64,000 nucleotides of DNA, taken from NCBI GenBank assembly GCA_944324285.1, contig CALUVR010000010.1, positions 1 through 64,000 of the forward strand, in the 5' to 3' direction. This DNA comes from Candidatus Gastranaerophilales bacterium (GTDB taxonomy: Bacteria > Cyanobacteriota > Vampirovibrionia > Gastranaerophilales > Gastranaerophilaceae). The position numbers were made by a program, and so were the translations under genes. Shown here piece after piece: positions 1 through 64,000 of this stretch; the stretch's first letter is position 1; each line of letters begins with the position of its first letter. Under the pieces are notes generated by a model that was not told where the DNA came from, searched no databases, and was given only the letters and a program-made list of their open reading frames with translations.

Positions 1-494
1 AATGAAATAGAATATTATAAGAAATCCGTATTAAAAACAGGGTTTTATTAAGAATGTATTAATGAAAACTTTGCTCATTTGTTTAACATTTTAAATTTAT
101 TTTGCCCGAAATAATCAAACTATCTGTAAAATATAATCAAACCATGTGTTCTTTTATACCAGTTTTTCTAAAAAAGAGCCGAAGAGGCTCTTTTTATACA
201 TGTTTACGCTTATATTTTAAAGTCCAATTTGCTCGGAAGTAAAATCTTAAAATGTCATCCTGAACTTGTTTCAGGATCTTGTCACCACGCGGCTCAGAGG
301 CAACTTCATAAGGTCGGAAGCTGCTTGATTATAAAAAATTGAATAGGATGAAATCGGACTTTATTAGGACACAAAATTACAAAGAATATTTTTAAACCAA
401 GCTATAATCTAGTCAAATCACAGAAATTCCAAAGTCCAATTAATGTCCTATTTTATCGTTGGACAGATATGCCCAACCGCAAGAATCTCCTACT
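1..494. other. Gene-free stretch with terminator and diverged repeats
   Basis: I see no credible gene here. It holds a Rho-independent terminator (171-196), a palindromic repeat built on TCATCCTGAA / TTCAGGATC (254-278), and left copies of two diverged direct repeats. One copy is about 105-170 (AATAATCAAAC...TGTGTTC) and recurs near 1085-1150. The other is about 349-400 (ACACAAAATT...AATATTTTTAA) and recurs near 1005-1048. The paired repeats bracket the small gene at 495-887, so that gene may sit in a duplicated or transferred patch. Confidence 0.5.
171..196 (+). terminator. Rho-independent terminator
   Basis: A 5-bp GAGCC/GGCTC stem with a GAAGA loop is extended by A/T pairs and followed by a run of five T. 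The stem is flanked by A and T runs, so it could work on either strand. The gene it ends on the plus strand lies before the window. Confidence 0.7.
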
Positions 495-887
495 TTAAAC
501 ACCACCGAATTTATTATACAAATTGTCTAAATAGTCATTTGCCAATTTATTTTCTGTTTCACATAATTCGGGAATATTGTCAGCAACAATTCCTTCTTTT
601 ATTTTTTCGAATGTTTTACCTCCGCTTATAAATTTTGCTTTAAAGGTTGAGGTGTACTTGTCACCCAATATCATATAACAACTATCTTGTCCAGAATAAT
701 AATCTATTTCATCATGTTTAAAATTAGTATATTTTATCTCTATTACATCATTTTCAAAACCGATTTTAGAAGCTTTCTTTTCTAAATTTTCTAATGTCTT
801 TGAATCCATAAAGGTTTTGTATAGATTTTGAAGTTTTAATCTTGCACAAAAATTTGTACTGATGTTTGAATTGTTATTTATCTTCAT
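495..887 (-). CDS. Small tagged hypothetical protein (NFCAR motif)
   Basis: A 130-residue hypothetical protein. I chose the ATG at 887 because an AAAGGAG Shine-Dalgarno lies 5 nt upstream; the longer frame (to 902) has no such site. The N-terminus is Asn-rich, then shows NFCARLKLQNL, matching the SFNARLYLQNI of the protein at 42729-43214. After it come a helix (about LENLEKKASKIG), beta-like segments and an acidic C-terminus ending KFGGV. The protein at 3470-4024 has the same plan: tag, helix, beta segment, C-terminal FGG. I do not recognise a named family. There is no signal peptide or membrane segment. The gene stands alone between diverged repeats. Function unknown; probably one of the tagged family described in the findings. 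Confidence 0.75.
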   Translation of the reverse strand: MKINNNSNISTNFCARLKLQNLYKTFMDSKTLENLEKKASKIGFENDVIEIKYTNFKHDEIDYYSGQDSCYMILGDKYTSTFKAKFISGGKTFEKIKEGIVADNIPELCETENKLANDYLDNLYNKFGGV

Positions 888-1167
888 GAGTGCTCCTTTC
901 AAATATTCTTTAGTTCACATTAATATAAAAAACGTAAAAATAAATTTTGCTATTTGGATAATGAAATTCCGCTCTTGTAGGTTTAACTAAACCGCTCGAA
1001 ACCGGTCTTTATCAGAACACAAAATTCCCAAAAATATTTTTAAGACAGTTTGTAGGTTGGGGTTTCTACCCCAACACAAAGTGTCCCAAAATAATCAAAC
1101 CATCTGCAACAAGAAATCAAACCTTGTGTTCCTTTACATAGGGTTTTCCAAAGACGTCCAAAACGGT

Positions 1168-1552
1168 TTAATAAACTTCACATTTACCGCTATCTACAAT
1201 TAATTTATCAAGTTCTGATACTATATCTACGTGTCCTGGAGTTTGTTTTTGTAATTTATCTGCTTTCTTAGTCATTTTTTTTAAGAATGAATTTGTTGAT
1301 TGAAAAATACCCTGCCAATATTCTTTGTTACCGATTTCAGTGAACAATCTGTCAGTATAATGCCGAACAAAAAAAATGTCGATGTTTCTGAGGGCTCTAT
1401 CGCCGGTTTCTTCCAGTTCAAATAACTCTTTGAATTTTTTAAAACTTAGCCGGTGTATTAATCTTGCTTAAAACAACTTTCTTTGCGTTATCACTAAACC
1501 TAAAACGACCAAATGACGGCTGACGGTAATTTGTTTGATAATTAACTAACAT
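1168..1552 (-). pseudogene. Frameshifted tagged hypothetical protein (SFGRF motif)
   Basis: The minus strand has a strong AGGAGGTGCT Shine-Dalgarno before an ATG at 1552. The first 37 residues include QPSFGRFRFSDNAKKVV and end at a TAA (1439-1441). In the +1 frame the reading continues from SFKKFKELFELEETGDRAL to a TAA at 1168-1170, giving about 127 residues in total. The join lies in a T4-A6 tract, so a single-base indel is the simplest explanation. The downstream part is predicted helical with normal amino-acid use, which supports recent loss. A programmed +1 slip at TTT-TAA, the kind of event seen in prfB, is possible but less likely. The start region carries the same N-terminal F motif as neighbouring small proteins. 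Confidence 0.65.
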
Positions 1553-2050
1553 AGCACCTCCTATTTCTTATATGTGTAGAATAAAGCATGAAAACATTTT
1601 TTTTGCTATTTCATAAAATAAAATTGTTTCTTTAAGTTAATAAAAATTAACATTTTCGTAATCCTGTCTTTATAATATATGTAAACAACTGAACGGAGCA
1701 ACCATTTAAAAAGCAATTCATCTTTCTTGCTGTTAAGTATTTTTTTATCCTGAAGCAGTCTATAACAAAATAATTTCTATAACAAAAAAAATTAGCAGTT
1801 AATTTAACAAATGCATTTAAAAGAATTACAACAACAAAAATCAGTCAATAATCCGGTACCGGTGCTTGCTTTATTATGTAATATATTTTATCTGCGGCAA
1901 TTGTAAAAAGACAAGCTGCGGCACAACTCAAATAAAATATACCCCAAAATTTTCCCCAAAATATTGTATTACATCCCAAAATTATCAAAATTATAATTTA
2001 CAAATATCAAACTTTTAGCAAAATTTTTGATTGTTTGTTTTATCTTAAGT
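1553..2050. other. AT-rich intergenic region, nothing recognised
   Basis: About 500 bp of very AT-rich sequence between the pseudogene and the zincin gene. It has long A and T runs and stop codons in all frames. A short GGTACCGG palindrome lies near 1854-1861. I see no tRNA, terminator or repeat shared with other parts of the window. Confidence 0.5.
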
Positions 2051-2752
2051 ATGAAAATAAAAATTTTTGATAATTATTTTGGTCACAAAAATGTTAATTT
2101 GATTAATAAGATAAAAGACAATCTACATTTAATCAAGTTTAATTTCATAAAAGAAGATTTTTTTGAAAAATTTAAACCATTAGTTTATGAAAAATCAAAT
2201 TCTGTCATTGAAGCCAAGAATTACGCCTGTCAGCATTTTCAGATTTCGGATATTTGCGGAGGACAGCTTAAAGAGATAAACAACGTTAACAGCAGTTTGT
2301 GTAATATATATAACTTGAATAAAGGCAAAGTATTATTCCCGCCTTTCATAAAAGTATATAAACACCGCGGTCAACATTATTCAGGTGAATACGGAGCAAA
2401 TGTAATTTATTTAAATACTTCTTACGATATATTTCCAACACTCGCGCATGAGATTGCACACTATAATCATGAAAAAACATCAAGTAATTATATTAAAATG
2501 GGGAAAAAGAGCGAAATTATAGATGCCGGCTCCAATGATTTTTCTATTTTAAACAAATTTATGGATAATAAAAACGCACTAAAAACTATAAAAAAAGAAC
2601 TCTGCGGATATGCCTGCTCTTCACCCGCAGAATTTGTTGCCTGCACTTTTGAAGCTATAATGTGCAGAAAACAGTTATCCCCAGAAATTTTAAAAATATA
2701 CAAAGAATATGAAGGTCCTAATGCAGAAATCTTAAAACAATATTTTAAATAG
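2051..2752 (+). CDS. Putative zinc metallopeptidase (HEIAH)
   Basis: A 233-residue protein with a zincin signature: HEIAH at residues 133-137 with a further His at 140, and a likely third ligand or structural Glu in SPAEFVACTFE (about 191-201). Spacing of about 55 residues to that Glu resembles toxin-type and SprT-like zincins, but I cannot name the family. There is no signal peptide. The N-terminus MKIKIFDNYFGHKN carries a possible weak version of the F-x-[AGH] motif found elsewhere in the window. The reading frame extends upstream to a TTG at 2027, but the ATG at 2051 is the more natural start; neither has a Shine-Dalgarno. The gene is monocistronic. The metal site is seen directly; the substrate is unknown. 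Confidence 0.7.
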   Translation: MKIKIFDNYFGHKNVNLINKIKDNLHLIKFNFIKEDFFEKFKPLVYEKSNSVIEAKNYACQHFQISDICGGQLKEINNVNSSLCNIYNLNKGKVLFPPFIKVYKHRGQHYSGEYGANVIYLNTSYDIFPTLAHEIAHYNHEKTSSNYIKMGKKSEIIDAGSNDFSILNKFMDNKNALKTIKKELCGYACSSPAEFVACTFEAIMCRKQLSPEILKIYKEYEGPNAEILKQYFK

Positions 2753-2908
2753 TATTCAAATTTATTGCCATACTACATTCTTCGAAAAAACAAACAAACA
2801 GTTAGAATATAACAATTTGCTTAGATTTATTCATTAAATGAACAAAATTTTTCGTTTTTTCGTTATATTAATGTAGAAGGCATGGTTTTAAGGTAATAAA
2901 GGGGGAAT

Positions 2909-3316
2909 ATGAAGAAAAAAGTTTTAGCGTTATTGATTGCTTTTGTAATGCTCTTAGGTCAAGGGTTAAGTGCTGTAAGTATTGCAGCACCGCGCGGGCA
3001 TAACGACAGACCTGCTCAGCACAGGTGGTTTCAATTCTGGCATCGCGATAAAGATAAGCCAGCCGTAAAACATAAAAAGCACCCGCCTAAAAAACACAAA
3101 ATTAAAAAGAAAAACTCTAATCACAAATGGTTTAAATGGCATAAAGATAAGCCGGCTGTAAAGAAAAAACATCAACCTAAAAAGAAAATTAAACTCTTTG
3201 AAAAAAAGAAAAAACACGAAATAAAAAAGCATCACAAACAACAAAAATTCAAAAGACACAAACAAAACAAACCTAAAAAACATAATATTTTTCACAAATT
3301 ACGTAAAAGAAAATAA
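2909..3316 (+). CDS. Secreted Lys/His-rich basic protein
   Basis: 135 residues. A clear Sec signal peptide (MKKK, then a hydrophobic core LALLIAFVMLLG, likely cut near SIAA) precedes a mature chain made almost entirely of Lys, His and Pro with aromatic blocks. Two imperfect repeats are visible, each with a Trp-rich block (HRWFQFWHRDKDKPAVK, then HKWFKWHKDKPAVKKK) followed by a PPKKH or QPKKK tail. GGGGGA serves as Shine-Dalgarno just before the ATG. The minus-strand reading is a shadow. Composition suggests binding to anionic polymers (nucleic acid, LPS, polyphosphate) or to metal through His; this is inference. A terminator follows directly, so the gene is a single transcription unit. Confidence 0.7.
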   Translation: MKKKVLALLIAFVMLLGQGLSAVSIAAPRGHNDRPAQHRWFQFWHRDKDKPAVKHKKHPPKKHKIKKKNSNHKWFKWHKDKPAVKKKHQPKKKIKLFEKKKKHEIKKHHKQQKFKRHKQNKPKKHNIFHKLRKRK

Positions 3317-3325
3317 TAACAACCT

Positions 3326-3360
3326 AAAAAGCAGCATTTAACTTTTAATGCTGCTTTTTA
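3326..3360 (+). terminator. Rho-independent terminator
   Basis: A perfect AAAAAGCAGCATT stem pairs with AATGCTGCTTTTT around a TAACTTTT loop, 10 nt after the stop codon of the Lys/His-rich protein gene. Confidence 0.85.
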
Positions 3361-3469
3361 TATTTATGTAAACAAATATTAAAAATAAAATAAAAACAGG
3401 CAATTTATATTTTCAGGGGTGTTGTTATTGTTAACTTCGTTACACCAAGGATTCAGGAAAGGAAAAACT

Positions 3470-4024
3470 ATGCAAGTTAACAACAATCCACAATTACCGC
3501 AAGCAGCCTCGTTCGGTATGGCTCTGAAAATTACACCGGCAGCGAGAGAAGCGCTTGAAAAAGCATCTATGGAAACAATTCAAAAATTACAAAAAGCCGG
3601 CGAAGAATTAAAAGACACAAAATATTATCATCTGGAAATCGGCAAAGATTTAACTCCGCGTATTGATTTTTGGGGTGCTGATGCTTATATCCCTGCCTTC
3701 AAAATAAACCCGCCTGCTAAATATGATAATTCATTCTCAGTAGATATGGTTTATGACGGGGCTGAAACCTTGGGTTATAAAAAAGGACAAAAAATAGGTA
3801 AATTACTTGAATTTGTGAACGAAGAAGCCGCAAAGGCAGGTTATGAAAAACTTCATAATATGCATTCAGATATAGACAGAGCCGTTGAGATTACAAAATT
3901 ACTGGATAATAAACAGCTTGCTATAGAAAAGGAAAGAGCAGCCAAAAGATCCGAGCAGGAAAAAATTAAAGCAGCAGTAGATAAACTGTTTGAAATGTTC
4001 GGCGGAAATACACACGTAAAATAA
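3470..4024 (+). CDS. Tagged hypothetical protein (SFGMA motif)
   Basis: 184 residues. I placed the start at the ATG at 3470, where AGGAAAGGA sits just upstream, rather than at the TTG-type start at 3419. The N-terminus MQVNNN is followed by AASFGMALKIT, the same layout as the proteins at 495-887 and 42729-43214. Then come a helix (REALEKASMETIQKL), a beta-like middle and a long charged helix ending MFGGNTHVK. It has no signal peptide or membrane span. I do not recognise a family. A strong terminator shared with the convergent histidine kinase gene follows 19 nt after the stop. Confidence 0.75.
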   Translation: MQVNNNPQLPQAASFGMALKITPAAREALEKASMETIQKLQKAGEELKDTKYYHLEIGKDLTPRIDFWGADAYIPAFKINPPAKYDNSFSVDMVYDGAETLGYKKGQKIGKLLEFVNEEAAKAGYEKLHNMHSDIDRAVEITKLLDNKQLAIEKERAAKRSEQEKIKAAVDKLFEMFGGNTHVK

Positions 4025-4043
4025 TAAAAAATTATCTAATAAT

Positions 4044-4070
4044 AAAAAGTCCCTGAGTAAGGGACTTTTT
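4044..4070. terminator. Bidirectional terminator between convergent genes
   Basis: AAAAAGTCCC and GGGACTTTTT form a 10-bp stem around TGAGTAA. A and T runs on both sides let it serve both the tagged protein gene (plus) and the histidine kinase gene (minus). Confidence 0.85.
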
Positions 4071-4073
4071 ATT

Positions 4074-5006
4074 TTACAACCTGCTTATTTTTTCTACCTT
4101 ACCGGAACCGGACGGAATTCTAAACCCGAAAAGACACCTTCCGTCAGATTCTATCCTTGCGAATATTTTCCCGTTATGCGCCTCTATAATCTGTTTTGAT
4201 AAATACAGCCCCAAGCCGACACTTGTTTTATTGTACTTTGAATTTTTATAAGTTTTAAATTTTTCAAAAACGTGATTAAGGTTCTCTGTTGGCTGCACTA
4301 AACTTCTATTTATAACATTAACCTCAATTGCTCCAGCGACTGACCTGAGATTTACTTCAATTTCACTATTTTTCATACTGTAGGTCACAGCATTTGAAAG
4401 AAAATTTGTAAGAACTCGTTTCAGATGCAGCTTATCAGCAAAAATAATATCTGATTCAAGATTGTTTTGAATTATTATCTTCTGAGTCTTTTCAAAAAGA
4501 CGTGTTGAAAAGCTTTTTTCAATTTCCCAAAGGAGTTCTGAAATATTAAATTCACTGTAAGATAACACCAGCATACCGTGGTCGTATTTATAGCAGTCCA
4601 TTATTGTAGAAATAAGCTTGTTTTCGTAAACACACGATTCATAGGCAGCTTCAAGCAAAGTTTTCTGAGCGCCTGACAATTTTCCGTAATCCTCAGTCAA
4701 TAAAATTTTTACAGCATTTAAAAGAGAAGCTGCAGGGGATTTCAAATCGTGCGAAATCTGCGCAATATAATCCTCAATTTCTTTATTATCGGGTATTGTT
4801 TTAGGGAACAATCTTTTAGCTAATTTTATCAGAATAATAAAAATGCATGCTGCCGAAAATAAAAATATTCCGAATAACCCCGTGACCAGTTGTCTAACCC
4901 CTGCTTGACTTAGTAACTTATAATTTATTATATCACAAAAGATTTCTGTGTAAAGTATTTTGTAAATATAACTGTTATAATAAATATATCTCAAAAATAT
5001 ACCCAT
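4074..5006 (-). CDS. Sensor histidine kinase, orphan, atypical ATP lid
   Basis: About 311 residues from the ATG at 5006. One membrane span (LFGIFLFSAACIFIILI) is followed by a dimerisation domain with the phosphoacceptor ISHDLKSP and a HATPase domain with the N box (NFLSNAVTYS), an F-box-like HVFEKF, and the G2 box VGLGLYLSKQI. The usual DxGxG (G1) box is missing: the equivalent stretch reads VNVINRS, so ATP binding may be altered. No response regulator gene is nearby. The frame stays open to 5165, but that extension translates a terminator hairpin and is rejected. A minus-strand TACAAT lies 7 nt before this ATG with no Shine-Dalgarno, suggesting a leaderless mRNA. The start is uncertain. Confidence 0.8.
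   Translation of the reverse strand: MGIFLRYIYYNSYIYKILYTEIFCDIINYKLLSQAGVRQLVTGLFGIFLFSAACIFIILIKLAKRLFPKTIPDNKEIEDYIAQISHDLKSPAASLLNAVKILLTEDYGKLSGAQKTLLEAAYESCVYENKLISTIMDCYKYDHGMLVLSYSEFNISELLWEIEKSFSTRLFEKTQKIIIQNNLESDIIFADKLHLKRVLTNFLSNAVTYSMKNSEIEVNLRSVAGAIEVNVINRSLVQPTENLNHVFEKFKTYKNSKYNKTSVGLGLYLSKQIIEAHNGKIFARIESDGRCLFGFRIPSGSGKVEKISRL
4905..4933 (+). promoter_or_regulatory. Candidate promoter reading towards the ferritin-like gene
   Basis: TTGACT (4905-4910) and TTATAT (4928-4933) are spaced by 17 nt. A second -10-like TATAAT overlaps the spacer at 4919-4924. It lies inside and antisense to the 5' end of the histidine kinase gene, and points to the terminator at 5103-5126. Confidence 0.4.
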
Positions 5007-5126
5007 TCGGGCAATTGTAAAAGTTTTGTTTAATGGTTTAATTAATACAAATAACGATAACAAAATATCTTTTTCATACTTCCAGCTATTCTTAATTCCA
5101 ACAGATCCTTCGGGATCTTTTTTTTT
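4940..5126 (+). ncRNA. Candidate leader or antisense small RNA
   Basis: A promoter-like pair at 4905-4933 and a textbook terminator at 5103-5126 would define a transcript of about 185 nt with no open reading frame. It would be antisense to the start of the histidine kinase gene. It also lies upstream of the ferritin-like gene at 5230, so it could be an attenuated leader for that gene. I do not recognise a known RNA family in it. The size is in the range of 6S RNA, but I did not find convincing 6S structure. Confidence 0.3.
5103..5126 (+). terminator. Rho-independent terminator with UUCG loop
   Basis: AGATCC and GGATCT form a perfect 6-bp stem around a TTCG tetraloop, followed by nine T on the plus strand. 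No plus-strand gene ends here, so it either ends the candidate small RNA or attenuates transcription into the gene at 5230. Confidence 0.8.
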
Positions 5127-5229
5127 GCTTATACTCCTGAAATTTATCACACTGTCTAACCGCAACGATTAATTTTTTTTAGAGGTTTTCTGTTTAAAAT
5201 CCTTAAGTGTACAAAAGAAAGGAGAAAAA

Positions 5230-6525
5230 ATGTCATTTAACGCATTAAAAGAAAAAGGGATTCCGATAGATAAACAACTGAGATACTGGCATGATATAGC
5301 AAAACGGAAATTCAACAAATACGATGTTGACTGCTACAGCAGAACGCGTCAGATATTAATGAACGGGATTGAAGTAGAAGCGTGGAATTTTAAACACTGT
5401 TTTTCACGTTTTTGCAAAGATGAAGAAACCATGAAATATCTTGCTGTTACAAAACGAATTGAAGATCAGCAGCAAACAACGATTAACTGGATGACACCCA
5501 GTGATCAATCGGTTTTGGAAACAACCTTAGGCTATGAGCAGGTTGCAGTTGACCTGACAGCCTGGCTTGCACAAAATGAACCTGATGAATATGTTAGAGA
5601 AACCTTTAATTTTGGTTTGCTTGAAGATTTTGACCATCTATACAGATACAGCCAGTGGGCATATATGGAACACGGGATTAATCCTGATGATATTGTTCAG
5701 GCACAGACAGATATCATGCTAAGCCGCCCGACCCAAAACCATCATAACGATAATTTTTTGAGATTAAGGAAACCGTATGATAAAACAACAGCTTCTCCTC
5801 AGACAAAAGTAAACATTATGACTCTTGTTGCAGGAGAACAGCAGACTCATAATTATTATGCTGAACACGGTATGGAATACGGCAACCATACACTTCGTGA
5901 AACTTACGCTGAAATCAAAGATGTGGAAGAGGAACACGTAAATATGTATGAATCTCTTGCCGACCCGACAGAATCCTTCTATGAAAAAGCTTTATTACAT
6001 GAATTCACCGAGGTTTGCAACTATTATACCTGCTATCAGGATGAAGTAGATGATATGATGAAACCTGTATGGGAACTTTTCCTAGCACAGGAATTAGGGC
6101 ATCTTGAACACGCTGCAAAACTTTTCAAAGAACACGAAAAACGCGACCCAGAAGAAGTTATCGGAACTGAAATAGTAATTCCTTGCCACTTTGAATCACA
6201 AAAAGACTATGTGAAGAATATCCTTGAAAATGAAATAGATAAACGCCTCGGAATAAAAAAGGATTATACCGTAATAGAAAAACTTCCGCAAGATTGGGCA
6301 AGCTATCCGGCTCAAAGAGCTATGAATAAAGAAGGTGCACCGACAGAATGTACTATACACTTAATAAAAGAGGCAAAAGACAGAGATATTATTATTGCTG
6401 ACGAAAAACTTATGAAAGAAGCACCTAAACTTCTAAAAAGAGGGCTTCAACCTAAAGAGCAGGCTCCGGATACGGTATCTGTTGAAGAATACAAAGAAAT
6501 GACAGCAGAAACGTTTGAATTTTAA
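5230..6525 (+). CDS. Ferritin-like diiron protein
   Basis: 431 residues. The centre reads as a ferritin-like helical bundle with repeated carboxylate/His pairs: AGEQQTHNYY, then DVEEEHVNMYESL, EFTEVCNYYTCYQDE and FLAQELGHLEHAAKLF. The ExxH motifs (EEEH, ELGHLEH) are the usual diiron ligands. The N-terminal ~180 residues are Trp/Tyr/Asp rich and also helical; the C-terminal ~120 residues are charged and contain no recognised domain. It is much longer than a rubrerythrin or bacterioferritin. The start is set by AGGAG 6 nt upstream. A strong terminator follows. An oxidative-stress or iron role is inferred from the fold. An upstream terminator suggests attenuation. Confidence 0.75.
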   Translation: MSFNALKEKGIPIDKQLRYWHDIAKRKFNKYDVDCYSRTRQILMNGIEVEAWNFKHCFSRFCKDEETMKYLAVTKRIEDQQQTTINWMTPSDQSVLETTLGYEQVAVDLTAWLAQNEPDEYVRETFNFGLLEDFDHLYRYSQWAYMEHGINPDDIVQAQTDIMLSRPTQNHHNDNFLRLRKPYDKTTASPQTKVNIMTLVAGEQQTHNYYAEHGMEYGNHTLRETYAEIKDVEEEHVNMYESLADPTESFYEKALLHEFTEVCNYYTCYQDEVDDMMKPVWELFLAQELGHLEHAAKLFKEHEKRDPEEVIGTEIVIPCHFESQKDYVKNILENEIDKRLGIKKDYTVIEKLPQDWASYPAQRAMNKEGAPTECTIHLIKEAKDRDIIIADEKLMKEAPKLLKRGLQPKEQAPDTVSVEEYKEMTAETFEF

Positions 6526-6530
6526 TCCAA

Positions 6531-6565
6531 AAAAAAGGAAGCTTTATAAAAGCTTCCTTTTTTTT
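6531..6565 (+). terminator. Rho-independent terminator
   Basis: GGAAGCTTT pairs with AAAGCTTCC, with A8 before and T8 after. It serves the ferritin-like gene and also lies at the 3' end of the convergent small membrane protein gene. Confidence 0.85.
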
Positions 6566-6896
6566 AAAGCCACGACAATCCAATAGACAGTATAGACAAA
6601 AGCAGTGCACCGAAAAAGGCACTCCAAAAACCGTCTACTTCAACCCCCGGAACGAGATACGCAACAAACATAAATAAAAGAGCATTAATAACAAGAATAA
6701 AAAGACCGAGAGTTAAAATATTTACCGGCAGCGTGAGAAAGACAAGAATAGGTTTAATAAAGATATTTACAAGGGCAATAACCGCGGCAGCAATAAGAGC
6801 AGTTACAAAGTTTGAGATTGTAATACCCGGAATAACCCAGCCGACAAACATCATAGCAAGCGCAAGCCCAATCCATTTAAAAAATAATACAAACAT
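6564..6896 (-). CDS. Phage-holin superfamily IV-type small membrane protein
   Basis: 110 residues with four hydrophobic segments and the pattern typical of PF04020 (mycobacterial four-span holin superfamily): W-x-PG-I near residue 20-25, NIFIKPILVFLTLPVNILTLGLF in the middle, and LVPGVEVDGFWSAFFGALLLS near the end. These proteins are widespread inner-membrane proteins of unknown function outside phages. AAGGAG precedes the ATG by 5 nt. It is a single gene, convergent with the ferritin-like gene. I see no phage genes near it, so a lysis role is unlikely. Confidence 0.85.
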   Translation of the reverse strand: MFVLFFKWIGLALAMMFVGWVIPGITISNFVTALIAAAVIALVNIFIKPILVFLTLPVNILTLGLFILVINALLFMFVAYLVPGVEVDGFWSAFFGALLLSILSIGLSWL

Positions 6897-7053
6897 TTTT
6901 TCTCCTTATTGTTTCAGAAATTATTATAAAGCATAAATCATCCTGACACATTACCCGAATTAATTATAAAAATCTTATGGAGTCATATACAAAATCAGTT
7001 GTCATTTTTTTTAATTTATGATAATTTTTTATTATAAAAGCAGAGGGTTGTAT

Positions 7054-7890
7054 ATGAATAAAAAGAAATTTCTGGCAGGATTATTTGTACTTATACTAGC
7101 ATTATTTATAGTATTTGCCGGATTATTGCACAACAGAAACAACAAAAAATATTACAGCGCTGTTATCTATCCAGAATTATACAGAGTTCAGACAACAGTG
7201 GACGGCACAATGAAAAAAATATACGTAAAACCGCAGCAAAAAATAAACAAAGGACAATTGATAGCAGAAATAGAAGTCTTATCAAAAAATAAAACCGCTG
7301 CCGCAAAAACAGAAAAACCTGATGTAGCAGGAGCTTTAATAAGATTAAAAAAAGCCGAAGAAAAATATGAAAATGCTGCAAGCATGTATAAAGACGGCAT
7401 AATTACTCCTGAAAAATATGATGAAATTTTAGCCGGATTAAAAACTGCGCAAGAAAATTATAAGACAGTAAAAAAACAAGAGGCTGCATACACTGCAGAA
7501 ATGAATAAGACTGAAATCCGCAAAATCTATGCACCAACTAACGGCGTAGTTGAAAGTAATATATTAACTCAGGGTTCAAGCCTCAAAACCGGCGACGATA
7601 TTTTGCATTTGAACCTTGATACAAAAAAAGTCACAGCCTATGTGGATAAAAAAACATCTTTAAAACTCGAACCAGGACAAAACGTTATCATTAAAGTTCC
7701 AGGGCACAAAAATAAAAGTTTTAACGGAACAATTGATTACATAAGCAGCTATTCAACAACTCAAGAAAACTCTAAACAGCCTGTTTATGCAGTGTATATC
7801 AGCTTCGATTCGAATATAAACAGTTCCGTATTCACTCCGACAAAAGATGTTTCTGTTTGTTTCTTAAAAGCTCATCGTTCAATATTTTGA
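7054..7890 (+). CDS. HlyD-family membrane fusion protein
   Basis: 278 residues from the ATG at 7054 (GAGGG upstream). An N-terminal anchor (FLAGLFVLILALFIVFAGLL) leads into a biotinyl-lipoyl-like half-motif (TTVDGTMKKIYVKPQQKINKG), a short helical hairpin (about residues 100-155) and the second lipoyl half (IYAPTNGVVESNILTQGSSL), then a beta-barrel region (VTAYVDKKTSLKLEPGQNV). This is the order of periplasmic adaptor proteins of type I secretion and EmrA/HlyD pumps. The hairpin is short and no transporter or TolC gene is adjacent, so the partner must lie elsewhere. The periplasmic side is inferred from the family. Confidence 0.85.
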   Translation: MNKKKFLAGLFVLILALFIVFAGLLHNRNNKKYYSAVIYPELYRVQTTVDGTMKKIYVKPQQKINKGQLIAEIEVLSKNKTAAAKTEKPDVAGALIRLKKAEEKYENAASMYKDGIITPEKYDEILAGLKTAQENYKTVKKQEAAYTAEMNKTEIRKIYAPTNGVVESNILTQGSSLKTGDDILHLNLDTKKVTAYVDKKTSLKLEPGQNVIIKVPGHKNKSFNGTIDYISSYSTTQENSKQPVYAVYISFDSNINSSVFTPTKDVSVCFLKAHRSIF

Positions 7891-7971
7891 TTGTATAATT
7901 TTGTAAAGCCGACACTTTAAATAAAATTTTGTTTAGTCTATAATTACAAGTGTAGTATATTAAAGTGTTTT

Positions 7972-8673
7972 ATGATTAGCAAAGTACAAACAACTGAACA
8001 CCCCCATTTTAAAGCATTTACGACATTTCCGAACGAAAAAAATGTTAGTAAAGCATACCTTAGCCGGAGATATCACAATTTTGAGGAAGCGGACACCTTT
8101 ACAAAAGTCAGGGCTGCGGCGGGTGCTGTAATCGGAACTGCAATTCCGCTTATATATTTTGCAAAAAAACAGAACGGAAAAATCAAAAACATCAATAAAT
8201 TGCTTGGTATAAAATACGGATTAAAAGAGTTTTTAGCAATCGGAGCAGGATCAATTTTCGGCGGAACAGCTGCTGGTATGATAGGAGAAAACAGAGAATC
8301 CAGAAAAAACAAACTTAATGAAGGAGTATTTCAATTTATGAACTGTTCGGTTCCTCCTGTACTGATAGCCGGACTGTTTAAGCTTGGGGAGAAAGTAAAA
8401 CCGTTGAACAATATTCCGTGCAAAATAGCTGCGACAATAGTCGGAGTCGGCGGGGGAATGTTTCTGGCAGCAGAGCTTTCAAATAAGATTAATGACCCAA
8501 AAGATTTATATCCTGACAGAAAATTAACAATAAAAGATGCACTTGCGAACTTTGATGATGTCTTGGGAGCGCTGGTTCTAGCAAAATTCAAATTTATAGA
8601 ACAACTGGGCGCTGAAAGATTACTGCCTGCCGTGACCGCCTGGTGCGGCTACAGAGCCGGGGTAAGTAAATAA
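7972..8673 (+). CDS. Tagged membrane protein (HFKAF motif), Gly-rich spans
   Basis: 233 residues. The first 15 residues carry HPHFKAF, matching the F-x-[AG] motif seen in other proteins of this window. It then has several Ala/Gly-rich hydrophobic stretches (VRAAAGAVIGTAIPLIYFA, LAIGAGSIFGGTAAGMI, AATIVGVGGGMFLAAEL), separated by short basic loops. I see no enzymatic motif and do not recognise the family. It resembles in style the membrane proteins at 38903-41035 and 54616-55785. No Shine-Dalgarno is evident. A TATAAT at 7939-7944 may be its -10 box. Function unknown. Confidence 0.7.
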   Translation: MISKVQTTEHPHFKAFTTFPNEKNVSKAYLSRRYHNFEEADTFTKVRAAAGAVIGTAIPLIYFAKKQNGKIKNINKLLGIKYGLKEFLAIGAGSIFGGTAAGMIGENRESRKNKLNEGVFQFMNCSVPPVLIAGLFKLGEKVKPLNNIPCKIAATIVGVGGGMFLAAELSNKINDPKDLYPDRKLTIKDALANFDDVLGALVLAKFKFIEQLGAERLLPAVTAWCGYRAGVSK

Positions 8674-8701
8674 TAAAAACTTTCTTCTTTACGCAACAAA
8701 A

Positions 8702-9028
8702 CTAGTCAGAACTTTTAATTTTTATTTCCCCGTTTTCTTCCGTAAACTGGACATTTTGCTGCACAGGTTTTTTCCCGAAAATCCGTTTTATTGCAGGTTC
8801 CTGCTCCTGAATTTCACGGTTCTTCTCGGCTTTTTGTTCTGCAATATCACGCATTTCGTTAATTTCTTCCTGCTTAAATCTTTGCTGTTGGATATACTTC
8901 ATATCGTGAACAGCCTGTCCTTGAAATGATTGAAATTCACCCATCATCTGAGGCGGAAGCATCGGCTCTGCGCCGACTGTCAGTGCGCCTAAAAAAACTA
9001 TGGAAGATAGCAATAAAATCTTTTTCAT
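8702..9028 (-). CDS. Small secreted hypothetical protein
   Basis: 108 residues from the ATG at 9028, which has AAAGGAG 8 nt upstream; a longer frame to 9094 has no signal. The N-terminus is a Sec signal peptide (KKILLLSSIVFLGALTVGAEP). The mature part is Gln/Glu/Lys-rich and helical (FKQEEINEMRDIAEQKAEKN), with a PxxKRIFGKKP segment and a polar tail. It sits 68 nt downstream of the SIMPL-domain gene and is probably co-transcribed. No known domain recognised. Confidence 0.7.
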   Translation of the reverse strand: MKKILLLSSIVFLGALTVGAEPMLPPQMMGEFQSFQGQAVHDMKYIQQQRFKQEEINEMRDIAEQKAEKNREIQEQEPAIKRIFGKKPVQQNVQFTEENGEIKIKSSD

Positions 9029-9096
9029 CACAATTCTCCTTTCTTGTATCAAGTGTTTCATAAGGCACTGCACAATGTGCCGTGCCTTACACATGA

Positions 9097-9822
9097 TTAT
9101 TTAATGCGGAAAGTTACATTTGCAACTGATGTAATTTTCTTTTCAATAGTTGAAGTGTCACTTATGCCCATATCGGAAACGTTCGTGGAGTCAACTGGCG
9201 TAATCTGGAATACTCCCATTCTGACCGATTGAATTTTGCCGACACTGTTATTTGTAGCTTTTAGCATAGAAGCCGCTCTTTCTTTTGCATCTTTTGTTGC
9301 TTCGCCAAGCATTTCCACTTTGTCATCAGCCAGTTTTGAATAGAAATACTGCGGATCATAGGCATCTATATCTATGCCTTTATTGATAAGTGTTTGAAGT
9401 TCTGTAGAAAGAGTTTTTATTTTTTGAACATCTTTAGATATCACATACATTGGCTGCGAAATATTATAGTATTCAATCTCGCTTGAAGTATTGCCGTTCG
9501 GAAGTGTTTTATATGTGTAATAGCCGTTTGGTGCTTTTATTTCAATTTCACTATCCTGAAATCCTTTAGATTTAATAAATTCTTTCACCTGCGGAATTTG
9601 CTTTGTAATAGCGTCATAAGCGAGCACTTTTGTCGGTTTTCTTGACATAATTCTAAATTCAAGTCTGCCGCTGTCAGATGTCACCGTTTTATATGAGGAG
9701 CCTGTGACAGTAATAACATCTTTTGACAAATTCTTTGTAGCCAGGAATGTTGAAAAGATTAACCCTGCAGCAAGAACAATTGACAAAATTATAATCTGAT
9801 ATTTTTCCATTTTCTCTAACAT
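9097..9822 (-). CDS. SIMPL domain (DUF541) envelope protein
   Basis: 241 residues. An N-terminal membrane anchor (IIILSIVLAAGLIFSTFLA) is followed by the hallmarks of the SIMPL/DUF541 family: VITVTGSSYKTVTSDSGRLEFRI, the repeated helix-strand units, and the C-terminal block with ATKDAKERAASML and a final VANVTFRIK strand. Family members (BP26/OMP28-like) are periplasmic or outer-membrane associated and form channel-like oligomers. AAGGAG lies 8 nt before the ATG. It probably forms a two-gene operon with the small secreted protein downstream. Confidence 0.85.
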   Translation of the reverse strand: MLEKMEKYQIIILSIVLAAGLIFSTFLATKNLSKDVITVTGSSYKTVTSDSGRLEFRIMSRKPTKVLAYDAITKQIPQVKEFIKSKGFQDSEIEIKAPNGYYTYKTLPNGNTSSEIEYYNISQPMYVISKDVQKIKTLSTELQTLINKGIDIDAYDPQYFYSKLADDKVEMLGEATKDAKERAASMLKATNNSVGKIQSVRMGVFQITPVDSTNVSDMGISDTSTIEKKITSVANVTFRIK

Positions 9823-9870
9823 ATAAATTCTCCTTATCCTACATATTTATTTTAACATATATTTTTATAA

Positions 9871-9899
9871 TTTACAAAAAAACAAAATAAGTGTATAAT
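9871..9899 (+). promoter_or_regulatory. Promoter of the glutamate dehydrogenase gene
   Basis: TTTACA (9871-9876) and TATAAT (9894-9899) with a 17-nt spacer. This puts transcription start about 40 nt before the gdhA ATG, leaving room for the AGAAGGG ribosome site. Confidence 0.65.
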
Positions 9900-9946
9900 A
9901 AACTTAACTAAGTTATGCTGACCGTATGGGTACAGAAGGGTTAATT

Positions 9947-11302
9947 ATGAACGAATATATTGAAAAAGTTTTAAAGGAAATCGAAAAAAAAGACGGAACT
10001 GAAAAAGAATTTTTACAAGCGGTAAGAGAAGTTTATACAGCGCTTGAACCGGTAATAGCAAGTCATCCGGAACTGGAAAGTAATGCAATATTAGAGAGAA
10101 TGTGTGAACCTGAAAGATTGATAAGTTTCAGGGTTCCGTGGGTGGATGACAGCGGAAAAATTAATGTTAACCGCGGATATAGAGTACAATTTAACAGTCT
10201 TATAGGTCCATATAAAGGCGGATTGAGGTTTCACCCGACAGTTAATCAGAGCATTATAAAATTTTTAGGATTTGAACAAATATTTAAAAATGCACTGACA
10301 GGGCTTCCTATAGGGGGGGCAAAAGGCGGAAGTGATTTTGACCCTAAAGGGAAATCAAACAATGAAGTTATGCGTTTTTGCCAGAGTTTTATGACAGAAC
10401 TATACAGACATATAGGTCAGGATGTTGATGTTCCGGCTGGCGATATCGGTGTCGGCGCAAGAGAAATCGGGTATCTTTTCGGACAGTATAAAAGAATCAG
10501 AGATGCCTATGAAGGCGGAGTGCTGACGGGTAAAGGATTATCTTACGGAGGTTCTCTTGTAAGAACGGAAGCCACCGGATACGGATTGGTTTACTTTATG
10601 CGCGAAATGCTAAAAAATAACGGCAACAATTCATTTGAAGGTAAAACCGTAACTATTTCAGGTTCCGGCAATGTTGCAATTTATGCGTGCGAAAAAGCGC
10701 TTCAACTCGGAGCAAAAGTTGTTGCAATGAGTGACTCTAACGGATGTATCTATGATAAATACGGCATTGAATTGCAGGATATAAAGAGGATTAAAGAAGT
10801 AAATCGCGGCAGAATAAAGGAATATCTTGATAACCATAAAGAAGCAATTTACACGGAAGCAACTGCAGAAAATCCATTCCCTATCTGGTCAATAAAGACT
10901 GATATTGCGCTTCCTTGTGCTACCCAGAATGAAATTACGCTTGATGCAGCAAAAAGACTTGTTGCAAACGGAGTTATAGCAATAGGAGAGGGCGCGAATA
11001 TGCCGACAGCACTGGATGCTATTGAATATTTCCATTCAAACGGTATTCTTGTGGCGCCGGCAAAGGCTGCGAATGCCGGCGGGGTTGCAACGTCCGCAAT
11101 CGAAATGAGCCAGAACAGTATGAGATTTTATTATACGTTTGAGGAAGTTGATAAAAAATTAGAAAATATTATGAAAAATATTTTCTATTCCTGCAAGGAG
11201 TCTGCTGAGAAATACGGATTAAAAAATAATTACGTTGCGGGTGCAAATATTGCGTCCTTCCTGAAACTTTCGCAGGCAATGATTGAGCAGGGCGTTGTTT
11301 AA
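9947..11302 (+). CDS. gdhA: Glutamate dehydrogenase (NADP-type)
   Basis: 451 residues, close to the ~447 of hexameric bacterial NADP-dependent GdhA. It catalyses 2-oxoglutarate + NH4+ + NADPH to glutamate. Visible motifs are the substrate-binding GPYKGGLRFHPTVN, the catalytic-lysine region LPIGGAKGGSDFDPKGKS, PAGDIGVGAREIGYLFG and the Rossmann SGSGNVAIYACEKA. The ATG at 9947 has AGAAGGG upstream; an upstream in-frame ATG at 9926 (MGTEGLI) lacks one. It has its own promoter and ends before a 134-nt gap that holds a long inverted repeat. The cofactor preference is inferred from family resemblance. Confidence 0.95.
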   Translation: MNEYIEKVLKEIEKKDGTEKEFLQAVREVYTALEPVIASHPELESNAILERMCEPERLISFRVPWVDDSGKINVNRGYRVQFNSLIGPYKGGLRFHPTVNQSIIKFLGFEQIFKNALTGLPIGGAKGGSDFDPKGKSNNEVMRFCQSFMTELYRHIGQDVDVPAGDIGVGAREIGYLFGQYKRIRDAYEGGVLTGKGLSYGGSLVRTEATGYGLVYFMREMLKNNGNNSFEGKTVTISGSGNVAIYACEKALQLGAKVVAMSDSNGCIYDKYGIELQDIKRIKEVNRGRIKEYLDNHKEAIYTEATAENPFPIWSIKTDIALPCATQNEITLDAAKRLVANGVIAIGEGANMPTALDAIEYFHSNGILVAPAKAANAGGVATSAIEMSQNSMRFYYTFEEVDKKLENIMKNIFYSCKESAEKYGLKNNYVAGANIASFLKLSQAMIEQGVV

Positions 11303-11339
11303 TTTTTTCATGAGAACAAATTGAGGTTTTACCAGACCA

Positions 11340-11420
11340 AAAGAAATGATTTTTTATTTTCGAAACAATAGCATGAGCAAGTGCGAAAACGTGTTAAGAA
11401 ACTAATAAATCATTTCTTTT
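11340..11420. repeat. Inverted repeat between convergent genes
   Basis: An 18-nt arm beginning AAAAGAAATGATTT (11340-11357) recurs inverted at 11403-11420 with one mismatch, separated by a 45-nt loop. It lies between the 3' ends of gdhA and the MCE-domain gene. The long loop is unusual for a terminator, but it may act as one on either strand. Confidence 0.55.
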
Positions 11421-11437
11421 ACACGGTCACTATTAAA

Positions 11438-12313
11438 TTAACGGTTAGATTTGTTGCAGCATTGGTCAGGTTTCCCGAATATAAGGCGGAACCCGCCGAA
11501 ACGTTTTTTCATAGTGCAATTGACACCGTTTGTAATGCCGTTTATATTTTCGGAAATCTCATTAACATGATTCATTGTATCTGTTAGATTACGGGTCGCG
11601 CAATCTATGTTTCTCGTAATTTGCTGCATATTTTGAGTGGTTTGTTCAAGGTTTTTCATAGTATTGTCGAGAGTTTTTTGATCGACAGAACCGTCAATTT
11701 TGAGGCTCGTTTTATATAAAGAGCTGGTAGTTTCGGAAAGATTTTTTGCAGTAAGAGTGATGTAATTCTGATTAGAATTAAGGGTTGCCCTGATATCTGC
11801 CAGCAATCCGTCTGCCTGCTGTACTGCTTTATTAACACTATCTGTAATTTCTCCGAGTCCTTCAATTATCAAATCAAGTGAACCGCTTTCTGCGTGTTTT
11901 TTTATTAGGGATTCAAAGGTTACGTTTGATTTACCTTCAATTATATCGCCGCTTTTCAGGAGTTGTTCGCTTGCAAGTTCCGGAAGTTCTATTTCTACAT
12001 AATCGTAATCGTCTTTGTAGCTTTTGACCCGTACATAAACATTTTTAGGAAAATTCAAATCTCGCGGGAAAAGTGTTATTGACATTTGGGTTGCCGTGTA
12101 ATCGTCTTTAGGCACTATTTTTGTAATTTTACCGATACGAAAACCTTTAAAAAATACGGGCATATTTGCAGGAAAGGGTTCCAGTTCTGTGAATTCAGCT
12201 TTTATACGCGTATAATGTGCAGCTTTATCAATATAAATCACGAGCCATACAATACCGGCAAGAATTAAAATAAGACCAATAAAAGATAATACTTGAACTA
12301 ATAATTTTTTCAT
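11438..12313 (-). CDS. MCE/MlaD domain lipid-transport protein
   Basis: 291 residues. A single N-terminal span (VLSFIGLILILAGIVWLVIYI) is followed by an MCE domain: FFKGFRIGKITKIVPKDDYTATQMSITLFP then VKSYKDDYDYVEIELP. Residues ~140-270 form a heptad-rich, Asn/Thr-rich helical stalk (LEQTTQNMQQITRNIDCATRN). MCE proteins such as MlaD form periplasmic hexameric rings or tubes that carry phospholipid between membranes. No MlaE/MlaF permease or ATPase gene is adjacent. It lies 55 nt downstream of the VWA gene on the same strand and may be co-transcribed. No Shine-Dalgarno is evident at this ATG. Confidence 0.85.
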   Translation of the reverse strand: MKKLLVQVLSFIGLILILAGIVWLVIYIDKAAHYTRIKAEFTELEPFPANMPVFFKGFRIGKITKIVPKDDYTATQMSITLFPRDLNFPKNVYVRVKSYKDDYDYVEIELPELASEQLLKSGDIIEGKSNVTFESLIKKHAESGSLDLIIEGLGEITDSVNKAVQQADGLLADIRATLNSNQNYITLTAKNLSETTSSLYKTSLKIDGSVDQKTLDNTMKNLEQTTQNMQQITRNIDCATRNLTDTMNHVNEISENINGITNGVNCTMKKRFGGFRLIFGKPDQCCNKSNR

Positions 12314-12368
12314 AACATAAGGATGCCTGATAGGTAAAAATTTTGCATTCGACAGGAGGGTATTTATA

Positions 12369-13157
12369 TCATTTTATATACTGATAATGAACCTGACCGC
12401 CCTGCTGACGTCCTTGAACCCCTTGCTGCGGCTTAAAGGAACTTTCAGGCTGAGTGCCAAAGGTGACGCCCATTGCATTTCCAAAATCCGAGTCCGTTCC
12501 GATTTTATAATATTTTCCGTTAGTTGAATCCGAAAGACACCTTAAAGTATCTGAACCGTTTACAATAATAACATCAATTACTATATCCGACCTTGTCGCC
12601 GCAAGTTTTTTCACAAAAGAACACGGGTCGCCGTGGCAGGTTTCGCCGCCGTCTGTCACAAGGATTATTTTCTTTTTTGTTTTGAGCGGGAAAGCAGAAA
12701 AATCCTGATAAACCGTTTTTTCTAAAGCATACGTAAGCGGAGTGGCAGAACCTATTCTTGCAGAATTCAGACCTGATATAATCGCAGAAGTATTAGATTT
12801 TTGCGGGAAATTGACAAGCCTTGAAGCCTTACAAGCCTGAAACATATCCGCAAGAAAAAAATCATTGGAACTTTGCCCGAAAACTCTTAAACCCACATTA
12901 GTTCCCGCCGGAACTTTCGGTAATATTGAAACGAGCGTTGATTTCGCAAGATTAATCCAGTGTTCCATACTTGATGAATAATCTACAACCAGTTCAATTA
13001 CATCTCCTGACTGATTAAGATTTGACCTGACAAGATTACTTTGCTTATAAACGGTCGGAGTATACACATTGTAATTTTTTGACTTCGCAAATCCTGCCGA
13101 AAAAACACCTAAAGCCAAACTTAAAGTTATTACAGCTGTTTTCTTTATTTGACGCAT
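12369..13157 (-). CDS. Secreted von Willebrand factor A domain protein
   Basis: 262 residues with a signal peptide (VITLSLALGVFSAGFAKS) and a complete VWA fold. The MIDAS residues are visible: DYSSS (D-x-S-x-S) after VIELVV, the Thr in SATPLTYAL and the Asp of VTDGGETC. VWA domains bind metal and protein partners. Six or more Cys in the domain (FQACKAS, ETCHGDPCSF, RCLSD) suggest disulphides, consistent with an extracytoplasmic site. The C-terminus is Gln/Gly-rich. The minus strand has TTGCAT, 17 nt, TATAAT, ending 11 nt before the ATG with no Shine-Dalgarno. It is divergent from the VirB10-like operon and shares an 85-bp intergenic region with it. Confidence 0.85.
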   Translation of the reverse strand: MRQIKKTAVITLSLALGVFSAGFAKSKNYNVYTPTVYKQSNLVRSNLNQSGDVIELVVDYSSSMEHWINLAKSTLVSILPKVPAGTNVGLRVFGQSSNDFFLADMFQACKASRLVNFPQKSNTSAIISGLNSARIGSATPLTYALEKTVYQDFSAFPLKTKKKIILVTDGGETCHGDPCSFVKKLAATRSDIVIDVIIVNGSDTLRCLSDSTNGKYYKIGTDSDFGNAMGVTFGTQPESSFKPQQGVQGRQQGGQVHYQYIK

Positions 13158-13168
13158 AATTCACTATC

Positions 13169-13234
13169 ATTATATATTTATTGGTTAATAAATGCAAATT
13201 TTTATTTACAAAGAGCCTCTACGTAAAGTATAAT
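13169..13234. promoter_or_regulatory. Divergent promoter pair, VWA and VirB10-like genes
   Basis: On the plus strand TTTACA (13205-13210), 18 nt, TATAAT (13229-13234) places transcription start within 0-3 nt of the ATG at 13243. On the minus strand TATAAT (13174-13169) with TTGCAT (13197-13192) and a 17-nt spacer starts a few nt before the VWA ATG at 13157. Neither gene has a Shine-Dalgarno. Confidence 0.6.
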
Positions 13235-13242
13235 AAATAATA

Positions 13243-14385
13243 ATGATAAAGGGTATGAAAAAACTAATAAGCTTATTTTTAATATTTTTGCTGACGGCAA
13301 ACAGTGTTCTGGCGGAAGAAGTCGCAAGACTTTATAACGTGAAAGATACTGACACCTCAAAAGCAGCAAAAGTAATCCGACCGCTTTTTAATATGACGGG
13401 ATTCAGAACAATTGCGGAGGACAATTTTTATATTATTGAAAATCCGTCGTTGAATATTTATCACGTGATTATACTGAAACCTAACGGCACTGACTGTTAT
13501 TACTATTATCTCTCAAACGACGACACAGATTTGAATAAAAGAATTCTTGATAACTTCGACAGCTATGATATTGATACAAAAAGAATACGGAATTCAGCGT
13601 TTTTGCTTCTTTTCCACAGTGAAGCATCGGAATTTCTTGCCCAGAGTTCATCAGGGATAAAGGCTGTTTCAAATGTTCAGGACGTCATAACGCTCCAGCC
13701 GGCTGAACAGGATTACGATTTCAGCGATGAGGCACAGGCAAGGTTTGACAACAGAACCTCTGCAATAACCCCTCAGGCTCCCGTAACATTACCTAAAGAA
13801 CCTGTCATTCAGCCGGCACAACAAAATGTTTTAAAAGGTTCCGTTGTAAGAGTTGATGCGGGGCAGCAGTTTAATGCGGTTTTATCTTCTACAATAAGTT
13901 CCGACAGCATAACAAATAACGATAAAATATCTGCACTACTTGAATCCGACTGGGTTGTAAACGGCACTCTTATAGCCCCTGCCGGAAGTATTGTGAGCGG
14001 AAGTGTTGTAGATTCACGTGCAGCAACATTTGCAATGGGGGATGGCAAAATAGGATTAAACTTTAATCAGATAATGACCCCTGACGGGAAAGTTATTCAG
14101 CTTACGACAAATGAAGTTTACATTGTGGGAGATTCTCCGCGCGCTAAAAGGATTGCCGGAAGAGTTGCCGGCGGTGCGCTCGGCGGACTTTTACTCGGAG
14201 CATTGTTCCTCTTGGGCGGAGCAGATCCGACAGGAGCACTCGTAAGCGGTGCGGCTATTGGAGGAGCCTTTGGTGCAGCCTCAGCCGTTGCGCAAAAAGG
14301 GGAAGAAGTTTACGTTCCGGAAGGCACGGTTCTGCAGATTATGCTCGCGGAACCCATGACCGCTCAGCCTTACTATAGAATATAA
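13243..14385 (+). CDS. Secreted VirB10/TrbI-like protein with glycine zipper
   Basis: 380 residues. A signal peptide (MKKLISLFLIFLLTANSVLAEE) is followed by a ~130-residue N-domain of unknown type, a Pro-rich linker (QAPVTLPKEPVIQPAQ), then a VirB10/TrbI-like C-terminal region: GSVVRVDAGQQFNAVLSS, VVNGTLIAPAGSIVSGSV, a Gly-rich membrane-active stretch (AGGALGGLLLGALFLLGGA, SGAAIGGAFGAASAVA), and YVPEGTVLQIMLAEPM. In type IV secretion VirB10 spans the envelope; here there are no other VirB genes, so this is a stand-alone use of the fold. It heads a tight four-gene operon (gaps of 10, -1 and -14 nt). An ATG at 13255 is an alternative start. Confidence 0.75.
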   Translation: MIKGMKKLISLFLIFLLTANSVLAEEVARLYNVKDTDTSKAAKVIRPLFNMTGFRTIAEDNFYIIENPSLNIYHVIILKPNGTDCYYYYLSNDDTDLNKRILDNFDSYDIDTKRIRNSAFLLLFHSEASEFLAQSSSGIKAVSNVQDVITLQPAEQDYDFSDEAQARFDNRTSAITPQAPVTLPKEPVIQPAQQNVLKGSVVRVDAGQQFNAVLSSTISSDSITNNDKISALLESDWVVNGTLIAPAGSIVSGSVVDSRAATFAMGDGKIGLNFNQIMTPDGKVIQLTTNEVYIVGDSPRAKRIAGRVAGGALGGLLLGALFLLGGADPTGALVSGAAIGGAFGAASAVAQKGEEVYVPEGTVLQIMLAEPMTAQPYYRI

Positions 14386-14395
14386 AAGGATTAAT

Positions 14396-15964
14396 ATGGC
14401 TTTAACTATACATTCACTAAAACAGGAAAAAACTTTTGACAACAAAGATTTTATAACAATCGGCTCAAACCCTCAGTGCGATTTTCATATTGATTTAGGG
14501 GAAGATTGTATGCTCACCGTGCATTTTGATAAAACCGGCACAAAATGCGTTGTGACAAATAATTTTCCGAATAATAAAATCCTCTTTAAAGGACAGCCGA
14601 TAAAAGAAAGAATTGTCTTTGACAATGTGTGTAAACTTCTTGTGGCAGACAGCGACGAATTTATCAGCATGAAACTTTCTCCTGATAAACGCCCTGCCGC
14701 AACAACCCAGCAGCAGGCACAACAGCAGGTGAAAACGATTGAAAACCCTGTTCTTACAAAACTCGAAAGAAATAAATCCGAACTTGAAAAATACCGTATT
14801 GCAATCACAAAACAGATTGCGTTTTCCATAAGCGATATAAAAAAGAGGCTTTCCGTAAGTACAAAAACAGGAATATTTTTGAATATAGCACTATTTGTAA
14901 GTTCAGTCGTGACAGCATTCGGGATAACAAACTACCTTATGGGGCTTCCGATTGAAATGAGCGCTAATTTCACAAATATGCCGACTAATATAAAAGTTCT
15001 GTTTCTTTTCTCAATCGTGGTCTACGGAGTTTCTCTTATTTTAAAACAGGGGGTTTATCTGGCACTACAGAATATTGAAAGAAGAGAATCAAAATTCGCG
15101 CAGAATATAATGCTGGCACTTTCCGGAATTTTTATGACAGCATTTTACGCCGTTAATATGATTTATTACATGAACCCTGACCACAGGTTTGTATTTGCGG
15201 CGCTGATATCTTTATTCTTTATCGGATTAAATATAACGATTGCAATAGGATCAGGATACTTCAAATTCAACAACCGCACGCTTTCTATGGAACTTGATAA
15301 ATTTGAATTCCGTGAGGATTTTGAAAGAGTGCTGAATGAATACCAGAACTGGATTTCGCGATATGTGAACAGCCTTGGCGATACAAAATTAAACTATATA
15401 AAAGATAAAATGTTTATACTTCAATTAAAAGGACTCGGAGAAACTATCGTCGGAATTTTAACTGCACCATTTCTTGCATATGGTGTATCAAATACGCTTG
15501 CAATATGTTTCCCCGAAGCCGCAGGATGGGTCAGGATTTCAGGTTTAAGATTCAGTCCCGTATTTCTCGTACTTGCGACAATGCTTATAATTTTTGCGTT
15601 CTTCTCCTTCGTAAACAGTTTCCTTTGCGGAAGAAAAATTTCAGGGTCAGACGTTATAAAACTCGACGGATTCAGAGATTACCTCTCTCACGGAACTGAT
15701 ATTTACGGGTTGGAAAACACACGAAAAATTAACCTTGAAAAAAATCGTTCGCTGATTATCGGGATTGCGATTATATTTATTGAATTTTCAATGAACGTTT
15801 CATATTTTATGACAGAAATCGGCTCGGATATGCAGGGAATGCTGTTGAGCCTTGTGTCAGCACTTGTTCCGACAGCGCTGTTGATTGCGGAAACCTATAT
15901 GCTCGGCAAAACAAAATACGATATTGAAGTAAGCGACAGCCTGCTTGCTAAACTGGATAAATAA
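14396..15964 (+). CDS. FHA-like N-domain multi-span membrane protein
   Basis: 522 residues. Residues 1-95 look like a forkhead-associated domain (FITIGSNPQCDFHIDLGED, then strands ending DSDEFISMKL), though the usual FHA Arg of GR is replaced by Gly-Ser. A charged, coiled segment (ERNKSELEKYRIAITKQ) leads to about eight membrane spans, including IFLNIALFVSSVVTAFGI, VLFLFSIVVYGVSLIL, FVFAALISLFFIGLNIT and LSLVSALVPTALLIAETYML. It has no transporter signature that I recognise. AAGGA precedes the ATG. Its stop overlaps the next ATG by 1 nt, so the products are probably made together. Phosphothreonine sensing at the membrane is possible but unproven, because the key Arg is not evident. Confidence 0.65.
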   Translation: MALTIHSLKQEKTFDNKDFITIGSNPQCDFHIDLGEDCMLTVHFDKTGTKCVVTNNFPNNKILFKGQPIKERIVFDNVCKLLVADSDEFISMKLSPDKRPAATTQQQAQQQVKTIENPVLTKLERNKSELEKYRIAITKQIAFSISDIKKRLSVSTKTGIFLNIALFVSSVVTAFGITNYLMGLPIEMSANFTNMPTNIKVLFLFSIVVYGVSLILKQGVYLALQNIERRESKFAQNIMLALSGIFMTAFYAVNMIYYMNPDHRFVFAALISLFFIGLNITIAIGSGYFKFNNRTLSMELDKFEFREDFERVLNEYQNWISRYVNSLGDTKLNYIKDKMFILQLKGLGETIVGILTAPFLAYGVSNTLAICFPEAAGWVRISGLRFSPVFLVLATMLIIFAFFSFVNSFLCGRKISGSDVIKLDGFRDYLSHGTDIYGLENTRKINLEKNRSLIIGIAIIFIEFSMNVSYFMTEIGSDMQGMLLSLVSALVPTALLIAETYMLGKTKYDIEVSDSLLAKLDK

Positions 15965-16905
15965 TGAACAGAATTATAATCTTATTTTTAATATCATTTG
16001 TAACGGTGACGGGGCTAATCGCGGCACTTAACCCTAAAATGCAAAAACCTGTACGTTTTGCAGCTGCAAATATGGGGATTGAAAACGTAAAAGAAGAAGT
16101 CGCAGTAACGAAATCTCCGATTATTGAAGATACAGGGATTGAAATTCAGGAAGTTGAAATAAAACCGCAGCTTCAAAAAACAGAAATTACAGAGAAAAAA
16201 GTTAAAGTCCAGCCTCAAAAGAATAAAGTTTCAACACAGAGCGTAAAAATACAGCCGCAAAAAACACAAATCAAAGAAAAACAGGTAAAAGTAACCTCTC
16301 AGAAAACCCAAACAACAACAACTCCTGTAAAAACGCAATCCACAAAAGCTTCTCAAACAGCAAAGAATGTCAAAACGCCAGTGGAACTTCCGAAATCCAT
16401 TCAGGAAATAGTTAAAAACGAAACACCTAAAATCCCTCAACCCCAGCCGCAAAAACAAACAACTGTTGCACAAAAAACGCCTCCTGCGGTCACATTACCC
16501 AAACAGCAGGAAGAACCTAAAACAGTTCTGACAGAGGAAGAAGAAGTTATCCTGTGGAATAAATGGCGGAGTGACCTGCAAAATCAGGTTATGAGAGATT
16601 CACGTATTGCAGCCCCGATGGGAACCCGTTTCAGATTTTCGTTCACGGTGGATAAGTTCGGCAATATCTCAAACCTCAGAGTTTGGTCTGATACGCCTTA
16701 CTTTACGCCGATGGCTGTCGCCAGCATAAAACCGGTTATCCTGAGTTATCAGGGTAAAAATATTCTGAAATTTCCAAAAGGCACCAAACGTATTCAAACC
16801 AATGTTGTCGGCGGATTTGTGATTGCAACGTACGAAAAATACAGCAAACCCGACGATTACGCTGATGTAGAAAAGATAAGAAGGTTAAAAAATGTTCAGA
16901 TGTAG
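15964..16905 (+). CDS. TonB-like envelope-spanning protein
   Basis: 313 residues with the architecture of TonB: an N-terminal anchor (IIILFLISFVTVTGLIAAL), a ~150-residue Gln/Lys/Thr/Pro-rich linker of near-repeated units (KVQPQKNKV, KIQPQKTQIKEK, KVTSQKTQTT), and a compact C-terminal domain (WNKWRSDLQNQVMRDSRIAAPMG, then FRFSFTVDKFGNISNLRVWSDT, PMAVASIKPVI). The linker is long enough to cross the periplasm. It starts 1 nt inside the end of the FHA-like gene and overlaps the next gene by 14 nt. No ExbB/ExbD genes are in the window; the multi-span neighbour could supply the membrane partner, which is inference. Confidence 0.75.
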   Translation: MNRIIILFLISFVTVTGLIAALNPKMQKPVRFAAANMGIENVKEEVAVTKSPIIEDTGIEIQEVEIKPQLQKTEITEKKVKVQPQKNKVSTQSVKIQPQKTQIKEKQVKVTSQKTQTTTTPVKTQSTKASQTAKNVKTPVELPKSIQEIVKNETPKIPQPQPQKQTTVAQKTPPAVTLPKQQEEPKTVLTEEEEVILWNKWRSDLQNQVMRDSRIAAPMGTRFRFSFTVDKFGNISNLRVWSDTPYFTPMAVASIKPVILSYQGKNILKFPKGTKRIQTNVVGGFVIATYEKYSKPDDYADVEKIRRLKNVQM

Positions 16906-17842
16906 AGAATGCGGATGCGAATTCAAAGAAAAACCCGACTACTGCGATTGCGGCAATAACACCTTTGACGAAATCCTGCCGCAAAAATCCGCAATTGAAA
17001 TGCCGGATATAAGACAGATTGTATCGGTTTTGATATTTGTTCTCTGCCTTATCTTAGCGATAATTCCGTGGACAATCCCTGATAAGCCGCAAAATCAGGA
17101 GAAAACAGTTAAAAAAGCACAGTCTGCAGCACAGAAAATTCCTGATATAGAAGATATCTGGAATGATAAACTTCCAAAAGCAGCCGCACCTGTACAAAAA
17201 ACAGCGCCGGCACCTGTAAAAGTTCAGCCCGAACCCGCCGCACCAAAACCGGTACAAAAACAAACTACTGTTGTAAAAAAACAAACACCTGCGCAAAAAA
17301 CTACTGCTTCCAAAAAGGTTACAACAAACAAGACCACCACTACCAAACCAAAAACCTCAAAACCTGCGGCAAAACCAACAACTTCTCAAAAGCAAACAAA
17401 ACCCGCACAACAGACTAAAACAACGCAAAATAAGCCGCCAAAGGTTGTTGAAAAAGTTGCACAGCAGGTTTCTCAGCCGAAACAAACTAAAAAAACAGTA
17501 CAGCAGAAAAAAACACAAGAGGCAAAACCAAAACCTGTTGATAAAACACCTTTAATTAATTATAAAAATGAATTAAGGATAGCGCTCCTTGCCAAATTAA
17601 ATGTTCCCAATATAACAGGAACAGGGGATTGCGCCGTAAGTTTTTCAATAGATACCGCAACAGGCAAACTCCTAAACAGAAACTTCATATATAAATCAAG
17701 CAACAAATCCGTCAATGATGAAGTTTACTATATGCTTATGCGGCTTCCGTATTTCAAAAAACCACCTTCCCTCTACAAGGGCGAAACCATAAAGATGAAA
17801 TTCTATTTTAATAATGGCTACTATGAGATTAGTTTTTTATAG
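16892..17842 (+). CDS. Zinc-ribbon protein with TonB-like C-domain
   Basis: 316 residues. An N-terminal Cys cluster (FRCRECGCEF, DYCDCGNN) forms a probable zinc ribbon in the cytoplasm, followed by one span (IVSVLIFVLCLILAIIPW), a ~150-residue linker of Pro/Gln/Lys/Thr (QKTTASKKVTTNKTTTTK), and a C-terminal TonB-like domain (NYKNELRIALLAKLNV, CAVSFSIDTATGKLLNRNF, VNDEVYYMLMRLPYF). A zinc ribbon on a TonB-like protein is unusual. The gene begins inside the previous one (14-nt overlap) and ends the operon. Two TonB-like proteins side by side suggest a heteromeric or specialised energy-coupling or tethering device. Confidence 0.7.
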   Translation: MFRCRECGCEFKEKPDYCDCGNNTFDEILPQKSAIEMPDIRQIVSVLIFVLCLILAIIPWTIPDKPQNQEKTVKKAQSAAQKIPDIEDIWNDKLPKAAAPVQKTAPAPVKVQPEPAAPKPVQKQTTVVKKQTPAQKTTASKKVTTNKTTTTKPKTSKPAAKPTTSQKQTKPAQQTKTTQNKPPKVVEKVAQQVSQPKQTKKTVQQKKTQEAKPKPVDKTPLINYKNELRIALLAKLNVPNITGTGDCAVSFSIDTATGKLLNRNFIYKSSNKSVNDEVYYMLMRLPYFKKPPSLYKGETIKMKFYFNNGYYEISFL

Positions 17843-17948
17843 AAAGGTCAAGAAATTCTACCCTCAAGCTCAAGAAGCGAGGTGTGAAGAATTTATACTT
17901 TGTAAAACGGATTTACATCCTGTCGCAGTCCTGTGAAAGCCAACTGAA

Positions 17949-19112
17949 TTACCCGCGGAGTCTGTGGACAAATCGTTCAATTCTTGATAAGGCTTCTTTC
18001 AGGTTTTCAAGCGAGTATGCATAAGAAATTCTGACAAATCCCTCCCCGCAAGCCCCAAAAGCTGTACCCGGAACCACCGCGACCTTTTCCTCCATAAGTA
18101 ACTTTGTCGCAAATTCTTCACTTGACATATTAAATTCTTTTATGCAAGGAAATACATAAAATGCACCGTACGGCTCAAAGCACTCAAGCTCCATTTCCTT
18201 AAATGCGTTCAGGAGAAACCGTCTGCGCTGATTGTAGGACTGACGCATCTCCTCAACATCATCGTCTCCTTTTTTTAAAGCGCTCACTGCCGCATACTGG
18301 CTTGTTGTCGGAGCACACATAATCGCATACTGGTGAATTTTTGTCATTTGCGCCGTAATCTCTTTTGGCGCGCAGGAATACCCCAAACGCCATCCGGTCA
18401 TTGCATAAGCTTTTGAAAATCCGTTTATCAAAATCGTACGCTCTTTCATTCCATCAAGCGATACTATAGATACATGTTTATCCTTATATGTCAAAGCCGC
18501 GTAGATTTCATCAGACATTACAAGAATATCTTTTTCTTTTATAATTTTCGCAATCACTTCTAAATCTTCCCGCTCCATAATCGCACCAGTCGGATTATTT
18601 GGATACGGAAGGATGAGGATTTTTGTTTTATCTGTAATTGTATTTAGCAATTCATCAGGTTTAAGCCGAAATTCATTTTCCGCTTTTAAATTTATAATAA
18701 CAGGTTTAGCGCCTGCAAGAACCGCACACGGTTCATAAGACACATAAGAGGGCTGCGGAATAATAACTTCATCTCCTGGATTGATTATTGCTCGCAATCC
18801 TATATCAATCGCCTCTGACCCGCCGACTGTCACCAGAATTTCATTATCAGGATTATAACAGACACCTTGCGTTCTTTTTATGTAATTTGAAATTTCTTCC
18901 CTGAGTTCTTTTAAACCCGCATTGGACGTATAAAAAGTTCTGCCGCGCTCCAGCGCATAAATACCCTCATCCCGAATATGCCATGGAGTATCAAAATCAG
19001 GTTCGCCAACTCCGAGCGAAATGGCATCTTTCATTTCGCTCACAATGTCAAAAAATTTTCTTATCCCCGATGGCTTCAGCGCTGTCACTTTATCTGAGAG
19101 AAAATTCCTCAT
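17949..19112 (-). CDS. PLP-dependent class I/II aminotransferase
   Basis: 387 residues, the usual length of the AspC/AlaT/PatA type (fold type I). Visible residues are the PLP phosphate-binding region GGSEAID, PYPNNPTGAI with the conserved Asn, SDEIYAALTY with the Asp/Tyr pair, INGFSKAYAMTGWRLGY with the catalytic Lys, and the substrate Arg in GFVRISYAYS. The exact amino-acid substrate cannot be read from sequence; aspartate or a branched/aromatic amino acid are candidates. Its start overlaps the Lrp-type gene by 4 nt, so the two are translationally coupled and the regulator may sense the substrate or product. Confidence 0.92.
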   Translation of the reverse strand: MRNFLSDKVTALKPSGIRKFFDIVSEMKDAISLGVGEPDFDTPWHIRDEGIYALERGRTFYTSNAGLKELREEISNYIKRTQGVCYNPDNEILVTVGGSEAIDIGLRAIINPGDEVIIPQPSYVSYEPCAVLAGAKPVIINLKAENEFRLKPDELLNTITDKTKILILPYPNNPTGAIMEREDLEVIAKIIKEKDILVMSDEIYAALTYKDKHVSIVSLDGMKERTILINGFSKAYAMTGWRLGYSCAPKEITAQMTKIHQYAIMCAPTTSQYAAVSALKKGDDDVEEMRQSYNQRRRFLLNAFKEMELECFEPYGAFYVFPCIKEFNMSSEEFATKLLMEEKVAVVPGTAFGACGEGFVRISYAYSLENLKEALSRIERFVHRLRG

Positions 19113-19591
19113 GGTGTTATAACCTCTCTTTCATCAGAAGCTCTTTTATTGATAATTGTACCGTGGTCTTTGTATTTTTTTAATATAAAATGAGTTGCCG
19201 TACTCAATACGCTATCAAGAGTTGATAATTTATCAGAAACAAAATTGGCGATTTCTTTTAAAGTTTTTTCTTCCAGTGTTACAAGAAGGTCATAGCCGCC
19301 GGAGATTAAATATACAGCTTTAACTTCCGGATAATTGTAAATTCTCTCGGCAATTCTGTCAAATCCCTGCCCTCTCTGCGGGGTAACTTTCACCTCAATA
19401 AGCGCCGTCACCTTTTCTATAGACGTCTTTTCCCAGTTAATAAGCGTATGATAACCGCATATTATTCCTTCTTTTTCCAAATTTTCAAGTTCCGCCAGAA
19501 CTGCTGATTCTTCCACACCCAAAAGTACCGCAAGTTCCTTAAAATCAATTCTGCTGTTTTTTTCTAATATCGCAAGTAATTCTTCTCTCAT
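19109..19591 (-). CDS. Lrp/AsnC-family transcriptional regulator
   Basis: 160 residues. An N-terminal winged helix (REELLAILEKNSRIDFKELAVLLGVEESAVLAELENLEKEG) precedes an Lrp ligand-binding RAM domain (TALIEVKVTPQRGQGFDRIAERIYNYPEVKAVYLISGGYDLLVTLE). These proteins form octamers and respond to amino acids. AGCGGAGAG precedes the ATG. It is the first gene of a two-gene operon with the aminotransferase; local control of that gene is the simplest inference. Confidence 0.9.
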   Translation of the reverse strand: MREELLAILEKNSRIDFKELAVLLGVEESAVLAELENLEKEGIICGYHTLINWEKTSIEKVTALIEVKVTPQRGQGFDRIAERIYNYPEVKAVYLISGGYDLLVTLEEKTLKEIANFVSDKLSTLDSVLSTATHFILKKYKDHGTIINKRASDEREVITP

Positions 19592-19720
19592 ATATCTCTC
19601 CGCTTCTTATAAAATTATTCTTATTGTATACCAAACATCACTGATGCGTCAAAATATTTACTTTTCTACTCGTGCCAAACTGTCATAATACCGAACGCTG
19701 AAATTTTCCAGGGACAAATA

Positions 19721-20344
19721 TTATACAAAAATCTGCGGAAAATTCTCCGGCAAAATTTCTTTTTTCCCGATAAAGAGTCTATCCCCTTCCGCTATAAAAA
19801 TGTTTTCAAAACATTCCAGCAAATCATCAATATTTTTCACCGTCCTCATTCCGGAATTTTTATCACGTCTGAAGGTTGTTAAAAGAGTCCAGGTATCGTT
19901 TTTTAACGAATAATGAAAATGTGTTTCAGCATTCTGGTATCGGTATTTTTCAAATATAGAAAGATTTTCCACCCGTTCTAAAAATACCTTTTTAAACTTT
20001 TCTATCTGCTCAATTGAATAAGGATGTCCCTCAAGTTCTTTGCCGCCAAGCAGCAGTCCTCTTTTCGGATTTTTAACAAATCTGAAAAGTCTATTTATGT
20101 ATTCCGAAAAATTTTTTCTATTCGGGGCATCATCCCAGAAATGAAAGCCTTCAGCTTCACTTTTCGGATTTACAAGACCTCCGCCGGTACAGGTTCTTAT
20201 TTCTTCCGAGAAAAACTCATCTGCTTTTAAAAGATTTACTCTGTTATGATCATAGTAAATTCTGTTTGATTTTGACAGCTTATCATATACCGCACGGTTT
20301 ACAAATCTTATGTTTGAGGTAAATGTAATTGACTTATTATTCAT
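19721..20344 (-). CDS. Tagged CheD-like putative deamidase
   Basis: 207 residues, no signal peptide or span. The N-terminus MNNKSITFTSNIRF carries the F-x-[SAG] motif shared across the window. The segment from T51-C52 to H68 (RTCTGGGLVNPKSEAEGFHFWDD) resembles the CheD active site, where a Cys after a short strand and a His about 17 residues later carry out glutamine deamidation; here the spacing is 16. A later GLLLGGKEL fits the next CheD strand. Overall length (207) exceeds CheD (~160) and the rest does not match, so this may be another CNF/CheD-fold deamidase. No chemotaxis genes are nearby. The link is from motif reading only. Confidence 0.5.
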   Translation of the reverse strand: MNNKSITFTSNIRFVNRAVYDKLSKSNRIYYDHNRVNLLKADEFFSEEIRTCTGGGLVNPKSEAEGFHFWDDAPNRKNFSEYINRLFRFVKNPKRGLLLGGKELEGHPYSIEQIEKFKKVFLERVENLSIFEKYRYQNAETHFHYSLKNDTWTLLTTFRRDKNSGMRTVKNIDDLLECFENIFIAEGDRLFIGKKEILPENFPQIFV

Positions 20345-20459
20345 ATTTAATTGAAAACAAAAAGAATTTTTTTTTGCTCTTCTGTTGATACCCCTCTGTC
20401 CGATAAAAAATTCCGTAGTTAATAATAATATATTTTCGGATAGAAAAAAGGAGAAAATT

Positions 20460-20765
20460 ATGTTCTATAACGTATTAAAAGTAAAAGAAATTGTTGATGC
20501 CAAACACGAAGCCTCTGATAAAAAGCTTTTGATGGAAAACGGTGACAGCAGTCTTTATATTATCGGATTGAAGAAAGAGGAAATCATTGATACACATACA
20601 TCAATCTGCGATGCAGCGGTTTATGTTGTGGACGGAGAAATTGAACTTCACTTTGATGCGGAAAAATTTACTGTTAAAGAGGAAGAAATTCTTATGTTCA
20701 AAAAAGATACACAGCACAAAGTGCTTGCCAAAAAGGACAGCAAATTTTTATTGATAAAATTATAG
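20460..20765 (+). CDS. Small cupin-domain protein
   Basis: 101 residues from the ATG at 20460, with AAGGAG 8 nt upstream. A single cupin barrel: DTHTSICDAAVYVVDGEIELHF (motif 1, with one His kept), then VKEEEILMFKKDTQHKVLAKKDSKFLLIKL (motif 2, with the conserved His). The metal-ligand set is incomplete compared with enzymatic cupins, so a small-molecule-binding or detoxifying role is as likely as catalysis. It is monocistronic; upstream is the divergent CheD-like gene. Confidence 0.8.
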   Translation: MFYNVLKVKEIVDAKHEASDKKLLMENGDSSLYIIGLKKEEIIDTHTSICDAAVYVVDGEIELHFDAEKFTVKEEEILMFKKDTQHKVLAKKDSKFLLIKL

Positions 20766-20877
20766 AGAAAAAAGCTTACAAAAGCGCGACTTTTTAATGC
20801 CATTCCGGCGATGACCGGGATGGCAGAGTCGCTATATACATAAGTGTCCATTTTGCATCGTAACAAATACTTTTGCG

Positions 20878-21649
20878 GCATAAGAGAATAGACTAATGCG
20901 TAAGAGGCACTAATCTATTTTTATTATATGGGGCTTGTGCAGCCCCAAGCCCCGCACCGGATATTCTTTCTTTTTGTTGCGATGCAAAGCGTATTGCCGC
21001 CAGAGGGCATAAGCATACGCATAGCGTATGCGTGCCCGTTTAACGGCGGCAAACAAGCAAAGAAAGAATATCGGCTAAGAAAGAAAAACACGCTATATTA
21101 CAGCGCTGCTTCGCAGCGTAAGACCGAATGGATGTAGTTGTAAAAACTTCTGTCATCCTGAATTTAATTCAGGATCTCAACAGAGATTCTGCCCTAGGGG
21201 ACAGGGTCACAAGGCTCGTACCTCGCCTGTTCCCTTTGTCAAACAAGTTCAGAATGACATGGCAGACAGAAGTTTTTACAACCTTTGAGCCTCACTATTG
21301 CACTTCGTGCACGTTCGACAACCTGCCTATGGCAGGTCATAACAAAATCCCCCTGCGCCTCATTACAAAAGTGGTAAAGCCAAAGCCTCCCTTCATAAGG
21401 GAGGTGGCGCGCTAGCGCCGGAGGGTTTAATGCGAGCGTGCGGCGTAGCCGCGATAGCGAGCAAAAGAGGTGAAGGCAAAGCCTTCAACTACTTCCATTT
21501 GATTCCGCGGCGCGTAGCGACGCTGTAAACGATTGTGTTTTTCTCTTTCTTTGGTTCGTTTCTTTCTCTTTTAATCACAATAAAAGAGAAAGAAACGAAC
21601 ATACAAAAATAGGCTAGTGCCTCTTACGCATTAGACTATTCCCTTATGC
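20878..21649. mobile_element. 772-bp non-coding element with 39-bp terminal inverted repeats
   Basis: The left end (20878-20916, GCATAAG...GAGGCACTA) and the right end (21611-21649) are inverted copies over 39 nt with 4 mismatches. Inside lie a 14-bp inverted pair (GATATTCTTTCTTT near 20959, inverse ending near 21073), a GCATACGC/GCGTATGC palindrome near 21010-21031, an 18-bp perfect pair at 21137-21154 and 21265-21282, a genome-wide CCTCCCTT/AAGGGAGG repeat at 21386-21427, and a 20-bp perfect hairpin at 21554-21600. There is no transposase. This looks like a non-autonomous (MITE-like) element or a nest of them; I could not identify a target duplication. Confidence 0.55.
21137..21282. repeat. 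146-bp palindromic element, 18-bp perfect terminal repeats
   Basis: GTTGTAAAAACTTCTGTC at 21137-21154 is perfectly inverted at 21265-21282. The inner sequence has a TCATCCTGAA / TTCAGGAT palindrome like the one at 254-278. It is nested within the larger 772-bp element. Confidence 0.65.
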
Positions 21650-21659
21650 TAAACCGCTA

Positions 21660-22217
21660 TTACTGCTCAATATGTTTGATAACTTTACACGGATTTCCGA
21701 CGGCTACTACGTTGTCGGGAATATCTTTTGTTACAACGCTTCCTGCGCCTATTACCGAGTTATCTCCTATTGTGACTCCAGGCAGAATAACCGCATTCCC
21801 GCCAATCCAGACATTATCTCCAACCGTTATAGGTTTTGCTGTTTCCATTACCGTGTTGCGTTCTTTCGCCTTTAAGGGATGTATTGCAGTATAAAACCCG
21901 CAATTCGGTCCGATAAATACATTATCACCAAATTTGACCGGTGCACAATCAAGAATTACACCGTTGTGGTTTATGTAAAAATTCTCGCCGCACTCTATAT
22001 TAAAGCCGTAGTCGCAGAAAAAATTCGGTTCAATTGCAATTTTTTCTCCTGTCTTGCCGAAAAGTTTTTTTAAAAGTTCTGTTTTTTCCTTCTGAGCGCC
22101 AACTGGTAAATTGTTATATTCAATACACATTTTTTTAGCTTTTGTTCTGGCTGCCTCTAATTCAGGCACAAGCGGATTATACAGTTCTCCCGAAATCATT
22201 TTTTCTCTCTCGCTCAT
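21660..22217 (-). CDS. Sugar O-acetyltransferase (Maa/NodL/LacA type)
   Basis: 185 residues, the usual size for this family. The N-terminal Mac domain ([20 protein letters not shown]) is followed by left-handed beta-helix hexapeptide repeats ([51 protein letters not shown]) with the acetyl-CoA site and the catalytic His of IHP (FYTAIHPL). It transfers acetyl from acetyl-CoA to a sugar such as maltose or a galactoside; the true acceptor is unknown. A GGAGAG site precedes the ATG. It lies 17 nt downstream of the membrane zincin gene and may be read through from it. Confidence 0.92.
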
Positions 22218-22234
22218 ATTATTCTCTCCTCTTT

Positions 22235-23209
22235 TTAAATCTTATCATGAACTTTTTGCGCAATTTGTTTTCTATGATTAAGAAACCAATCCTTGCATTT
22301 TAATCCGGCAAAAAGAGCTAATCCTGTCGCTACTGCACCCATTACATAGGTTGAACCGGCATATTTGTATGCTTTTTTAATTATATTTAAGTTATTCTCA
22401 CTCAAATACGGTTTTGCTAAATTAAGTCCTTTCTCAGATGCCAAGCCCTCGGTTCCGATAACAGGAAGCCATGCCGCAGCGGCAAGTATAGGAGTACAAT
22501 TTCTCAAATAGTTTATGAATTTATTTACTTTTTTCTCACCGTTTTCTCCCGTTTCAAGCTTCGGCATAAGCAAAGACCCTATAATTAAATACGGAAGCGG
22601 TCTTTTAAATTTTATAGCTTTTACGTTAGCTACAGGATCCAGCAGGTGACCGATTTCATGAAACACCGCGGCGTTCATTTTTGACATATTTGCCATCACA
22701 CTATTTGCATTGGGCAGAGCCATTGCGTTCAAACCTTCCTGCAGCATATATCTGGACATTTTTTGATGATGCTCAGGTAAACCCTTTATCCTTCTTTTCC
22801 ATTTAGGAACCATACATTTAAGAATAGAATCAATCTTTTGTTCCTGTTGAAGAATTTCTTTTGAATAACCTGTACGGTCTATATTTTCCGGGTTAACTTT
22901 ATTAAAAATATAATCCCATTTTGATTGCGGCGCAGAAATCTTCGGAAGTCTTGAAAAATCTATAATCCGAATTTTCCGGCGTGCAATTGGAGGAGTATTG
23001 AGCACTTTTGAAAGTGCATTTTTTATGGTTACTGTATCAGTTTTTCTAAATTCTTCATGCATTAAAGCACTTAAATAAGGCAAGGTAGCTCGTTTAACGG
23101 CTTTGTTTGCTGCTAAATATACTGCTCCGCCTGCTGCCGCGCCGCCTGCATTCAGGACTATATCTTTTGCTGTAAATGCGTTGTTATTGTTTGATACTGT
23201 TATCGGCAT
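22235..23209 (-). CDS. Tagged membrane zinc metalloprotease (HEIGH)
   Basis: 324 residues. The N-terminus [16 protein letters not shown] carries the window-wide F-x-A motif at residues 11-14. An Ala/Gly-rich span ([15 protein letters not shown]) follows. HEIGH at 184-188, preceded by hydrophobic AAVF and followed by LLDP, is a zincin metal site; two further hydrophobic segments ([25 protein letters not shown]) follow, so the active site lies between spans. This matches an intramembrane-type or membrane-anchored zincin, but I cannot assign it to M48, M50 or another family. An AAGGATTAAG site precedes the ATG. The acetyltransferase gene follows 17 nt later. Confidence 0.7.
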
Positions 23210-23258
23210 TCTTAATCCTTTTATGTTTTAGATTAAAAATACTAAATAAAAATTTTTG

Positions 23259-23735
23259 CTACCTTATACATATTCTTTCTAATTTTCTCGCAAATCTTAC
23301 TATAGGTTTTTCTATATCAGCAGAAATTGAATCCACCAGTATTGTTTTGCAGCCGAGTTTTTTCCCGCATAATACATCAGTAAGGGGTCTATCGCCGACA
23401 AATGCGGTTTCACAAGCTTTCATACCGCAGGAGTCCATATATTCTTTTGCAGCCTTTATGTCAGGTTTTTTTGCGTAAAAAACAAGCGGAAAATCCGATA
23501 CGGCTTTCACTTTTTCAATATATTTTTCATTATGATTGTTTGAAATAACAGCAATTGAAAATTCTTTTTTTACTTTCTCCAGCCAGTTAAGAGTTTTTTC
23601 AGTATAGCATCCTGATTTTGATGCCATAATAGTGCTGTCTAAATCAAACAACAAATTCTTAATCCCTGATTGTTTTAATTCTTCCAAATCTATTTCATAG
23701 ATATTTTTAAGGTTATAATCAGGCTTAAGAAACAT
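23259..23735 (-). CDS. YqeG family HAD-type phosphatase
   Basis: 158 residues, the normal size for YqeG. HAD motif I is LLFDLDSTI, motif II lies at AVISNN, the motif III Lys at YAKKP and motif IV at FVGDRPLTDV. Related proteins act on phosphatidylglycerophosphate (GEP4/PTPMT-like) or are uncharacterised; in Gram-positives yqeG sits near shikimate and ribosome assembly genes. Its start overlaps the U32 peptidase gene by 11 nt, so the two form an operon and are likely translationally coupled. Confidence 0.88.
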   Translation of the reverse strand: MFLKPDYNLKNIYEIDLEELKQSGIKNLLFDLDSTIMASKSGCYTEKTLNWLEKVKKEFSIAVISNNHNEKYIEKVKAVSDFPLVFYAKKPDIKAAKEYMDSCGMKACETAFVGDRPLTDVLCGKKLGCKTILVDSISADIEKPIVRFARKLERICIR

Positions 23736-24960
23736 GCGCTTTCACTCCTATGGTTCTGGATAGTGCGTATTTGTAATCCTTAGGTTCAACAGTAAATTCA
23801 AGATAAACGTCATCGTTAGTGTTTCCTATTTCGACATCTTCACCGTCTTTGATAATCCGCGTAACTTTAGTTATAAACTGCTCATCCGGCGTAATTATTT
23901 CCATTTCATCATTCTGATGGATTTTGTTTTTAATTTTTACAAGATAACCGTTATCGGTTTTGTCTTTAAATTCACACAGGAAATCCGCACCAGCAAGCCC
24001 TTTTGAAATATCATAGCTATAGCTGTCAGGTTTATTTTCTCCCAGTGCAAAACCTGTTGTGTAGCCTCTATTTCCGACTTTTTGAAGTTCTACAAAGTAT
24101 TTATGTAAATCTGCATCAGGATTGGTTAAACACTCATCTATTGCCTGTCTGTACGCTTTTGCAACTGCTGATACATAATACAAACTTTTTGTCCTTCCTT
24201 CGACTTTAAGTGAATCAACTCCTGCGTCAATAAGTTCTCTTATATGTTCCACAAGGCACAGGTCTTTCGGACTCAGGATATGAGAACCTCTCTCATCTTG
24301 ATTAATCTCATAATACTGTCCGGGACGCGTTTCTTCCACAAGCTTGTAACTCCAACGGCAAGGCTGTGAACAGTTTCCGTGGTTTGCTTTCCGTTCTCCG
24401 TTGGTGAAATAATCACTCAAAAGGCAGCGTCCAGAGAATGACACGCATTGTGAACCGTGAACAAAACTTTCCAATTCAATATCCGGAACCTGTTTCCTTA
24501 TTTCTGCAATATCAGATATCGCTAGTTCTCTTGCAAGGATTACTCTTGATGCGCCAAGATCCCGCCAGAACTTTACACTCTCGTAATTCAAAGTATTTGT
24601 CTGTGTGCTTATATGTAAAGGGGTATCAGGCATGTATTTTTTCACAAGATTGAATACTCCGAAATCACTAAGTATCACTGCATCAGGATTGGAGTCTTTA
24701 AAAATATCAATGCAGCTTTCAAGCTGTTTTATATCACTGTTAAACGCAAATATATTAAGCGTAAGATATGCCTTTGCACCGAGAAAATGAGCCAAGTCAA
24801 CAGCCTCTTTGAGGTTTTCAAGTGTGATAAGCTGACCTTTTCTCATTGCTCTAAGGCTAAAATCCACAACACCGAGGTAAACTGCATTTGCTCCGTATTT
24901 GATTGCGTATTCAAGTTTTTCAAGATTGCCGGCAGGCATTAAAAGTTCTACATCGCGCAT
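23725..24960 (-). CDS. U32 family peptidase / tRNA hydroxylation protein
   Basis: 411 residues. The fold begins VELLMPAGNLEKLEYAIKYGANAVYLG and contains the U32 Cys cluster (SQCVSFSGRCLLSDYF, ANHGNCSQPCRW) and DSLKVEGRTKSLYYV, all typical of the YegQ/TrhP group. E. coli TrhP is needed for prephenate-dependent 5-hydroxyuridine at tRNA position 34; others were called collagenases. The tRNA role is inferred from family. On the minus strand TTGATT, 17 nt, TAATAT ends 6 nt before the ATG with no Shine-Dalgarno, so the mRNA is probably leaderless. It leads the operon with yqeG. Confidence 0.88.
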   Translation of the reverse strand: MRDVELLMPAGNLEKLEYAIKYGANAVYLGVVDFSLRAMRKGQLITLENLKEAVDLAHFLGAKAYLTLNIFAFNSDIKQLESCIDIFKDSNPDAVILSDFGVFNLVKKYMPDTPLHISTQTNTLNYESVKFWRDLGASRVILARELAISDIAEIRKQVPDIELESFVHGSQCVSFSGRCLLSDYFTNGERKANHGNCSQPCRWSYKLVEETRPGQYYEINQDERGSHILSPKDLCLVEHIRELIDAGVDSLKVEGRTKSLYYVSAVAKAYRQAIDECLTNPDADLHKYFVELQKVGNRGYTTGFALGENKPDSYSYDISKGLAGADFLCEFKDKTDNGYLVKIKNKIHQNDEMEIITPDEQFITKVTRIIKDGEDVEIGNTNDDVYLEFTVEPKDYKYALSRTIGVKAHVS

Positions 24961-24966
24961 AACTGT

Positions 24967-24995
24967 ATATTATCCGAAAGGATATAAATAATCAA
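24967..24995 (-). promoter_or_regulatory. Promoter of U32-yqeG operon, leaderless start
   Basis: On the minus strand TTGATT (24995-24990), spacer of 17 nt, TAATAT (24972-24967), then 6 nt to the ATG at 24960. Transcription would begin at or next to the start codon. Confidence 0.6.
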
Positions 24996-25069
24996 CTAAT
25001 CGGGTGATGTCATTTTTTCATAAATAAAGAAAATAGAATATGTAGAGAATATGTTTTTTGGAGAGCAAT

Positions 25070-25204
25070 ATGCAAGTTATTGAAAATGCGGCTATAACAA
25101 TTAAAGAAATCTGGGATTATCAGCATCCTGTAATGCACGTATGGTTTTTAATGAGTGCAGTTTCTCTCTGTTTTATGTTTGCACTGCTTTATTTTGTTGT
25201 TTAA
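25070..25204 (+). CDS. 44-residue small membrane protein
   Basis: A short open frame: polar N-terminus (MQVIENAAITIKEIWDYQHP) followed by one hydrophobic span (VWFLMSAVSLCFMFALLYFVV). GGAGAG stands 6 nt before the ATG. It lies alone between the divergent U32 gene and a repeat block. The good ribosome site and clean amphipathic-then-span layout argue for a real gene; I do not recognise it. Confidence 0.5.
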   Translation: MQVIENAAITIKEIWDYQHPVMHVWFLMSAVSLCFMFALLYFVV

Positions 25205-25757
25205 AAAAGGGGATAATACTAATTTGACGGCTATGCGATTTCTGGTCGCAGCCAGGGATGACGTTAACCTCTCCTGCAAGGGGAGAAGTATTTTAAGAAA
25301 CCCTCCGGCACATTTGCGCCACCTCCCTTTTCAAAGGCTCTGTCGGTTGGGCATACTTGCCCAACTTAGCATGAGTAAGGCGGGTGAAGGAGGATTGGCA
25401 GTTTAAACCCTCCGGCGCTTTCGCGCCACCTCTTTACAAAGGGAGGCAATTCTCATTCCCTCTCCCCTTGAGGGAGAGGGGGAGGGGGTGAGGGGTACAT
25501 AAGTGAATAGTGAGTGGTGAAGAGTTCAACAAAATAAATAGTCTCCTCACACTTCACGTATCACCCTTCACCTTTTAAATTGTCGGTTGGGCATACCTGC
25601 CCAACAAAGATACCAGTTCCGGGATAAGTGAAGAATGAGGGGTTCAATAAAAAATTAGTCACTTCACACTTCACTTTTCACTCTTCACGTGTTAAAAGGC
25701 TGGATTGCTTCGGCTAAAGCCTCTCAATGACATCTGCTATCGGTCAAAATAAACTTA
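25205..25757. other. Repeat-filled gene-free region, left arm of inverted repeat
   Basis: No gene. It holds a CCCTCCGGC...CACCTCCC repeat (about 25300-25335), a GTTGGGCA/TGCCCAAC palindrome (about 25346-25366), and then the ~327-bp left copy of the inverted repeat pair flanking the sigma factor segment (25407-25733), itself a mosaic of the same short families. Confidence 0.7.
25407..25733 (+). repeat. Left copy of ~327-bp inverted repeat
   Basis: This stretch matches the reverse complement of 27535-27861 over its whole length with only scattered differences. Order of parts: CCCTCCGGCGC...GGGAGG block, CTCCCTCTCCCC block, GTGAATAGTGAGTGGTGAAG block, GGTTGGGCATACCTGCCCAAC palindrome, CACTTCACACTTCAC block, and a GGATTGCTTCGGCTAAAGCC block. 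The pair encloses two minus-strand genes (25758-27331). Confidence 0.8.
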
Positions 25758-26291
25758 CTACTCTGCAACATTTACAATTGCGTAAGCGTTGAAATCTACA
25801 GACCCGTAAATAATTTTGAATTGATTCTCGCTATAATCTATCATCCCGACAAAATTAACCTCGGGCTGGTCAAAATCTTCATTTGTTTCAACAGCCGGCA
25901 AGTCAGCCATAAGAAAACTCGACTGGTATAATTTCAAACGCAGCTCGCCATTTTTCCTTTCACCTTTAACCTGATAATGCCCGACAGGTAAAATCCCGTC
26001 CTCACCTATTTTTAACGGTACAGATATACATATTACGGGAAGCGCATCTTCTACAGTATTTATAAAATCTGTTTCGTTACTCTGGCGGAACTCTTCCCCT
26101 TTTGGAATATTTTTGTTCTTCTTTTTCTTCTTTTTGCTTTCAAGAACCTTCTCAAATTCTTCATCACTCACCGGCTTTTGTCCGTAAACATTCTGATCCC
26201 CGAAATTATCCCACAAATCACCGTCCGCGTACGAAATATTCCCCGTCGCAAGTATTATTATTCCGAAAAGTATGGTAAAAAATTTCCTCAT
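25758..26291 (-). CDS. Secreted hypothetical protein
   Basis: 177 residues. Sec signal peptide (FFTILFGIIILATGNISYAD), then a low-complexity Lys run (ESKKKKKKNKN) and a C-terminal domain of alternating strands (LPVICISVPLKIGEDGILPVGHYQVKGERKNGELRLKLYQSS, NQFKIIYGSVDFNAYAIVNVAE) that looks like a small beta-sandwich. I do not recognise the family. It lies 119 nt downstream of the sigma factor gene, with a terminator between, so it is probably transcribed separately. Together the two genes are enclosed by the large inverted repeat. Confidence 0.7.
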   Translation of the reverse strand: MRKFFTILFGIIILATGNISYADGDLWDNFGDQNVYGQKPVSDEEFEKVLESKKKKKKNKNIPKGEEFRQSNETDFINTVEDALPVICISVPLKIGEDGILPVGHYQVKGERKNGELRLKLYQSSFLMADLPAVETNEDFDQPEVNFVGMIDYSENQFKIIYGSVDFNAYAIVNVAE

Positions 26292-26343
26292 ATCCTTATT
26301 TTAATAATTTTTTAGAATTTGTAAACATCCGATTAATGTAAAA

Positions 26344-26369
26344 TCAAAAGAGCGGCAAGGCTGCCGCTC
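26344..26369 (-). terminator. Terminator of the sigma factor gene
   Basis: GAGCGGCA pairs with TGCCGCTC around a 4-nt loop; on the minus strand it is followed by TTTTGATTTT. It lies 42 nt past the stop of the sigma-70 gene. Confidence 0.75.
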
Positions 26370-26410
26370 AAGTACACGAGACATAAGATACACACTTTAC
26401 GAGAAATTTT

Positions 26411-27331
26411 TTATTCAATATATCCGGCAAGCAATTCCTGCCCGATATTTGACATTCTAAGCTTTTTCAAAGCGCGTAATTCAGTCTGCCTGATGCATTC
26501 TTTCGTCACCCCGTAAAGATTGCCGATTTCTTCAAGTGTTCTCTTTGGCGCATTCCCAAGTCCGTAGCGCATTCTTACAACTTCCTGTTCACGTTCTTTC
26601 AGCGTTGAAACAACAAATTCTATATCTGTCTGCAAATTCTTAAATTCGACCTTATCAGTAACTGAAGCTTTTCTATCTTCAAGAATATCCGCGATATTCA
26701 TATCCTTGCCGTTTTCTCTTTCAAGACCGCTTTCAATTGAAATCGTTTTAGTGTATGCGGATAAAAACGCTTCTATCTTATCCGGTTCTATATTCATTTT
26801 CTTTGCAACTTCTGCATTTTTGACCTGACAGTTGTTTTCCCTTTCCATTTCTGATTTAACTTTTGAAAATTTGGAAAGGGTTTCCTGAATATAAACAGGG
26901 ATTTTCATACAGTGAGATTGCTCAGATATCGCCTTGAACATCGACTGCTTAATCCACCAGCTTGCATAAGTAGCAAATTTGTAACCGAGTTTATAGTTAA
27001 ATTTTTCTGCTGCAATCATTAATCCGAGATTTCCCTCCTGAATTAAATCAATCATCGGCAGCCCTGATACATGGATTGCTTTTTTCGCAATTCCGACAAC
27101 AAGTTTTAAATTTGCCTGAATAAGCCGCTGTTTTGCCTCTGCATCACCTTCTTTTGCAAGCTTTGCAACTTTCTTTTCTTCTTCCGCACTAAGAGAGTCA
27201 AATACGGCGATTTCTCTCAGGTATCCTGTCAAAACACTGTCATTTGCGCCCTCCAAAACGTCATTCTTTGCGGGATCCGACTTTGATGTTGTTTTTCTCA
27301 TTTTTACGGGTAAATCCTTGCTCATAGACAT
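26411..27331 (-). CDS. RNA polymerase sigma-70 factor, RpoD-like (group 2)
   Basis: 306 residues, lacking region 1.1 and the non-conserved insert of primary sigma factors. Visible are region 1.2 (DSVLTGYLREIAVF), region 2 (QRLIQANLKLVVGIAKKA, MIDLIQEGNLGLMIAAEKFNYKLGYKFATYASWWIKQSM), region 3, and region 4 ending in the helix-turn-helix RTLEEIGNLYGVTKECIRQTELRALKKLR. Typical RpoD has VTRERIRQIE at that place; the CIRQTE variant may alter -35 contact. This points to an alternative sigma of the cyanobacterial group 2 type. AAGGAG lies 4-5 nt before the ATG. Its promoter is at 27437-27465. The gene sits inside a large inverted repeat pair. Confidence 0.92.
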   Translation of the reverse strand: MSMSKDLPVKMRKTTSKSDPAKNDVLEGANDSVLTGYLREIAVFDSLSAEEEKKVAKLAKEGDAEAKQRLIQANLKLVVGIAKKAIHVSGLPMIDLIQEGNLGLMIAAEKFNYKLGYKFATYASWWIKQSMFKAISEQSHCMKIPVYIQETLSKFSKVKSEMERENNCQVKNAEVAKKMNIEPDKIEAFLSAYTKTISIESGLERENGKDMNIADILEDRKASVTDKVEFKNLQTDIEFVVSTLKEREQEVVRMRYGLGNAPKRTLEEIGNLYGVTKECIRQTELRALKKLRMSNIGQELLAGYIE

Positions 27332-27436
27332 AAAACTCCTTATTTTTTGCTTTAGGACAATTTCTGCACCCGAAACCGCCCCACCGTTTCCACAACAACG
27401 GCTGCAAGTAACACGAAAACTATATTATATATCTTT

Positions 27437-27465
27437 AGTATATACTATAATATATACTTTTTCAA
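27437..27465 (-). promoter_or_regulatory. Promoter of the sigma factor gene
   Basis: On the minus strand TTGAAA (27465-27460), spacer of 17 nt, TATACT (27442-27437). The -10 and spacer lie in a 22-bp near-palindrome of alternating T/A with AGTATA and TATACT ends (27437-27458), which could bind a symmetric repressor. It is inside the inverted-repeat-bounded segment. Confidence 0.55.
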
Positions 27466-27534
27466 GTGTTTGTTAAGATTTATGAAGGCACAATATTTGT
27501 ACTGCTATATAAACTCCAAGGGGCTAGGGATGTG

Positions 27535-27861
27535 ATGTCATTGCGAAGCTTTAGCCAAAGCAATTCAGCCTTTTAACACGTGAAGAGTGAAAAGTGAAGT
27601 GTGAAGTGACTAATTTTTTATTGAACACCTCACTCATCACTTATCCCGGAACTGGTATCTTTGTTGGGCAGGTATGCCCAACCGACATTTTAAAAGGTGA
27701 AGGGTGATACGTGAAGTGTGAGGTAACTATTTATTTTGTTGAACTCTTCACCACTCACTATTCAATTATGTACCCCTCACCCCTGCCCCTCTCCCACAAG
27801 GGGAGAGGGAATGAGAATTGCCTCCCTTTGTAAGGGAGGTGGCGCGTATGCGCCGGAGGGT
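27535..27861 (-). repeat. Right copy of ~327-bp inverted repeat
   Basis: Reverse-complement partner of 25407-25733. The left copy runs from the CCCTCCGGCGC end towards the genes and ends with the GCTAAAGCC block; this copy is its mirror. The two enclose about 1.8 kb holding the sigma factor and the secreted protein. Confidence 0.8.
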
Positions 27862-28060
27862 TTTCTTTAAAGCTACCTCACGATTCACCTTTCATTTTTA
27901 TTTTTATGTACCCCTCACCCCCTCCCCCTCTCCCTCAAGGGGAGAGGGAATGAGAATTGCCTCCCTTTGTAAGGGAGGATGCGCGTATGCGCCGGAGGGT
28001 TTTCTTTAAAGCCACCTCACAATTCACCTTTCATTTTTATTTATCCCTCACCCCCTCCTC
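27768..28060. repeat. 138-bp tandem direct repeat, 2.1 copies
   Basis: ATGTACCCCTCACCCC begins at 27768 and again at 27906, a period of 138 nt. Each unit holds a CTCTCCC...GGGGAGAGGG block, a CCTCCCTTTGTAAGGGAGG palindrome, a GGCGC...GCGCC palindrome and TTTCTTTAAAGC. A third, shortened copy begins near 28043. The first unit overlaps the end of the large inverted repeat, so the extra copies arose beside it. Open frames here encode repeat sequence only. Confidence 0.75.
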
Positions 28061-28296
28061 CTCAGCACAAGGCATGCAGGGTCGCAAGACTCGTTACCTC
28101 GTCTGCTCCCTTTGCATCCCGCAAGGGGAAAAGGGAATTATCATCACGTCATCCAGGGCTGCAGCCCGGGAGCACATAATCATTGCAGCAGACAGTAATG
28201 CGATTGCGCATATATTTAAAATTTCAGGAATAAACGGAACACCATTTTTTATTTCTCTTCTTTGTGATATGATAATTGCAGAGGAGTAAGAGAATA

Positions 28297-28776
28297 ATGA
28301 AAAAGAAACTTTTTATAATATTAGGGATAATATCAATATGCCTAGCAACCACGTTAGTTACTCTTGCAGTTACTAACGAAAGTTTTGGCAAGAAAATTCC
28401 GTCTGATTATCATGTAGGGATTACTTATCAAGAGGCGCTGAAACAGGACAAACCGATAATCGGCTTATTTTATGTTGACTGGTGCGGTTATTGCCTCAGA
28501 TTTATGCCTAAATTTGCAACGCTCAACAGGCTTTATAAAGATGACTATAATTTTGTAATGCTTAACGCAGAGGATCCTGCAAATCAAAAACTGGTTGATG
28601 ACGTTGCGTTATCAGGATTTCCTACAATGTATGTTATCGACCCAAAATATGATAACAGGTTTCTTCTGAATAATGCGATTTATCTTGATTTAAAAAAACT
28701 CAGACCAGAACTCGACAGATACCTGAAGTTAAGAGAGCGTCTTGATAATTGTCAAAAATGTTCAGATGTTCGATAA
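28297..28776 (+). CDS. Membrane-anchored thioredoxin-like protein
   Basis: 159 residues from the ATG at 28297, with GAGGAG 11 nt upstream. A signal anchor (KLFIILGIISICLATTLVTLAV) precedes a thioredoxin fold: FYVDWCGYCLRFMPKFATL with the CxxC WCGYC, and the cis-Pro loop SGFPTMYVID. This is the DsbD-C / thioredoxin_7 layout for extracytoplasmic thiol reduction. Two Cys near the end (DNCQKCSDV) form a second CxxC, which may be a metal or redox site. It lies just after the repeat block. The partner protein is unknown. Confidence 0.85.
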   Translation: MKKKLFIILGIISICLATTLVTLAVTNESFGKKIPSDYHVGITYQEALKQDKPIIGLFYVDWCGYCLRFMPKFATLNRLYKDDYNFVMLNAEDPANQKLVDDVALSGFPTMYVIDPKYDNRFLLNNAIYLDLKKLRPELDRYLKLRERLDNCQKCSDVR

Positions 28777-28926
28777 AGCAAAAAAAAGACCTTGAAAACT
28801 TTGTCAAGGCCTATCCGTTTAAATAAGAAGAGAGAGCTTTATGTTTATATAAAGTACAAAAGTTTGTAAAAATTGCTATTTTTGATGCAAGTTTTTAATA
28901 AAACTTAACATAAGAGATTTATTTTC

Positions 28927-29709
28927 ATGAAAGATATTCAAAACTTAAAAGATACAAGAAATGTAGATATACAAAAAGTCGGGATTAAACATATTGATGT
29001 TCCGCTTATAATTCAGCGTAAAAACAATTCCAATCAGATAGTATGTGCAAAAGCAAGAGTCAATGTGTCCTTGCCGCGGGATTACAAAGGAACCCACATG
29101 TCAAGATTCGTTGAGGTTTTGAACGAATGGCAGCATAAGAACCTTTTAGGCGTTGACATTAAGGGATGTCTTGAAAAAATTATTGAAAATTTGAATGCAG
29201 AAAGCGGGGAATTACAATTTAAATTCAAATACTTTATTGAAAAAAAATCTCCAGTGACGCATTTACCTGCACAGATGGCTTATGACTGCACTTTTGAAGG
29301 CAGAATTAATAATGACAACGGATACAAATTTATTCTCGGCGTTGAAGTTCCTGTAACAACGCTTTGTCCGTGTTCAAAGGAAATTTCGGATAACGGGGCG
29401 CATAATCAGAGGGCTTTTATTACGGTAAAAGTCTCTTACGATGAAGATAAACATATCTGGCTTGAGGATTTAATTTCACTGGTAGAAGGCTGCGCGTCCT
29501 GTCCTGTTTATCCTCTGTTAAAGCGCGAGGATGAAAAATACGTTACCGAAAAAGCCTGGGATAATCCGAAGTTTGTAGAAGATGTGTTGCGTGATGTTGT
29601 TGTAAAACTTCGCGAACATCCTGTTGTGAATGAATTTGAAGTCGAATGCGAAGCATTTGAGAGCATCCACAACCACTCAGCCTGGGCTTATCAGAAGGAA
29701 AGCAAGTAA
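28927..29709 (+). CDS. folE2: GTP cyclohydrolase I type B
   Basis: 260 residues, matching FolE2 (COG1469). It converts GTP to 7,8-dihydroneopterin triphosphate for folate and queuosine. The signature VTTLCPCSKEIS..GAHNQRAF is complete, with the Cys used for metal, and the C-terminal FESIHNHSAWAY is also typical. Unlike FolE, this enzyme can use several metals, which helps under zinc limitation. The 150-nt upstream region shows a weak CCTTGA/TCAAGG hairpin without a T-run; I did not recognise a preQ1 riboswitch or Zur box. The gene is followed by repeats and no operon partner. Confidence 0.95.
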   Translation: MKDIQNLKDTRNVDIQKVGIKHIDVPLIIQRKNNSNQIVCAKARVNVSLPRDYKGTHMSRFVEVLNEWQHKNLLGVDIKGCLEKIIENLNAESGELQFKFKYFIEKKSPVTHLPAQMAYDCTFEGRINNDNGYKFILGVEVPVTTLCPCSKEISDNGAHNQRAFITVKVSYDEDKHIWLEDLISLVEGCASCPVYPLLKREDEKYVTEKAWDNPKFVEDVLRDVVVKLREHPVVNEFEVECEAFESIHNHSAWAYQKESK

Positions 29710-29719
29710 TCACAAGTCA

Positions 29720-29876
29720 TACAGGGTCGCAAGACTCGTTACCTCGACTGCTCTCTTTATATCACGCAATGGGAGAAGGGATATGACGTCATAGCGAGGC
29801 TTTAGCCGAAGCAATCCAGCCTTTTTCATCCCTTTGTAAGGGAGGTGGCGCGAATACGCCGGAGGGTTTTCTCCTT
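29720..29876. repeat. Cluster of short intergenic repeats
   Basis: Contains a copy of the GTCGCAAGACTCGTTACCTCG block, seen also at about 28081-28105, a GTCATAGCGAGGCTTTAGCC block, and a CCTTTGTAAGGGAGGTGGCGC...CGCCGGAGGG palindrome (about 29831-29870). These are the same families found at 21386, 25407, 27818 and 34569. Confidence 0.65.
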
Positions 29877-29915
29877 TACACTCTCACCAGCCACGTATCA
29901 AAAGGCTCGATTACG

Positions 29916-30440
29916 CTATAATTTACAGCTTATGATAGCATTTACACCCCAGTTTTTACCTGAATTATCTTTGATATCCTGAAGATTGTAGCGTTGAACT
30001 TCCAGCGAAAGCGATGTTTTCGGCGAAAGCTTCTGCGTTACGCCTGCAAATACACCTGCACTGTTCGTCCATTTTTCTGTTTTGTAATTGTATTTCCCGA
30101 CATAATGCGGGTTTGCGTAAATACTGGTATTTTTTCCGACAGGAATATCTACGCTCAGAGGCGAATACCTTATCTGCGTTGCACTGCTCTTTATACCAAC
30201 TGTGTTTCTTACGCGCAGGTTCTGATTAAAAATACCGTTTTTGTCGTAATTTAGTGTTCCTTTAAAATCCAGAACACCCATTACATCTTTATTGAAATCA
30301 GTTCCAATTCCTAAAAAAACTGCGGCAGAACCGTTTTTTGATTTGGCTTTTTCTTCTACCCCGCCTATTGTCAAATTCGTTCCGTCAAAGTTCTGATAAG
30401 TGCTGAGTGATGAACTTCCCTGTAATCCCGGTACCGGCAT
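29916..30440 (-). CDS. Putative beta-barrel-like hypothetical protein
   Basis: 174 residues with strong strand periodicity and Tyr/Asn/Lys-rich hairpins (VLDFKGTLNYDKNGIFNQNLRVRNTVG, SPLSVDIPVGKNTSIYANPHYVGKYNYKTEKW, SAGVFAGVTQKLSPKTSLSLEVQRYNL). The final residues form a strand ending AIISCKL. The style suggests an outer-membrane or surface beta structure, but there is no signal peptide and no terminal Phe, so export would need another route. AGGAGG lies 7 nt before the ATG, a strong ribosome site. Function unknown. Confidence 0.65.
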   Translation of the reverse strand: MPVPGLQGSSSLSTYQNFDGTNLTIGGVEEKAKSKNGSAAVFLGIGTDFNKDVMGVLDFKGTLNYDKNGIFNQNLRVRNTVGIKSSATQIRYSPLSVDIPVGKNTSIYANPHYVGKYNYKTEKWTNSAGVFAGVTQKLSPKTSLSLEVQRYNLQDIKDNSGKNWGVNAIISCKL

Positions 30441-30469
30441 AATTTTCCTCCTGTAAAAATCCCCTGTTA

Positions 30470-31015
30470 TTAATATAAAGGATTTTTAGTTTCGGAAATT
30501 GCCAGTTTGTTAACCATTTTTTCAAAATATTTTTGGGTATCTAAGGTATTATATATTATTTGAACATTTTTTGATATTGCAGCTTTTACAAGTTCAAAGG
30601 CAGAAAGAGGAACAAAACTGTAAAAATTAACAGATTGTCCGTTTGCGGTTATATTTATTTGAAGTTCAGGGAAGCGTCGCATTTCAGGAAGAATACCGCC
30701 GTCAAAATTAATTGCAATAGTTTTTATATCAGGCCAGTTCAGCTTGGTTGCAACACTATTAATATCAATAAGGGTTAAATTTTTATCATCCAGTTCCAGC
30801 AATCTGTAAGGGGATTTTTTTCTTGAATATAGCAAAACAAGGCTTCTTATAACAAGTACAAGTATAGTAAAAGGCACAGCTATTATTAATCCGGTTAATC
30901 TTTTTTCCGGCGGGCAAAGTATAAAAATTAAGCCGACGCAGTATGCAAGTATAGCAGCCGTAAATATTTTGTGCTTCGGATGTTCCTGCAAGTAAAGATT
31001 TAAAACTTTTTTCAT
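30470..31015 (-). CDS. Membrane protein with PH-like domain
   Basis: 181 residues from the ATG at 31015, with AGGAG upstream. Two N-terminal spans (IFTAAILAYCVGLIFIL and LTGLIIAVPFTILVLVIRSLVLLY) precede a cytosolic domain of strands and a final helix (YRLLELDDKNLTLIDINSVATKLNWPDIKTIAI), as in bPH-type proteins. I cannot name the family with certainty. It lies downstream of the M49-like peptidase gene, separated by a terminator at 31029-31064. Confidence 0.65.
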   Translation of the reverse strand: MKKVLNLYLQEHPKHKIFTAAILAYCVGLIFILCPPEKRLTGLIIAVPFTILVLVIRSLVLLYSRKKSPYRLLELDDKNLTLIDINSVATKLNWPDIKTIAINFDGGILPEMRRFPELQINITANGQSVNFYSFVPLSAFELVKAAISKNVQIIYNTLDTQKYFEKMVNKLAISETKNPLY

Positions 31016-31028
31016 ACAATCTCCTATC

Positions 31029-31064
31029 AAAAAAGACCGGCATTTATATGACTGGTCTTTTTTT
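31029..31064 (-). terminator. Terminator of the M49-like peptidase gene
   Basis: On the minus strand AAAGACCAGTCAT pairs with ATGCCGGTCTTT with small mismatches, followed by a T-run. It ends just before the AGGAG of the next gene. Confidence 0.7.
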
Positions 31065-31071
31065 GTATATT

Positions 31072-32952
31072 TTATTCAGCCAGAAGCTTTTCCGCAAGTT
31101 CTGATTCTGTTCTGCCGTTGAGAGTTTTGTTAACTTTCTGGAGTTTCTGTGCGATAAGCTCCATATTATCAGTCCAGACAAAGTTATCTTTGACGTATTT
31201 TTCAGCCTTATCAAAGTCGCCGTCAATTTGAATTCTCACGATTTCAGCAAGCATTTCTTTTGCAATCGGAACAACTTTATCTATATTGACGTGGATTTTG
31301 CCCTCAGGTGTAATCTCATACGCGCCTCTGTCTGCAAAATATTTATTCTGCATAACGGTTCGTACTCTGTGCGCCTGCGAAAGCGTTGGTTTTGATTTAA
31401 GGAAATTATCTGTAACAGTTGTCACGATAATTTGTTTACGCTGTTCCGGTGTATACATCCCGAGTTCAGTCAACAAATCCACAAACGCAAGTGAGCCCAT
31501 ATCGGCTTTGTTTTCTTCAATGATGTTTCTGTATTTGCCAAGTGACTCGCCGGCTTTTTTAGGTCCGAGGGAGTGCGCGTTTTCGTGACCGATTGTGAAC
31601 CAGTGGTCAGCCTCATCCAGATAATATTTCTGCTGGTCTTTATCAAGGATTGCGTCTAACCTTTCCTGCAATTTAGCCTTGTCGCTGATAAATCTTATTT
31701 GTCTATGATAAACATTACGTCTGCCGCCGCCGATTTTCAAGGATAATTTGTCGTCGTTCGGAAGGTTTTCCGCTAAAGTTATGCCGCCTCTGTATTCGCC
31801 GACATTTCCGGTTACTGCAACAAGATCAACGTCCACCATTGTCTGCTTTGCGTCGCCTTTTGTCGAAATATTCTGCTCGTATTCATCATTATAAGGCATA
31901 TTGTCAGCAAGCGTCGGAAGGTATTTTTTTATCGCCATCAGCGCATCTGTGCCTTTTTTATTCACAATTCCGACTCTGCCGCCGAGAAAATCTTTCGGAA
32001 TAGGCGTAATCCCGCGTTCTTCAAGCATTTTGCTTAATTCTTTATTTTCCACAATAGTGCCTGTCATTTCATCTTCGTAATTTTCTCTCGTAATTGTGAA
32101 TTCCAGCGGGGTATCCTGCAGGGTCGCCCATTTTTTGTCAGCTTCCGCATCAAGCATCGGATCCGCAGTTCTCAAGGCTTTTGCCTGAAGTTTTAAGTAT
32201 TCCGTAAAATCAGGATTTGTGGAAGTTGCGGCAGCTTTGTCGATTTCATCTGCCATCTTTGCGAAATCATCTTTAAACTTGTCTATATAATCAATTCCGA
32301 CAAGTTCATCCCCTTTGCGTTCAACAACCGAACGCTGGGTCAGAATTTTTTTAACTTCTTCGTCTTTACCTTCATTAAGCATTTTGGTTAATATTTTATG
32401 AAACTCTTCTTTTGTCAAATCTTCCGGATAGACGCCTTTTCCCGGAAGGTCTGTATGTCCTTTTGCAAGGTGGATTTTATCGGACATTGAGTCTATCGCG
32501 TTAATACCTTTTTGCGCATCAAAAAGAACCTTTGTCATTTCGGCATTTTTGTTGCCTTTTGCAATTTCTTTATCAAGATATTCTTTAAATTCTAAGTTGT
32601 GCGGATTATCAAGCTGCATATTAATTTTTTCTAAAATATATGCGGCTTTTACAAGGTGCTTAAGCGTTTCCTTGTCGCCGTCCGCGAGCGCCAAATACTC
32701 AGGCGCGTCTGCTTTTAACATTTTTTTTGTTATTAAATAATCTTTATTTGTTCTCTTTTCAAGTTCTTCTTTTGAAAGGTTAAGTTCGAAATTCCCTTTG
32801 AACGCTATATTATTTCCTGCCATTTTATCAAGCTCCTTCATTAAAACTTCGCTTCTGTCGGTATTTTGTATCGTCAGAAGCTTTGTATCTTCTTTTTTGG
32901 ACGGAAGATAGTTCTGATTAACTTTGTTTGTCGTAATTTTATGAATTTCCAT
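31072..32952 (-). CDS. Tagged M49-like metallopeptidase (dipeptidyl-peptidase III type)
   Basis: 626 residues. GHENAHSLGP (about 455-464) followed about 20 residues later by EENKADMGSL matches the bacterial M49 (dipeptidyl-peptidase III-like) zinc site, in which HExxH plus EExKAD supply the ligands. The canonical DPP III site is HELLGH; the shorter HExxH form occurs in bacterial relatives. The first ~60 residues are extra to the family and hold NNIAFKGNFELNL, the window-wide F-x-G tag. No signal peptide. On the minus strand TTGCGT, 16 nt, TATAAT ends 6 nt before the ATG with no Shine-Dalgarno, so a leaderless mRNA is likely. Substrates are probably short peptides. Confidence 0.75.
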   Translation of the reverse strand: MEIHKITTNKVNQNYLPSKKEDTKLLTIQNTDRSEVLMKELDKMAGNNIAFKGNFELNLSKEELEKRTNKDYLITKKMLKADAPEYLALADGDKETLKHLVKAAYILEKINMQLDNPHNLEFKEYLDKEIAKGNKNAEMTKVLFDAQKGINAIDSMSDKIHLAKGHTDLPGKGVYPEDLTKEEFHKILTKMLNEGKDEEVKKILTQRSVVERKGDELVGIDYIDKFKDDFAKMADEIDKAAATSTNPDFTEYLKLQAKALRTADPMLDAEADKKWATLQDTPLEFTITRENYEDEMTGTIVENKELSKMLEERGITPIPKDFLGGRVGIVNKKGTDALMAIKKYLPTLADNMPYNDEYEQNISTKGDAKQTMVDVDLVAVTGNVGEYRGGITLAENLPNDDKLSLKIGGGRRNVYHRQIRFISDKAKLQERLDAILDKDQQKYYLDEADHWFTIGHENAHSLGPKKAGESLGKYRNIIEENKADMGSLAFVDLLTELGMYTPEQRKQIIVTTVTDNFLKSKPTLSQAHRVRTVMQNKYFADRGAYEITPEGKIHVNIDKVVPIAKEMLAEIVRIQIDGDFDKAEKYVKDNFVWTDNMELIAQKLQKVNKTLNGRTESELAEKLLAE

Positions 32953-32996
32953 AACCGTATTATAGCAGTTTTTTTGAGTAACGCAATAGGGACATG

Positions 32997-33467
32997 CTAT
33001 TTATGATAGGTTTCACACTTGATAATTTTGAAAGCTCTATAAATCTGTTCAATCAGGATTAACCGTGCAAACTGGTGAAGAAAAGTCATCTTTGACATAC
33101 TCATTTTTAAATTCGCGCGTGCACTCACGTTTTTTGAAATTCCGCAGGAGGAACCTATTACAAAAACGATTTCGCTCTGTCCGTCGTTGGTAAGTTCAAC
33201 AATCTTTTCCGCAAACTCCTCCGACGACAGTTCCTTTCCCTTAATTTCCATTGTTATCACGTAAGATTGCGGCTTTATATAAGATAAAATCTTCTCGCCC
33301 TCTTCATCAAGTGCCCGCTCAATCAGGTGCTCATCCTTAATTTCAACAGGCGAAAGCTCAATAACCTCCACTGCCGCGTAAGGCGTCAGACGTTTTAAAA
33401 ATTCGTCAATGCCTTCCTTTAAAAATTTTTCCTTAATTTTACCAAGCGCTATTATTTTAATCTTCAT
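32997..33467 (-). CDS. rlmH: 23S rRNA (pseudouridine1915-N3)-methyltransferase RlmH
   Basis: 156 residues, the normal length of this SPOUT methylase. It begins MKIKIIALGKIKEKFLKEGIDEFLKRL and contains VFVIGSSCGIS (the family has IGGxxG), then the knot region KMSMSKMTFLHQFARLILIEQIYRAFKI and the final YHK. It methylates N3 of pseudouridine 1915 in helix 69 of the 50S subunit. The start overlaps the MscS gene by 4 nt, so both are coupled. Confidence 0.95.
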   Translation of the reverse strand: MKIKIIALGKIKEKFLKEGIDEFLKRLTPYAAVEVIELSPVEIKDEHLIERALDEEGEKILSYIKPQSYVITMEIKGKELSSEEFAEKIVELTNDGQSEIVFVIGSSCGISKNVSARANLKMSMSKMTFLHQFARLILIEQIYRAFKIIKCETYHK

Positions 33468-34309
33468 TTTGCCATATATAATGTTCTTGACGGGAATGCA
33501 AAGTCAATACCCTCTTCCCTGAAGCGTCTGATTACTTCCAGAAGGACCTGTTCTTTTATCTTCAAATATTTTACGTAATTGTTTGTTTTTACATAAGCGT
33601 TAATTTTAATATTAATTGAACTGTCAGCAAGCGTGTCCAGGTATACAACAAAATCACTGTAAATTTCGCTGTTTCTGTTCAGAACATCTTCTATAACCTC
33701 AATTGCCCGATGAAGTTTTTCATCGCTTGTGTCATAGGTTACGCCGACGGTTTCAAAAATTCTTCTTTTGTGCGCTCTGGTAACATTTACAATATCTCCG
33801 TTTGCAATATTGCTGTTCGGAATTATGGTAAGCGCATTATCTAACGTTCTTATTTTTGTGGAGCGAAGGTTGATATCTTCAACCGTACCTTCCATAGTCC
33901 CGATTTTTATGTAATCTCCGACTTCATAAGCTTTATCTGAAAAAATGGCAATACTTCCAAAGATATTTGCAATAGTAGCGTTTGCCGCAAAACCCACCGC
34001 TAAACCGGTTATTCCAAAACCTGCAATTAATGATGATATCGAATACCCGTGATTTTGCAACAATGCCGCTATCAATATAAATGCTATTATAAACTTCAAC
34101 AACTTTGTGAGTATAGGTATAAATTTTATTACCTGAGAAGTTTTATTCTCGGAAAATTTTTTCTTTAGATTTGTTTCAAAAATGTCAACCAGTTTAAACA
34201 AAGCTGCAAGAACAATTATATTGATAATAATTTCGGCAATAAGTCCGAAATGTATACTATCGAGTACCCTTTGAATTTTTTGAGCGTAATTAATAATTTG
34301 ATCTATCAT
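33464..34309 (-). CDS. MscS-family mechanosensitive channel
   Basis: 281 residues, near E. coli MscS (286). An N-terminal span, a second hydrophobic helix, then the pore helix SIAIFSDKAYEVGDYIKIGTMEGTVEDINLRSTKIRT, the family signature, with the preceding Gly/Ala-rich GFGITGLAVGFAANATIANIFG. The C-terminal cytosolic domain (IKINAYVKTNNYVKYLKIKEQVLLEVIRRFREEGIDFAFPSRTLYM) is complete. It releases solutes on hypo-osmotic shock. It forms an operon with rlmH. Confidence 0.92.
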   Translation of the reverse strand: MIDQIINYAQKIQRVLDSIHFGLIAEIIINIIVLAALFKLVDIFETNLKKKFSENKTSQVIKFIPILTKLLKFIIAFILIAALLQNHGYSISSLIAGFGITGLAVGFAANATIANIFGSIAIFSDKAYEVGDYIKIGTMEGTVEDINLRSTKIRTLDNALTIIPNSNIANGDIVNVTRAHKRRIFETVGVTYDTSDEKLHRAIEVIEDVLNRNSEIYSDFVVYLDTLADSSINIKINAYVKTNNYVKYLKIKEQVLLEVIRRFREEGIDFAFPSRTLYMAK

Positions 34310-34752
34310 AATATATCCCTAAAGTTTTAATTCCGGTAAACCGCTGAGGCTTGATGTTAGGAGTATTATAGAACAGAGATTATTACAAATCAAGCGGCAA
34401 GCAGACTGGCTAGTATAGCCGACCACACTGCTCCTTGAATAAACTGACGCCAATAATGTTGGGCAGGTATGCCCAACCTACATTACCTTTTTTAAGTGAA
34501 TAGTGAGTGGTGAGTAGTGAATAGTCCAACAATAATTAGTTTCCTCACACTTCACTCATCTTGCTTCTCATCAAAAACGTGACGTCATTGCGAGGCTTTA
34601 GCCGAAGCAATCCAGCCTTTATAAAAGTGTAGAGTGGTGCGTGAAGAGTGAAGGTCCTGCTTAGCTTATTATTTAATTGAACAACTCACTCATCACTCTG
34701 CACTTTTATTTACCCCTCACACGCTCTTCGGGCACCCTCTCCCGCAAGGCAT

Positions 34753-34852
34753 TGTTAACTTTCTATTGCAATGAATTTTAAGATTTTGTCCTCCCCTTGA
34801 GGGAGGACCGAAATCTTTGATTTCGAGGAGGGGTAGCAATGAAAAGTTAACA
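34753..34852. mobile_element. 100-bp MITE-like palindromic element
   Basis: The ends TGTTAACTTTCTATTGC (34753-) and GCAATGAAAAGTTAACA (-34852) are inverted copies with a few mismatches. The inside holds a CCTCCCC/GGGAGG and a CGAAATC/GATTTCG palindrome. CTCCCGCAAGG occurs on both sides (about 34738-34749 and 34856-34866), which could be a target duplication or an earlier repeat split by the insertion. No coding capacity. Confidence 0.5.
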
Positions 34853-34960
34853 GACTCCTCCCGCAAGGGGCGAGGGTGGTAATGAGACATTTTTTGTGAA
34901 TGAATATTTAAAATACTTTATACTTTTTGTCGGATTAGTAAATTCGACCTACATTTCTAA

Positions 34961-34996
34961 TTAAAAAGACCCATCTGAAGATGGGTCTTTTTAATT
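34961..34996 (-). terminator. Terminator after tRNA-Gly
   Basis: AAAAAGACCCATCTTC pairs with GAAGATGGGTCTTTTT (perfect stem), directly after the 3' end of the tRNA on the minus strand. It is nearly symmetric and could also act on the plus strand. Confidence 0.85.
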
Positions 34997-34997
34997 A

Positions 34998-35069
34998 GCG
35001 GAAGACGAGACTCGAACTCGCGACATTCTGCTTGGAAGGCAGAAGCTCTACCAACTGAGCTACTTCCGC
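34998..35069 (-). tRNA. tRNA-Gly (anticodon TCC)
   Basis: 72 nt on the minus strand. Acceptor GCGGAAG/CTTCCGC, D arm GCTC-AGTTGGTA-GAGC, anticodon arm TCTGC-CTTCCAA-GCAGA giving TCC, T arm GCGAG-TTCGAGT-CTCGT. CCA is not encoded. Its 5' half is repeated three times just upstream (35070-35370). Confidence 0.95.
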
Positions 35070-35370
35070 AAGGATTTATTCAATTGTGGCGGATATTTCT
35101 CAGTTGGTAGAGCCAATTATGAACTTCGTTTCGCCTCCGGCTCCACTGTGGCAACTGAGCTACTTCCGCAAGATTTTATTCAGTTGTGGCGGGTATTTCT
35201 CAGTTGGTAGAGCCAATTATTAACTACGTTTCGCCTCCGGCTCCACTGGGCAACTGAGCTACTTCCGCAAGATTTTATTCAGTTGTGGCGGGTATTTCTC
35301 AGTTGGTAGAGCGAATTATGAACTTCGTTTCGCCTCCGGCTCCACTGTGGCAACTGAGCTACTTCCGCAA
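35070..35370. repeat. Three tandem ~100-bp repeats built from tRNA 5' halves
   Basis: CAACTGAGCTACTTCCGC, the complement of the first 18 nt of the tRNA-Gly, occurs at 35052 (inside the tRNA) and again at 35152, 35251 and 35351, a period of 99-100 nt. Each unit also contains the opposite orientation: GGCGG(A/G)TATTTCTCAGTTGGTAGAGC, like a tRNA 5' half on the plus strand. Between the halves is a 40-nt segment with AACTTCGTTTCGCCTCCGG. The two halves of a unit can pair (14 of 18 nt, then GAGCC/GGCTC), so each unit could fold into a long tRNA-like hairpin. No unit has an anticodon arm or T arm, so none is a functional tRNA. Confidence 0.75.
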
Positions 35371-35797
35371 GGATTTATTCAGTTGTGGCGATGTCTTTAC
35401 TCGCCCCCGCCTGAACTCTATTTACTTTAATACAAAAATAAAAATATTGCAAGAGGTTTTCCATAACTCTGTAGGATTAATTATTTTATATTAGACAAAT
35501 GTCTAAATTTTATCCTGCGGAGGGGTGAAAAATACTGAAAAAAGCGTTATTATATTATAGTAAGCTTACTGTATCCAGGCACTTTTTCGGGGTTGCGATA
35601 AGAATTTTTCTTTAGCGGGTTTGGTTTAAAATACGGTGGGCTTACTTCCTTTTTAAAGCTATGTTATCTTTATATATATTTTCTCGTTTTAATATACTTC
35701 ACAGCCTGCCGCAGGGTACCCGCGACGGGTTTATTTTTTTTATTTTTTCTGTTATTATACTGTAGTAGTCTATTATTATTTTTGAGGTATATTTCAA
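35371..35797. other. Intergenic region, nothing firm
   Basis: After the last tRNA-like unit comes about 420 bp without a credible gene. It holds a short GTAAGCTTAC palindrome (35560-35569), a CTGCCGCAGG palindrome (35706-35715) and, near 35752-35775, AT-rich promoter-like sequence ahead of the parvulin gene. Confidence 0.45.
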
Positions 35798-36079
35798 ATG
35801 ACAGAAGAAATTAGAGCAAGTCATATTCTTGTAAAAACAGAAGAAGAAGCTAACAAAATTTATGATGAAATTTTTAACGGTAAAGATTTTGCAACCGCTG
35901 CCTCGGAATATTCAGAATGTCCGTCCGGCGCTAATGGCGGCGATTTAGGGTTTTTCTCAAAAGGTATGATGGTAAAACCGTTTGAGGATGCAGCCTTTGC
36001 ACTAAAAAAATACGTTCTTTCTAAACCTGTTAAAACACAGTTCGGATGGCATTTAATTATTGTTACTGATAAAAGGTAA
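35798..36079 (+). CDS. Parvulin-type peptidyl-prolyl isomerase
   Basis: 93 residues, a single PpiC/parvulin domain: IRASHILVKTEEEANKIYDEI, ASEYSECPSGANGGDLGFFSKGMMVKPFEDAAF and the final TQFGWHLIIVTDKR. It catalyses cis-trans isomerisation of X-Pro bonds. There is no signal peptide, so it is cytosolic. GAGGTAT precedes the ATG. It is followed after 2 nt by the M24 peptidase gene, which also acts near proline, a sensible operon pairing. Confidence 0.95.
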   Translation: MTEEIRASHILVKTEEEANKIYDEIFNGKDFATAASEYSECPSGANGGDLGFFSKGMMVKPFEDAAFALKKYVLSKPVKTQFGWHLIIVTDKR

Positions 36080-36081
36080 TT

Positions 36082-37647
36082 ATGTCAAAACTACTCGTTG
36101 ATATCCGAAAATTTATGTCGGATAATAATCTTGATTTATTTCTTGTTAACTCCACCAATGAATTTTTGGTGGAGTATAATTCATTGAATGAAAACTCCAG
36201 ATACGCGCTCACAGGATTTTCAGGTTCCACAGGCGACGTTGTGGTAACTATAGATAAATGTTTTCTCTTCGTTGACGGAAGATATCATATTCAGGCTGAT
36301 TTGGAAGTTAGCCATAACACGGTTTCCGTTGTGAAGCTCCAAACAGGCGAAACCATGCTAGAAAAAATGAAAGAAATTTTTCCTCAAAACTCCAAAATCG
36401 GAATTGTTTCCAGAAAAAATTCTCAAGCACGCGTTGAAAATTTTAAAAAATTCTTTAGAGTAACACTTTTTGACTTTGACCCGGTTGAACCGGAATTTTC
36501 CTTGCCTGAAGATTATATAGAAGATGTCAGTGTAAAGCTTGCCGGACTTTCTTTTAATGAAAAATTCAATAATATTACCTCTGAATTTACTCCTGACACC
36601 GCTCTGATTTTAACAAATTCCGAGGATGTTTCGTATCTTTTTAACAAACGTGATTTTTCAAAACCTTATGCATCTAAAATCGCCGCAAAAGCTATTGTTA
36701 CAAAAAACGGGGCAGAATTTTTCACCCGCAGACAAATGCCGGAATTTGAAAATCGGCTTAAATCTTTAAAAGGTAAAATTTACGTTGATAAAAAAACAAT
36801 CAATGCTTACGATTATTCAATCATAAAAGATTATGCGGTTGAAATGGATAAAAATCCTGTTCAAGCCATGCGCGCGGTCAAAACAGATGCCGAACTAGAG
36901 CATTATAAAGAAGCGTTTCAAAAGACGGATTCTGCGCTTCGAGCAGTTAGAAATTATATTGAAAATGCTGAAAATATTTCAGAATATGATATTGCTGAAA
37001 AACTGGAAGAAGAATTTATCCGATTTGGCGCTAAAGGTTTGAGTTTTAAATCAATTGTCGCCAAAGATAAAAATTCAGCGCTTGCCCATTATTCAAAATC
37101 TTCAAAAGATGAAATTATAAAAGACGGAAGCCTTGTTTTGATTGATTGTGGTGCTTATTATGAAGGCGGGCTTGCCACTGATATTACAAGAGTTTTTATA
37201 AAAGGAGAGCCATCTGCACTTCAAAAAAAAGTTTATACAACTGTTTTAAAAGTGTTTTTGCATGCTTTTAATTATCCTGTAGACGTTGAAACATGCGGGT
37301 TTGATATAGACGCCATTGCAAGGAAAATCTTCAATGAAAACAAAATAGACGGCTTTGTTTTCAATCACGGACTCGGACACGGCATCGGAATAAGCGTTCA
37401 CGAATACCCGCCGAACCTTTCCAATAACGAAATTGCAAGGGTTAAACTTGAAGAAAATATGTGCTTTTCAATCGAACCCGGACTTTACAATCAGGCGCAT
37501 TTTGGAGTCCGACTCGAGAATTCCTGCTATCTCAAAGACGGACGGATTAATTCTTTTGTAAAAATGAATTACGAAAGAAAGCTGATTGACTTTAATATGC
37601 TGTCGGAACAGGAAAAAGAGTGGCTGAAAGATTTTGAGGTGTTGTAA
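36082..37647 (+). CDS. pepP: Xaa-Pro aminopeptidase (M24B)
   Basis: 521 residues. A creatinase-like N-domain (SKLLVDIRKFMSDNNLDLFLV, GSTGDVVVTIDKCFLFVDGRYHIQAD) is followed by the pita-bread fold with its metal ligands: LIDCGAYYEGGLATDITRVF (two Asp), NHGLGHGIGISVHEYP (His), MCFSIEPGLY (Glu) and VRLENSCYLK (Glu). It removes N-terminal residues before proline. Length is above E. coli PepP (441) and close to longer bacterial forms such as yeast-like APP. It is preceded by a parvulin gene and its TAA shares a base with the next ATG. The symbol is a family name. Confidence 0.9.
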   Translation: MSKLLVDIRKFMSDNNLDLFLVNSTNEFLVEYNSLNENSRYALTGFSGSTGDVVVTIDKCFLFVDGRYHIQADLEVSHNTVSVVKLQTGETMLEKMKEIFPQNSKIGIVSRKNSQARVENFKKFFRVTLFDFDPVEPEFSLPEDYIEDVSVKLAGLSFNEKFNNITSEFTPDTALILTNSEDVSYLFNKRDFSKPYASKIAAKAIVTKNGAEFFTRRQMPEFENRLKSLKGKIYVDKKTINAYDYSIIKDYAVEMDKNPVQAMRAVKTDAELEHYKEAFQKTDSALRAVRNYIENAENISEYDIAEKLEEEFIRFGAKGLSFKSIVAKDKNSALAHYSKSSKDEIIKDGSLVLIDCGAYYEGGLATDITRVFIKGEPSALQKKVYTTVLKVFLHAFNYPVDVETCGFDIDAIARKIFNENKIDGFVFNHGLGHGIGISVHEYPPNLSNNEIARVKLEENMCFSIEPGLYNQAHFGVRLENSCYLKDGRINSFVKMNYERKLIDFNMLSEQEKEWLKDFEVL

Positions 37648-38396
37648 TGGAAATTACAAGTGTAAATAATGAACTGGTTAAAGAAACCGTAAAATTACAG
37701 CAAAAAAAATATAGGGATAAAGAACAAAAATTCATTCTTGAAGGCGACAAGTGTGTGCGAGAAGCCTTTTCTGCAGGGATTGACATAGAAAGAGTTTTCG
37801 TATTGCAGGAAAAAGCGGCTGATTATTCATTTTTGCAGGATAAGCTTATTCTGACAAACAATGCTGTTCTGAAAAAACTCTCCACAACAGATACTCCGCC
37901 CGATATCGTTGCAATCGCAAAACAAAGACATGTTGATAAAAACATTTTAAAAACATGCCGGAAAGTCGTGTTATTAGAAAATATACACGATTTAGGAAAC
38001 CTCGGCACAATACTGCGCACCTCCGCGGCATTTGGAGCGGATGCCGTTGTTTTGTACGGAGACTGCGCCGATATGTATAATCCTAAATGCGTGCGTTCAT
38101 CTGTCGGGAATTTGTGGAAAATCCCTGTGGTGCAAATTAAGGAGTTTGATGAACTATGTGTGTTTAATTCTTTTTCAAGGATTGCGACTTTGCCTCGGGC
38201 AAAATCTTATTTGAAAGATTTTAAAGCAGACCTCCCTGCTCTTATTATGTTCGGGAGTGAAGCTGACGGGTTAAGTGACGAACTTATCAATTTTGCAACT
38301 GAGGAAGTAAAAATTGAGATGTCAGAGTCTGTGGAATCTCTTAATCTAAGTATTTCCTGCGCCGTCGTCCTTTATAAAATCTTTGCACTACAGTAA
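37647..38396 (+). CDS. TrmH/SpoU-family RNA 2'-O-methyltransferase
   Basis: 249 residues. The N-terminal substrate-binding part (NELVKETVKLQQKKYRDKEQKFILEGDKCVREA) and the SPOUT knot motifs are visible: LLENIHDLGNLGTILRTSAAFGADAV (motif 1), LIMFGSEADGLSD (motif 2) and VEIKMSESVESLNLSISCAVVLY, read as KIEMSESVESLNLSIS (motif 3). Members methylate 23S rRNA (RlmB-like) or tRNA; the target here cannot be told. It is the last gene of the parvulin-pepP operon. Confidence 0.9.
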   Translation: MEITSVNNELVKETVKLQQKKYRDKEQKFILEGDKCVREAFSAGIDIERVFVLQEKAADYSFLQDKLILTNNAVLKKLSTTDTPPDIVAIAKQRHVDKNILKTCRKVVLLENIHDLGNLGTILRTSAAFGADAVVLYGDCADMYNPKCVRSSVGNLWKIPVVQIKEFDELCVFNSFSRIATLPRAKSYLKDFKADLPALIMFGSEADGLSDELINFATEEVKIEMSESVESLNLSISCAVVLYKIFALQ

Positions 38397-38546
38397 AAAG
38401 AAATTATTCTTTGTGTTTGTACAATAAACTAGTTTTGTCGCATTAAATTTTGGTTCATAAGAATACACCTTCTGCGGCTGCTTTTTAAATGCGCATAGTC
38501 CTATGATTTTTTCGTCGTCTTTGAAAAAGTTTTTTAATAATTCCAT
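38388..38546 (-). CDS. 52-residue conserved-looking small protein
   Basis: The convincing part of this frame begins at the ATG at 38546, which has AGAAGGATG upstream, giving MELLKNFFKDDEKIIGLCAF and a C-terminal half VYSYEPKFNATKLVYCTN then NNFFLL. The longer upstream extension is antisense to the next promoter region and looks non-coding. No domain recognised. It overlaps the 3' end of the methyltransferase gene by 9 nt and is divergent from the DUF1858 gene. Confidence 0.55.
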   Translation of the reverse strand: MELLKNFFKDDEKIIGLCAFKKQPQKVYSYEPKFNATKLVYCTNTKNNFFLL

Positions 38547-38621
38547 ATACACATCCTTCTTTTTAGTGTATAATTTATTTAATGGTAATGTGTTAAAAGT
38601 CAATATAAAGGAGATAAAATT

Positions 38622-38834
38622 ATGGCAGACAAAGTTACAAAAGAAATGAACATTATGGATATTGTTCAGGCTCACCCTGAAAGTATTGCTGTTTTTCAAA
38701 AATACGGTTTAGGCTGTATCGGGTGTGCAGCAGCAAGATTTGAAAATCTTGAAGCAGGGGCAAGAGTTCACGGCTTTGATCCGGATGCAATGGTAGATGA
38801 TATCAATATGCTGATTGAAGCTAACGAAGGCTAG
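38622..38834 (+). CDS. DUF1858-type redox protein (CxxC)
   Basis: 70 residues, a single DUF1858 domain ('hybrid-cluster-protein-associated disulfide' type): VTKEMNIMDIVQAHPESIAVFQKYGLGCIGCAAARFENLEAGARVHG. The CIGC pair in the turn is the family's presumed redox site. These proteins often pair with hybrid cluster protein or iron-sulfur repair, but no such gene is adjacent. AAGGAGAT precedes the ATG. A strong terminator follows. Monocistronic. Confidence 0.9.
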   Translation: MADKVTKEMNIMDIVQAHPESIAVFQKYGLGCIGCAAARFENLEAGARVHGFDPDAMVDDINMLIEANEG

Positions 38835-38850
38835 AGGTTTATATATTTGA

Positions 38851-38887
38851 AGGCGCCGGTGAGTTTACTCACCGGCGCCTTTTTGTG
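38851..38887. terminator. Strong bidirectional terminator
   Basis: AGGCGCCGGTGAG and CTCACCGGCGCCT form a 13-bp perfect stem around TTTA, followed by five T. It separates the convergent DUF1858 gene and large membrane protein gene. Confidence 0.85.
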
Positions 38888-38902
38888 TGATAGTTATATA
38901 TT

Positions 38903-41035
38903 TTATTTGTTTAGAAATCCTGCCATTGTAGGTTTTTTAGGAATTGAATTTGTTATTGTTGTTACCTGCGGCGCTGCCTGAGCAGTTGCTACATTTTGAG
39001 GTTTAGTTTCAGTTTGACCGGCTGTCGTGTTTGCCGTTTGAGCCGCTGACTTCACTTCCGGCTGCGCTGTTGCGGTTTTATCTGCATTTTGTTGAGCCTG
39101 AAGACTTTTCTCTTTTGCTCTGTCATTTTTTGTCATTCTGTCGCAGAATCTTGCAAGCCATATCATAAATGATGGTACAAGAACCAGTGTAGATAAGAAA
39201 CCGAATGAACTGTTCATTGTTTTTGCGTAATTGATATATTTGTTGCCTTTAACATTTTTAAAGATATTATAAATATTTTCAAGAGATTTATTGTCTTTAG
39301 AAACATTTTTGAAGGCTGTTTTAATTTCGTCAACAGTTGCATCTTTCAACGGTTTGCCGATAATTGCTTCTGCATTGGCTTTGACATTTTTATCAAGACG
39401 GAGCATTTTCTTAATATTTCCGCCGCTGTTTTCGATGAATTCGAAGAAGCCGTTTATACCGCCAGGGTATTTATCAATGTTTGAGTATTTTGAGATAATT
39501 TCTTCACTTGATAATACGTTGATGCCGGAACCTGCTGTGAAGTAGTTTTTAGCCTTATGCAGGAATGATTTTGCATGATCTGCAGGTTTTGTATTCAAAG
39601 CAAGTCCAGAGAGTTTTGAGAAAGCAACCGAGCATGCTCTTGAAAGTGCTTTTGCTGCAAAGAGAATTGCTACAAAGCTTGTGATATCACGTACAAGAAT
39701 TTCTTTTTTATCATATTTATCCTGCCCGTTAATGTATCTTGGAGGCAGACAGAAGCCGAATAGAAGAGTCAGCATCGCAGTAACAGACATTGAAGGACCG
39801 TCAAAATCGAATTTATCGGCTAATTTTTTCAGCCAGCTTGTATTCATAACCGTATCACCGGTCTTAGCCATTACTTTTTGAATTCCTGCCCCCTGGAAGG
39901 AAACATTTTTGCCGCCTGCTTTTTTGTCATCAACTTTATCTTCTGCTTTTTGAGTAGTTGAATTAGGTGCCGTTTCTTCGTTTTGGTCTTTCAGTGCAGG
40001 GTTGCCTTTTAAACCGAGGTTGTAGAGTTTCGGGATAATCGTATAAAAACCTACAACTGCAAAGAACATAGAAAACAGAGTTGTAAATCTTGATCCGATA
40101 CGTCTTGAAGTATGCGTTTTCAAGAATTCTGCGACATCTGTTGTTCCGTCTTTTGCAAGCTGTTTGTTAACCGATTCAATAGCGTCGTTTGAATAATTCT
40201 TCATTGAACCAAGGAGCTTTTTAAATGATTCCGAAACAGGTTCCTGACGGCCTTCCACCTTGAGAGATGCCACCATTTCGTTGATTGAAGGAGAAAGATG
40301 TTGTTTTCTCAGCATCATAAAGTCATCTGTAAGGTGCTGGGTTAAATCTTCTGCAGAGCCGTCGACTTTTATATCCAGTAATTTTTTGAAGAAACCTTTT
40401 GATTTTGCGTTTTCAATTTCGATTACTCTGTCTGTGAAATTTTTAGCGTATTTAGAAATTTCTTCATCGCTCAGAGTCTGGGTAACTTTATCTCCATCTT
40501 TCAGAAGGGTTGATTCTTTTAATACGTTATTAAATATCCTTTCATAGAATTCTTTCTTTGTTTTAGCGACATCAGAAAGGGTATTGCGGTTTTCAACTGC
40601 ATATTTTTCAAAGTTTTCGCCAAGCCCTTTAATCATATCAATAGAAACATTATTTGCGGTTCCTGAATGTTTTGTTATGAAATGGAGCATGATTGCAGGG
40701 ATAATAAACGCGCTCGGACCGCTCAAGATTTCACGGATACCTTCTTTACGGGCGAATTCCCAGTTCAAAGGTCCGTGTTTTTTACCGTTTTCATCGGTTT
40801 TTCTGCCGCGGTTTAAGCCTTCTTTAATACGCGGATATACCATTCCAATACCATCCTGAGCGATAAATGACGCGGCAAACCCGCCTCTTTCAATTGCATC
40901 CATAAGCATGACAACAGGATTTCCGCCGGTAAACGACTGATTATATTTGTTATGTTGATTTTGTTTTTTGTTGTTCTGCTGCTGATTACTCAGACGTGTG
41001 TTTTCACTAACCGTATTGATTGCTTTTACTACCAT
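38903..41035 (-). CDS. Large tagged membrane protein (SFTGGN motif)
   Basis: 710 residues. The N-terminus is Asn/Gln-rich (RLSNQQQNNKKQNQHNK) and leads into YNQSFTGGNPVVMLMDAIERGG, the F-x-G tag. The body has hydrophobic segments near residues 105-125 (ILSGPSAFIIPAIMLHFITK), 320-345 (FTTLFSMFFAVVGFYTIIPKL), 415-435, 445-470 and 610-640 (FGFLSTLVLVPSFMIWLARF), separated by long charged, mostly helical regions, and a C-terminal Gln/Thr/Ala-rich tail ending PKKPTMAGFLNK. I do not recognise the family. The middle helices resemble those of the other tagged membrane proteins (7972, 43864, 54616). It stands alone. The organisation suggests an envelope scaffold; this is inference. Confidence 0.7.
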   Translation of the reverse strand: MVVKAINTVSENTRLSNQQQNNKKQNQHNKYNQSFTGGNPVVMLMDAIERGGFAASFIAQDGIGMVYPRIKEGLNRGRKTDENGKKHGPLNWEFARKEGIREILSGPSAFIIPAIMLHFITKHSGTANNVSIDMIKGLGENFEKYAVENRNTLSDVAKTKKEFYERIFNNVLKESTLLKDGDKVTQTLSDEEISKYAKNFTDRVIEIENAKSKGFFKKLLDIKVDGSAEDLTQHLTDDFMMLRKQHLSPSINEMVASLKVEGRQEPVSESFKKLLGSMKNYSNDAIESVNKQLAKDGTTDVAEFLKTHTSRRIGSRFTTLFSMFFAVVGFYTIIPKLYNLGLKGNPALKDQNEETAPNSTTQKAEDKVDDKKAGGKNVSFQGAGIQKVMAKTGDTVMNTSWLKKLADKFDFDGPSMSVTAMLTLLFGFCLPPRYINGQDKYDKKEILVRDITSFVAILFAAKALSRACSVAFSKLSGLALNTKPADHAKSFLHKAKNYFTAGSGINVLSSEEIISKYSNIDKYPGGINGFFEFIENSGGNIKKMLRLDKNVKANAEAIIGKPLKDATVDEIKTAFKNVSKDNKSLENIYNIFKNVKGNKYINYAKTMNSSFGFLSTLVLVPSFMIWLARFCDRMTKNDRAKEKSLQAQQNADKTATAQPEVKSAAQTANTTAGQTETKPQNVATAQAAPQVTTITNSIPKKPTMAGFLNK

Positions 41036-41268
41036 ATCCCTACTTTAACTTTTTTATAACTATCTACACATATTTAATAAAAACTGTTCAATTTTACTTA
41101 TTGCTATTTTATTAGGGGTTTGTTTAAGATTATTAACAAAACTCAATTTGAATAAGTGTACTTATTATACTTAATCGTTATAAAATTTGCAAGCAATTTA
41201 CTACAAATATAATAATAACGTTACAACCTGTAATAAACTCTATTTTTAGATAAAAATCAATGACTAAA

Positions 41269-41297
41269 TTGACATAAACGGTTGTCTATTTTAAACT
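41269..41297 (+). promoter_or_regulatory. Promoter of trmFO, leaderless start
   Basis: TTGACA (41269-41274), 17-nt spacer, TAAACT (41292-41297), then 7 nt to the ATG at 41305. There is no Shine-Dalgarno. Confidence 0.65.
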
Positions 41298-41304
41298 TTT
41301 TGTT

Positions 41305-42603
41305 ATGAAAGTAAAAGTAATCGGAGCGGGGCTTGCCGGAAGCGAGGCGGCTTTACAGCTTGCAAAACGCGGAATAGAAGTTGAATTATATGAAATGCGC
41401 CCTGAAAAATCTACAGGTGCGCATAAGACAGGAAAATTCGCCGAATTTGTATGCTCTAACAGTTTAGGGGCGGCGGATTGTTCAAATGCGTCGGGACTAT
41501 TGAAGAAAGAGATGGAACTTCTGGGCGGTGAACTGATTAAGATTGCCCGGGAATGTTCTGTTCCTGCCGGAAGCGCACTTGCAATAGACAGAGAACTCTT
41601 TTCAGAAACCGTGACAAAAAGAATTGAGGCAGAACCTAATATTACTGTTATAAAAGAGGAAGTTGGGGAAATTCCGGAGGGTAACGTAATAATGGCGTCA
41701 GGGCCTCTAACGTCCGATACGCTTGCTCAATCAATTAAAAATTTTACGGAAAGCGAACATCTCTATTTCTTTGATGCGATAGCGCCGATTGTGGAAAAAG
41801 ACAGTATTAATTTTGACATCGCCTTCTGGGCAAGCCGCTATGACAAAGGGGAAGCATCTTATATAAACTGCCCGATGAATAAAGAACAATATGAGAAGTT
41901 CTATAATATTTTAATAAACGCGCCAAAAATAGAATTAAAAGAATTTGAAAAGAACGCGAAGTTTTTTGAAAGCTGTCTGCCGATTGAAGTTCTGGCGTCC
42001 CGCGGGGTTGATACGCTGAGGTTTGGTCCGATGAAGCCTGTGGGGCTTGTTGATAAAAGAACAGGTGAAGAAAATTATGCGGTTGTCCAGTTAAGGCAGG
42101 ATAATTCGGCAAAGACTCTTTTTAATCTTGTAGGCTTTCAAACCAATTTAAAATGGGGAGCGCAAAAAGAACTGCTGCAGTCAATTCCGGGGCTGGAGAA
42201 TGTAAATATTGTCCGCTACGGCGTTATGCACAGAAATACGTTCATAAATTCCCCGAAACTTCTGAACCCGTCTTTACAGACTCGGAAGAGAGAGAACCTC
42301 TTTTTTGCGGGGCAGATTACGGGGACTGAAGGCTACACGGAATCAATTGCCTCAGGACTTCTTGCAGGGATAAATATGGCAAGATTTGTGAGGGGCGAGG
42401 AGCTGCTTATTTTGCCGCAAGAAACTATGCTCGGCGCTTTGTGTGCTTATATTTCAAATCCGGAACACGAAAAATTCCAGCCGATAAATTCAAACTGGGG
42501 AATAGTCCCACCTGTTGAACTTCCGAAAAAAGAACGCAAAAACAAAAAGCTCAAAGCCGAATGCATTGTAAATAGGTCTATTGAGATGCTAAACAATCTG
42601 TAA
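41305..42603 (+). CDS. trmFO: Methylenetetrahydrofolate-tRNA-(uracil-5)-methyltransferase TrmFO
   Basis: 432 residues, the family norm (~435). FAD-binding GAGLAGSEAALQLAKRGIEVELYEMRP at the start, then FVCSNSLGA, GPMKPVGL, AVVQLRQDN, NLVGFQTNLKWGAQKEL and FAGQITGTEGYTESIASGLLAGINMAR, all hallmarks of TrmFO (formerly Gid). It makes ribothymidine 54 in tRNA using methylene-THF and FADH2, as in Gram-positives and cyanobacteria. The mRNA appears leaderless. It is a single gene. Confidence 0.96.
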   Translation: MKVKVIGAGLAGSEAALQLAKRGIEVELYEMRPEKSTGAHKTGKFAEFVCSNSLGAADCSNASGLLKKEMELLGGELIKIARECSVPAGSALAIDRELFSETVTKRIEAEPNITVIKEEVGEIPEGNVIMASGPLTSDTLAQSIKNFTESEHLYFFDAIAPIVEKDSINFDIAFWASRYDKGEASYINCPMNKEQYEKFYNILINAPKIELKEFEKNAKFFESCLPIEVLASRGVDTLRFGPMKPVGLVDKRTGEENYAVVQLRQDNSAKTLFNLVGFQTNLKWGAQKELLQSIPGLENVNIVRYGVMHRNTFINSPKLLNPSLQTRKRENLFFAGQITGTEGYTESIASGLLAGINMARFVRGEELLILPQETMLGALCAYISNPEHEKFQPINSNWGIVPPVELPKKERKNKKLKAECIVNRSIEMLNNL

Positions 42604-42728
42604 TTGTATACTTACTCAACAAAAAGGGTGTTAAGTATTGTAAATAACTATTATCATAAAAGCAAAATTTACAGTTATTTGTTTTTAAACTCTTGTGTTT
42701 TATTTAATGCCAAACTAAGGAGGTAATA

Positions 42729-43214
42729 ATGCAATTAAATAATTCGATTAACAATGCTCAACCAAGTTTTAATGCAAGATTATATTTACAAAACATCAAC
42801 AAAAAGGATTTGGATTTTTTCAAAGGAATTGCTAAAGATTTTCATATTGGAACTACAGCTATAAAAGGTAAATCATATACGTTAACAGATATAGGTGACA
42901 AACTTGTATTAACATCTAACCCGAATAAACGAAATTTTGGAAGTATATATAAAAAGGATATGAATACTATAATTAAAAAGCAAGGCAGAGAAGGCTTTTT
43001 AAATCATTTGAAAACAATGGCTCACGCAATAAAAGCTTTTGACTTATTTAACGAGACAGCTGAAACTTTAGATAAAATAAATAAAAACCCAAAAGCCAAA
43101 GCTATTAATATTTCAAAAACATTTAAAGGGCATATGAATATGTCTGAATTAAACAAGTTTGCAGAAGAGTTTACTGCTATAGTAAAAAAGATGGGTATAG
43201 ATATTAATAAATAA
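42729..43214 (+). CDS. Tagged small hypothetical protein (SFNAR motif)
   Basis: 161 residues. MQLNNSINNAQPSFNARLYLQNINKKDLDFF begins it, the clearest twin of the NFCARLKLQNL start of the protein at 495-887. It is followed by beta-like segments (GKSYTLTDIGDKLVLTSN) and a helical second half (NHLKTMAHAIKAFDLFNETAETL, LNKFAEEFTAIVKKMGI). There is no signal peptide or span. AAGGAGG lies 5 nt before the ATG. It is monocistronic and convergent with the paralogous membrane pair. Function unknown. Confidence 0.75.
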   Translation: MQLNNSINNAQPSFNARLYLQNINKKDLDFFKGIAKDFHIGTTAIKGKSYTLTDIGDKLVLTSNPNKRNFGSIYKKDMNTIIKKQGREGFLNHLKTMAHAIKAFDLFNETAETLDKINKNPKAKAINISKTFKGHMNMSELNKFAEEFTAIVKKMGIDINK

Positions 43215-43264
43215 AAAATATAACAAACCGAATGTAGAAAACCACAATATTTAATTTTTTACGA

Positions 43265-43867
43265 TTAAGTATGTGGTTTTTCTTTCGGTTTTTCAAGCCC
43301 GAGAAATCTGAGTGCAGGGTGGATAAATGCATGACTTACCTGAGGCGCCAGTATCGCAAGTCCAAGAACAGATCCTATTAATGAGCCTAATTCAATGCTG
43401 CCCTTTATCTTGTTGAATTTTTCAGGGTCGTCTTTTGTCAAAAGTTCAGTTCTGATTGACGGGGAGAACCTATCTTGAAGCTTATTTACATTTAAGATGT
43501 GCTGTCTGTCTTCCATTGTCTTTTCGGAAAGTTTTCTATACAGTGCGTATGTTTTCAGGTCTTTGAATTTATCAAATCCTGCATCCGGCACGTCTTTGAA
43601 AAGATGATTTTTTGCGTATTTAAAAGCCCCTTTTTTGAACACAGGAACAACAAGCGCCATATAAATTACAAGGCAGGTTGCCTGATAGAGAAATTCTTTT
43701 GCTGCCGCGTATTTTTTTGTGTCGGGCGAAATATCATTATCTATCAGAATAAACCCTGGTCTGCCTATTGCTTTTAAAACGGTTTCCGTTGCAACGGATG
43801 AACTTGTACTCTGTACAAGGTTTGTTAATCCTGAACTTGTGAGCGCACTTGTAATAGGTCCTATCAT
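43265..43867 (-). CDS. Membrane protein, paralogue of its upstream neighbour
   Basis: 200 residues. The block VLKAIGRPGFILIDNDIS then PDTKKYAAAKEFLYQATCLVIYMALVVPVF aligns with AVKGICRPTFTMMDKTEKP, ETKKYTALREGLTEIIAIPVYLACGYL of the gene just upstream. A second span lies near IELGSLIGSVLGLAILAP. The shared pattern is K-x-I-x-RPxF, D, then TKKYxAxxE. No family recognised. It starts in the last 4 nt of its neighbour, so the two are co-translated and may form a heteromeric complex. Confidence 0.7.
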   Translation of the reverse strand: MIGPITSALTSSGLTNLVQSTSSSVATETVLKAIGRPGFILIDNDISPDTKKYAAAKEFLYQATCLVIYMALVVPVFKKGAFKYAKNHLFKDVPDAGFDKFKDLKTYALYRKLSEKTMEDRQHILNVNKLQDRFSPSIRTELLTKDDPEKFNKIKGSIELGSLIGSVLGLAILAPQVSHAFIHPALRFLGLEKPKEKPHT

Positions 43868-44487
43868 ACGCCACCTACTTTCATGCCGCTCTGCGGTCTT
43901 GATTGATATGCATTAAGCCGGAACGATTTTCTTATATTACTATTGTTATATGCCGGAGTGGATTGAACCTGTGGGGTTTCAGGTTTTTCTTCATATTTAG
44001 GTGTTTTGAGAAGCTTTGTCATGACAGGTTTTATCGTTAATGAGCACAGTGCAGGAATTGCCACTAATGCAGCTGCACAGACTCCGACAAATCGTAAGTT
44101 GTTCGTTACGCGCATTTTGTATTTACCAAGCTGTTTTTCCGCGTTTTGAACGGCTTTCTGTACTTTGTCGCTTTGAACTCCGTTTGCGATGTCCTGTTTT
44201 ATTTGATTGGTGAGAAAATCATCTTTCGTGACTTTTCTTGTTATCAACGGTGAACATTTTCCTGCAAGGTATCCGCATGCCAAATATACAGGGATTGCAA
44301 TAATCTCAGTCAAGCCTTCTCTGAGGGCTGTGTATTTTTTAGTTTCAGGTTTTTCCGTTTTGTCCATCATTGTGAATGTCGGACGGCAAATCCCCTTTAC
44401 TGCAGCAATTGCAACTACAGCATAAGTCGGTTTGTTATTTTCTCCAAGTTTGGAGCATACGTTTCTTAAAAAGTTTTGAAATCCCAT
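43864..44487 (-). CDS. Membrane protein, paralogue of its downstream neighbour
   Basis: 207 residues. Two hydrophobic segments (EIIAIPVYLACGYLAGK, FVGVCAAALVAIPALCSLTI) flank a charged helical region (DDFLTNQIKQDIANGVQSDKV). The C-terminal tail is Pro/Ser/Asn-rich and ends SFRLNAYQSRPQSGMKVGGV. It shares the RPxF...TKKYxAxxE block with the downstream gene, evidence of tandem duplication followed by divergence. No signal peptide. No known family. The pair is probably an operon. Confidence 0.7.
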   Translation of the reverse strand: MGFQNFLRNVCSKLGENNKPTYAVVAIAAVKGICRPTFTMMDKTEKPETKKYTALREGLTEIIAIPVYLACGYLAGKCSPLITRKVTKDDFLTNQIKQDIANGVQSDKVQKAVQNAEKQLGKYKMRVTNNLRFVGVCAAALVAIPALCSLTIKPVMTKLLKTPKYEEKPETPQVQSTPAYNNSNIRKSFRLNAYQSRPQSGMKVGGV

Positions 44488-44634
44488 TTTGTCCGGTTAT
44501 TGTTTGATAATCTAGCAAATTTTATATTTCGACCTGCATATATTAAAACCAAAAAAATTTTTTTTCAACATTTCTTAAAGAAAAATGAACAAAAATTTTT
44601 CTAATTCGTTATAATGATATAGAGGTTGAAAAAC

Positions 44635-44982
44635 ATGAAAGAAAAATGTACTAAATACGAAGCTTTATTTATTTTTTCCGATGACAAGACTCTGCGGGAG
44701 CACATCGAAACATGCGAGGACTGCCGCAAAGAGCAAGAAACAATGGATAAAGTTTCAGAACTCATAAAGGAGGTAAAACCGGAATTTCTAAAACGCCGTA
44801 AAAATACGGCAAAGTTGAAGGTAGCGTGTGCCGCTTTTGCAATACTCTTAAGCGGAGTAACCCTTGGTGTAATCAATTTGAATACCGATATCTCGGATAC
44901 AATCAGATACGGTCAGGTTCTGAGTATCGAAGATTACGGGTTCCCTGTTGATTCCTACGGGTTAATCATGGTGGATGAATGA
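44635..44982 (+). CDS. Anti-sigma factor with zinc-finger motif
   Basis: 115 residues from the ATG at 44635 (AGAGG upstream; an in-frame TTG lies at 44626). The cytosolic N-terminus has YEALFIFSDDKTLREHIETCEDCRKEQE, with the HxxxCxxC of zinc-associated anti-sigma (ZAS) domains. A span follows (LKVACAAFAILLSGVTLGVINL) and a short periplasmic tail with DYGFPVDSYGLIMVDE. The gene precedes and overlaps the ECF sigma gene by 4 nt, so the pair is a classic sigma/anti-sigma module, though in reverse of the common sigma-first order. Confidence 0.85.
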   Translation: MKEKCTKYEALFIFSDDKTLREHIETCEDCRKEQETMDKVSELIKEVKPEFLKRRKNTAKLKVACAAFAILLSGVTLGVINLNTDISDTIRYGQVLSIEDYGFPVDSYGLIMVDE

Positions 44983-45479
44983 ACTTTAGTGAGATAATTA
45001 AGAAAAACAGGGCAAATGTTAAAAACATAATAAGAATGATTTCAGGCGAAGAAAACGAAGATTTGGAACAGGAAGTTTATCTTAAAGTCTGGAAGAATTC
45101 CGAAAAATACAAAGAAAAAGGCAGCTTTAAAAGCTGGATAAATACTATTGCCAAAAATGTCACAAAAGATTATCTTAAATCCGCCGCAAAAAAACACGAA
45201 ACCTTAACGCAAGAAGATGATGACACAGTATTCCAAAATATTAAGGATAAAAAAGCTTCACCTGAATTGAGGCTTATAAAAAACGACCGCCAAAAACGGA
45301 TTATGGATGCTATCAATCATCTTAAACCAAAGTTTAAAGAAGTAATTATATATTCTGAAATCTACGGTTATACATACGAAGATTGTGCAAAAAAATTTAA
45401 TTGTCCGGTAGGAACAATTAAATCCAGAATATATAACGCGAAAAAAGAACTCGCAGAACAATTAAAAGATTTACTATAA
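44979..45479 (+). CDS. ECF RNA polymerase sigma factor
   Basis: 166 residues. Region 2 is EDLEQEVYLKVWKNSEKYKEKGSFKSWINTIAKNVTKDYLKSAAK; region 4 is KDKKASPELRLIKNDRQKRIMDAINHLKPKFKEVIIYSEIYGYTYEDCAKKFNCPVGTIKSRIYNAKKEL. This is a two-domain extracytoplasmic-function sigma. It is held by the membrane-bound anti-sigma coded just upstream, and the next gene encodes a Spy/CpxP-like periplasmic protein, the usual target of an envelope-stress sigma. Confidence 0.93.
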   Translation: MNFSEIIKKNRANVKNIIRMISGEENEDLEQEVYLKVWKNSEKYKEKGSFKSWINTIAKNVTKDYLKSAAKKHETLTQEDDDTVFQNIKDKKASPELRLIKNDRQKRIMDAINHLKPKFKEVIIYSEIYGYTYEDCAKKFNCPVGTIKSRIYNAKKELAEQLKDLL

Positions 45480-45518
45480 GCCTTCGGGCGTATATGAAAA
45501 GAAAGGGAAAAAAAGCGT

Positions 45519-46154
45519 ATGAAAAAAACTTTAATTTTAGCAAGTTTGCTGGCTTTCACGGTTTCAACACAATGTTTTGCCGCAGAAATTCCGACAGTAG
45601 AACCGGCAGCTGCAGTACCTGCTCAAGCAGTAGAACAACCGGCTGCGCCTGAAGTGCAAAAACCGCCTAAAAGACCAGATATGCAAAAGAAAAAAGCTGA
45701 ATTCGAAAAACGACTTAAACTTACGGATGAACAAAAAGCAAAAGCTAAAGAAATTCGCCTGAAAGGTCATGAACAAATGAAGCCTATTATGGAAGCCATC
45801 AAGGAAAAACGTCAGGAAATTGACGCTGTAATGCGCTCCAGAATTGCAGTAGAAGCTCAGCAGGAAAAAGTGAAAGCCTTGAAAGCTGAAATCAGAGAGT
45901 TGAAAAAACAAGCTCATGAACTTCGTATGAAAAATATGCAGGAATTTGAATCAATTCTTACTAAAAAACAGTTAAAAGAATTGAAAAAAATGAAAGAAGA
46001 AGGACGTAAGAATTTTGAGAAAAATTTCAAAAGACATCATCAACACTGTGATTGTCACAGACCTTACGGACCGCACCCTGCAGCAAGAGGCGAAAGACCG
46101 GATTTCCCGCCGCCACCTGCACCGGAAGCAGCACCACAGCCTGAAGCTGAATAA
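45519..46154 (+). CDS. Spy/CpxP-like periplasmic protein
   Basis: 211 residues. Signal peptide (TLILASLLAFTVSTQCFAAE), Pro/Ala-rich linker (PTVEPAAAVPAQAVEQPAAP), then an LTxxQ-type helical domain (FEKRLKLTDEQKAKAKEIRLKGHEQMKPIMEAI) with long helices typical of Spy, CpxP and CnrX/ZraP. The C-terminus is His-rich (RHHQHCDCHRPYGPHP), suggesting metal binding, followed by a Pro-rich tail. It is probably co-transcribed with the sigma factor (39 nt apart, AAGGG before the ATG). A chaperone or metal-sensing role in envelope stress fits. Confidence 0.85.
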   Translation: MKKTLILASLLAFTVSTQCFAAEIPTVEPAAAVPAQAVEQPAAPEVQKPPKRPDMQKKKAEFEKRLKLTDEQKAKAKEIRLKGHEQMKPIMEAIKEKRQEIDAVMRSRIAVEAQQEKVKALKAEIRELKKQAHELRMKNMQEFESILTKKQLKELKKMKEEGRKNFEKNFKRHHQHCDCHRPYGPHPAARGERPDFPPPPAPEAAPQPEAE

Positions 46155-46162
46155 TTACAGTA

Positions 46163-46197
46163 AAAAAATCCCTCTCAAATATGAGAGGGATTTTTTC
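46163..46197. terminator. Terminator of the sigma/anti-sigma/Spy operon
   Basis: AAAAAATCCCTCTCA and TGAGAGGGATTTTTT form a long perfect stem with a T-run, 8 nt after the Spy-like stop. It also serves the convergent pepA gene. Confidence 0.85.
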
Positions 46198-46228
46198 TGA
46201 GTTTAAACACTTAAGGAAAAATTACATA

Positions 46229-47626
46229 TTAACCTTTCACGTAATTCAAAAGTGTTCTGACACCGGCGCCGGTTGCACCCGCGATGAATTCTTTCTGAGG
46301 TTTCTCTAAAAATGCAGTTCCCGCGATATCAATATGTGCCCATTTTGGTCCGTCGACGAATTCTTTTAAGAATACTCCGGCAATAGATGCACCGCCCTGA
46401 CGGGAACCGGTATTTTTCATATCTGCAATATCTGATTTCAGACTGTCTTTGTATTCAGGGAAGAGCGGGAGTTCCCAGAATTTTTCGCCGCTGTTTTTAG
46501 CAGTTCTGATGAGAACTGAAATCATATCTTCGTCGTTGCCCATAATTCCTGCAACGGTTGAACCGAGTGCGACAACACAGGCGCCTGTTAATGTTGCAAT
46601 ATCAATTACCTCATCAACACCGAGTTCACAGGCATAGCAAAGGGCATCTGCAAGAGTTAATCTGCCTTCGGCATCTGTATTATCAACCTCAATTGTTTTA
46701 CCGTTTTTGGCTCTTAAGATGTCGCCCGGTTTATAAGAGCTTCCTGACGGCATATTTTCGCACGCCGCGACAATCCCGTGAACCTCAACATCAGGTTCTA
46801 AAGCCGTGAGCGCTCTCATAACAGCCAATACGCAGGCGGCACCCGACATATCATCACGCATTGTAAGCATTGATGCAGGCGGTTTTATATCAAGTCCGCC
46901 GCTATCGAAACAAATACCTTTGCCGATAAGTGCAATTTTTTTCTTTGCGTTTTTGCCTGTATATTTCATGTGGATAAATTTCGGCGGCTGAATGCTTCCT
47001 TTGCCCACTGCAAGGTATGCTCCCATACCCATTCTTTCAATTTCTTCTTTATCGTAAATTTTTGTTGTAATTCCGTCTAAATTAGAAGCGATTTCTGCAA
47101 GTTTTGAAGGGGTTGCAAAATCAGCAGGCTCATTTGCTATATCTCTTGCAAATTTCATTGCATCACCGAACACAATACCTTCTTTAACCTCTTTTTCCGA
47201 GAATTTTCCGAAAGTAATTTCATCAACTCGCGTTGCTTTTTGGGTTTTATATTTATCAAAAGCATAATCCGCAATCATCGCACCGATTGCCGCAGATTTT
47301 CCGTAATCGCACATTACGTCAAAATCAAAGCAGGCATTTTTTGCGTGAATTTGCTGTAATTTTTTAACAGCTTTTGAAACTGCGAGGCGCATTTTATCAG
47401 CGTCGAATTCTTCTTTTTTGCCAAACCCTACCACAAGAATTTTATCAGCGGGGATTTGCCCGAAAGTATGCAAAAGATAGGTTTCGCCAAACTTTCCTTC
47501 AAAATGATCTTTATCAACGGCATAAGTGTTTGCAAGTTCCTGAGAAGTTTTTTCACCCTCGAATTTATTTATGACAAGGACTTCACAGGGAACATGTTTT
47601 ACATCGTCCAAAACTTTTATTTCCAT
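46229..47626 (-). CDS. pepA: Leucyl aminopeptidase (M17)
   Basis: 465 residues. The C-terminal M17 domain is complete: LIGKGICFDSGGLDIKPP (Lys ligand), MRDDMSGAA (Asp ligand), NMPSGSSYKPGD and EVDNTDAEGRLTLADAL with the NTDAEGRL signature (Asp/Glu ligands and catalytic Arg). The N-domain is the usual alpha/beta fold. It releases N-terminal residues, preferring Leu, using two metals. AAGGAGAG lies before the ATG. Single gene, convergent with the stress operon. Confidence 0.96.
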   Translation of the reverse strand: MEIKVLDDVKHVPCEVLVINKFEGEKTSQELANTYAVDKDHFEGKFGETYLLHTFGQIPADKILVVGFGKKEEFDADKMRLAVSKAVKKLQQIHAKNACFDFDVMCDYGKSAAIGAMIADYAFDKYKTQKATRVDEITFGKFSEKEVKEGIVFGDAMKFARDIANEPADFATPSKLAEIASNLDGITTKIYDKEEIERMGMGAYLAVGKGSIQPPKFIHMKYTGKNAKKKIALIGKGICFDSGGLDIKPPASMLTMRDDMSGAACVLAVMRALTALEPDVEVHGIVAACENMPSGSSYKPGDILRAKNGKTIEVDNTDAEGRLTLADALCYACELGVDEVIDIATLTGACVVALGSTVAGIMGNDEDMISVLIRTAKNSGEKFWELPLFPEYKDSLKSDIADMKNTGSRQGGASIAGVFLKEFVDGPKWAHIDIAGTAFLEKPQKEFIAGATGAGVRTLLNYVKG

Positions 47627-47734
47627 ATAATCTCTCCTTCTTTCGGTTGTAATTATAGCACTTTTGATAACTTTTGTAAATTATTCTAAAAAAATAAGAA
47701 ACTTTTTATTTTATCAGTTTTCTATACGCAAGGT

Positions 47735-48757
47735 ATGAAAATTTACTCAATACAAAACTTTTATTCAAACCAACAGCCCCGCAAAATTCAGCATAAAAAA
47801 CAAGCTGTGACTTTCGGCAGCCTTAAACTAAGAAACGATGAGAATAATTTCAGCGATACTTGCTTTTACAGGGATATTCCAACACTCATTACCGCAACTA
47901 AAATATTAAAAGAAGAATTTCCACGCGGTACTATTATAATGGATTTTGCCGGTTCAAACGGAGAAGAAGCAATTTCTCTATATTCACTTTTAAATGACAC
48001 TCCCGGCAATAATTACAAAATATACAGTTATGACAAATCGGAAACAGCTGTAAAATTAGGTCAAAAAGGTATCTATACTATATTTTCGACAAATGCAGGC
48101 GATGACTTTCTCCTAACGGATACAAAATACGCAAAAAGACTTAATGACAATAAAGGTTTTATAAAAAAGCTCAGAAACTGCTTTTATGAAATTATGGAAC
48201 CTGCAAAAAGACCGGATTATACAATTAACGACCCTGTTTATTTGTATAGATTGATGGCTGTCCCTGACTTTGAGGTAAAATATTTTAAACTGAAAAACCG
48301 GTACAAAAATAAAATAAAAATAGAAGAGGGGGACATCAACAATATAGAAAACCTGCTTCCCAAAAAGAAAGCCGGAGCAATTTTGTTCCGTAATGCGTTC
48401 TATATTGAAACGGGTAATTATGGAGTAAATGAGTTTAACCTTTTTGAAGACTTGAGCATTAATAAAAAAGAAATTATCGAAAAAATTGTAGATAAAGTAT
48501 ACGACAAACTTTTGCCAGGCGGACTTTTCATCCTCGGTGACATTGAAAAAGATCACATCTATATTGCAGATAACAATGTTAAAGATGAGGATAAATATTT
48601 TATAGCAAATTACGGAGTCGAAATATATAAAGAGCCGATACTATGGAAAGCTCTTCAAAAGGATAACCGATTTGAGCCGGTATTTTATAAAAAAATCAGT
48701 GCTCCCTGCGCTTTTAATGAGGAGATGAAAATTCCGACCATCTGGCGTAAAAAATAA
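47735..48757 (+). CDS. Tagged CheR-like methyltransferase
   Basis: 340 residues. The N-terminus has KQAVTFGSLKLRNDE, the window-wide F-x-S tag (TFGS, residues 26-29). DTCFYRDIPTLITATKIL at 41-58 then DFAGSNGEEAISLYSLL at 70-86 match the CheR order: FFRD segment, then a SAM-binding GCSxGEEPYS-type loop. The later IEEGDINNIENLLPKKKAGAILFRNAFYI is like the CheR acidic and Asn-rich catalytic region, and GGLFILGDIE like its final strand. No chemotaxis receptors or CheB are nearby. As with the CheD-like protein, the tag and isolation suggest a role outside chemotaxis. Motif-based call only. Confidence 0.6.
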   Translation: MKIYSIQNFYSNQQPRKIQHKKQAVTFGSLKLRNDENNFSDTCFYRDIPTLITATKILKEEFPRGTIIMDFAGSNGEEAISLYSLLNDTPGNNYKIYSYDKSETAVKLGQKGIYTIFSTNAGDDFLLTDTKYAKRLNDNKGFIKKLRNCFYEIMEPAKRPDYTINDPVYLYRLMAVPDFEVKYFKLKNRYKNKIKIEEGDINNIENLLPKKKAGAILFRNAFYIETGNYGVNEFNLFEDLSINKKEIIEKIVDKVYDKLLPGGLFILGDIEKDHIYIADNNVKDEDKYFIANYGVEIYKEPILWKALQKDNRFEPVFYKKISAPCAFNEEMKIPTIWRKK

Positions 48758-48941
48758 ATTCCCCCTATACAAATCCGGCATGTCATGATAATATATTATT
48801 AGATGTAGTAGTAAATATTTTTTGGAAATATATGCAATAATGTAACTTTCAATTAAATAGCAGGTTTCAGCCCGATAGGATACATGTATCGGGAGTTGCA
48901 TGTATTATATAAAAAATAGAAAAGGATAAGGTATAGACTTA

Positions 48942-50462
48942 ATGGAATTTTTATTAATTCTTGCGGTTATTGCAGTAATAGCCTTAATCGCCGTGCTGAT
49001 TATCCAGCAAAACAAGATGAAATCGGTTCTGCAAAGCGTCAAAAAAGACAAAGCGGCTCTCGACGAAAAAGAAAAAATCCTGTTTAAAGAAGCTAAAATT
49101 AAAGCGATAGAAGAACTGCAGGATGACAGAGAAAAATTAAACGAAGAAGAAAGAGAAAGACGTCAGGAATTATCAAGATTAGAAGCCAAGTTAAACAAAC
49201 GTGAAGATATGCTTGAAGACAAAATTCAGGAATACACTGATAAAGATCTTCAGGTACAGAGAAAGATAGATGAACTTTTAGAAAAAGAAGATTACCTCGC
49301 GGAAATCGTTCAGAAACAAACAGCCGAACTCGAAAGAATTGCGGGAATGACGGCAGAAGAAGCAAAAAATATGCTTCTTGAACAATTGAAACACGACCTT
49401 GCGCAGGAACAATTGACTTTAATCCGCGAAAATGAAGCAAAAATAAAAGAAACATCCTTAGAAAAAGCAAAAGAAATTCTCTCAACAACAATGCAGAGAT
49501 GTATGATAGAACAGGTTGTAGAAACAACGGTTTCAGTTGTCGCACTGCCTAATGATGAAATGAAAGGCCGCATAATCGGACGAGAAGGCCGGAACATCCG
49601 TGCATTGGAAACTCTAACAGGTGTTGATTTAATCATTGATGATACTCCGGAAGCCGTTGTATTATCAAGCTTTGACCCTGTACGCCGCGAAGTTGCAAAA
49701 CTTGCGTTAGAAAAACTTATTGTAGACGGACGTATTCACCCTGTCAGAATTGAAGAAATGGTTGAAAAAGCCAACGAAGAAATCGAAAAGAAAATCTGGG
49801 ACGAAGGTGAAAATGCAGCTCTTGATATGGGCGTTATGGGCTTAAATAAAGAATTAATAAAAACATTAGGGCGTCTTTACTACAGAACAAGCTACGGTCA
49901 AAATGTTTTGAAACACTCGCTTGAAGTAGGTCATATAGCAGGAATGCTCGCGGCAGAACTGGGTGCAAATGTAGCGGTTGCAAAACGAGCAGGGCTTTTG
50001 CACGACATAGGAAAAGCCGTTGACCAGACTCAGGAAGGAACGCATATCCAATTAGGGGTTGAACTTGCCGCCCGCTACGGTGAAAAGCCTGAAGTTATAC
50101 ACGCGATTGAAGCCCACCACGATGATGTTGTTGCAAATACGATTGAGGCGGTTCTGGTAAAAGTTGCGGATGCGATTTCAGCCGGCAGACCCGGTGCAAG
50201 ACGCGACACTCTCGAAATTTACATCAAACGTCTGCAAAAGATTGAAGAAATTGTTAACAGTTTCAACGGGATTAAACAATCGTTCGCAGTTCAGGCAGGC
50301 CGCGAGGTCAGAATTATCGTTCAAGCGGAAATGTTTGACGATCTGGCATCTCAGCGCCTTGCTAGAGATGTGGCAAAACGTATTGAAGATGAACTGGATT
50401 ATCCGGGTCAAATACGTGTAACAGTAGTTCGCGAATTCAGAGCAACAGAAATAGCTAAGTAA
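48942..50462 (+). CDS. rny: Ribonuclease Y
   Basis: 506 residues. N-terminal membrane anchor ([19 protein letters not shown]), a long coiled coil (residues ~25-190), a KH domain ([31 protein letters not shown]) and the HD domain with [22 protein letters not shown] and IEAHHDDV. It initiates mRNA decay, as in Firmicutes and cyanobacteria. The order rny-ymdB matches that in Bacillus, which supports the assignment. A 79-nt gap with a palindromic repeat separates it from ymdB. Confidence 0.96.
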
Positions 50463-50540
50463 GTGATAAGTGAAAAGTGAAGTGTGAAGAGAAAAATTTC
50501 ATCACACTTCATTTTTCCGGTTCATATTAAGAGGAAAACA

Positions 50541-51443
50541 ATGGGTGATGAAAAAACAATAAAAATTTTATTTTTCGGGGATCTGGTCGGCAAACCGGGA
50601 AGGTATGCCGTACGAGATTTTTTGAACGGAGAATTTACACCTCACCAGACCTCCGCACAGCCCAATGGCTTCCCTATCCCGCAAGATGCGGGGGAAGATT
50701 TCAACCCCTCACCCCTCACCCATCACCCTTCACCTTTTGTAATTGCCAATGTTGAAAACGCCTCCCACGGGTTCGGGCTGACTGAAAAAAATTATAATGA
50801 TATCTCAGGCTACGGGGTTGACTGTATGACATCAGGCAACCATATCTGGGATAAGAGAGATATTTTTAACTACATCGAAAATGCCGAAAAACTTCTGCGT
50901 CCTATTAATTATCCTAAAGGTTCCGCCGGCACCGGCAGCCGTATTTTTGAAAAAAACGGAGTAAAAATCGGAGTCATAAGCGTTTTAGGCAGAGTTTTCA
51001 TGAACCTTGTGGATTCCCAGTGGGATATCGTAAAAGACGAAGTGAAAAGGATTAAAGAAATTACGCCGATTGTAGTGATAGATTTTCATGCAGAAGCAAC
51101 GGCAGAAAAAATTTGTTTTGGAAGATACTGTTCAGAACTCGGCGTAAGTGCATTTTTTGGAACACATACCCATGTTCAAACAGCAGACGAAAGTATTATT
51201 AACAATATGGGATATATTACAGATGCAGGATTTTGCGGGGCATCAGACAGCGTAATCGGTATGGATTATAAAACATCACTTAACCGGTTCCTGACATCTA
51301 TCCCGGAACGTTACGACGTAGCAGACAGCGCAGAAACCCAAATTAATGCGGTTGAAGTCGAAATTGAAAAAGATACGGGCTATGCTGTTGCTATAAGAAG
51401 AATTTTTTGTAGTAGATATGAAGAAAAGGAACCAAGTCAATGA
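50541..51443 (+). CDS. ymdB: YmdB-family metallophosphoesterase with repeat-derived insertion
   Basis: 300 residues from the ATG at 50541 (AGAGGAA upstream). The metallophosphoesterase fold shows FFGDLVGKPGR, NVENASHGFGLTE, TSGNHIWDKRD, DFHAEATAEK and GTHTHVQTADE. B. subtilis YmdB hydrolyses cyclic nucleotides and affects multicellular behaviour. Between the first helix and VIANVEN (residues ~32-65) there is an extra stretch rich in Pro/His/Asn, absent from the family pattern, encoded by the genome-wide CCTCACCC...CACCCTTCACC repeat. The gene follows rny as in Bacillus. The stop overlaps the next gene by 4 nt. Confidence 0.9.
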   Translation: MGDEKTIKILFFGDLVGKPGRYAVRDFLNGEFTPHQTSAQPNGFPIPQDAGEDFNPSPLTHHPSPFVIANVENASHGFGLTEKNYNDISGYGVDCMTSGNHIWDKRDIFNYIENAEKLLRPINYPKGSAGTGSRIFEKNGVKIGVISVLGRVFMNLVDSQWDIVKDEVKRIKEITPIVVIDFHAEATAEKICFGRYCSELGVSAFFGTHTHVQTADESIINNMGYITDAGFCGASDSVIGMDYKTSLNRFLTSIPERYDVADSAETQINAVEVEIEKDTGYAVAIRRIFCSRYEEKEPSQ

Positions 51444-52294
51444 AAACGGATTTACACATCCACACCTATTATTCAGACGGGGTGTTCTCACCCGAAAAAA
51501 TAGTTGATACGGCGATAGACGTCGGGCTTCAGGTAATAGCACTGACCGATCACGATAATATTCTGTCGTACGGCGTGGCTAAAGATTACCTGAAAAAACA
51601 AGGAATAGAAGATAAACTTGAAATTATTCAGGGTGTAGAAATAAATACACTTTATAAAAATTATGAAGTGCATATTCTCGGGTATTTTATGGACACATCT
51701 AACAGCGATTTTCAAAACTTATTGAAAGTTCAGCAGCAGGCAAGGGTTAAGCAGACAAAAGAAATTATCGCGCTCCTTGCAAAAAAAGAAGGTATAAAAA
51801 TAAAATACGAAGATATTGTAAAACAGGTTGCGGAAGGCGGAAGTATCGGGCGCCCGCATATTGCAAAAGCGATTACAAATGCCGGCGGAACTTCAAACGT
51901 TATGGAGGCTTATGCAAAATATATCCACGATGATTCTCCTGTTTACGTTCGAAGAAAAACTGTCAGCCCGCATGATGCTGTAGAAATAATATACGACGCA
52001 GGCGGAATACCTGTTATTGCGCACCCGCACGATATTGATATCGCTGAAAGCCTTATTAAAGAATTAATGTCCTACGGACTCAGAGGCATTGAAGCTTACC
52101 ACAGAAAACATTCTCCTGCCTGCGTGGAATACTTCTCCTCAATGGCTGAAGAACTTGGACTAATTGTAACAGGAGGTTCAGATTTCCACGCGCCGAACAT
52201 AATGAACGGACAAATTATTTTAGGCAAAAATTTCGTTCCGGAATGGATTTATGATAAACTTATGCAGGAAAAAAGAATAATGGATATGGCATAA
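51440..52294 (+). CDS. PHP-domain phosphoesterase (RNase AM/TrpH-like)
   Basis: 284 residues. The PHP signature is at the start: KTDLHIHTYYSDGVFSPEKIVDTAIDVGLQVIALTDHDN, followed by EINTLYKNYEVHILGYF, GRPHIAKAI, GGIPVIAHPHDIDIAES and TGGSDFHAP. These are the trinuclear metal ligands of the YciV/TrpH (RNase AM) group, which trims 5' ends of RNA, notably 5S and 23S rRNA, or hydrolyses pAp-like nucleotides. Coupled by 4-nt overlap to ymdB and downstream of RNase Y, so the operon is centred on RNA turnover. Confidence 0.9.
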   Translation: MKTDLHIHTYYSDGVFSPEKIVDTAIDVGLQVIALTDHDNILSYGVAKDYLKKQGIEDKLEIIQGVEINTLYKNYEVHILGYFMDTSNSDFQNLLKVQQQARVKQTKEIIALLAKKEGIKIKYEDIVKQVAEGGSIGRPHIAKAITNAGGTSNVMEAYAKYIHDDSPVYVRRKTVSPHDAVEIIYDAGGIPVIAHPHDIDIAESLIKELMSYGLRGIEAYHRKHSPACVEYFSSMAEELGLIVTGGSDFHAPNIMNGQIILGKNFVPEWIYDKLMQEKRIMDMA

Positions 52295-52297
52295 ATT

Positions 52298-52927
52298 ATG
52301 AAATTGAAAAGATTTTGGAAAGCAGAATATTCTATAACTCTTATTGTATTGTTTGCATTTATACTTTTATTTATACCGGTATCGCTCCATTCAACAATGC
52401 AGGCAAAATTCATAAGGCGCTGGAACGATTGCTACAACCGTGTTTCTTATATGAAAGACGTTATTTCAAAACAGGAAAAATCAGATATTTTAAAAAGCTT
52501 CAAAAGAGCGCACAATGAGGATGACAGAGAACATATTATTATAAATCTTGTTAAACCGTATTTTCGATTAAACGAAGAAAAATTTCCTAAACATTATCAC
52601 CCTAAATATATGAATAAAGAAAAAGTAAAACCATCTGATTATTACTATTTTGATGAAATTTACTATACACAAAACAAAATCATAGTCGGGATTAAGGATA
52701 TTGATGATCCGAAGGATCCGATGTTTATGATGATGTTTGATATCAACGGAATAATCCCGCCAAACACATGGGGAAAAGATATTTTCGGCGCAAAAATCTA
52801 CGAGGACAGAGTTGAACCTTTCTGTAAATCGGATAACCTTGACGGAATAAGAAATGATTGTTCACCTTACGGATCAGGGATTTGCTGTTCTTATTACTAC
52901 AAAATCGGAGGAAATTTCGTTGACTAA
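52298..52927 (+). CDS. Pilin-like secreted protein
   Basis: 209 residues. A basic N-terminus then one hydrophobic span (ITLIVLFAFILLFIPVSL) and a long amphipathic helix, the layout of type IV pilins and pseudopilins. The C-terminal part has FDINGIIPPNTWGKDIFGAKIYEDRVEPFCKSDNLDGIRNDC, then SGICCSYYYKIGGNFVD, resembling the D-x-N-G...N-x-x-G-x-D-x-F pattern of pseudopilins in Melainabacteria, with four Cys. The usual prepilin GFTLIE cleavage motif is absent, so this may be a divergent or non-processed member. It sits 3 nt after the PHP gene and overlaps the LOG gene. Confidence 0.55.
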   Translation: MKLKRFWKAEYSITLIVLFAFILLFIPVSLHSTMQAKFIRRWNDCYNRVSYMKDVISKQEKSDILKSFKRAHNEDDREHIIINLVKPYFRLNEEKFPKHYHPKYMNKEKVKPSDYYYFDEIYYTQNKIIVGIKDIDDPKDPMFMMMFDINGIIPPNTWGKDIFGAKIYEDRVEPFCKSDNLDGIRNDCSPYGSGICCSYYYKIGGNFVD

Positions 52928-53516
52928 AAAGATTTGTGTATTTGCCTCATCATGTAATTATCTTGAAAAAAGCTACTATGAATGTGCCGAACTTCTAGGA
53001 ACACTACTTGCTAAATCAGGATTTTCTCTTGTGTATGGAGGAAGTTCACTCGGGTTAATGTGGGCTTGTGCATCAAAAGTAAAAGAAAACGGCGGAAAAA
53101 TTTATGGAGTTATGCCTGAGAAATTATACAATATGGGGGTTTCAACTGATGAATGCGTAGACCTTACAATAACTCCTTGTATGCGCACAAGAAAAGCCAA
53201 AATGGATGAATTATCAGACGGGCTGATTGCACTTCCGGGAGGCTTCGGTACATTGGAAGAATTATCCGAAATGATTGTTCAAAAACAGCTTGGCTATAAT
53301 AATAAACCAATTGTAATTCTAAATCACAACGGTTTTTACGATAAATTAACGGAATTTTTTAATGTAATAATTGAAGAAAACTTCGCAAACAGACAACTTT
53401 CGGAAGGTTTGTACTTTGTTGCCCAAACGCCGGAAGAGGCTGTGCAATATCTTTTGGATTACGATTATTCCGCAAAAACTGATAACTTGCGCAAAGAACT
53501 TTTATATAAAAGATAG
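52920..53516 (+). CDS. LOG family protein (TIGR00730-type)
   Basis: 199 residues starting at a TTG at 52920 with GGAGG 8 nt upstream; an earlier in-frame start at 52854 would lie deep in the preceding gene. The Rossmann fold has SLVYGGSSLGLMW, CMRTRKAKMDELSDGLIALPGGFGTLEELSEMI with the PGGxGTxxE signature and catalytic Arg/Glu, and PIVILNHNGFYDKL. LOG proteins hydrolyse nucleoside 5'-monophosphates such as cytokinin precursors. It overlaps the pilin-like gene by 8 nt and ends the rny-ymdB-PHP operon. Confidence 0.9.
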   Translation: MTKKICVFASSCNYLEKSYYECAELLGTLLAKSGFSLVYGGSSLGLMWACASKVKENGGKIYGVMPEKLYNMGVSTDECVDLTITPCMRTRKAKMDELSDGLIALPGGFGTLEELSEMIVQKQLGYNNKPIVILNHNGFYDKLTEFFNVIIEENFANRQLSEGLYFVAQTPEEAVQYLLDYDYSAKTDNLRKELLYKR

Positions 53517-53527
53517 GAGATTGATAT

Positions 53528-54374
53528 ATGCAAAAGCCGTTTATAGCTTCATTTCTAAGACGGGGGGGGGGGCAAATATTCCCGCCACCACAATGTTTCC
53601 GAAAAACTTCTGGTGCATTTGCACTTATTTTATATTGATCAAACGGATTTTTTTATATCAAAACTGCAAAACATTTCCGGAATTGATTTCGATTTATATG
53701 TCACAATGAACTTCAAAAATTCCGAAATTGAACAAAAAATTCTCTCATTTAAACCCGATGCCAAAATAATTATTGTCCCGAATACAGGCTATGACGTTTA
53801 CCCGTTTATTTACGTTTTACAAAATATAAATATTGATAGTTATGATTATATTTTAAAAATTCACACAAAACACAATATCAAAGACAGAAACAAAATATTA
53901 AAACCGCTGCTATGGAGTAAAACTAATTTTCAAAAATTACTAAATAAAATGATTAACAATAAAGATATCGGGATTATAGGGCATAAAGTGCAGGAGATTT
54001 ACGGCGGCTCTCCTGAAGAAAATGAAGTTTTAAACCCGCTTTTAGAAAAACTCAAAATACCTGCACATAAATATCATCACTTCATTCCCGGAACAATGTT
54101 TTTAATAAGAACTAACCAGTTAAAATTTCTTTTAAAAATCCAATTTAGAGAAGCAGATTTCAAAACTTCAACCGAATTAAAAACAAAAGATTACGGAACT
54201 CTAGCTCATACTCTGGAAAGAGTTTTCGGCATAATCACAGAATACAAAGGATTTATCATAGCAGATATGAAAAATCCGATCGAAAGATTTTTAAATAAAC
54301 TAATTATCACAAGAAATCTGCCTGAATATAAGTTGATAAATATTCTGGGAATTAAACTAAAAATAAAACGTTGA
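53528..54374 (+). pseudogene. RgpF-like glycosyltransferase, off-frame at a G11 tract
   Basis: An AGGAG site lies before the ATG at 53528 (MQKPFIASFLR), then a run of eleven G (53562-53572). As sequenced, this frame stops soon after. In the frame that would follow a G10 or G13 tract the reading is GKYSRHHNVSEKLLVHLHLFYIDQ, then DFFISKL, FDLYVTMN, NTGYDVYPFIYVLQ, YILKIHTKHN and HFIPGTMFLIRTNQL, to a TGA at 54372. That is the pattern of rhamnan synthesis protein F (RgpF, PF05045), a glycosyltransferase family for surface polysaccharide. Either this is a slipped-strand phase-variable gene caught in the OFF state, or the homopolymer was miscounted. The uninterrupted part begins at a GTG at 53613. 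Confidence 0.7.
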
Positions 54375-54380
54375 ATAATC

Positions 54381-54408
54381 TTGACTTTGAGAATTAATAT
54401 GCTAATAT
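54381..54408 (+). promoter_or_regulatory. Promoter of the attenuator leader
   Basis: TTGACT (54381-54386) and TAATAT (54403-54408), 16 nt apart. Transcription would begin about 20 nt before the leader peptide ATG. Confidence 0.6.
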
Positions 54409-54434
54409 AAATTACGCAAAGGAAACTGTAATTT

Positions 54435-54509
54435 ATGTCACACTTAAATTCAAATGCTCAATCTTGGTGGCGCCTGTCTGAAGAGACAGGGAATTTAAGC
54501 TGGCAATAA
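54435..54509 (+). CDS. Leader peptide with tandem Trp codons
   Basis: 24 residues, ATG at 54435 with AAGGA 10 nt upstream. The middle reads SWWRLSEET with two adjacent Trp codons, and a third Trp lies near the end (LSWQ). A hairpin CCTGTCT-GAAG-AGACAGG (54473-54490) begins right after the Trp codons, and a terminator follows at 54532-54569. This is the arrangement of a Trp-responsive leader peptide (trpL type) that times ribosome stalling. Confidence 0.6.
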   Translation: MSHLNSNAQSWWRLSEETGNLSWQ

Positions 54510-54569
54510 TATCTGATATTGTTCTTAAATAAAAAATGACCTGTACTCTTTATGTGCAGGTCATTTTTT
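54473..54569 (+). promoter_or_regulatory. Trp-type transcription attenuator
   Basis: Hairpin 1:2 is CCTGTCT/AGACAGG (54473-54490). The 3' arm ACAGG can instead pair with CCTGT in the 5' arm of the terminator (54540-54544), giving an antiterminator 2:3. The terminator 3:4 is AAAAATGACCTG paired with CAGGTCATTTTT (54532-54569). Together with the leader peptide this is a complete classical attenuator. The gene after it (54616-55785) is a tagged membrane protein, not a trp biosynthesis gene. Confidence 0.6.
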
Positions 54570-54615
54570 GTGACTTCACCCCACGCCGCAGTCAGATATT
54601 ATGGAGAAATTACAG

Positions 54616-55785
54616 ATGAAAACAGATAAAATTACCTTTACAAATTCAAATATAGGATTAGGATTAAAAACTGCCGCAAAAATCGTAAGCATTCAAGAAG
54701 GCGGTGCAGGATTATCAAATATAAGATTTATTCAGGATACGGCAACAGGTTTAATTCCGAAAGCAGTCTTTGCAAGGAGTCTGGCTGATTTGAGCGAAAA
54801 TTCTTTTCTTGAACTTTCTGAATCAGTTCTTGTTTACTACTGTCCTGCACTGCTCGGAAAGATTTTCAAAAATATTTACGCAAAAAATATTTCGCCTGAT
54901 ATGAAAAATTTTATCACAACACCTGCAGCGGAACTTTTGAAAAAAGGCGGAAAATATAAACCGCTTATGCCAGTAAAAGCAGCAATCGCACTTGGAGCTT
55001 TTGCTATCCCTTTAATTGAATTTACGCTGAATTACATTAAAAATCTTATGACATTGAAGGTTTTCAAACAGGGGAACTTTGAAAATATCGCAAACCTTAA
55101 TAAAGATAAAAATATTGATAAAAATTTTAACTCAAAAGTAGAAAAAAGTGCGAAGAAAAATATCCTTTCAGCAGCAGGGATTTATGCAGGATGCCTAGGA
55201 CTAGGTGCACTTCTTGCCTCAAAAGGTAAAAATTCAAAAACTCTTCAAAATATCTCGGAAACAATCCTTGCTCCGGGGACAAAATTCTTTAAAAATAATA
55301 AGAAAAAAGCTGATTTTGTGAACAGATATTTCAGCATAGATTTTGCGGACAACAACGGTAAATTCGCCCTCAGCAAGGGGCAGTTGACGTCGTGCGTTCT
55401 GGTCGGCGGAGCAGGATATTTCGGAGCCTCAAAAGACAGAGGAAAACAAAATTTCTTAGAAACTCTTTTCCGCTTCCCGCTCGTCGGCTTTTACATAATC
55501 TGCGGCAACGAACTTCTTGAAAAAGGATTCCGCAAACTCTTATACAAAAAGAACAAATGCCGCGATTTAATCAACGAAAAATTAGAAGTTCCGCAATTAA
55601 AAGATTTGAAAAAAATCGCACTGAAAAAAGGCGGTAATTTCGATGAAGTTTACAAAAAATTACTAAAACAAAAATGTCTGATAGCAGGAATACCACTATT
55701 ATTCGGGATTGGTGTAATGGGATTTTTCATCGCTGGAACCTCAAACCTTTTCACCAAATATAGATACAATAGAGAAAAGCAATGA
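54616..55785 (+). CDS. Tagged membrane protein (TFTNSN motif)
   Basis: 389 residues from the ATG at 54616 (GGAGA 9-10 nt upstream; an earlier ATG at 54601 adds five residues). MKTDKITFTNSNIGLGLKTAA carries the F-x-N tag. Hydrophobic segments occur near PVKAAIALGAFAIPLIEFTL, ILSAAGIYAGCLGLGALLA, FALSKGQLTSCVLVGGAGYFGAS, FRFPLVGFYIICGNELL and CLIAGIPLLFGIGVMGFFIAGT. The loops are Lys-rich. No enzymatic motif or known family. It resembles the tagged membrane proteins at 7972 and 38903. It is the gene immediately downstream of the Trp-type attenuator. Confidence 0.7.
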   Translation: MKTDKITFTNSNIGLGLKTAAKIVSIQEGGAGLSNIRFIQDTATGLIPKAVFARSLADLSENSFLELSESVLVYYCPALLGKIFKNIYAKNISPDMKNFITTPAAELLKKGGKYKPLMPVKAAIALGAFAIPLIEFTLNYIKNLMTLKVFKQGNFENIANLNKDKNIDKNFNSKVEKSAKKNILSAAGIYAGCLGLGALLASKGKNSKTLQNISETILAPGTKFFKNNKKKADFVNRYFSIDFADNNGKFALSKGQLTSCVLVGGAGYFGASKDRGKQNFLETLFRFPLVGFYIICGNELLEKGFRKLLYKKNKCRDLINEKLEVPQLKDLKKIALKKGGNFDEVYKKLLKQKCLIAGIPLLFGIGVMGFFIAGTSNLFTKYRYNREKQ

Positions 55786-55809
55786 TACACCATTAATTGA
55801 CCTTGTAAC

Positions 55810-56094
55810 TTATTTACCCGACTTTTTAACCAGAGCACTCACACCGGCATAAGTTCCGGCACCGAGCGCAAGAATTGCATTAATCGCAAAAGAATTTTTG
55901 GTAGGAGATGATGAGAATTTTACCTTTCTGGAAAGGTAATCAAGTCCTACCCCGAACCCGAACCAGCCGCCGGCTGTTGTTAAGCCGGATTTGACAGGGT
56001 TAGGATGAGTAACCGCAGCACCTTTTGGCGCGCTGTTTTTCGCAGCACAAAAAGTCTGAGGGGTATTAAAGCTATTTATATTGGAAATTCTCAT
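55810..56094 (-). CDS. Small tagged membrane protein (TFCAAK motif)
   Basis: 94 residues. MRISNINSFNTPQTFCAAKNSAPKG begins with the tag, followed by Gly-rich hydrophobic segments (SGLTTAGGWFGFGVGLDYLS, FAINAILALGAGTYAGVSALV). Such Gly/Ala-rich helices resemble those of the larger tagged membrane proteins. On the minus strand a perfect TTGACA (56129-56124), 17 nt, ATAATA (56106-56101) ends 6 nt before the ATG with no Shine-Dalgarno, so the mRNA is probably leaderless. Function unknown. Confidence 0.7.
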   Translation of the reverse strand: MRISNINSFNTPQTFCAAKNSAPKGAAVTHPNPVKSGLTTAGGWFGFGVGLDYLSRKVKFSSSPTKNSFAINAILALGAGTYAGVSALVKKSGK

Positions 56095-56100
56095 ATCTAC

Positions 56101-56129
56101 TATTATTCCAATTCAAAAATTCATGTCAA
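56101..56129 (-). promoter_or_regulatory. Promoter of the 94-residue tagged protein, leaderless start
   Basis: TTGACA, 17 nt, ATAATA on the minus strand, then 6 nt to the ATG at 56094. This is the best -35 match among the leaderless-type promoters in the window. Confidence 0.65.
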
Positions 56130-56169
56130 GCGGGCGGGATAATATAAAAAACAAAACGAGGAATGTTTG

Positions 56170-56330
56170 ACCACTTCCCTGCTCGGGCAGGGCTAGGGTA
56201 TGGAAACAGTCACCGCACTTAACCGTTCCCCATCCCAACCTTCCCCAAGTCGGGGAAGGAGTATGGAGGGATAGGATTTGATAATTTATTCCCTCCCCTG
56301 TTCGGGGAGGGCAGGGTGGGGAATTCTGGA
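56170..56330. repeat. Palindromic intergenic repeats
   Basis: Three hairpin-forming GC-rich motifs: CCCTGCTCGGGCAGGG (56177-56192), CCTTCCCCAAGTCGGGGAAGG, and CCCTCCCCTGTTCGGGGAGGG. They lie between the tagged protein gene and tRNA-Leu and are of the same general type as other repeats in the window. Confidence 0.6.
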
Positions 56331-56348
56331 AGAAATTTTTTATATATA

Positions 56349-56377
56349 AAAAAGAGAGGATTAAAACCTCTCTTTTT
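56349..56377 (-). terminator. Terminator after tRNA-Leu
   Basis: On the minus strand AAGAGAGG pairs with CCTCTCTT around TTTTAAT, followed by T4. It begins 3 nt after the encoded CCA of tRNA-Leu. Confidence 0.8.
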
Positions 56378-56379
56378 TA

Positions 56380-56464
56380 TGGTGTCCGGGATGGGACTTG
56401 AACCCACATAGATTTCTCCACATGAACCTGAATCATGCGCGTCTACCAATTCCGCCACCCAGAC
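56380..56464 (-). tRNA. tRNA-Leu (anticodon CAG)
   Basis: 85 nt including an encoded CCA. Acceptor GTCTGGG/CCCGGAC, long variable arm (TGGAGAAATCTATG), T loop TTCAAGT and anticodon loop TTCAGGT giving CAG. The D arm holds GCGG...AATTGGTAGACGC. The gene directly upstream (56488-57087) is on the same strand. Confidence 0.95.
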
Positions 56465-56487
56465 ACAATCTTTATTCTGTTTTCAAC

Positions 56488-57087
56488 TTACTTCACTGCT
56501 CTGAAAAATTCTTCCGAGATTAATTGTGAGTATTTGTCTTTTTCGTTTGCTGATATCAAAAGTCTGTTTTCACCATCCTTTGTTTCAGCTACTGATATAA
56601 TACCAGAAACATCCCCGATTGGCAACTTGCTAATTTTTGCATTAAATCTTACGTATGGCACACTTGCCCCGTATGAATACATTGTGCCTTTTTTTGTGAC
56701 CTGCAGATCCTCTACGGATAATGCCTGATACTTTACTTTCCCTGTAACTTCTTTTAACTTTTCCTCTATATTTGCACTCTGCAAATCCGCCTTCGTTAAA
56801 AGAGGTTTTTTATTGGAATCAACTATTATAAGCTTCTGCCCGGAGGCTTTGTGCTCAGCGACAACCCCGTTATATCCGAACATGCCTGTAGCTTTTTCAA
56901 GTTCAAATTCCTCGTTAATGCCTGAGAAATCTCCAACTTTTTTAGCACGTTCAAGAATTGTCTCCTGAGACGGGTTAAACCACTGAGAACAATATTTCAT
57001 TACAAGCTCTTTCCCACCGAGTGACAAAAAACCGACAATCGCCAGTGCAAGAATTACAGCTCTTATTAAATTTTTTAAACATCCCAT
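56488..57087 (-). CDS. Membrane-anchored hypothetical protein
   Basis: 199 residues. One N-terminal span (LIRAVILALAIVGFLSLGG), then a polar extracytoplasmic or cytosolic domain of mixed alpha/beta (ILERAKKVGDFSGINEEFELEKA, GQKLIIVDSNKKPLLTKADLQ, YVRFNAKISKLPIGDVSGIISVAETKDGENRLLIS). I do not recognise the family. AGAGGAT precedes the ATG. It is divergent from mutS. Confidence 0.65.
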   Translation of the reverse strand: MGCLKNLIRAVILALAIVGFLSLGGKELVMKYCSQWFNPSQETILERAKKVGDFSGINEEFELEKATGMFGYNGVVAEHKASGQKLIIVDSNKKPLLTKADLQSANIEEKLKEVTGKVKYQALSVEDLQVTKKGTMYSYGASVPYVRFNAKISKLPIGDVSGIISVAETKDGENRLLISANEKDKYSQLISEEFFRAVK

Positions 57088-57126
57088 ATTGACATCCTCT
57101 TTTCATGCTATAATTTTATTATAGTT

Positions 57127-59703
57127 ATGACAAAATCCGAAATCAACACTATTAACACAAAAGACGTAGATATTGAAAAACTTACACCAGTAATGCAGCA
57201 ATATCTTGAAAATAAAAGACAAAATCCGGATGCGGTTTTGCTGTATCGCCTCGGGGATTTTTATGAAACTTTTTTTGAAGATGCAGTGCTTTTATCTAAG
57301 GAATTAGAGCTTACACTTACAGGTCGTGAGGCTGGTGCAACTTACGGAAGGGTTCCGCTTGCAGGAATTCCTGCTAAAGCTGTTGCAGGATATCTTGAAA
57401 AACTCGTTAATAAGAATATTAAAGTCGCAATCTGCGACCAGCTTGAGGATCCAAAATTTGCTAAAGGTCTTGTAAAACGCGGCGTTACCCGCGTCATCAC
57501 TGCCGGAACCTTAACTGAAAGTGATTTTTTGAAACAAAATTCTAATAATTATATCTGCGCAATGTTCAAAGATGACAAAAGCGACCTTTGGGGATTTTCT
57601 TATGCTGATATTTCAACCGGAGAATTTAAAACGACTCAGGCACCTTTGAACTTAATTATGGCTGAACTCACCAGAATAAGTCCCGCTGAAATTATTGCGC
57701 CTTCTGTTGCACAAAAGGTTATGCCTTTCCAGATTGTGCCGGAAGAAAAAATTGACTTACCTGAAAATATTCAAAAACTTTATAACTGTTCGAAAATTCC
57801 GGCTTCCGTTTTTGAAATGCAGTTCGCAGAAAATAATTTGAAAGCGGTTTTCCAGACTAAAAGCCTTGAAAGTTTCGGGTTTTCAAAATATAAACTGGGC
57901 TTCCGCGCAGCAGGTGCCTTGCTTGCGTATGTATGGGAAACCTTAAAAAATAATATCCCGAAATTTGAAAGAATTGAAACGTATGAACTTTCAGAATACA
58001 TGATTATGGACGGGAGCACCCGCCGGAACCTTGAACTTGTCGAAACTTTACGTGAGAAAAACAAATACGGCTCCCTTCTATGGGCAGTGGATAAAACTAA
58101 TACAAATATGGGGGCGCGCCTTTTAAGAAACTGGATATGCCAGCCGCTTAAAAGTGTTGAAGCAATTCTTGAAAGACAAAATGCCGTATCTGAATTTGTC
58201 GAAAAAACTGACTTAAGAAAAACTGTTGTAGAACTTTTGGAAAAAATGTACGATATTCAACGCCTTTCTACAAGAATAAGCAACAGTTCGGCAAGCCCGA
58301 GAGATTTTCTGAGCCTCAGGGATTCTCTTTTCACCCTGCCGGAGCTTCTTGAATGCGCCAACAATCTTGACAACAATCCGCTAAAGAAAATCAATGAATA
58401 TATAGAAGAAATCAAAGATTTCGCCTCTCTTATTGACCGTACAATTGTTGAAAATCCTCCTATAGTCATAAAAGAAGGCGGGATTATAAAACAGGGCGTC
58501 AGCGGGGAACTGGATTATTTCAGAGATCTTTTAACCGGAGGAGAAAATTGGCTTAAAGAATTCGAAGAAACAGAACGAGAAAAAACAGGGATTAAAAATC
58601 TCCGAGTAAGCTATAATAAAGTTTTCGGCTACTATATTGAAGTTACAAATTCAAACCTCAATATGGTTCCGCAGGAATATATAAGAAAACAAACCCTCAC
58701 TAACGGCGAAAGATTTATTACGGAAGAACTCAAAAAACACGAGGACGATGTACTTTCCGCAAAATTCAAATCAACAGAACTTGAATATAAATTATACTGC
58801 GACTTTAGAGAATATTCAAAAGAATTTGTTACAAAAATCAGAGAAATTGCAGACGCAGTTGCGCAAACGGATGTTCTCTCATCGTTAGCGGAAGTCGCTG
58901 TTGAAAACAATTACTGCAAACCGATAATTGATGAATCCGATGATTTTATAGTAAAAAACGGACGTCATCCTGTTCTGGAAAAAATTCTCCCGCTCGGAGA
59001 ATACGTTGCAAATGATTTGGATTTAAAATGCAACACAACGGATGCAACGCAGTTCATGATTTTAACCGGACCGAATATGGCAGGGAAATCCACCTACATG
59101 CGCCAAAATGCGCTGATTGCACTTTTGGCACAAATAGGTTCCTGGGTTCCGGCGGATTACGTAAAACTCGGGACGATTGATAAAATCTTTACCCGTGTCG
59201 GAGCGTCTGATGATTTAACTCTCGGACAATCAACATTTATGGTTGAGATGATTGAAACCTCTTACATCCTGAATTCCGCAACAGAAAGAAGCTTTATACT
59301 TCTGGATGAAATAGGACGCGGAACAAGCACCTACGACGGGGTTGCAATTGCCTGGTCTGTCGCTGAATTTATCGCAACCAAAATAAAAGCTCGTACAATA
59401 TTTGCAACCCACTACCACGAACTTAATGTAATGACAAATACTTATCCGCAGATTAAAAATTACCGAATTACAATTGCAGAAGAAAACGGGGAAATTGAAT
59501 TTTTGCGCAAAATTGTACAGGGCGGTGCGAGCAAAAGTTACGGTATTCAAGTGGCTAAAATGGCAGGACTGCCAAGTTCTGTAATTAAACGCTCGCAGGA
59601 TTTAATGACAAAAATGCAGAGAGATTTTTCCAATAACCTCGCCACTCGAAAAAAATCCTCCGATTCAGAACTTACTATTCCGCAGCTTAATCTGTTTAAT
59701 TAA
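57127..59703 (+). CDS. mutS: DNA mismatch repair protein MutS
   Basis: 858 residues, the family norm (E. coli 853). The mismatch-binding motif is RLGDFYETFFEDA near residue 40; the Walker A TGPNMAGKSTYMRQ is near residue 646, followed by Walker B FILLDEIGRGTSTYDG and ATHYHEL. The C-terminus ends in ELTIPQLNLFN. It recognises mispairs and recruits MutL, which is not in this window. No Shine-Dalgarno is evident; a TATAAT at 57109-57114 and a TTGACA at 57089-57094 lie just upstream, with a short spacer. Confidence 0.97.
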   Translation: MTKSEINTINTKDVDIEKLTPVMQQYLENKRQNPDAVLLYRLGDFYETFFEDAVLLSKELELTLTGREAGATYGRVPLAGIPAKAVAGYLEKLVNKNIKVAICDQLEDPKFAKGLVKRGVTRVITAGTLTESDFLKQNSNNYICAMFKDDKSDLWGFSYADISTGEFKTTQAPLNLIMAELTRISPAEIIAPSVAQKVMPFQIVPEEKIDLPENIQKLYNCSKIPASVFEMQFAENNLKAVFQTKSLESFGFSKYKLGFRAAGALLAYVWETLKNNIPKFERIETYELSEYMIMDGSTRRNLELVETLREKNKYGSLLWAVDKTNTNMGARLLRNWICQPLKSVEAILERQNAVSEFVEKTDLRKTVVELLEKMYDIQRLSTRISNSSASPRDFLSLRDSLFTLPELLECANNLDNNPLKKINEYIEEIKDFASLIDRTIVENPPIVIKEGGIIKQGVSGELDYFRDLLTGGENWLKEFEETEREKTGIKNLRVSYNKVFGYYIEVTNSNLNMVPQEYIRKQTLTNGERFITEELKKHEDDVLSAKFKSTELEYKLYCDFREYSKEFVTKIREIADAVAQTDVLSSLAEVAVENNYCKPIIDESDDFIVKNGRHPVLEKILPLGEYVANDLDLKCNTTDATQFMILTGPNMAGKSTYMRQNALIALLAQIGSWVPADYVKLGTIDKIFTRVGASDDLTLGQSTFMVEMIETSYILNSATERSFILLDEIGRGTSTYDGVAIAWSVAEFIATKIKARTIFATHYHELNVMTNTYPQIKNYRITIAEENGEIEFLRKIVQGGASKSYGIQVAKMAGLPSSVIKRSQDLMTKMQRDFSNNLATRKKSSDSELTIPQLNLFN

Positions 59704-59866
59704 TAGATTGGTTTATATAATAAAGTGTAAGTTTTCACAACTCAGGTTTCACTATTCCCTTTCACTTTATTATCGTCCTGTCATCATTTAAACTTTTGTA
59801 AAAATAACTCTAAATTCTATCAAAAATATTTATTTTCAGGTTTTAATGCATAATAAGGAGTGATTT

Positions 59867-60400
59867 ATGTCAGTAAGTGTTTCTAAAATAAATTTCATGG
59901 CTGACTCTGCAGAACAGCCGCAGGCAAATAAAACGGAACAGCCGACACAAACAGCAGCCAAAAATCCGATTAATGAACAGCCTCAAAAAGATTCGTTTGA
60001 ACATAAAAAAACTGTAAAAAATGAAACTGAAAATCTTTCTAAGCCGCAAAATCAGCAGCCGGCAAAGAAAAAAACTTTCAAAAACAAAATAGCCTCAATT
60101 GCAAAATTCTTTACTTCAACAGAAGAAATAACCAAAGGCACAGCCAAAGGCGCAATTTACGGAACTCTTACAGGTGCGCTTATAATGGCATTCGGCTGGT
60201 TCAAAGCTTTACCGAAAGGTTTTAAAAAAGGTAATTCTATTATAAAAGTATTTAAACACCCGTTCCAGGTAATCAGCAGCAAAACAAAAATCACAGCAGG
60301 TATTACTGCTGCAGGAATCGCTGCATATAATATTGTAAAAGGATTCCTACAGGCAAACCAACGCCGCGCATTTATTGACCAGAAACTCAGAAATAACTAA
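59867..60400 (+). CDS. Tagged membrane protein (NFMADS motif)
   Basis: 177 residues. MSVSVSKINFMADSAEQPQ carries a weak version of the tag, then a long Gln/Lys/Asn-rich segment (QPTQTAAKNPINEQPQKDSF), then hydrophobic stretches (TAKGAIYGTLTGALIMAFGWFKAL, TKITAGITAAGIAAYNIV) and a basic tail (NQRRAFIDQKLRNN). AAGGAG precedes the ATG. It resembles the other Gly/Ala-rich tagged membrane proteins. No domain recognised. Confidence 0.7.
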   Translation: MSVSVSKINFMADSAEQPQANKTEQPTQTAAKNPINEQPQKDSFEHKKTVKNETENLSKPQNQQPAKKKTFKNKIASIAKFFTSTEEITKGTAKGAIYGTLTGALIMAFGWFKALPKGFKKGNSIIKVFKHPFQVISSKTKITAGITAAGIAAYNIVKGFLQANQRRAFIDQKLRNN

Positions 60401-60549
60401 ACTCAAAAAGCCCTTTTATAAACTAAAAACTGATTGCAGAGCCAGGATAATCACATTTTCACGACTTTGAAATGGGATCTCATTTTCACCCCCCCGTTTT
60501 CTCTGTCATCTTTGTGGATACTCAGCTCCCCTGTACAAATATTTCCTCC

Positions 60550-61035
60550 TTATTTTGTTGATTTATATTTGCTGATTTCTTCAAAATAATGTTCAAGTGC
60601 AATATATCCTTTGTAAATTTCATTGGAAATATTTGCATAACTGTTCGCATCAATAAACTTTAATTCTTTTGTACGGATTTCCATAATTGAATCAGCATCG
60701 GTTTTAAGCTTTTCATCATCGGAAGCAGACCATTTTTGCAAAAGAGCCAATTCTTCATACATTTGCTTAATGGTAGTATATTCAAGCGTATTGAAATCGT
60801 ATTTTGCAAGCAGTTGCTTATCTGCATTTGATATTCTGCTCTGTACTGCCTGAAATTTAAATATACGCTTAACTATAATATAATTATCCGCCAATTTTTT
60901 ATGAGAATACGGGATAACATTTTTCGCAAGAAGCGCGGCAAATGATCTGGAGGTAAAAGCATCGTCCCCGTGTGAAAAAGAACTCTTTGACGTTAAATCA
61001 AAATCTGATTTTTTAGAAACAATTTCTTCAATCAT
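60550..61035 (-). CDS. Hypothetical helical protein
   Basis: 161 residues from the ATG at 61035, with GGAGG 10 nt upstream; the longer frame to 61113 begins in AT-rich non-coding sequence. It is predicted almost wholly helical (FAALLAKNVIPYSHKKLADNYIIVKRIFKF, EYTTIKQMYEELALLQKW, NEIYKGYIALEHYFEEISKY). No signal peptide, span or known motif. A small regulatory or scaffold protein is possible. It is divergent from the HD-GYP-like gene. Confidence 0.6.
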   Translation of the reverse strand: MIEEIVSKKSDFDLTSKSSFSHGDDAFTSRSFAALLAKNVIPYSHKKLADNYIIVKRIFKFQAVQSRISNADKQLLAKYDFNTLEYTTIKQMYEELALLQKWSASDDEKLKTDADSIMEIRTKELKFIDANSYANISNEIYKGYIALEHYFEEISKYKSTK

Positions 61036-61310
61036 CCTATCCGATACCTCCGTTGAACTAATAATAAAATAATGGTAAATGTTTGTCATGTAAATTGTGC
61101 AAATTTTTAACAAATTGTAATTATTCCATCCATAAATTTTAAGTCTATCTGAAAGAAGTTCGCCTGACTATCAGGCAGTCCGAATTTTTATATACAACTT
61201 TAGTTGAAAAAATCCCATACTAAAGTATGAAATTATCCGAAAAATATTAAAGTTTTTTGAAACTTGTGCCGTATATATTAACAAAAGCATGCAAGTAGAA
61301 GGAAAAATTA

Positions 61311-62594
61311 ATGAAAAATAAAGATGAGAAAAGCGGAGTTTCTTTATTCGGGCAGTCAGAGTTTTTGATGGAAAATGATCCGATTGAGGAAATTTTCGCG
61401 CTGAACCTAGGTGATTTTATTTCAGAACACTTAATCTCTGAAGATTTGGCAAAAAAAATCGGTTCAAATGTCAAGGATAAAAAAGAGGGGCTGAAAAATC
61501 AGTTAAAAGAGCTGATTGCCATTTATTCACTTCAAAATACCCTTTGCGTTCTGAATTTTGAAACGAAGGAGGATTACGCTATATACACTTCAATAGCGCA
61601 TTCTATCTGCCTTATGCTTGAAATTGAAAAATGTAATATTTATCTTTCTAAAGAATATACGAAAGGTATAAAATCCGATAAAGATTTGGTTCTTGTCGGA
61701 ACAACAATGAAAAGTCTGAAATGTAAAGGGTTTGATTTAGCGGATAATTCAATCGTAAGTGTAGCATTCCGCGAACAGGATACAATTACGGAAAACAATA
61801 TAACGGCAGTGTCAATGCACTGTAATTCAAGAAATGTCGGTGTTATCGTTTTAGAAAGCCCGCAGGAGGTTCAAAAAGAGTACCTTTCCCTTGTTGAAAG
61901 CATAGCAAATCTTTTTGCGACATCAATGAGTCTGCAGGGCGAAATTGATACGACAAATAAACTTATAGATAATGAAAATCCGAACATCAGCGATTTACAG
62001 CACGAGAGAGCTGAATTAACCGCATTAATCGGTGATTTATGCGACTATCAGCAGGAATTTGTAGAACAACTTGCCAATGCGGTTGATACAAAAGGTCAGT
62101 ATAAAGTTTCACACTCAAAAAATACCGCAAATCTCGCTCGCCAAATTTGTAAGTCGATGGGCTTAAACGAAAAGACAACCGATTTAATTTACTATGCAGG
62201 ATTACTGCAAAATATCGGGAAAATTACACTTTCGGAAAAAATATTTGCAACAAACGGCAAGCTTTCTCCGGAAGATTTGAAAAAAATTCAGAACCATTCA
62301 AATATCGGGGTTAACCTGTTGATGAATATCAATTTCTTATCGGAAGTTGTTCCTTATATAAATTACCAGAAGGAACGTGTGGACGGTTCCGGAGAACCGG
62401 AAGGTCTGAAAGGACAGTCTATTCCGTTAGGTTCCCGAATTATCGCTGTTGCGGACGCTTATAGCGCAATGACGTCAGACAGACCTTACAGAAAGGCTAT
62501 GCCGCAGGAAAAAGCTCTTTCGATTATGAGAGAAGAAGCAGGCAAAAAATGGGATGTTGATGTTGTAAATGCATTAGAACAAAGCTTAAAATAA
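61311..62594 (+). CDS. GAF/HD-GYP-like protein with degenerate active site
   Basis: 427 residues. The N-terminal ~200 residues look like a GAF sensory domain (YAIYTSIAHSICLMLEIEKCNIYLSKEY, NNITAVSMHCNSRNVGVIVLES). The C-terminal half has HD-GYP order but changed catalytic residues: the HD of HDIGK is QN (AGLLQNIGKI), the HH of HHERxDGxGYP is YQ and GYP is GEP (NYQKERVDGSGEPEGLKG). The flanking VSHSKNTANLARQIC, NHSNIGVNLL and IIAVADAYSAMTSDRPYR are kept. It therefore probably cannot hydrolyse c-di-GMP and may bind it or signal by contact instead. No Shine-Dalgarno is evident at the ATG; a G-rich site (AGAAGG) lies 10 nt upstream. Confidence 0.8.
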   Translation: MKNKDEKSGVSLFGQSEFLMENDPIEEIFALNLGDFISEHLISEDLAKKIGSNVKDKKEGLKNQLKELIAIYSLQNTLCVLNFETKEDYAIYTSIAHSICLMLEIEKCNIYLSKEYTKGIKSDKDLVLVGTTMKSLKCKGFDLADNSIVSVAFREQDTITENNITAVSMHCNSRNVGVIVLESPQEVQKEYLSLVESIANLFATSMSLQGEIDTTNKLIDNENPNISDLQHERAELTALIGDLCDYQQEFVEQLANAVDTKGQYKVSHSKNTANLARQICKSMGLNEKTTDLIYYAGLLQNIGKITLSEKIFATNGKLSPEDLKKIQNHSNIGVNLLMNINFLSEVVPYINYQKERVDGSGEPEGLKGQSIPLGSRIIAVADAYSAMTSDRPYRKAMPQEKALSIMREEAGKKWDVDVVNALEQSLK

Positions 62595-62616
62595 TCGACA
62601 ATGAACATATATACTA

Positions 62617-62652
62617 AGGAGGCGCCGCGATCTTAAGGTCGCGGCGCCTCCT
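62617..62652 (+). terminator. Long GC-rich terminator-like hairpin
   Basis: AGGAGGCGCCGCGA and TCGCGGCGCCTCCT form a 14-bp perfect stem around TCTTAAGG. The T-run after it is short (CTTAT), so it is a hairpin of uncertain strength ending the HD-GYP-like transcript. Confidence 0.65.
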
Positions 62653-62671
62653 CTTATCCTGTCACTAGGAA

Positions 62672-62700
62672 TTTACTTTTCTCTTTGTTTGACGTAGATT
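62672..62700 (+). promoter_or_regulatory. Promoter of bioF, leaderless start
   Basis: TTTACT (62672-62677), 17-nt spacer, TAGATT (62695-62700), then 7 nt to the ATG at 62708. There is no Shine-Dalgarno. Confidence 0.5.
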
Positions 62701-62707
62701 AAAAAGT

Positions 62708-63850
62708 ATGTTTGAAGTATATGAAAATAAACTTGGGGAGCTGGAAAAGCATTCTCATTTTAGATTTATAAGGGATATTGAAAAAAAAGAAGGTAAATAT
62801 ATTTATATAAACGGGGATAAGCTTCTGAATTTATCTTCCAATAACTATTTGAATTTTGCGGACAATAAAGAGGTAGCGGAAAATTTTTATGCGCAAGCGG
62901 GTTCGGAATATTCTTTTGGCAGCGCTTCTGCAAGGCTTTTGACCGGAACTTTACCCATTTATAAGAAATTAGAGAATTTAATCACTGATTTATACCAAAG
63001 CGGCGGAACATTACTTTTCAACAGCGGGTACCACGCGAATGTCGGAGTAAACAGCGCCCTTACTGGAAAAGGGGATGTTATATTTTCGGATAAGCTTAAC
63101 CACGCAAGCATAATTGACGGGATGCGTCTTTCCGAGGCAAAATTTTTTCGCTATCCGCATAATAATACGGAAGCATTGGAAAAGCTTCTTATAAGAGAAC
63201 GCAATAATTTTAAAAATGCAGTAATAGTTTCAGAAAGCGTTTTTTCAATGGATGGAGATATTGCGGATATCAAAAAACTCGTAGAACTAAAAAAGAGGTA
63301 TAATTCTATTCTCGTGCTTGATGAAGCGCACGCGTTCGGGGTATTCGGAGAAACCGGACTCGGAGTGTCGGAGGCTTGCGGGCTATTAAAAGAGGTAGAC
63401 CTGCTTATCGGAACTTTCGGAAAAGCTATCGGGTCAATGGGAGCCTTTGCAACAGGGAAAAAAGTTTTAATAGACTATCTCATTAATTCCGCGCGTTCAT
63501 TTATTTTTTCAACCGCACTTCCGCCTGTAAACATTGCGTTTTCAAAGTGGATTATTGAGAATGAATTGCCAAAAACTTATGAAAAACGTAAAAAAATGCT
63601 CGAACTGGGCAAAAAACTCGGGAGTGAAAGTCATATAATACCGGTTATTATAGGATCAAACGAAAAAACGGCTGAGATGTGTGATATCCTTTACAAAAAC
63701 GGATATTTTACGCTTCCAATACGTCCGCCGACCGTTCCTCAGGGAACCTCACGTATAAGACTGTCGCTTACGACTGATATTGAAGAAAAAGATTTGGAGA
63801 AATTATGCAGTATCATTGGCTCAACAAACATAACAACAAAAAACTTATAA
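62708..63850 (+). CDS. bioF: 8-amino-7-oxononanoate synthase
   Basis: 380 residues. The alpha-oxoamine synthase fold is complete: NLSSNNYLNFADN, GSASARLLTGTLPIYKKLE, LFNSGYHANVGV, HASIIDGMRLS, VSESVFSMDGD, VLDEAHAFGVFGETGLGVSEACG and GTFGKAIGSMGAF with the PLP-binding Lys. It joins pimeloyl-ACP and alanine to give 8-amino-7-oxononanoate in biotin synthesis. The following gene is bioG, overlapping by 46 nt, which supports biotin rather than the related KBL or sphingolipid function. The mRNA appears leaderless. Confidence 0.93.
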   Translation: MFEVYENKLGELEKHSHFRFIRDIEKKEGKYIYINGDKLLNLSSNNYLNFADNKEVAENFYAQAGSEYSFGSASARLLTGTLPIYKKLENLITDLYQSGGTLLFNSGYHANVGVNSALTGKGDVIFSDKLNHASIIDGMRLSEAKFFRYPHNNTEALEKLLIRERNNFKNAVIVSESVFSMDGDIADIKKLVELKKRYNSILVLDEAHAFGVFGETGLGVSEACGLLKEVDLLIGTFGKAIGSMGAFATGKKVLIDYLINSARSFIFSTALPPVNIAFSKWIIENELPKTYEKRKKMLELGKKLGSESHIIPVIIGSNEKTAEMCDILYKNGYFTLPIRPPTVPQGTSRIRLSLTTDIEEKDLEKLCSIIGSTNITTKNL

Positions 63851-64000
63851 TATTTTTTTGCGGCTGGAGTTTTGACGAAAAGCCGTTTGAAAGACTTGTT
63901 TGCGACGATTATGATGTTTTAATATTTTACGACTATAAAAATCATGAAATTCCTGTAAAAATACCATTGTATGAGGAATATTACCTTGTTACGTGGTCAA
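63805..64000 (+). CDS. bioG: Pimeloyl-ACP methyl ester esterase BioG (partial)
   Basis: The frame opens at an ATG at 63805 (TTGGAGAAATT upstream) inside the last 46 nt of bioF and runs off the end of the window. The 65 visible residues include KKLIIFFCGWSFDEKPF, DVLIFYDYKNHEIPVKIP and YEEYYLVTWS, matching the start of BioG (DUF452), an alpha/beta hydrolase that removes the methyl group from pimeloyl-ACP methyl ester. The nucleophile region lies beyond the end. The bioF-bioG order is common in bacteria that use BioG instead of BioH. Confidence 0.85.
   Translation, partial: MQYHWLNKHNNKKLIIFFCGWSFDEKPFERLVCDDYDVLIFYDYKNHEIPVKIPLYEEYYLVTWS

Follow-up and report, generated by a model that had tools for sequence, protein, structure and literature searches.

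A ribosome-mediated tryptophan (Trp) attenuator very probably (about 0.88) regulates a Trp-free membrane protein encoded by a stand-alone gene in Candidatus Scatousia, a member of the Gastranaerophilales (gut Melainabacteria) related to Candidatus Scatousia excrementipullorum. The DNA analyzed, here called the window, is a stretch of 64,000 nucleotides, and all of the attenuator features lie on its + strand. An earlier note on this DNA had described a complete Trp-type attenuator ahead of a non-trp gene, and the anatomy of the leader together with its conservation in 109 of 111 relatives bears out that description. These results identify the window attenuator as real, complete and highly conserved.

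The earlier note had read a promoter, a 24-codon leader with two adjacent Trp codons plus one more, hairpins and a terminator from the sequence, and every one of these elements is in place. Promoter-like hexamers TTGACT (-35, 54381-54386) and TAATAT (-10, 54403-54408) are separated by a 16-nt spacer and are followed by the Shine-Dalgarno region of the leader ORF, AAAGGAAAC (54418-54426), with AAGGAAA at about 54419-54425. The ORF starts with ATG, has 24 codons and reads MSHLNSNAQSWWRLSEETGNLSWQ followed by a stop (54435-54509). Codons 11 and 12 are a tandem Trp pair (54465-54470, as 54465-54467 and 54468-54470), and a third Trp codon occupies 54501-54503. Region 1 (CCTGTCT, 54473-54479) starts 2 nt past the second Trp codon and would lie beneath a ribosome stalled on the clustered Trp codons. 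Region 2 (AGACAGG, 54484-54490) pairs either with region 1 to form hairpin 1:2 (54473-54490) or with region 3 (CCTGTACTCTT, 54540-54550), which is both the core of the terminator 5' arm and the 3' arm of the antiterminator. The mutually exclusive pairing that had been ascribed to an ACAGG/CCTGT overlap is thus present, but the 2:3 helix is larger than that overlap: AAGAG-ACAGG (54481-54490) pairs with CCTGT-a-CTCTT (54540-54550) through 10 bp and a single bulged A. The intrinsic terminator hairpin 3:4 (54531-54569) carries a T-run (54564-54569), which places a U-tract terminator before the gene in the window; two distant clades lack this arrangement. Two longer helices frame these elements. 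Helix P1 (54436-54505) pairs TGTCA plus CTTAAATTC with GAATTTAAG plus TGGCA, holds hairpin 1:2 inside it, and uses the start-codon region of the leader ORF as its TGTCA arm. Helix P5 (54506-54602) pairs ATAATATCTGA (54506-54516) with TCAGATATTAT (54592-54602). The controlled gene follows with a Shine-Dalgarno GGAG (54603-54606) and encodes a Trp-free protein of 389 residues, designated family A (54616-55785); ATG 54616 was taken as its start, and the alternative ATG 54601 is not conserved in relatives. Folding the leader, a check that the note had proposed, gave -49.7 kcal/mol compared to -29.4 kcal/mol in shuffled sequences, and none of 200 dinucleotide shuffles matched the leader fold (z = -5.8).

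The canonical logic of ribosome-mediated attenuation can be applied to these elements. With charged tRNA-Trp, the ribosome would pass the Trp pair and reach the leader stop, hairpin 1:2 would re-form behind it, and the 3:4 terminator would then stop transcription at about 54569. With uncharged tRNA-Trp, the ribosome would stall at codons 11-12 and mask region 1, region 2 would pair with region 3, and RNA polymerase would enter the gene. A leader RNA left untranslated would fold into P1, 1:2 and 3:4, which corresponds to the off state. We infer the response to Trp and the direction of the switch from this architecture. The third Trp codon, which the note had counted with the other two, does not fit a sensor role. 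The tandem pair stands as the sensor, whereas the third codon sits 3' of region 2 in the window leader, where a halted ribosome would mask region 2 and favor termination. In long leaders its TGG is taken up in helix P1, opposite the 5' part of the ORF. For these two reasons the third codon is probably structural rather than a sensor.

The distribution of the leader was surveyed among the relatives of the downstream gene; profile searches with the protein yielded many more genes than DNA or covariance searches. The survey set consists of 111 non-redundant family A genes. A leader with tandem Trp codons (WW leader) precedes 109 of them and a single-Trp leader precedes the other two (L119 and L120); none of 31 genes of the paralogous family B has a WW leader. 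The expectation for a WW leader in shuffled upstream sequence is 0.8%, which excludes a chance origin. The two Trp residues are the sole fully invariant residues among the 109 WW leader peptides, which are otherwise variable and range from about 12 to 29 codons. The attenuator spans dozens of genera, with the same gene family downstream at 111/111 loci, and the named relatives are mostly Candidatus Gastranaerophilales, that is, gut Melainabacteria. At E ≤ 0.001 the DNA search gave leader matches in 12 of 59 genomes, the window genome counted; one of them, locus L012, was a spurious terminator match. A covariance model matched 43 of 146 family genomes, a count that includes a few false hits and was kept down by strict filters. 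Its matches at L038 and L039 were false, and the second matches in two genomes (L157 in G150 and L158 in G003) were ordinary intergenic terminators. In the window genome, the covariance model and a pattern search for other Trp leaders found one single such leader. The window leader matched no Rfam model, Trp_leader (RF00513) included, at the gathering score; the sub-threshold lines were a Thr_leader on the wrong strand and a trpB motif at 24 versus 59 bits, far below the cut-off.

Comparison of the relatives shows that the Trp codons and the hairpins persist in sibling genomes, as the earlier note had asked, and that pairing is maintained by compensatory change. Segments 1, 2, 3 and 4 change jointly, up to full replacement, and the 1:2, 2:3 and 3:4 pairings are kept. 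Full segment swaps occur in genus g24 (GGGTTAGT / AACTACCC / GGGTAGTT) and at locus L029 (GCTTGCA / TGCAAGC / GCTTGCACA). The antiterminator 2:3 has an energy of -13.4 kcal/mol with its own segments compared to -6.3 kcal/mol with shuffled ones, and the native pairing is among the best 5% in 102 of 111 loci. In long leaders built on the CCTGT/ACAGG core, pairing extends 4.4 bp past the 5-bp core versus 2.1 bp when permuted (p = 5e-5). Helix P1, which shuts the leader ORF on itself with the third Trp codon included, has -12.6 kcal/mol in long leaders with its own arms versus -9.2 kcal/mol with swapped arms. The corresponding values for helix P5 at 48 long-leader loci are -12.8 and -7.7 kcal/mol; the helix is present at most of these loci and shows strong covariation. 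P5 connects the region around the leader stop codon with sequence immediately 5' of the gene Shine-Dalgarno sequence and encloses the terminator. It crosses 2:3 and is predicted to form only once RNA polymerase has read through; it may serve in translational coupling or in protection.

The leaders fall into two layouts. Long leaders, mostly 24-27 codons and including that of the window, have their stop codon 3' of region 2, and short leaders end in WWRL with the stop codon within the 1:2 loop. In many short-leader relatives TTGAC lies exactly at -35 from the leader ATG and the -10 hexamer ends 6 nt before that ATG. A Shine-Dalgarno sequence was not recognized in 52 leaders; in 32 of these a -10-like hexamer directly precedes the ATG, mostly together with TTGAC at -35. 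Leaders of this appearance include L036, L040, L075, L079, L082, L223 and others, and their promoter spacing suggests that such short leaders are probably leaderless. The 3:4 hairpin has no T-run in two clades, in which the regulated step may differ. In one genus, g6 (L082, L084, L088 and L218), the T-run is absent and the 3' arm of 3:4 lies directly before the gene Shine-Dalgarno sequence, an arrangement that suggests a switch from transcriptional to translational attenuation with the gene start occluded. A palindrome, TTGTATCGATATATCGATACAA or a close version of it, occupies the promoter position at the checked loci of one clade (L096, L098, L099, L103, L106, L112, L114, L116 and L118); it is operator-like, and these leaders are without a T-run terminator.

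The window family A protein is helical with several hydrophobic segments and is taken to be a membrane protein on this basis. It has no relative in Pfam, NCBIfam, PHROGs or PADLOC, and none in the PDB by sequence. Its AlphaFold model is confident (pLDDT 93, pTM 0.88) and matches no PDB or viral fold at E ≤ 0.001. The protein does not match the models for the Trp transporter families TrpP (PF17099), Trp_Tyr_perm (PF03222) or SNF (PF00209). There is no conserved neighbor of the gene among 80 loci plus the window. A phage origin was looked for and rejected, with no match to family A in phages or viral contigs.

Trp content distinguishes family A from its paralogues. Family A contains 6 Trp in 44,538 residues, with none at all in 105 of 111 proteins, compared to 89 Trp in 13,384 residues (0.67%) in the unattenuated family B. 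As background, Trp makes up 0.71% of residues in the genome of a sister species and 0.96% in membrane proteins. Single Trp-free proteins are not rare (9 of 54 proteins of 350-450 residues in the sister species), and the case for depletion therefore draws on family A in its entirety and on the comparison with its paralogues. One site that is Trp in 31/31 family B proteins is Leu in 103/110 family A proteins, and another that is Trp in 30/31 is Phe in 102/110. The exceptions in family A are five deep-branching members that retain the ancestral Trp at one of these sites and one member that gained a Trp. Each family forms one clade with support of 100 in the tree, and the Trp depletion of family A is phylogenetically one origin followed by long maintenance. 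Both families occur in some genomes (e.g. G150, G013 and G069), and many genomes, the window's included, have A without B. Family B proteins (e.g. L126-L156) are about 430-470 residues long, contain Trp and have no WW leader, and many carry an N-terminal extension with an F-K-[GSA]-like tag. A short ORF on the - strand of the window (55810-56094, MRISNINSFNTPQTFCAAKNSAPKG...) carries an N-terminal motif of a type that also opens several other proteins of these genomes.

The depletion matches the low cognate amino acid bias described for proteins that are needed in scarcity and avoid the scarce amino acid, of which TrpA is the classic case (PMC4209129). Family A differs from that precedent in being a non-biosynthetic membrane protein of a probable auxotroph, in the near-absolute loss of Trp, and in having an unregulated, Trp-containing paralogue as a control. 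Induction by Trp shortage is suggested by the leader, and a protein without Trp could be made during the starvation that would induce it. In Chlamydia, also host-associated, the Trp content of Up-Trp and Down-Trp proteins is likewise tuned to Trp supply, but TyrP, its Trp transporter, is rich in Trp, the opposite of family A (PMC3937554). The note's proposal that Trp controls this gene is strongly supported by the persistence of the attenuator in dozens of genera and by a protein almost devoid of Trp.

The host family is probably auxotrophic for Trp, judging from its gene content. Both trpA and trpC are missing from all same-family genomes tested, where the single trpA signal (G032) is a partial match below the cut-off, and both genes were found in sister families f2, f3 and f4 and in one f7 genome. 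Several amino acid pathways are reported as lost from gut Melainabacteria, that for Trp not among them (PMC3787301), and the assignment of Trp auxotrophy therefore rests on the trpA and trpC searches. Among known transporters, PF17099 was absent from the searched genomes, PF03222 gave nothing above the cut-off, and PF00209 was present in 6 of 39 genomes, the window's not among them. Families A and B were not found in the searched f2-f5 and f8 genomes. In some host-family genomes no family A gene was detected, which means that a Trp auxotroph can do without it. One Gastranaerophilales genome (G046) has trp genes, yet has a family A gene too. Its trp genes form an intact trpE-G-D-C-F-B-A cluster (L261, reverse strand) whose enzymes are low in Trp, with 0 or 1 Trp each.

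The mechanism class is already known; the target, the lineage, the leaderless variant and the Trp-free cargo are new. The system here resembles the trp attenuator of Escherichia coli and its relatives in its short leader ORF, in the side-by-side Trp codons, in having four segments with 1:2, 2:3 and 3:4 pairings, and in a U-tract terminator; the short-leader class also shares with E. coli the stop codon in the 1:2 loop. Unlike in E. coli, the target is a membrane protein of no known family rather than trp genes, leaders of the window class have their stop 3' of region 2 and the additional helices P1 and P5, and the short class looks leaderless. Trp attenuators of Actinobacteria have similar tandem UGG leaders and alternative hairpins and precede trp operons and non-operon trpS (PMC1262725). 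Their targets are Trp biosynthesis and Trp-tRNA synthetase, in contrast to the function-unassigned protein of an unrelated phylum controlled here.

Several other readings account for parts of these data. The earlier note had offered, as its second choice, that the attenuator was a relic of a rearranged trp operon. A textbook Trp attenuator in a family that has lost trp genes is what such a remnant would look like, but the downstream gene family is always the same, at 111 loci in many genera with varying neighbors and compensatory change throughout, and this excludes it. The trp genes that the note had suggested looking for beside the same attenuator in relatives are not there, trpA and trpC are absent, and in the one relative with an intact trp operon examined (G046) no tandem-Trp leader precedes that operon, so the G046 attenuator does not serve trp genes. 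Hardly more credible is an ordinary terminator of the upstream gene next to a chance short ORF. The A/U-flanked 3:4 hairpin could end upstream transcription as well, but the ORF, the Trp pair and the 1:2/2:3/3:4 logic are conserved beside differing upstream genes, and the fold z-score of -5.8 also speaks against it. It is very improbable that the leader RNA or peptide, once released, has its main action in trans with attenuation secondary, as is reported for the peptide peTrpL of Sinorhizobium (PMC7298713): apart from W-W the peptide varies in sequence and length, and all of the conserved features are accounted for in cis.

A leader that senses slowed translation broadly, for example by ribosome antibiotics, would make the gene a drug-response membrane protein, as in bmrB-bmrCD of Bacillus subtilis, where a membrane protein gene is likewise under ribosome-mediated attenuation (PMC4191407). 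Such attenuators precede membrane transporters, and readthrough is expected from any stall over region 1. The bmrB leader has 53 codons, senses antibiotics and controls an ABC transporter; here invariance in the leader is confined to the tandem Trp codons, the downstream protein has no ABC or resistance homology and no drug-transporter or resistance gene follows, and the Trp-specific purging of the protein and of its conserved sites would be left unexplained. This reading is improbable. The remaining alternative accepts Trp attenuation and makes the protein a Trp-sparing stand-in for family B with no relation to Trp uptake. The sister relationship and co-occurrence of the two families and the absence from A of Trp residues conserved in B favor it, but A is the only one of the two in many genomes, the window's among them, and thus is not merely a back-up; we consider this reading unlikely, though not far-fetched.

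As the most likely job of the protein we tentatively favor obtaining Trp or a source of it; a Trp-sparing stand-in or another starvation function is otherwise expected. Acquisition of Trp, indole or peptides is compatible with both the auxotrophy and the regulation, and the Trp-linked transport or sensing role suggested in the note may apply. A tentative picture is that a family with a fold not in the PDB imports or scavenges Trp in auxotrophic gut Melainabacteria and is switched on by shortage of charged Trp-tRNA. Its Trp, including that at paralogue-conserved sites, may have been purged so that a starving cell can build the protein.

These findings attach a testable physiological condition, Trp starvation, to a family of hypothetical proteins from uncultured gut bacteria. 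They place classical Trp attenuation in the Melainabacteria/Vampirovibrionia at a gene that stands alone and is not a trp gene, and they tie a regulatory RNA to amino acid sparing in its own target with an internal paralogue control. The leaders also form a natural attenuator series in which the segments are wholly rewritten and the logic is unchanged. Should this protein turn out to be the missing Trp importer, the way in which these bacteria subsist on gut Trp would be accounted for.
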